Shown piece after piece: positions 1 to 15,776 of a stretch of 15,776 bases of DNA. How positions within the stretch are numbered: position 1 is the first letter of the stretch; each line of letters begins with the position of its first letter. The notes under the pieces were generated by a model. That model was not told the origin of the DNA and did not search any database. It saw nothing but the letters and a program-made list of their open reading frames with translations. Source of the stretch: an uncultured Clostridia bacterium (GTDB lineage Bacteria > Bacillota > Clostridia > Christensenellales > Aristaeellaceae); the NCBI GenBank assembly GCA_934615145.1, contig CAKTTM010000011.1, positions 1-15,776 on the forward strand, in the 5' to 3' direction. Position numbers and translations under genes: made by a program.

Positions 1-35
1 GCAAAGGAGGTTTCTGATAGCTAAAGCTCTTATAT

Positions 36-56
36 TCCACCAGCTCTGCTGGTGGA
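36..56. repeat. 9-bp perfect hairpin, left edge
   Basis: TCCACCAGC and GCTGGTGGA pair perfectly around a TCT loop. On the + strand it is followed by ATTTG, a poor U-tract, so it could be a weak terminator for a gene left of the window. It is the first of three stem-loops within 150 bp. Its role is not established. Confidence 0.5.
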
Positions 57-80
57 TTTGTGGGCTAAAGCGCACATCAA

Positions 81-110
81 TGAGGGGGACGCCGCGCGGC
101 GTCCCCCTCA
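81..110. repeat. 30-bp perfect GC palindrome, left copy
   Basis: Positions 81-95 are the exact reverse complement of 96-110. The core GACGCCGCGCGGCGTC, with flanking G and C runs, recurs at 1729-1754 on the other side of the IS. On the minus strand it follows the hairpin at 121-148 through a TTTGTTGATGG link, and the right copy has the same order. A perfect palindrome this long suggests a dispersed REP-like repeat, a terminator part or a protein site; its function is unknown. Confidence 0.85.
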
Positions 111-120
111 GACCATCAAC

Positions 121-148
121 AAAGGCTCCTTTTTCGAGAGGAGCCTTT
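121..148 (-). terminator. Hairpin downstream of the transposase
   Basis: AAAGGCTCCT and AGGAGCCTTT form a perfect 10-bp stem around an 8-nt loop. Read on the minus strand it lies about 20 bp beyond the transposase stop and is followed by GTTGATGG, so it could end leftward transcription leaving the IS. The U-tract is weak. The hairpin at 1683-1718 matches it on the other side of the IS in the opposite orientation. Confidence 0.5.
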
Positions 149-166
149 GGTCATTCTATTCTATAC

Positions 167-1591
167 CTAGATTGTGCAATTGACTTGCGCTAATACACCC
201 TCTGTGTTGCCCAGACAAAGGATGCGGAAAAAGGCTTTGACCAGCCTCTTGATGTTCTGCACTGTGGCGATCAGGAAGGATTGTTCCCGTGTGTTTTGTC
301 GTCCGAGCATTCGCGCATATCTCAGTCCGTGGTTCTCTTTCGCCTCCGCAAACGACCGCTCAATCGTTTCCTTGCGCCGCTCGTATAGGCGGCGTCCCTG
401 GTCTGTCCTGACAAATGCTGTGCAGTCGTCCAACGAATCCTGCCAGACATGGCGGGGGATGAGGCGTCGGCTGGCTGTTGCCGCCATACACTCATGCTTT
501 GTGGGGCGCTGAGCACAGATTCTCCTGTCTGAATAGTACTCCCGGTAGCCTTCTCAGTTCGTTGTCCGCCAATACAGCCGTTGGCGCTGAGGGCAGATAT
601 AGTGATCGTACTCTGAATCATAGTGAAAGCGCCATTTTCCGTAGTAGGGTGTTTTGTACGTATGCCGTCGATAGCCAATGACACCTTGGATTCCCAAGTC
701 CTCCAGCAAGCGCGCCGTGGCGGCGTTGTGATAGCCTGCGTCCAGTCCCATGAAGGAGGGCAGTTTCCCCATCCTCTGCTCAATCTGCCTGAGCAAGCCC
801 GGCAGGGGTGTTGTGTCATGGATGTTTGCCGCTGTGATGTCCACATTGCCAATGACATTACACAAGCTGTCCACTGTCCGATGCTCGCTGTAGTGAAAGC
901 CGTCCGGTTTGCCCTCCTTGCTCAGCTGACCGCTGTCCGGGTCTGTCTTGCTCTGCATGCGTGTTTTGACACCAGTGCCCGAACCATCTCCACCTTTGTC
1001 TTCGTCATCCCGGTCAAAGGGCTTCTTTCCTAACACTTCCCGATCCAGATCCACCTGAGCATCCAGGCGCTCTATATACTCTCGCGGTGTTTCCTCCACC
1101 GTGACCAGGACTTTCTTATGCTTGTTTGCCTTGGCTTTGATGTGTGTTGAGTCAGTGTAGAGAACCTCACCACCCACCAGGCCCTTCCGACAGCACTGAC
1201 GCAGAATCTCGTCGAAGATGCGCTCTGCAATGTCATTCTCTCGGAAACGCCTGGCTCTGTTGATGCTGATGGTTGCATGGTTAGGGCCTTTTTCGGTCAA
1301 CTTCAATCCCAGAAACCATTTGAACGCGATGTTCTCGTTGACCATCTCCGCCAGTTTGACCTCTGATTTGATGCCATACAGGTATCCAAGCAGCAGCATC
1401 TTAAAGAGTGTCTCCGGTGGGATGGCTGGACGCCCATTGTCCGCGCAATACAAATCCTTACATAGGTCATGGATGAAACTAAAGTCCACTGCTCTGCTTA
1501 CTTTGCGTAACAGATGATCCTGTGGCACCAGCTCCTCAAGAAGGACAATCTCATACCCTTCTTGCTGCTGTGTTTGTCGTTCTCTCAGCAT
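167..1591 (-). pseudogene. IS1182-family transposase broken by an in-frame TGA
   Basis: A DDE transposase frame of about 475 codons is open from ATG at 1591 to TAG at 167, except for one TGA at 554-556. Residues 1-345 carry the N-terminal helical domain (FKMLLLGYLYGI), the first catalytic Asp in LYTDSTH (D147) and the second in GLDAGYHNA (D284). The reading resumes in the same frame as EGYREYYSD and contains the ERRKETIER segment with the expected catalytic Glu near 411. Family members read TTNREGYREY where this copy reads TTN-stop-EGYREY, so a CGA-to-TGA transition is the simplest cause. The truncated product would lack the catalytic Glu. AGGAG lies 7 nt before the start, and a 7-bp inverted repeat just upstream may limit expression. 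TGA is an ordinary stop elsewhere in the window (nagB, FMN reductase), so recoding is unlikely. Confidence 0.9.
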
Positions 1592-1602
1592 CTGACTGCT
1601 CC

Positions 1603-1638
1603 TGTCGAAGTGCTATCTCTTACTACTTCTATTCGACA
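1603..1638 (-). promoter_or_regulatory. Inverted repeat in the transposase leader
   Basis: TGTCGAA (1603-1609) and TTCGACA (1632-1638) form a 7-bp inverted repeat just before the AGGAG ribosome site (about 1599-1603) of the transposase. In RNA it would make a long-loop hairpin touching the Shine-Dalgarno sequence. Several IS elements use such leader structures to block translation from impinging transcripts; that role here is inferred. Confidence 0.35.
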
Positions 1639-1682
1639 AGCGAAGCAGAAATTCCTTTTGGTTTTTGACAACTTATTTATGT

Positions 1683-1718
1683 AACAAACCTCCCCGATTG
1701 GATGCAGGGAGGTTTGTT
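1683..1718 (+). terminator. 12-bp hairpin on the right flank of the IS
   Basis: AACAAACCTCCC (1683-1694) and GGGAGGTTTGTT (1707-1718) pair perfectly around a 12-nt loop. On the + strand the right arm ends in TTTGTTGATGG, the same tail as the left-flank hairpin. Read on the minus strand it lies downstream of the FMN reductase and ends GTTAC, so it could act in either direction. It sits beside the likely right end of the IS. Confidence 0.5.
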
Positions 1719-1728
1719 GATGGGCTGA

Positions 1729-1754
1729 ATGGGGACGCCGCGCGGCGTCCCCAT
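1729..1754. repeat. 26-bp perfect GC palindrome, right copy
   Basis: Positions 1729-1741 are the exact reverse complement of 1742-1754. The central 22 bp are identical to the core of the palindrome at 81-110. It follows the hairpin at 1683-1718 through TTGATGGGCTGAAT, mirroring the left flank. It also lies downstream of the FMN reductase, so it may contribute to that gene's 3' end. Confidence 0.85.
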
Positions 1755-1790
1755 TGTGCTTATCGGCTCATGCCTACCGGTCTTTGATCC

Positions 1791-2351
1791 TCAGGCCTGG
1801 CGCAGGGTTTTCAGCGCGCCGCTCCAGGCCAGCAGCTGGTCAAGGGTGGTCTTCAGGCTCTCCAGCTGGTGCTCGCCGGGCTTGAAGGCGGAGAAGTTTT
1901 CAAAGTCGTGGTAGAGGCTCAGCTGTACCTGGCTGCGCACATCGGCCAGCTGCAGTTCGCCCGCGATCAGGCGCAGCTGCTCCACCGCGCGCACGCCGCT
2001 GGCGCTGCCATAGCTGACAAAGGCCACAGCCTTATTGTTCCACTCCTGATACAGATAGTCCAGCGCGTTTTTGAGCGCCGCGCCGGGCGCGTGGTTATAC
2101 TCAGGCGTGATCATGACATAGCCGTCATAGGGGGCGATCATCTTTGACCAGGCCTTGGTATGTTCATTGGCATACTGGGCATAGCCGGCGGGAATGGCCT
2201 CATCCAGCAGCGGCAGGTTGACCTCCTTGAGGTCGATCAGCTCATACTGCGCGTCGCCGCGCTTGTTGGCCTCTGCCATCAGCCACTTGGCCACCTGCTC
2301 ACCATTCCTGCCGGGCCTCGTGCTGCCCAGGATTACCGCGATTTTCAGCAT
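1791..2351 (-). CDS. NADPH-dependent FMN reductase family protein
   Basis: A predicted 186-residue flavodoxin-fold oxidoreductase of the NADPH-dependent FMN reductase / azoreductase type, expected to be cytoplasmic. It would pass electrons from NAD(P)H through bound FMN to quinones, azo compounds, metals or free flavin. The sequence shows the phosphate-binding loop GSTRPGR (residues 9-15) and the family motif PEYNHAPGAALKNALDYL (83-100). The start at 2351 is preferred over an in-frame ATG at 2366 because GGAG lies 9 nt before it and the upstream ATG overlaps that site. It is a single gene with its own promoter candidate and operator-like repeat, ending at the palindrome by the IS. The natural acceptor cannot be told from sequence. 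Confidence 0.88.
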   Translation of the reverse strand: MLKIAVILGSTRPGRNGEQVAKWLMAEANKRGDAQYELIDLKEVNLPLLDEAIPAGYAQYANEHTKAWSKMIAPYDGYVMITPEYNHAPGAALKNALDYLYQEWNNKAVAFVSYGSASGVRAVEQLRLIAGELQLADVRSQVQLSLYHDFENFSAFKPGEHQLESLKTTLDQLLAWSGALKTLRQA

Positions 2352-2382
2352 AAAAAAACACTCCATGTTGCTATATTATTTC

Positions 2383-2398
2383 TGTCAGCGAACTGACA
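2383..2398 (-). promoter_or_regulatory. Operator-like repeat within the FMN reductase promoter
   Basis: TGTCAG-CGAA-CTGACA is a perfect 6-bp inverted repeat. On the minus strand a TTGTCA -35 candidate overlaps its upstream arm, and AT-rich -10 candidates (TAATAT, ATATAG) follow within about 15-18 nt, some 20-25 bp before the gene. A repressor bound here would occlude RNA polymerase. Small oxidoreductases are often controlled by HxlR- or MarR-type sensors; no such gene is visible here. Confidence 0.45.
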
Positions 2399-2433
2399 AA
2401 AGGAGTGTAACCCATCTGGGCAGATTCTAAACA

Positions 2434-2460
2434 AGCGGCCCGCCAAATGGCGGGGCCGCT
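2434..2460 (-). terminator. Intrinsic terminator after the GH172 gene
   Basis: AGCGGCCCGCC (2434-2444) and GGCGGGGCCGCT (2449-2460) form a GC-rich stem with one bulged G and an AAAT loop. On the minus strand it is followed by TGTTTAGAATCT. It lies 26 bp past the stop codon of the DUF2961 gene, a good place to end the leftward transcript. Confidence 0.7.
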
Positions 2461-2486
2461 CGAAGTTAGCGCTGTCAGCCTGAGTC

Positions 2487-3596
2487 TTATACGAAGGGTG
2501 TAATGGCCTTGCTGGGGAAGAAGGGAATCTCCAGCTCGTCGGCGCTGGGCAGCTGGGGCATGGTCTGGCAGATATCATCCTGATACCAGTAGGCCACGGA
2601 GGCGATGTCGTCCTTGAGCGGCAGGTAGCGGCCGCCGCTGCGCCAGCCCAGGGCCTGGATGGTGACGCGGATGTCTTCCTTGAAGTAGATGGGGTCGGTC
2701 AGGTGCCAGCGGTAGAGGCCAAAGCGCATCTGGCTGCCGTAGAGCCGGTCAGGCTCGATCACCTGCAGGCCCGCATAGGGCGTGGAGAAGGGCAGGTAGC
2801 GGTCCTGATGCACGGGATCCTCAAAGTCATAGGAGCCGCAGAAATAGTCCTCCGTGCCGGTGCCGCAGATGGTGGGGTATTCCTTGTCGCCATCGAGGTA
2901 GAACTTGATCTCGCCCTCGCCCCACCAGCCGTTGTCCTTGACGCCCCAGGCCATGTAGGTGCCCACATACTTGCCCTTGCCCTGTATGTTGTCAAGGATG
3001 GTGTAGACCTCCTTGTAGGGCAGGGGATTGACCCGGCGGAACTGCGCGTGGAAATAGCCCATGTGCTCGGGCACCTTGAACAGCTCGTAGTCGATCTGGT
3101 AGTAGACGCGGGTGGGCTCCAGGTTGCGGTTTTCCAGCGTCACCTTGAAGCCCTTGCGGAAGGGCATCGTCCAGTAGCAGTTGAAGGCCTTGCCGGGGTT
3201 GACGCAGACGGCCAGCGAATTGTTCTGGTAGAACTTGCCCCAGCCGGCGGCAAAGAAGTCACCCAGCGGCACCTCCACCGAGGGCTTGTCGCTGCCATCC
3301 CAGTAAAAGCGGATGATCTGCCCGCGCCAGTCGCCAGACGGCGTCAGCCAGATGTGTTTGATGGCGCCCTCGCCCTTGACATCGGCCAGGGTGATGGTCT
3401 CCCCCACCTGCAGGTGCAGATAGGGATTGACCTTCCAGCCCTTGCCCAGCTCCCGCGCGGCCACATGCGCGGAGCCGTCCTCCACCTCGCACATGCCGCC
3501 CATGCCCTTGCCGCCGGTCAGGTTCTCCGGGCTCACCGAGCGGGTCTCCACATCGTAGAGCCCCGCAGCCAGACTCATCAGATCGTTGTGATACAT
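2487..3596 (-). CDS. GH172 / DUF2961 family glycoside hydrolase-like protein
   Basis: A 369-residue DUF2961 protein (CAZy GH172). Characterised GH172 members act on alpha-D-arabinofuranosides or on fructofuranosides and difructose anhydrides; the substrate here is unknown. The hallmark GTGTEDYF is at residues 245-252. Two Glu positions about 20 residues apart, in WWGEGEI (E227/E229) and in GTGTED (E249), match the spacing of the family's catalytic pair. There is no signal peptide, so it should be cytoplasmic and act on imported oligosaccharides or glycosides. Length is typical of single-domain members. The start at 3596 is chosen because AAAGGAG lies 9 nt upstream; an in-frame ATG at 3614 overlaps that ribosome site. 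It follows the xylulokinase gene on the same strand after about 300 bp and has its own promoter candidates, so it is probably co-regulated rather than strictly co-transcribed. Confidence 0.85.
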   Translation of the reverse strand: MYHNDLMSLAAGLYDVETRSVSPENLTGGKGMGGMCEVEDGSAHVAARELGKGWKVNPYLHLQVGETITLADVKGEGAIKHIWLTPSGDWRGQIIRFYWDGSDKPSVEVPLGDFFAAGWGKFYQNNSLAVCVNPGKAFNCYWTMPFRKGFKVTLENRNLEPTRVYYQIDYELFKVPEHMGYFHAQFRRVNPLPYKEVYTILDNIQGKGKYVGTYMAWGVKDNGWWGEGEIKFYLDGDKEYPTICGTGTEDYFCGSYDFEDPVHQDRYLPFSTPYAGLQVIEPDRLYGSQMRFGLYRWHLTDPIYFKEDIRVTIQALGWRSGGRYLPLKDDIASVAYWYQDDICQTMPQLPSADELEIPFFPSKAITPFV

Positions 3597-3670
3597 TAAG
3601 CCTGCTCCTTTCAATATCCGGACAGCCCATAGCCGCCCGGTGCTGTATTGCCAGCGCCTCTGTTGACGCG

Positions 3671-3823
3671 CTATTTGGCCTTATCGTAACATATCCCGCG
3701 CCGCCCGTGGCGGCAAAAGCAAAATCGGACAGAGGATGAACAAAAAAGCAGACTCAGATGATGCCGCGGCTTGATGGAATGGGGGGTCGCCACGGTTGCC
3801 TGTTGCTGCTGAATGGTTCTCAT
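3671..3823 (-). CDS. Possible 50-aa leader peptide upstream of the GH172 gene
   Basis: A short frame begins with ATG at 3823, with a perfect AGGAGG 7 nt upstream and an extended -10 promoter (TGC TATACT) about 35 bp further up. It stops 74 nt before the GH172 start. The product begins MRTIQQQQ, has an HH pair, and carries four Cys in its last third (FCSSS, CFC, GIC). No homolog is recognised. The initiation signals are better than expected by chance, but length and composition do not prove coding. It may be a leader peptide coupling translation to expression of the downstream gene, or an accident. Confidence 0.3.
   Translation of the reverse strand: MRTIQQQQATVATPHSIKPRHHLSLLFCSSSVRFCFCRHGRRGICYDKAK
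3688..3716 (-). promoter_or_regulatory. Proximal promoter candidate for the GH172 gene
   Basis: On the minus strand TTGCCG (3711-3716) and TATGTT (3688-3693) are separated by 17 nt. The spacer holds an inverted repeat, GCCGCC-ACG-GGCGGC (3700-3714), that could serve as an operator. Each hexamer matches consensus at four of six positions, so the call is tentative. Confidence 0.35.
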
Positions 3824-3857
3824 ATCAAGGCCTCCTGCGCCATGCTGTAGCCGACAC

Positions 3858-3866
3858 AGTATAGCA
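3858..3866 (-). promoter_or_regulatory. Extended -10 promoter candidate between xylulokinase and GH172 genes
   Basis: On the minus strand the sequence reads TGC TATACT, an extended -10 element with a five-of-six hexamer. There is no good -35, as is common for extended -10 promoters. Transcripts would cover the candidate leader peptide and then the GH172 gene with a long 5' region of about 250 nt. Confidence 0.4.
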
Positions 3867-3912
3867 CAGGAGACCATTGGCGGGCAGTGGGGGATGTTTG
3901 TTTTCGGGCTTT

Positions 3913-5439
3913 TTAGCCGATGGCGGCCAGGTGCTCGAAGGCCGGTTTCATCAGCGGGTAGAGCGACTTGTACAGCTGATAATAGGGCTGATACTGGGCG
4001 GCGCTGGCGGGGTCTGGCTGCAGGCTGTCGCCTGCGCTGACGAATTGATCACAGGCCGTCTGCAGATCGCTGAAGAGCCCCACACCCACGCCTGCCAGTA
4101 TGGCCGCGCCAAAGGCGGGGCCCTGATCGCGCGCAAGCGTGCTGACCGGGCAGCCGTAGAGATCCGCCAGCATCTGGCGCCACAGCGGGCTGCGCGCGCC
4201 GCCGCCGGTCATCATCATGCTGTCGATGCTGACCGACATCTGGCCAAAGACATCCACACAGGCCGCCTGGGAGAAGGCCACGCCCTCCATCACCGCGCGG
4301 ATCATCTGGGCCCGCCCGTGCACAGCCGACAAGCCAAAGAAGACGCCCCGGCAGTTGGGATCCGGATGGGGCGAGCGCTCGCCCATCAGGAAGGGCAGGA
4401 AGAGCAGGCGCTCAGCGCCGGGCCTGACCTGCTGGGCCAGCCTTGTCATCACCACATAGGGATCCACGCCCTCGGCCTCTGCCTGCATCACTTCGGGCTG
4501 GCAGACCGTGTCGCGCAGCCAGCGCAGCGAGAGGCCGGCCGCCTGGGTGCAGCTCATCACCGTCCACTTGCCCGGCACCGAGGCGCACAGCGTGTGCACC
4601 CGGCCCTCCGGGTCGATGCGCACCTGGTCGACCACGCTGTAGACCACGCCGGAGCTGCCCAGCGTCGTGAAGGCCTGTCCCTGCCTGACCACGCCGGTGC
4701 CGATGGCGGCAGCCGCGTTATCGGCGGCGCCCGCGCTCACCGGCGTGCCTTCTATCAAGCCCGTCTGGCGCGCGCCCTCTTTGGATACGCTGGAGGATAT
4801 TGCCTGCGACTCGGTCAGCGGGGGCAGCAGGCCGATGTCCAGGCCCAGCGTGCGCATCAGCTCCTGCGACCAGCGCCGTTTGGGCACATCCATCATCTGG
4901 GTGCCGGCGCCGTCGGAAACCTCGCTGAGATACTGACCGGTCAGCCGGTAGCGGATATAGTCCTTGGGCAGCAGCACCTGGGCGCAGCGGGCATAGACCT
5001 CAGGCTCCTGCTGCTTGACCCACAGCAGCTTGGCCGCTGTAAAGCCTGTCATTGGCGGGTTGGCGGTGATCTGGATGCAGGCCTCGCGGGTGAGCTGGCG
5101 CTCCATCCACTCGGTCTGCGCCTGGGTGCGCTGGTCACACCAGATGATGGCCGGCCGCAGCACCTGGCCGGCCCCGTCCAGCATCACCAAGCCGTGCATC
5201 TGGCCCGACAGTCCCACGCCCGCGATGTCGCCCGGCTTGATGCCTGAGGTCTGCAGCACATCGCGCAGCCCCTCGGCTGCCGCCTGCCACCAATCCTCCG
5301 GCGCCTGCTCGGCCCAGCCGTTGTGAGGCTGATGCATGGGATACTCATGCACGCTGGAAGCGATCTCACGCATCTGGCTATCAAAGAGCACCGTCCTGGT
5401 GCCGGTCGTGCCCAGGTCTATGCCGATCAGGTATTGCAT
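3913..5439 (-). CDS. xylB: Xylulokinase (FGGY carbohydrate kinase)
   Basis: Predicted D-xylulose kinase: D-xylulose + ATP to D-xylulose 5-phosphate, which feeds the pentose phosphate pathway in the cytoplasm. The 508 residues fit full-length XylB. Visible landmarks are the ATPase phosphate-1 loop IGIDLGTTGTRT (5-16), the substrate segment GLSGQMHGLV (76-85), WCDQR (100-104), the probable catalytic Asp in AGAADNAAAAIG (D240), FLPFLMGERSPHPDP, and the adenosine motif MTGGGARSPLWR near the C terminus. AAAGGGGG precedes the ATG at a normal distance. It follows the ROK regulator by only 15 bp and belongs to the operon starting at the ABC ATPase. FGGY kinases overlap in specificity, so a related ketopentose is possible. 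The adjacent polyol dehydrogenase, which would make a ketose, supports xylulose. Confidence 0.92.
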   Translation of the reverse strand: MQYLIGIDLGTTGTRTVLFDSQMREIASSVHEYPMHQPHNGWAEQAPEDWWQAAAEGLRDVLQTSGIKPGDIAGVGLSGQMHGLVMLDGAGQVLRPAIIWCDQRTQAQTEWMERQLTREACIQITANPPMTGFTAAKLLWVKQQEPEVYARCAQVLLPKDYIRYRLTGQYLSEVSDGAGTQMMDVPKRRWSQELMRTLGLDIGLLPPLTESQAISSSVSKEGARQTGLIEGTPVSAGAADNAAAAIGTGVVRQGQAFTTLGSSGVVYSVVDQVRIDPEGRVHTLCASVPGKWTVMSCTQAAGLSLRWLRDTVCQPEVMQAEAEGVDPYVVMTRLAQQVRPGAERLLFLPFLMGERSPHPDPNCRGVFFGLSAVHGRAQMIRAVMEGVAFSQAACVDVFGQMSVSIDSMMMTGGGARSPLWRQMLADLYGCPVSTLARDQGPAFGAAILAGVGVGLFSDLQTACDQFVSAGDSLQPDPASAAQYQPYYQLYKSLYPLMKPAFEHLAAIG

Positions 5440-5454
5440 GCTTGCCCCCTTTGA

Positions 5455-6600
5455 TCAGATCGATCGTATAAAGCTATCCAGATAGTTCAGCGCGGCGCCC
5501 ACTGCCGCTGCCTCGTAGCGATAGGCGCATTCAAACAGATAGGAGCCATCGGGCTCAAAGGTATTGCGCTGGGCCAGGCGGCGGCGTATCTCCGGCAGGT
5601 GGGGCGACAGATGGCTGCCCACATAGCCGCCGCAGATGACGGGACAGTCATAGACCATGCGCAGCGAGTTGATGATCAGCACCAGGTTGTCAAGATAGGC
5701 CCCAAATACATCCCGGCAGGCCTGGTCGCCCTGTGCCAGATCCTCGAAAAAGGCGGCCAGATTGCCCTGGCGCTGATCGGAGAGCAGCTTGGCGCTCAGG
5801 TAGGCATCGGCGCAGCCCAGCTGGCCGCAGTAGCACTTCTGCCCGCCGGGGTGGAGGGTGACATGACCAAACTCGCTGGCGCGCAGGTTCTGCCCGGCGT
5901 AGATGCTGCCCTTTGTCAGGAAGGCGCCGCCCACGCTGTTGCTCAGCGACAGGTAGGCCACGCTCTGATCCGCCGGGCTCTGGCGGATGTCCGGGTTGTA
6001 CCAGGCCTCGGCAAAGCCGCCGGCCGTGGCGTCGTTGACAAAGCGGCAGGGAAAAGGCAGATGCGCCTCAAGGTCTGCGATGCGGCCGTCGGAAAACTGC
6101 AGCAGCGAGGCATAGGTCAAGCGCCGGGCATCGGGCGACACAATGGCCGGTACCGACAGGCCCAGGCCCAGCACCTTATCCGCTGGGATCTGGTATTCGC
6201 TCAGCAGGCCGGCCACATAGCGCCCGATATGGGCGCAGTACTCACTGGTGGGTTCATAGACCAGGCGCTCGCGCTTGAGGTGGAGGATGCCGCCCGTCAG
6301 GTCGAGGATGGCGGTGGCGATGTGGTTCTGTGTGATGTCCAGGCCCAGGGCGTAGCGGGCCTGAGGCTGAACCATGTATTCCATGGCCTTGCGCCCGCCG
6401 GTCGACTGCTGGCTTTCCACCGCCGTCAGCAGGCCCTGGGCCTTGAGCTCTGCCAGGTTCTGGTCGATGGTCGGCAGGCTTAGCCCCAGCAGGCTGCGCA
6501 GCTGGGACTTGCTCTGTCTGCCTTGTTGATAGAGTGTGTGAAAGATCAGGCTGCGGTTGGCGATCCTGACTTCGCTGGTCACGGTGCGCTTGCGGTTCAT
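5455..6600 (-). CDS. ROK-family transcriptional regulator (XylR/NagC type)
   Basis: A 381-residue regulator with an N-terminal winged helix-turn-helix (about 17-60, including SKSQLRSLLGLSLPTIDQNL) and a ROK sugar-binding domain. The ROK part keeps GLGLSVPAIVSPD, the Asp of FVNDATAGG (D190), ASEFGH and the zinc cluster H-x5-C-x-C-G-x2-G-C (H250, C256, C258, C263). The N-terminal phosphate loop is degenerate (GLDITQNH in place of DIGGT), as expected for a sugar sensor that is not a kinase. It probably represses the surrounding operon until its sugar or sugar phosphate appears. GGGAG lies 7 nt before the ATG. Position between the polyol dehydrogenase and xylulokinase genes, with tight spacing, marks it as the local regulator. 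A candidate operator lies at 11376-11392. Confidence 0.88.
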   Translation of the reverse strand: MNRKRTVTSEVRIANRSLIFHTLYQQGRQSKSQLRSLLGLSLPTIDQNLAELKAQGLLTAVESQQSTGGRKAMEYMVQPQARYALGLDITQNHIATAILDLTGGILHLKRERLVYEPTSEYCAHIGRYVAGLLSEYQIPADKVLGLGLSVPAIVSPDARRLTYASLLQFSDGRIADLEAHLPFPCRFVNDATAGGFAEAWYNPDIRQSPADQSVAYLSLSNSVGGAFLTKGSIYAGQNLRASEFGHVTLHPGGQKCYCGQLGCADAYLSAKLLSDQRQGNLAAFFEDLAQGDQACRDVFGAYLDNLVLIINSLRMVYDCPVICGGYVGSHLSPHLPEIRRRLAQRNTFEPDGSYLFECAYRYEAAAVGAALNYLDSFIRSI

Positions 6601-6670
6601 GGCTGTCTCCCTGGCTCCAAGGTCTGGCGATCAGGGCAGCCCGGCGACGGGGTCTGTGGCGGGCCCTGCC

Positions 6671-7711
6671 CTACTCGTCAAAGAGGATGACACTTTTGAC
6701 GGTGTCTTTGATATGTTCGACCGTGGCCCGGTAGGCCTCCGGTGTCTGGCTGAAGGGGTAGCGGTTGGACACGATGCCCTTGACATCGATCATGCCGCTG
6801 GCGATGGCCTGTATGGTGGTGGGGAAGAGGTTGGCGTAGCGGAAGATCGAGGTGAGCACCAGCTCCTTGGCGCTGATGGGCCCCAGCGGCACGCCGCTTA
6901 GATCCTCAGCCGCCATGCCCACCAGCACGATGTGGCTGCCCGCCTTGGCCAGGCGCACAGAGGCCGCGATCGTGCTGCCATGCCCCACGCAGTCCAGCAC
7001 CGCGTCCACGCCCTGGCCCTGGGTCAGCTGCCCTATGCGCTCTACCGCGTCCACCTGGCCGCTGTTGATGGTGTCAAAGCCGTAGCTGGCGGCCACTTCC
7101 AGGCGCTTGTCGATCAGGTCCACCACGATGACGCGGCTGGCGCCCATGGCCTTGGCGGCCAGGGCCGATACCAGGCCGATGCAGCCGGCACCATAGACCA
7201 GCACGCTGTCGCCCAGCTTCACCTGGCCGGTGCGCGCGGCGTTGATACCAATGGCCAGCGGCTCCACCAGGGCGCCCTCCTCCAGGCTCATGCCGTCAGG
7301 CAGCTTGAAGGTCCACCGGGCGGGATAGGCGATATAGTTCATCAGGCAGCCACCGTAGGGCGGCGTGGCCAGGAAGACCACATCGGGGCAGAGGTTGTAG
7401 CGGCCGCTCAAACAATAGGCGCACTTGCCGCAGGGAACACCCGGCTCAATGCAGACCCGGTCGCCCACCTTCAGATCGCTCACATCCGCGCCCACCGCCG
7501 TGACCACGCCGCTGGCCTCATGGCCCAGGATGAAGGGAAAATCCACCACAAAGTCGCCGATGCGCCCGTGGCTGTAGTAATGCACATCCGAGCCGCAAAT
7601 GCCCACCGCCGCCAGCTTGATGAGCACCTCGTCCCTATTCGGGCTGGGCATGGGGATGTCCTGCATCTGGATGGTGTTGAGTTGCGTTAGGACCGCAGCC
7701 TTGTTCTTCAT
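6671..7711 (-). CDS. Zinc-dependent polyol dehydrogenase (xylitol/sorbitol dehydrogenase-like)
   Basis: A 346-residue medium-chain dehydrogenase/reductase. It should oxidise a sugar alcohol to its ketose with NAD+, for example xylitol or D-arabitol to D-xylulose, or sorbitol to fructose. Catalytic zinc residues are visible: C39 in GICGSD, H64-E65 in GHEASG and E150 in LVEPL. The structural zinc lobe has four Cys (C94, C97, C100, C108). The Rossmann motif YGAGCIGL (173-180) and the acidic D198 after VIVV indicate NAD over NADP. The start has AGGAG about 7 nt upstream. The gene lies between the binding protein and the ROK regulator, with xylulokinase next, so a pentitol is the most coherent substrate. 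Sorbitol, L-iditol or threonine-type relatives share this fold, so exact specificity is inferred. Confidence 0.88.
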
Positions 7712-7726
7712 ACTTCTCTCCTCAGA

Positions 7727-7764
7727 CAGGGCCCACCGGCAGCCTCCTGCCGGTGGGCAGCCTG
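7727..7764 (-). terminator. Strong intra-operon hairpin between binding protein and dehydrogenase genes
   Basis: GCCCACCGGCAG (7731-7742) and CTGCCGGTGGGC (7747-7758) pair perfectly with a CCTC loop. CAGG and CCTG extend the stem across a 2-nt bulge. On the minus strand no U-tract follows, so it is more likely a 3'-end stabiliser or partial attenuator than a full terminator. Such a structure after the binding-protein gene could keep binding protein in excess over the downstream enzymes. Confidence 0.6.
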
Positions 7765-7768
7765 TGAC

Positions 7769-8728
7769 TTAGTTCAGCGCGCCGGCCTTCTTGTGGATCT
7801 CGATCAGCTCGGCCACATTCTCCTTGGTGTACAGCGGGTTGCCCACATCGGTGTCGATCTGCTTTTCAGCGCCGGTGAGCAGCTTGTGAGAGGTGGACAG
7901 CAGCAGCTCCGCCAGCTCATAGGCGTTCTGCAGGCAGGTAGCGGTCATGCGGCCTTCCTCGATCAGCAGGGCGGCCTCAGCCGTGCCGTCAACGCCAAAG
8001 GACAGCGTATCGGCATAGGCGGGGTTGCCCTTGATGACCTCCAGCGCGCCCGCACACATGTTGTCATTCATGGCGGCGATCAGGCCTATCGTGTCGTTGG
8101 CGGTGACCCAGTCTTCCATCTTGGCCATGGCCTCGTCCTTGTTCCAGTTGGCATAGTCATCCCCCACGATGGTGACATCGGGGCGCTTCTCAAAGAACTC
8201 CTTCTGCCAGGCGACCAGGCGCTCATCGGCGTGGAAGTTGCCGGCAGGGCCGCGCAGGATGACAGCCTTGGCGCCCTGAGGCACATGCTCCAGCGCGTAG
8301 CGGGCGTTGACAGCGGCCTGCTCATAGGGGTTGGCGTCCACCGAGGAGGCACCCTCGATACCCTCGATGCGGGCGTTGGTGGTGATGCACAGGATGCCGG
8401 CGGCTACCACTTTCTCCGCATAGGGACGCTGCGCCTCGCCGTTGTTGGGCTGGATGATGATGGCGTCGTACTTATTGGTGATGGCATTTTCGATCATGGA
8501 GTTTTCGATCTCGTCATTGGCCTGCCCATCGAAGATGTCAACGGTGATGTCGGGATACTTGTCAGCCTCGTCCTTGACGGCGTTGGCTAGCCAGGCGGCG
8601 AAGGAGTCGGCCTGCGCGCGGGCAATGTAGGCGACGCGGTAGGTCTTGGCGGGCTCAGCGACGGCGCTGATCATGGCCACGCCCATCAGCAGGGTAAGCA
8701 CCAGCAACAGGGACAGGATCTTCTTCAT
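7769..8728 (-). CDS. Sugar ABC transporter substrate-binding protein (RbsB/XylF type)
   Basis: A 319-residue periplasmic-binding-protein-like sugar receptor for a CUT2 importer. It should capture a monosaccharide or polyol outside the membrane and deliver it to the permease. The N terminus is a classic signal peptide: MKKILS, a hydrophobic core, then the A-x-A site SAVA before EPAKTYRV, cleaved after about residue 24. The mature part starts with the first beta strand YRVAYIARAQ and continues through IIIQPNNGEA, RGPAGNFHADER, IAAMNDN and the hinge-region FGVDGTAEA, as in ribose- and xylose-binding relatives. There is no lipobox Cys, unusual for a monoderm Firmicute. A strong AAAGGAGGT lies just before the ATG. 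It follows the permease by 48 bp; gene order here is ATPase, permease, binding protein. The ligand is not readable from sequence. Confidence 0.9.
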   Translation of the reverse strand: MKKILSLLLVLTLLMGVAMISAVAEPAKTYRVAYIARAQADSFAAWLANAVKDEADKYPDITVDIFDGQANDEIENSMIENAITNKYDAIIIQPNNGEAQRPYAEKVVAAGILCITTNARIEGIEGASSVDANPYEQAAVNARYALEHVPQGAKAVILRGPAGNFHADERLVAWQKEFFEKRPDVTIVGDDYANWNKDEAMAKMEDWVTANDTIGLIAAMNDNMCAGALEVIKGNPAYADTLSFGVDGTAEAALLIEEGRMTATCLQNAYELAELLLSTSHKLLTGAEKQIDTDVGNPLYTKENVAELIEIHKKAGALN

Positions 8729-8776
8729 GGGGACCTCCTTTGAATTGTAGATATGCTAACCGCTGGGCGGCTATGC

Positions 8777-9787
8777 TCATGCTTTGCTGTCCAGGCTGCC
8801 AAGTTTGCGCCTGGTGCGGCGAGATTTGGCGTAGATGTCGTAGATCACGGCCAGGGCAATGATCAGGCCGCGGATGATCTGCTGCAGGTAGGAGTTGGTC
8901 TTTGTCAGGTTCATGATGTTGTTGAGAAAACCCACGATGAAGGCACCAATCAGCGTGCCGCCGGCTGTGCCCAGGCCGCCGGAGAAGCTGGTGCCGCCGA
9001 TGATGGTGGTAGTCAGCGCGTCAAACTCCGCGCCCTGCGCGCCATTTGGCAGGCCCGCGTTGACCCGCGACATGTACAGCACCGCAGCGATCCCCACCAG
9101 CGCGCCATTGATCAGGTAGGCCTTGAGCTTGATGTTCTTGACCGCGATGCCGGATGCCACCGCCGCCTCCTCATTGCCGCCGATGGCGTAGACCGAGCGG
9201 CCCATGCGGGTGTTGGTCAGAAAATAGCTAGTGAAGACGAAGAATATCAGCATGATGATGATGGGGATGGGCACGATCCACAGCGAGCCCTGACCGGGCA
9301 CCACATAGTCGCCTATCTGGTAGACATTCTGGCCCGCCGTCATCATCAGCGCCGCGCCCCTGGCCATGGTCTGCATCGCCAGCGTGGCGATGAAGGCCGG
9401 CGTCTTAAACCAGGTGACCATGATGCCGTTTAGCAGGTTGCACAACACCGCGACCAGGATGCTGACCAGCGCTGCTACGATCATGGCCGGCAGGCTGGCG
9501 ATACTGGCCGTGATCAGCGCCTTGTAGGCGATCACCGACAGGGTGCCGGCAAAGGCCATCACCGAGCCGCTGGACAGATCGAGCATACCGCAGATGATCA
9601 GGATTGTCTGCCCAAAGGCCAGGATGGTGGTGACGGAGATCTGGCGCGAGACATTGGTCAGGTTGCCCCAGGTGAGAAAATTGCTGTTGAGCACCGTGCA
9701 GATAAGGAAGAGCACGATGAGAACCAGCATGATGCTGTACTTGCCAGTCATGCGCTGAAAGAGATTGCCCGGCTTTTGCTGCGTCAT
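8777..9787 (-). CDS. Sugar ABC transporter permease (RbsC/XylH type)
   Basis: A 336-residue integral membrane protein of the CUT2 permease family, forming the channel for the sugar captured by the adjacent binding protein. About eight to ten hydrophobic segments are visible. Landmarks are FLTWGNLTNVSRQ near the N terminus, GMLDLSSGSVMA, TPAFIATLAMQTMARG, the cytoplasmic coupling loop GRSVYAIGGNEEAAVASGI that docks on the ATPase, and GGTSFSGGLGTAGGTLIGA toward the C terminus. The basic tail (KSRRTRRK) fits a cytoplasmic end. It begins 36 bp after the ATPase gene, with GGGAG and GGAAGGA before the ATG, so the two should be co-transcribed. Confidence 0.93.
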   Translation of the reverse strand: MTQQKPGNLFQRMTGKYSIMLVLIVLFLICTVLNSNFLTWGNLTNVSRQISVTTILAFGQTILIICGMLDLSSGSVMAFAGTLSVIAYKALITASIASLPAMIVAALVSILVAVLCNLLNGIMVTWFKTPAFIATLAMQTMARGAALMMTAGQNVYQIGDYVVPGQGSLWIVPIPIIIMLIFFVFTSYFLTNTRMGRSVYAIGGNEEAAVASGIAVKNIKLKAYLINGALVGIAAVLYMSRVNAGLPNGAQGAEFDALTTTIIGGTSFSGGLGTAGGTLIGAFIVGFLNNIMNLTKTNSYLQQIIRGLIIALAVIYDIYAKSRRTRRKLGSLDSKA

Positions 9788-9823
9788 ATTCCTTCCACTC
9801 CCTGTTTGCTTGCTTGGGGCACC

Positions 9824-11344
9824 TCAGGCCCCTCTGGCCTGGCCCACGCCTGTTGCCAGCGCCATGATCTGCTCGGCGCTGAAGTCCTCGCGCTTCAGTT
9901 CTCCTGCGATGCGCCCATGGCACATCACATAGATACGGTCACACATGCCGATGAGCTCGGGCAGCTCGGAGGAGACCATCACGATGCTCTTGCCGCGGGC
10001 CGCCAGGTCCATCATCAGCTTGTATATCTCATACTTGGCACCCACATCGATGCCGCGGGTGGGCTCATCCAGCAGCAGCACCTGAGGATCGCGCACGATC
10101 CACTTGGCCAGCACCACCTTTTGCTGGTTGCCGCCAGACAGCGCCTCCACCGTGGTTTCCAGGCTGGGGGTCTTCACCCGCATGCTGTCACAGGCCTGCG
10201 ACACCGCCTCGCGTTCCAGCCCTGCATGCAGCCGCCCGCCGAATATGAAGTTCTTCAGCGTTGCCAGCGACACATTCTCCATGATGGAGCGTATGCCCAC
10301 CAGCCCATAGCGCCTGCGGTCCTCGCTGAGCATGACAAGGCCCGAGGCAATGCTGTCGGTCACCTTGTGGCGCGACAGCGCCTGACCCGCCACCCTGATG
10401 CCGCCCTGGCTGGAATCCAGGCCATAGAGCGCGCGCATCACCTCGGTGCGTCCGGCGCCCATCAGCCCCGCAAAGCCCACCACCTCGCCCGCCTTGACAT
10501 GGAAGGACACATCCTCAAAGCCACCGCCGCTGAGCCCCTCTACCCGCAGCATCTCTTCACCCACGGGCCTTGGCTCATAGGGATACTTGTTGTCCATCCG
10601 GCGACCCACCATCATGGCGATCACATCGTCGATGTCCAGCTCAGCGGCCGGCTTGGTGCCCACCACAGCGCCGTCGCGCAGCACCGTGATCTCATCGGCG
10701 ATCTCAAAGATCTCGTCGAGCTTATGCGATATGTAGATGATGCTGGCGCCGCGCGCCTTCATCTGGGCGATCTTCTCAAACAGCGCCCGCACTTCCTTCT
10801 GCGTGATGGCAGAGGTGGGCTCGTCCATGATGATGATGTCGGAGTTGTAGGACACCGCCTTGATGATCTCCAGCATCTGTATGTCTGAGACCGACAGGTC
10901 CTTCATCTTGTCATCGGGGCCATAATGGAGGCCTTCCTGCTCCAGTAGCGCCCTGGCCTGGCGCCGCATGGCCTCGCGGTCGACAGCGCCCAGGCGCGTA
11001 CGGGGCCATCTGCCCAGGAATATGTTTTCTGCTACGCTTAGCTCAGGCACAAAGTTCAGCTCCTGGAATATCATGCTGATGCCCAGGCTGCGCGCGTGGA
11101 TGGGGTTGCTGATCTGCACCTGTCTGCCATCGATGAGTACCTGGCCCGCGTCCGGCGCGTGGATGCCGTTGATGATCTTCATCAAGGTGGACTTGCCCGC
11201 CCCGTTCTCGCCACAGAGCACATGCGTGCTGCCCGGCCTCACCCTGAAGCTGATATCATCCAGGGCCTTGACGCCGGGAAAGGACTTTGATACGCCGATG
11301 ACCTCCAGCTTATACTCGCTGGCATTGCCTGCTGTGGATCGCAA
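9824..11344 (-). CDS. Sugar ABC transporter ATP-binding protein, double NBD (RbsA/XylG type)
   Basis: A 506-residue tandem ATPase that powers CUT2 sugar import at the inner face of the membrane. The first domain has Walker A GENGAGKST (45-53), Q-loop Q94, a signature region DLSVSDIQM (149-157) that departs from LSGGQ, Walker B IIIMDEP (170-176) and switch H207. The second has a degenerate Walker A GLMGAGRTE (293-301) without the Lys, as is normal for this family, then LSEDRRRYGL, a good LSGGNQQ signature (402-408) and LLLDEPTRGID. The start is TTG at 11344: GAGGAGG lies 7 nt upstream, while a nearby ATG overlapping that site is out of frame. It is the first gene of the operon, downstream of a near-consensus promoter. 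Confidence 0.92.
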   Translation of the reverse strand: MRSTAGNASEYKLEVIGVSKSFPGVKALDDISFRVRPGSTHVLCGENGAGKSTLMKIINGIHAPDAGQVLIDGRQVQISNPIHARSLGISMIFQELNFVPELSVAENIFLGRWPRTRLGAVDREAMRRQARALLEQEGLHYGPDDKMKDLSVSDIQMLEIIKAVSYNSDIIIMDEPTSAITQKEVRALFEKIAQMKARGASIIYISHKLDEIFEIADEITVLRDGAVVGTKPAAELDIDDVIAMMVGRRMDNKYPYEPRPVGEEMLRVEGLSGGGFEDVSFHVKAGEVVGFAGLMGAGRTEVMRALYGLDSSQGGIRVAGQALSRHKVTDSIASGLVMLSEDRRRYGLVGIRSIMENVSLATLKNFIFGGRLHAGLEREAVSQACDSMRVKTPSLETTVEALSGGNQQKVVLAKWIVRDPQVLLLDEPTRGIDVGAKYEIYKLMMDLAARGKSIVMVSSELPELIGMCDRIYVMCHGRIAGELKREDFSAEQIMALATGVGQARGA

Positions 11345-11375
11345 TCGATCGCCTCCTCATGGCAAAGATGAATCT

Positions 11376-11392
11376 TTTAACAAGCTGTTTTA
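11376..11392 (-). promoter_or_regulatory. Candidate operator in the transporter operon leader
   Basis: An imperfect AT-rich inverted repeat, TTTAACA-AGC-TGTTTTA, with five of seven arm positions paired. It lies about 20-35 bp downstream of the predicted transcription start and before the ribosome site. On the minus strand, TTAAAAG-type heptamers also repeat on either side of it (11375-11380 and about 11400-11406). A ROK repressor bound here could block transcription; the assignment is inferred from position and symmetry only. Confidence 0.35.
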
Positions 11393-11415
11393 CAATAGAC
11401 TTTTAAATTACTTGC

Positions 11416-11444
11416 ATCATAAGGGGGATGAGCAGGCTTGTCAA
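11416..11444 (-). promoter_or_regulatory. Sigma-A promoter of the sugar transporter operon
   Basis: On the minus strand, TTGACA (11439-11444) is followed by exactly 17 nt and TATGAT (11416-11421). The -35 is perfect and the -10 matches five of six positions. It lies about 70 bp upstream of the TTG start of the ABC ATPase and points into the operon. This is the best promoter in the window. Confidence 0.8.
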
Positions 11445-11491
11445 GGGGTGCTGGGAAAATATTCTTCCTGTGGTATCAGTCAGCGCAAGAA

Positions 11492-11528
11492 GCGTCTGCC
11501 AGGCGGATGATGGCCGCCTGGCAGACGC
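11492..11528 (-). terminator. Terminator downstream of galT
   Basis: GCGTCTGCCAGGCGG (11492-11506) and its exact reverse complement (11514-11528) form a 15-bp perfect stem with a 7-nt loop. On the minus strand it is followed by TTCTTGCG. It lies about 56 bp past the galT stop and just before the promoter of the next operon, so it separates the two transcription units. Confidence 0.75.
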
Positions 11529-11584
11529 GGTTGATGTGAATGAGCACTTTGCTGCTGCTGGATAATATTATCGCGTTGGTGGGC

Positions 11585-13087
11585 TTAGAATCCCAAGCCC
11601 ACCTTGTTTAGGAACCCCTTCAGCCCCTTCTCGCCCGCCTCGTCCTGCTTGAATACACCGGTGTCCACTAGCACCTGATAGCAGATCTGGCCCACTTGAT
11701 CGCGCAGGAAGCTGTCGGCCTGGGCTTCGTCGCCGCCGGGCCACTTCACCTTCAAGTCCTCCAGCCAGGCCAGGTGGGGGGAGTCGGCTGGCAGCAGGGC
11801 GCCTGTCGTCAGCGCCTGCTGCAGCTGCTGCAGCTCGTTTTTCAGCCGGCCGGGCAGTATGAACAGGCCCATCGCTTCGATCAGGCCGATGTTTTCCTTT
11901 TTGATGTGATGCTTGTCCGCGTGCGGGTGGAAGAGGCCCAGCGGGTGCTGATCGCTGGTACGGTTGTTGCGCAGCAGCAGGTAGGCGGTGTAGCAGTCCT
12001 TATCTTTCCTCAGCACCGGGGTGATGGCGTTGTGCGCCTCTGTCGTGCGGGCGATGATGTCCAGTGCCTCATCGCTGTGCCCGCGCCAGCCATCCAGCAC
12101 CCTCACCATCATGTCGATCAGCTTGCGCCGGTCGCGGCTCTCAAACTTAAGGCAGGTCATCGGCCAGTTGAGCGCCCAGCCCATCAGCGCGCTGTCTTTA
12201 CAGTCGATCTCAAACCAGCTGCTCGCGCTGTCCATGGGAAACTGGTGCCTGCCACCCTGGAAATGGTCATGCGTCAGGATCGAGCCGCCCACGATCGGCA
12301 AATCGGCGTTGGAGCCCACAAAGTAATGCGGGAAGGCGTCCACAAAGTCCGCCATCTTTTCAAAGCTCTGCCGGGTCATCTGCATGGGCAGGTGCTGGCC
12401 GTTTAAAATAATGCAGTGCTCATCGTAGTAGGCGTAGGGCGAGTACTGGAAATACCAGCTCTCCCCGCCCAGGCTCAGCGGCAGGATGCGGTGGTTCTGC
12501 CTGGCGGGGTAGCCCGGCCGGCCCGCATAGCCGGGGTTCTCCCGGCAGAGCATGCACTTGGGGTAGCCCAGCGCCTGCTGCCGCCTGGCCGCCGCGATGT
12601 CGCGCGGGTCCTTCTCGGGCTTGGACAGGTTGATGGTGATCTGCATCTCTCCCGCCGGCGTCTGCGCCGGGTAGACCACATTTTGCGCGATCTGCTCGGT
12701 GCGGATATAGTCGTTGTCCCTACACAGCTTATAAAACCAGTGCGTGGCCGCCTCACTGCCCGCGGCCTCCCTCAGCGCCGCGAACTGCATCCTGACCGCC
12801 CGCGGGCTGGGCGTCACCGCGCCAAAGAGCCGCGCGCTGAAGCGCTCCCTGGCCTCCAGGCTGTCCTGGCACAGCTGCTTGCTCACCGCCAGGTCCACCA
12901 GCATGTCGCTAAGCCGCAGCATCGGCAGCAGGCTGGCCGCGCCCTCGGGCGCTGCCACCTGCAATATGTCCAGCACCAGGTTGACCGTATAATCATAGTC
13001 TTCCTGCTGCGCCAGCCCCTGCTGCACCGCCGCCTGGCAGAACATCGTCACCAGCTGGCCCTCAGTCCAGGCCTCATGATTCATCAT
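11585..13087 (-). CDS. galT: Galactose-1-phosphate uridylyltransferase, class II (Firmicutes type)
   Basis: GalT of the Leloir pathway: UDP-glucose + galactose 1-phosphate to glucose 1-phosphate + UDP-galactose, in the cytoplasm. At 500 residues it is the long class II form. It shows YPKCMLCRENPGYAGRPGYP (about 175-194) with NHRILP after it, and the histidine motif THDHFQGGRH with H273-D-H275, in place of the HPH triad of class I enzymes; the second His should carry the uridylyl group. The start at 13087 is chosen because AGGGGGA lies 8 nt upstream; the in-frame ATG at 13108 has no ribosome site. A promoter with TGTTATAAT lies just upstream, divergent from nagB. No galK or galE is in the window, so other Leloir genes must be elsewhere. 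Confidence 0.93.
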   Translation of the reverse strand: MMNHEAWTEGQLVTMFCQAAVQQGLAQQEDYDYTVNLVLDILQVAAPEGAASLLPMLRLSDMLVDLAVSKQLCQDSLEARERFSARLFGAVTPSPRAVRMQFAALREAAGSEAATHWFYKLCRDNDYIRTEQIAQNVVYPAQTPAGEMQITINLSKPEKDPRDIAAARRQQALGYPKCMLCRENPGYAGRPGYPARQNHRILPLSLGGESWYFQYSPYAYYDEHCIILNGQHLPMQMTRQSFEKMADFVDAFPHYFVGSNADLPIVGGSILTHDHFQGGRHQFPMDSASSWFEIDCKDSALMGWALNWPMTCLKFESRDRRKLIDMMVRVLDGWRGHSDEALDIIARTTEAHNAITPVLRKDKDCYTAYLLLRNNRTSDQHPLGLFHPHADKHHIKKENIGLIEAMGLFILPGRLKNELQQLQQALTTGALLPADSPHLAWLEDLKVKWPGGDEAQADSFLRDQVGQICYQVLVDTGVFKQDEAGEKGLKGFLNKVGLGF

Positions 13088-13117
13088 CGTTTTATCCCCC
13101 TGTTTCACTTAGCGTAA

Positions 13118-13126
13118 ATTATAACA
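13118..13126 (-). promoter_or_regulatory. galT promoter, extended -10
   Basis: On the minus strand the sequence is TG-T-TATAAT, a perfect extended -10. The hexamer at 13118-13123 is about 31 bp before the galT ATG. No strong -35 is visible (TACACA at about 18 nt). It faces the nagB promoter 48 bp away. Confidence 0.6.
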
Positions 13127-13162
13127 GATGCCCGGCCCTTTGTGTACGCCCGGCATGAAGTA

Positions 13163-13171
13163 TGCTATAAT
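13163..13171 (+). promoter_or_regulatory. nagB promoter, extended -10
   Basis: TGC-TATAAT at 13163-13171 is a perfect extended -10 element. A -35 at the usual distance (TGTACG) is weak. The start codon is 26 bp downstream, with GGAGG in between. GCCCGG occurs twice (about 13131 and 13148) between this and the galT promoter and could be a shared control site. Confidence 0.65.
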
Positions 13172-13197
13172 AGGCAGCAAAATGGAGGGCTATTGCT

Positions 13198-13917
13198 ATG
13201 ATTGTACATGTCTTTGACAAGCCCAGGCAGGCCAGCCTGGCCGCGGCCCAGCTCTTTGCCGCGCAGATATTGGAGAAGCCTGATTCCGTCCTGGGCCTGG
13301 CCACTGGCTCCACCCCGGTGGACACCTACAAGCAGCTCATCGCTTGGCATCGGGATGGCCTGCTGGATTTTTCCCAGTGCGTCAGCTTTAACCTGGATGA
13401 GTATGTGGGCCTGGACGCCAGCCACCCGGCCAGCTACCATGTCTTCATGCGCGAGCAGCTCTTTGACCACATCAACATGAAGCAGACCCACGTGCCCGAC
13501 GGCGTACCCAAGAGCCTGAAGGCCGAGTGCCGCCGCTATGACAAGGCCATCGCTGCCGCCGGCGGCATCGACATACAGCTGCTGGGCCTGGGCACCAACG
13601 CCCACATCGGCTTCAACGAGCCCGACAGCGCCTATGTCATCGGCACCCATGTGGTAGACCTGACCGACAGCACCATCGAGTCCAACAAGCGCTTCTTCAA
13701 GAAGGCCGCCGATGTGCCGCGCCAGGCCATTTCCCTGGGCGCAGGCGGCATCATGAAGGCGCGCAAGATCGTGCTGGTCGCCTATGGCAAGTCCAAGGCC
13801 CAGGCCGTCAAGGCCATGGTGCAGGGCGAGGCCGATCCGCAGGTGCAGGCCGCAATTTTGCGGATGCATCCCAATTGCGTGATCCTGCTGGACAAGGAAG
13901 CGGCCAGTTTGATCTGA
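13198..13917 (+). CDS. nagB: Glucosamine-6-phosphate deaminase
   Basis: Converts glucosamine 6-phosphate and water to fructose 6-phosphate and ammonia, the committed step of amino-sugar catabolism in the cytoplasm. The 239 residues match the short monomeric form typical of Firmicutes. Motifs are GLATGSTP (33-40, phosphate loop), NLDEY with catalytic D67, and LGLGTNAHIGFNEP (129-142) with H136 and E141. The common form of the last motif is NGHIGFNEP; here Gly is replaced by Ala. SLGAGGIMKARKI corresponds to the usual TMGIGTIMKA segment. GGAGG lies 9 nt before the ATG. It is transcribed divergently from galT and toward the DnaA-box region, alone among the genes left of that region. No clear terminator follows it. 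No nagA or nagE is visible. Confidence 0.93.
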   Translation: MIVHVFDKPRQASLAAAQLFAAQILEKPDSVLGLATGSTPVDTYKQLIAWHRDGLLDFSQCVSFNLDEYVGLDASHPASYHVFMREQLFDHINMKQTHVPDGVPKSLKAECRRYDKAIAAAGGIDIQLLGLGTNAHIGFNEPDSAYVIGTHVVDLTDSTIESNKRFFKKAADVPRQAISLGAGGIMKARKIVLVAYGKSKAQAVKAMVQGEADPQVQAAILRMHPNCVILLDKEAASLI

Positions 13918-13933
13918 GATTTGTCCGGGCTTT

Positions 13934-13942
13934 GTGGATAGA
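13934..13942 (-). promoter_or_regulatory. DnaA box, left cluster 1
   Basis: TGTGGATAG, i.e. CTATCCACA on the minus strand, matches the TTATCCACA consensus at eight of nine positions. It begins 17 bp after the nagB stop codon. Confidence 0.65.
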
Positions 13943-13945
13943 TCT

Positions 13946-13954
13946 GTGGACGAA
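13946..13954 (-). promoter_or_regulatory. DnaA box, left cluster 2
   Basis: TGTGGACGA, i.e. TCGTCCACA on the minus strand, matches consensus at seven of nine positions. It is 3 bp from the previous box, in the same orientation. Confidence 0.45.
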
Positions 13955-13998
13955 TCGGGGGGCTGAGGCCGGAGGGCTTGTGCAGGCCTGAAGGGGGA

Positions 13999-14007
13999 TA
14001 TGCACAG
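13999..14007 (+). promoter_or_regulatory. DnaA box, left cluster 3
   Basis: ATATGCACA fits the relaxed TTWTNCACA consensus at eight of nine positions. It is the only plus-oriented site in the left cluster. Confidence 0.4.
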
Positions 14008-14024
14008 CCTGTGGGTTGCGCTTT

Positions 14025-14033
14025 GTGGAAATG
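14025..14033 (-). promoter_or_regulatory. DnaA box, left cluster 4
   Basis: TGTGGAAAT, i.e. ATTTCCACA on the minus strand, fits the relaxed TTWTNCACA consensus at eight of nine positions. Weaker TGTGGG sites flank it at 14011 and 14044. Confidence 0.45.
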
Positions 14034-14421
14034 TGAGTTGTTGTGGGTTTTTTGGGCAAGGCGGGGGAGTCGTGATGGGTGAGGGAACCAAGCTGCGCGC
14101 GGCTGCAGCGCGAAGAATCACTTCGCTCTCTTCTCGGCTTGCGTGGTCAAGTGAGGGGTAGGCGAACGGCCGCCCAACAATCCGCGCCTCACCTTCGCCA
14201 TGTCGCGTGCTGCGCGCTATGCGCTTGCCCGCTCTGTGGCTCAGGTGACCCTCAGTTCAGCATGGTCGCTTTCTGCGCTCGCAGGCGCTCGCTTGAAAGC
14301 TCGCTGCTTCACTGGGCTGCCGCCCGCCTTCATCCGCCTACTGGCGGCGGCGGGCTCTGCCCCCCTGACAAGGGCTTTCATCCCTTGACCCATCTCTGGT
14401 TTTCCCCAGATTGTTCCCACT

Positions 14422-14430
14422 TTGTCCACA
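14422..14430 (+). promoter_or_regulatory. DnaA box, right cluster 1
   Basis: TTGTCCACA matches the consensus at eight of nine positions. A weaker relative, TTTTCCCCA, precedes it at 14400-14408. Confidence 0.65.
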
Positions 14431-14485
14431 GATTTTGGCAGCCTGCTTGAATAAGTTTTGAAGTCCCCGCTTGAGATTAAGCCAC

Positions 14486-14503
14486 TTATCCCCAGCATCC
14501 ACA
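14486..14503 (+). promoter_or_regulatory. Tandem DnaA boxes of the unwinding module
   Basis: TTATCCCCA (14486-14494, eight of nine to consensus) is directly followed by GCATCCACA (14495-14503, seven of nine), same orientation and no gap. They sit just before the GC block and trio repeats, the place where DnaA loads before spreading onto single strands in Bacillus subtilis. Confidence 0.7.
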
Positions 14504-14532
14504 GCCCCTACGACTACTACTACTTATTATTC
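14504..14532 (+). promoter_or_regulatory. GC block plus DnaA-trio repeats (origin unwinding element)
   Basis: After GCCCC, the top strand reads in triplets from 14509: TAC, GAC, then TAC three times, then TTA twice, then TT. The bottom strand therefore carries the repeated 3'-ATG-5' pattern described as DnaA-trios in Bacillus subtilis, where DnaA binds single-stranded DNA to open the duplex. Order and spacing (tandem boxes, GC block, trios, AT-rich tail) match that module. dnaN starts about 35 bp further on. Confidence 0.72.
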
Positions 14533-14551
14533 CCACCGCCGCAAGGTGGAA
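14530..14551 (+). promoter_or_regulatory. Small hairpin before the dnaN ribosome site
   Basis: TTCCCACC and GGTGGAA pair with one bulged C around a GCCGCAA loop, directly upstream of the AAAGGAAG ribosome site of dnaN. It could modulate dnaN translation or mark the right edge of the unwinding region. No clear -35/-10 pair for dnaN was found nearby. Confidence 0.35.
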
Positions 14552-14567
14552 CAAAGGAAGTGATCGC

Positions 14568-15683
14568 ATGCGTTTCTCTGTCTCATCAACCGATATCAAC
14601 TACGGCCTCTCCCTGGTCACCCGTGCCCTCCTCCCCCGCTCCGCCAAGCTGGCCTTTGACGGCGTCCTGCTCGAGACCCTGGAGGAAGGCCTTCAGCTCA
14701 CCTGCACCAACGGTGAGATGACCATCCGCACCATCATCCCCGCCCTCATCAGTGAGGACGGCTTGGCCCTCCTGCCCGCCAAGCTGCTCTTTGAGCTGCT
14801 GCGCAAGCTCGACGGCCAGATCGATATTTCCGTCGAAGGCACCACCCGTGCCACCATCGCCGCCCAGGGCAGCAAGACCAACATGGTCTGCATGGAGGCC
14901 GCCGACTTTCCGGAGATCCAGGATGTCCAGGGCGGCACCATCACCACCCTGCCCCAGGACAAGCTGCGCGACGCCGTCGGCCGCATCATCTTCGCCGTCT
15001 CCGCCGACGAGACCCGCCGCATCCTCACCGGTTGTCTGATGGAGACCTACGCCGAGGAGCTGCGCTTCGTCTGCCTGGACGGCTTCCGCCTGGCCATGCA
15101 GCGCGTCTATGTCGCCCATGACCTGCCCCAGGGCAAGGAGATGGTCTCCGCCGTCCTGCCTGGCACCATCATCGGCGAGATCGGCCGCATGATGGCCGAC
15201 TCCGAGGAGCCCGTCACCCTGCACTGCACCGCCACCCACATGATGGCCTCCTTTGGCCGCACCAAGGTCTACTGCCCCCTGATCCCCGGCGAATACATCA
15301 ACTATCGCCAGATCCTCCCCACCACCTGGACCACCGCCATCCGCGTTGACAAGCAGCATCTCTCCGGCGCCATCGAGCGCGCCGCCCTTATGGCCCGCGA
15401 AGGCAACAACAACCTGCTGCGCCTGAAGGTGGACGAGGACAGCCTGACCATACAATCCAGCGCTGAGCGCGGCGCCGTCGTCGAAAAGCTCAGCATCGAC
15501 TTTGAGGGCAGCCCGCTGGAGATCGCCTTCAACGCGCGCTACCTGATGGATGTCATCAAGAACATCGATACCCCCGACATGTCCATGCGCTTCAATACCA
15601 ATGTCAGCCCCTGCGTCATCTGCCCCGTCAGCGGCAATCAGTACACTTATCTGGTGCTGCCGGTACGCGTGAGCGCGGACTAA
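14568..15683 (+). CDS. dnaN: DNA polymerase III sliding clamp, beta subunit
   Basis: The 371-residue ring-forming clamp that tethers replicative polymerase to DNA and recruits repair and ligation partners through its hydrophobic cleft. Three clamp repeats are visible in order: MRFSVSSTDINYGLSLVTRAL onward (about 1-120), the middle domain from TLPQDKLRDAVGRIIFAVSADETRRILTG with LDGFRLAMQ (about 125-245), and the C-terminal domain with FNARYLMDVIKNI and a QYTYLVLPVR ending typical of DnaN. Length is normal. AAAGGAAG lies about 8 nt before the ATG. Its coding strand is markedly C-rich: 14941-15000 has 27 C and 14 G. It stands directly after the putative oriC, its usual place, but without dnaA upstream. 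A second hairpin pair follows the stop codon. Confidence 0.94.
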   Translation: MRFSVSSTDINYGLSLVTRALLPRSAKLAFDGVLLETLEEGLQLTCTNGEMTIRTIIPALISEDGLALLPAKLLFELLRKLDGQIDISVEGTTRATIAAQGSKTNMVCMEAADFPEIQDVQGGTITTLPQDKLRDAVGRIIFAVSADETRRILTGCLMETYAEELRFVCLDGFRLAMQRVYVAHDLPQGKEMVSAVLPGTIIGEIGRMMADSEEPVTLHCTATHMMASFGRTKVYCPLIPGEYINYRQILPTTWTTAIRVDKQHLSGAIERAALMAREGNNNLLRLKVDEDSLTIQSSAERGAVVEKLSIDFEGSPLEIAFNARYLMDVIKNIDTPDMSMRFNTNVSPCVICPVSGNQYTYLVLPVRVSAD

Positions 15684-15688
15684 TGCCG

Positions 15689-15716
15689 CCATCAAGAAAC
15701 TGCGGTTTCTTGATGG
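15689..15716 (+). terminator. Terminator-like hairpin after dnaN
   Basis: CCATCAAGAAAC (15689-15700) and GTTTCTTGATGG (15705-15716) form a perfect 12-bp stem with a TGCG loop, 5 bp after the dnaN stop. The following tract is only TTTA, so termination may be partial. The TTTCTTGATGG arm resembles the TTTGTTGATGG tail of both hairpins beside the IS. Confidence 0.6.
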
Positions 15717-15728
15717 TTTAGGCCCTCG

Positions 15729-15767
15729 GCCCTCCGCCTGTCGCTACGCTCCCGGGCGGCGGAGGGC
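15729..15767. repeat. GC-rich hairpin after dnaN
   Basis: GCCCTCCGCC (15729-15738) and GGCGGAGGGC (15758-15767) pair perfectly around a 19-nt loop. Together with the preceding hairpin it repeats the order seen beside the IS: TTGATGG hairpin, then GC-rich inverted repeat. It probably helps end the dnaN transcript or is a dispersed repeat. Confidence 0.6.
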
Positions 15768-15776
15768 ATGGTAACC

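Follow-up and report, generated by a model that had tools for sequence, protein, structure and literature searches.

The window, that is the whole stretch of 15,776 bases analysed here, contains sugar-metabolism and transporter genes, a nagB-like gene and dnaN. At positions 14486-14531, ending 36 bp 5′ of the dnaN start, it harbours two abutting DnaA-boxes, a GCCC block and an array of DnaA-trios (Table 1). We are highly confident that this module is a basal unwinding system (BUS) and that it marks oriC. The original prediction had placed the likely melting and origin site in front of dnaN, which is supported by the conservation of the module and by the GC skew of related genomes, and the cell from which the window derives probably uses the module as its origin. 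The BUS as such is already known, having been predicted in 1755 of 2070 origins (PMC8287927), and the module of the window is a further BUS.

The order and spacing of the parts fit the published BUS search rule and agree with the B. subtilis order of boxes, GC block and trios that had been proposed for this site. The rule allows two mismatches to TTATCCACA in a box, four in the second box and a gap of up to 3; here the boxes carry one and two mismatches and the gap is 0. At least three 3′-NAN-5′ trios are expected within 16 bp of the box, and trios 3-8 form six consecutive ones beginning 10 nt past box 2. The spacer from the better box to the first trio, which should be about 10-13 bp, is 13 bp (box 1 to trio 1). 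On the lower strand the trios read 3′-GAT GCT GAT GAT GAT GAA TAA TAA-5′: trio 1 is NAN, and trio 2 (14511-14513) is 3′-GCT-5′, with a C in the middle and no central A on the trio strand. Since the published search program uses (.A.){3,} for the counted run and does not demand an A in every triplet of the array (PMC8287927), trio 2 leaves the assignment as a BUS intact.

The letters after box 2 are GCCCC (14504-14508) and TAC GAC TAC TAC TAC TTA TTA TTC, and had first been read as GCCCC with seven triplets in the TAC phase. The array itself was recognised correctly, but the TAC phase is one base late: the trios begin at 14508 and the GC block is GCCC, because B. subtilis has 5′-CTACTATTACTTCTACTA-3′ on the same strand (PMC10201434) and the commonest, consensus trio is 3′-GAT-5′ (PMC8287927; PMC10721633). 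The B. subtilis BUS, with DnaA-box 6/7, GC block and trios in incC (PMC6669920; PMC8287927; PMC10721633), shares with the window two boxes, a short GC block, 3′-GAT-5′ trios on the same strand and the CTA start. A middle C, in contrast, is natural in trio 2 of the window, whereas in the B. subtilis work it was only engineered (PMC10721633).

Table 1. Positions of the origin module and of neighbouring features in the window.
Feature	Position	Strand	Remarks
DnaA-box 1 of BUS, TTATCCCCA	14486..14494	+	1 mismatch to TTATCCACA; counterpart in relatives
DnaA-box 2 of BUS, GCATCCACA	14495..14503	+	2 mismatches; abuts box 1
GC block GCCC	14504..14507	+	letters read from sequence
DnaA-trios, top strand CTA CGA CTA CTA CTA CTT ATT ATT	14508..14531	-	from sequence; phase from PMC10201434, PMC8287927
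Upstream DnaA-box TTGTCCACA	14422..14430	+	1 mismatch
Upstream DnaA-box CTATCCACA	13933..13941	-	1 mismatch
Long-range inverted repeat, arms 13942-13959 / 14416-14433	13942..14433		18 nt, 83% complementary
nagB-like gene (Glucosamine_iso), upstream of origin	13198..13917	+	PF01182
dnaN (DNA polymerase III beta clamp), 371 aa	14568..15683	+	Pfam PF00712, PF02767, PF02768

When the window was scanned strictly (two abutting boxes with at most three mismatches in total, a spacer of 3-4, a middle T in at least five of six triplets and at least three CTA/TTA), one module was found, and none in 300 first-order Markov simulations of the window. Inspection of 13 related dnaN loci by eye revealed the module within 200 bases of the gene in at least seven (L001-L006, L012). 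A first BUS scan had missed the broken arrays in L003, L005, L006 and L012 and was replaced by a later finder, which requires two abutting boxes (up to three mismatches each, gap 0), a spacer of 3-4 and a CTA-like first trio. This finder was applied to a family-wide draw of 150 genomes, in 128 of which dnaN was matched, with no match in 22. The 130 upstream sequences comprised those of 127 of the 128 dnaN genomes, the window, G005 and G006; G101, with only 242 bases upstream, was left out. A module before dnaN was accepted in 90 of the 130 sequences, compared to none in 645 Markov-shuffled sequences and none on the 130 reverse strands. Many of the 40 sequences that were not accepted show the module by eye: 22 were read in this way, not blind to DnaA residue 187, and 18 entered no count, as there was no DnaA read, no upstream DNA, an unclear frame or no module seen. 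In G052, G093, G048 and G021 no module was seen by eye upstream of dnaN, and G122 has no upstream DNA. A loss of the triplet phase was looked for in the close relatives G001, G002, G003, G004 and G037 and was not seen; all five keep the phase. G002, G004, G152, G094 and G103 have another short array resembling trios (TACTACTGC or similar), which follows the main trios downstream after an AT-rich gap and is missing from the window. A class-wide search with the pattern TCCACAN{3,4}CTACVACTA matched 7 of 391 genomes (variable middle base on the top strand: A in five, C in one and G in one), fewer than the reversed-pattern control with about 27 matches, and is uninformative beyond the family.

In B. 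subtilis, incC lies between dnaA and dnaN. The window differs in that dnaA is not upstream of dnaN; the nagB-like gene is found there as a conserved neighbour, and a relative precedes dnaN in 13 of 30 related sequences, the window not counted. Among the 128 genomes, dnaA is directly upstream of dnaN in 36, all with a DnaN identity of at most 43% to the window. In the other 92 it is on another contig (84; a separate contig is in itself no proof of distance), on the same contig but far away (5) or not listed (3). At a DnaN identity of 45% or more (59 genomes, one without a listed dnaA), dnaA is adjacent in 0 of 58, most of them judged by contig only. Distance is established on three chromosome-sized contigs, where dnaN and dnaA are 1.21 Mb apart in G097 (3.26 Mb), 1.28 Mb in G137 (3.41 Mb) and 46.5 kb in G033 (3.97 Mb). 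The dnaN coordinates in G544 (2.7 Mb) and G570 (1.8 Mb) point to contigs of chromosome size there too. Moreover, a DnaA query gave no match in any of 31 upstream stretches of up to 1.5 kb (shorter in G003 and G122).

A second locus, with dnaA and a stronger module, had been named as a finding that would speak against an origin at dnaN. In the relatives dnaA does lie elsewhere, yet the same finder detected no module on the 64 strands of 32 dnaA-side stretches. All 32 unlinked loci (L069-L096, L014, L015, L018 and L019) have a cluster of DnaA-boxes with no more than one mismatch upstream of dnaA, often near -100, -115 and -200 to -245, perhaps for autoregulation. As the unlinked dnaA has boxes but no module, and the BUS stands beside dnaN, the usual arrangement seems to have been split in these relatives, the BUS staying with dnaN and the box cluster leaving with dnaA. 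Two dnaN matches per assembly were seen in G061, G074 and G114, accompanied by two strong dnaA matches in G061 and G074. G002 also has a second dnaA-dnaN pair (L038, on contig C137) with a DnaN of only 28% identity, a contaminant or second replicon; as a possible contaminant it was left out of the module counts.

The GC skew that had been suggested as a check could be followed on four long contigs of relatives, and on three of them (G137, G033 and the 97-kb contig of G004) the cumulative minimum lies at dnaN, while the turn is less sharp on the fourth, G097. In 20 samples of 20 kb each, the skew of G097 and G137 is negative in the last sample before dnaN and positive in the first one after it. 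No lasting turn at dnaA was observed in G097, G137 or G033; one G137 sample past dnaA reached +0.010 between negative neighbours. In G137 the minimum within 200 kb is 75 bp past the dnaN start, and an equally deep V was obtained in 0 of 20000 block shuffles. The minimum of the 97-kb G004 contig is at 56,406, which is 0.5 kb beyond the module and 440 bp beyond the dnaN start; a V of that depth came up in 2 of 20000 shuffles. The 69-kb dnaA contig of G004 shows no turn at dnaA. For G033, whose contig ends were joined as if circular, it is at 63,307, which is 0.3 kb beyond the dnaN 3′ end (63,585-64,688, minus strand), with dnaA at 16.6 kb. In G097 the skew jumps at dnaN, but the cumulative minimum within 200 kb is 50 kb beyond it, with mixed skew between. 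Of the shorter pieces, L002 has its lowest cumulative skew at the module and L001 (11 kb) is uninformative, as is the window itself, where cumulative skew falls through dnaN, which is C-rich on its coding strand, to the window end.

Among cyanobacteria, cases are already known in which the origin is close to dnaN and dnaA is encoded apart from dnaN (PMC7198777). In Synechococcus elongatus, a cyanobacterium and not a member of the Bacillota, the origin is likewise at the GC-skew turn near dnaN (PMC7198777), and the BUS of this species is opened by its own DnaA (PMC8287927). Among clostridial origins, the unwinding region has been studied in Clostridioides difficile (PMC7561715). In the parts of the cited papers available to us and in our literature search, neither natural middle-C trios nor the unlinking of dnaA seen here were reported, which is weak evidence of absence.

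According to the 2023 cryo-EM study, the DnaA subunits of B. subtilis hold two bases of each trio between them, with Asn187 reading the middle A via its amine; a middle C performed about as well as A in vitro and outperformed G and T in vivo, and the possibility was raised that homologues of DnaA might accept a range of sequences (PMC10721633). On the trio strand, the middle base of trios 2-5 in the 90 modules is A in 245, C in 78, T in 19 and G in 18 cases; that of trio 1 is not judgeable, since the finder demands a middle T there. Trios with a canonical neighbour on both sides give a weaker picture, with 29 deviations (C 18, T 9, G 2). Parsimony on the DnaN tree yielded about 40 changes from A to C, 13 from A to G and 9 from A to T (T>G, T>C and T>A on the top strand), and among the remainder 15 later changes of the middle base, seven of which lead from C back to A. 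At the first trio position transitions dominate (on the top strand 23 C>T, 12 C>A and 2 C>G), as they do at the third (42 A>G, 27 A>T and 8 A>C). At fourfold sites of dnaN, compared in 46 close pairs that are mutually non-independent, TC (552) exceeds TG (351), and the contrast between trio middles and fourfold sites has odds of 4.8 (P = 2e-7). Mutation bias is therefore not an easy explanation of the middle C, because the bias at fourfold sites runs in the opposite direction.

Next to the trios we compared the DnaA pocket. Residue 187 (B. subtilis numbering) in the DnaA of 122 relatives is Asn in 101, Ile in 11, Thr in 8, His in 1 and Ser in 1; position 228 is Glu in all 122, 202 Arg in 117, 193 Ile in 104, and 190 Ile in 92 and Val in 30. 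The residue tests cover 88 genomes, as two of the 90 accepted modules (the window and G045) are without a DnaA read. At least one middle C is present in 51 of 70 genomes with Asn187 and in 0 of 18 with another residue; with the 22 modules read by eye these numbers become 67 of 91 and 0 of 19. On the tree, Asn187 has changed at least four times, and the middle C is also absent from several neighbours of these changes that have Asn187. A two-trait, tree-aware likelihood test preferred a dependence of the middle C on residue 187 (P = 0.0026). The test strengthens when the doubtful frames (G018, G104, G142, G085, G124 and G056) are dropped (P = 0.0006), gives P = 0.0001 with the window set to Asn and P = 0.003 with it set to non-Asn, and weakens to P = 0.08 on trios 2-4 only. 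Residue 190 is associated with the middle C as well (P = 0.0003), and no association was found for residues 193 and 196 (P = 0.17 and 0.15), so that the whole pocket rather than residue 187 alone may be the cause. Among further relatives, five (G671-G675, where no DnaA was read) have no middle C, and G628 and G629 have one. The middle-C pattern supports the amine-reading pocket proposed in 2023, and the covariation with residue 187 is not yet secure.

The nearest relatives of the window on the tree have Ile or Thr at residue 187 and no middle C; the window has one. Apart from the window's own, the closest DnaN in the protein collection is P0122 (82%), from a Christensenellales bacterium. P0122 and P0005, a DnaA with Asn187, each lie on a contig of 2,009,315 bases and seem to come from one contig. 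P0006, a DnaA that is 89% identical to P0005 and has Asn187 too, could be the window's own DnaA. A dnaN was detected in three of five genus-mates of G001, and no sequence among them came closer to the window than that of G001 (76%); in a family-wide search with P0122, which matched 265 of 308 genomes, none was closer to P0122 than G001 (76%).

By analogy with the mechanism described in the B. subtilis papers, DnaA would dock on the two boxes, and the oligomer would extend from them onto the lower strand. Adjacent subunits would capture the first two bases of each trio (3′-GA-, and 3′-GC- at trio 2), the duplex would open along the trios and along the AT-rich TTATTATT tail, and the helicase would be loaded just before dnaN. 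Because in the clade of the window (Christensenellales, judging by how its relatives are named) dnaA has moved from the origin while the BUS and dnaN stayed, DnaA would act in trans. As the middle base would be read through its exocyclic amine, C could stand for A where DnaA keeps Asn at residue 187. We tentatively suggest, at something near an even chance, a code 3′-G-(A or C)-N-5′ that is read via this amine and co-evolves with residue 187, perhaps also 190: lineages with Asn187 would use C freely and those with Ile, Thr, Ser or His would not, the window combining Asn187 and a middle C within an Ile/Thr187 clade.

Alternatively, the module may be an ordinary BUS in which trio 2 has decayed or contains a sequencing error, the A/C pattern of the family being due to lax selection and shared descent. 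We consider this doubtful but a serious candidate. The six unbroken NAN trios 3-8, 10 nt past box 2, are sufficient for the published rule without trio 2, no middle C occurs in G001, G002, G003, G004 or G037, and the residue-187 association rests on at least four independent losses of Asn, with some near neighbours that keep Asn187 also having no middle C. Decay should however tend towards the transition from A to G, but A to C prevails (40 against 13) and does so against the fourfold-site bias (odds 4.8); moreover, P0122, the closest other DnaN at 82%, seems to share a contig with the Asn187 DnaA P0005. The variation might also reflect DnaD instead of DnaA residue 187, if DnaD holds the top-strand T at the trio centre (TnnT opposite the trios), which we regard as rather unlikely. 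TnnT pairs opposite the trios are required for DnaD binding in B. subtilis (PMC10201434), and a DnaB_2/DnaD-type domain was detected in 32 of 33 genomes tested. This would account for the loss of T, but not for G rather than C as its replacement, and the domain is present in Asn187 and non-Asn187 genomes alike, with only G120 (Ser187) giving no match. In G001, G033 and G137, frames of the DnaB_2/DnaD type (about 400-530 aa) with several domain matches are found close to a weak DnaA-like AAA+ match that may represent the helicase loader DnaI.

It is very improbable that the origin lies at dnaA and that the module is a DnaA-regulated promoter or titration site for dnaN. The box clusters upstream of dnaA in 32 of 32 unlinked loci would suit such an arrangement, but the skew turns at dnaN and not at dnaA in G137, G033 and G004 (more broadly in G097), and the 64 dnaA-side strands are without a module. 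Single sites with two mismatches are common, six of them in the intergenic region besides box 2, and could suggest a chance likeness in a non-coding stretch; in view of the 300 simulations without a module, of the 90 modules accepted in 130 real sequences as compared to none in 645 controls, and of the conserved position in relatives, this is already refuted for practical purposes.

The published BUS program counts only trios with a middle A, and origins of this type may thus be under-counted; if a middle C were allowed, the calling of origins in uncultured bacteria could be improved. The family offers a natural experiment, and its candidate specificity residues can be exchanged. Furthermore, because dnaA is up to 1.3 Mb from the origin in relatives, the dose of the initiator gene would no longer track origin firing.

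In the whole window three sites have at most one mismatch to TTATCCACA (at 13933, 14422 and 14486), all of them in the 650-base gap before dnaN, and this intergenic region contains ten sites with up to two mismatches. Each arm of the long-range inverted repeat holds a DnaA-box-like site, the two being oppositely oriented, and the repeat might play a role in looping. About 310 bases between the upstream boxes and the BUS (14090-14400) are enclosed by its arms, and a 123-aa frame is listed at 14079-14450. Directly past dnaN there is a palindrome, CCATCAAGAAACTGCGGTTTCTTGATGG (15689-15716), perhaps a terminator; the gene 3′ of dnaN encodes an ABC transporter in L001 and L002 and is RecF-like in G137. 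Near the start of the window, a transposase gene (DUF772, DDE_Tnp_1) is located on the minus strand at 554-1591.
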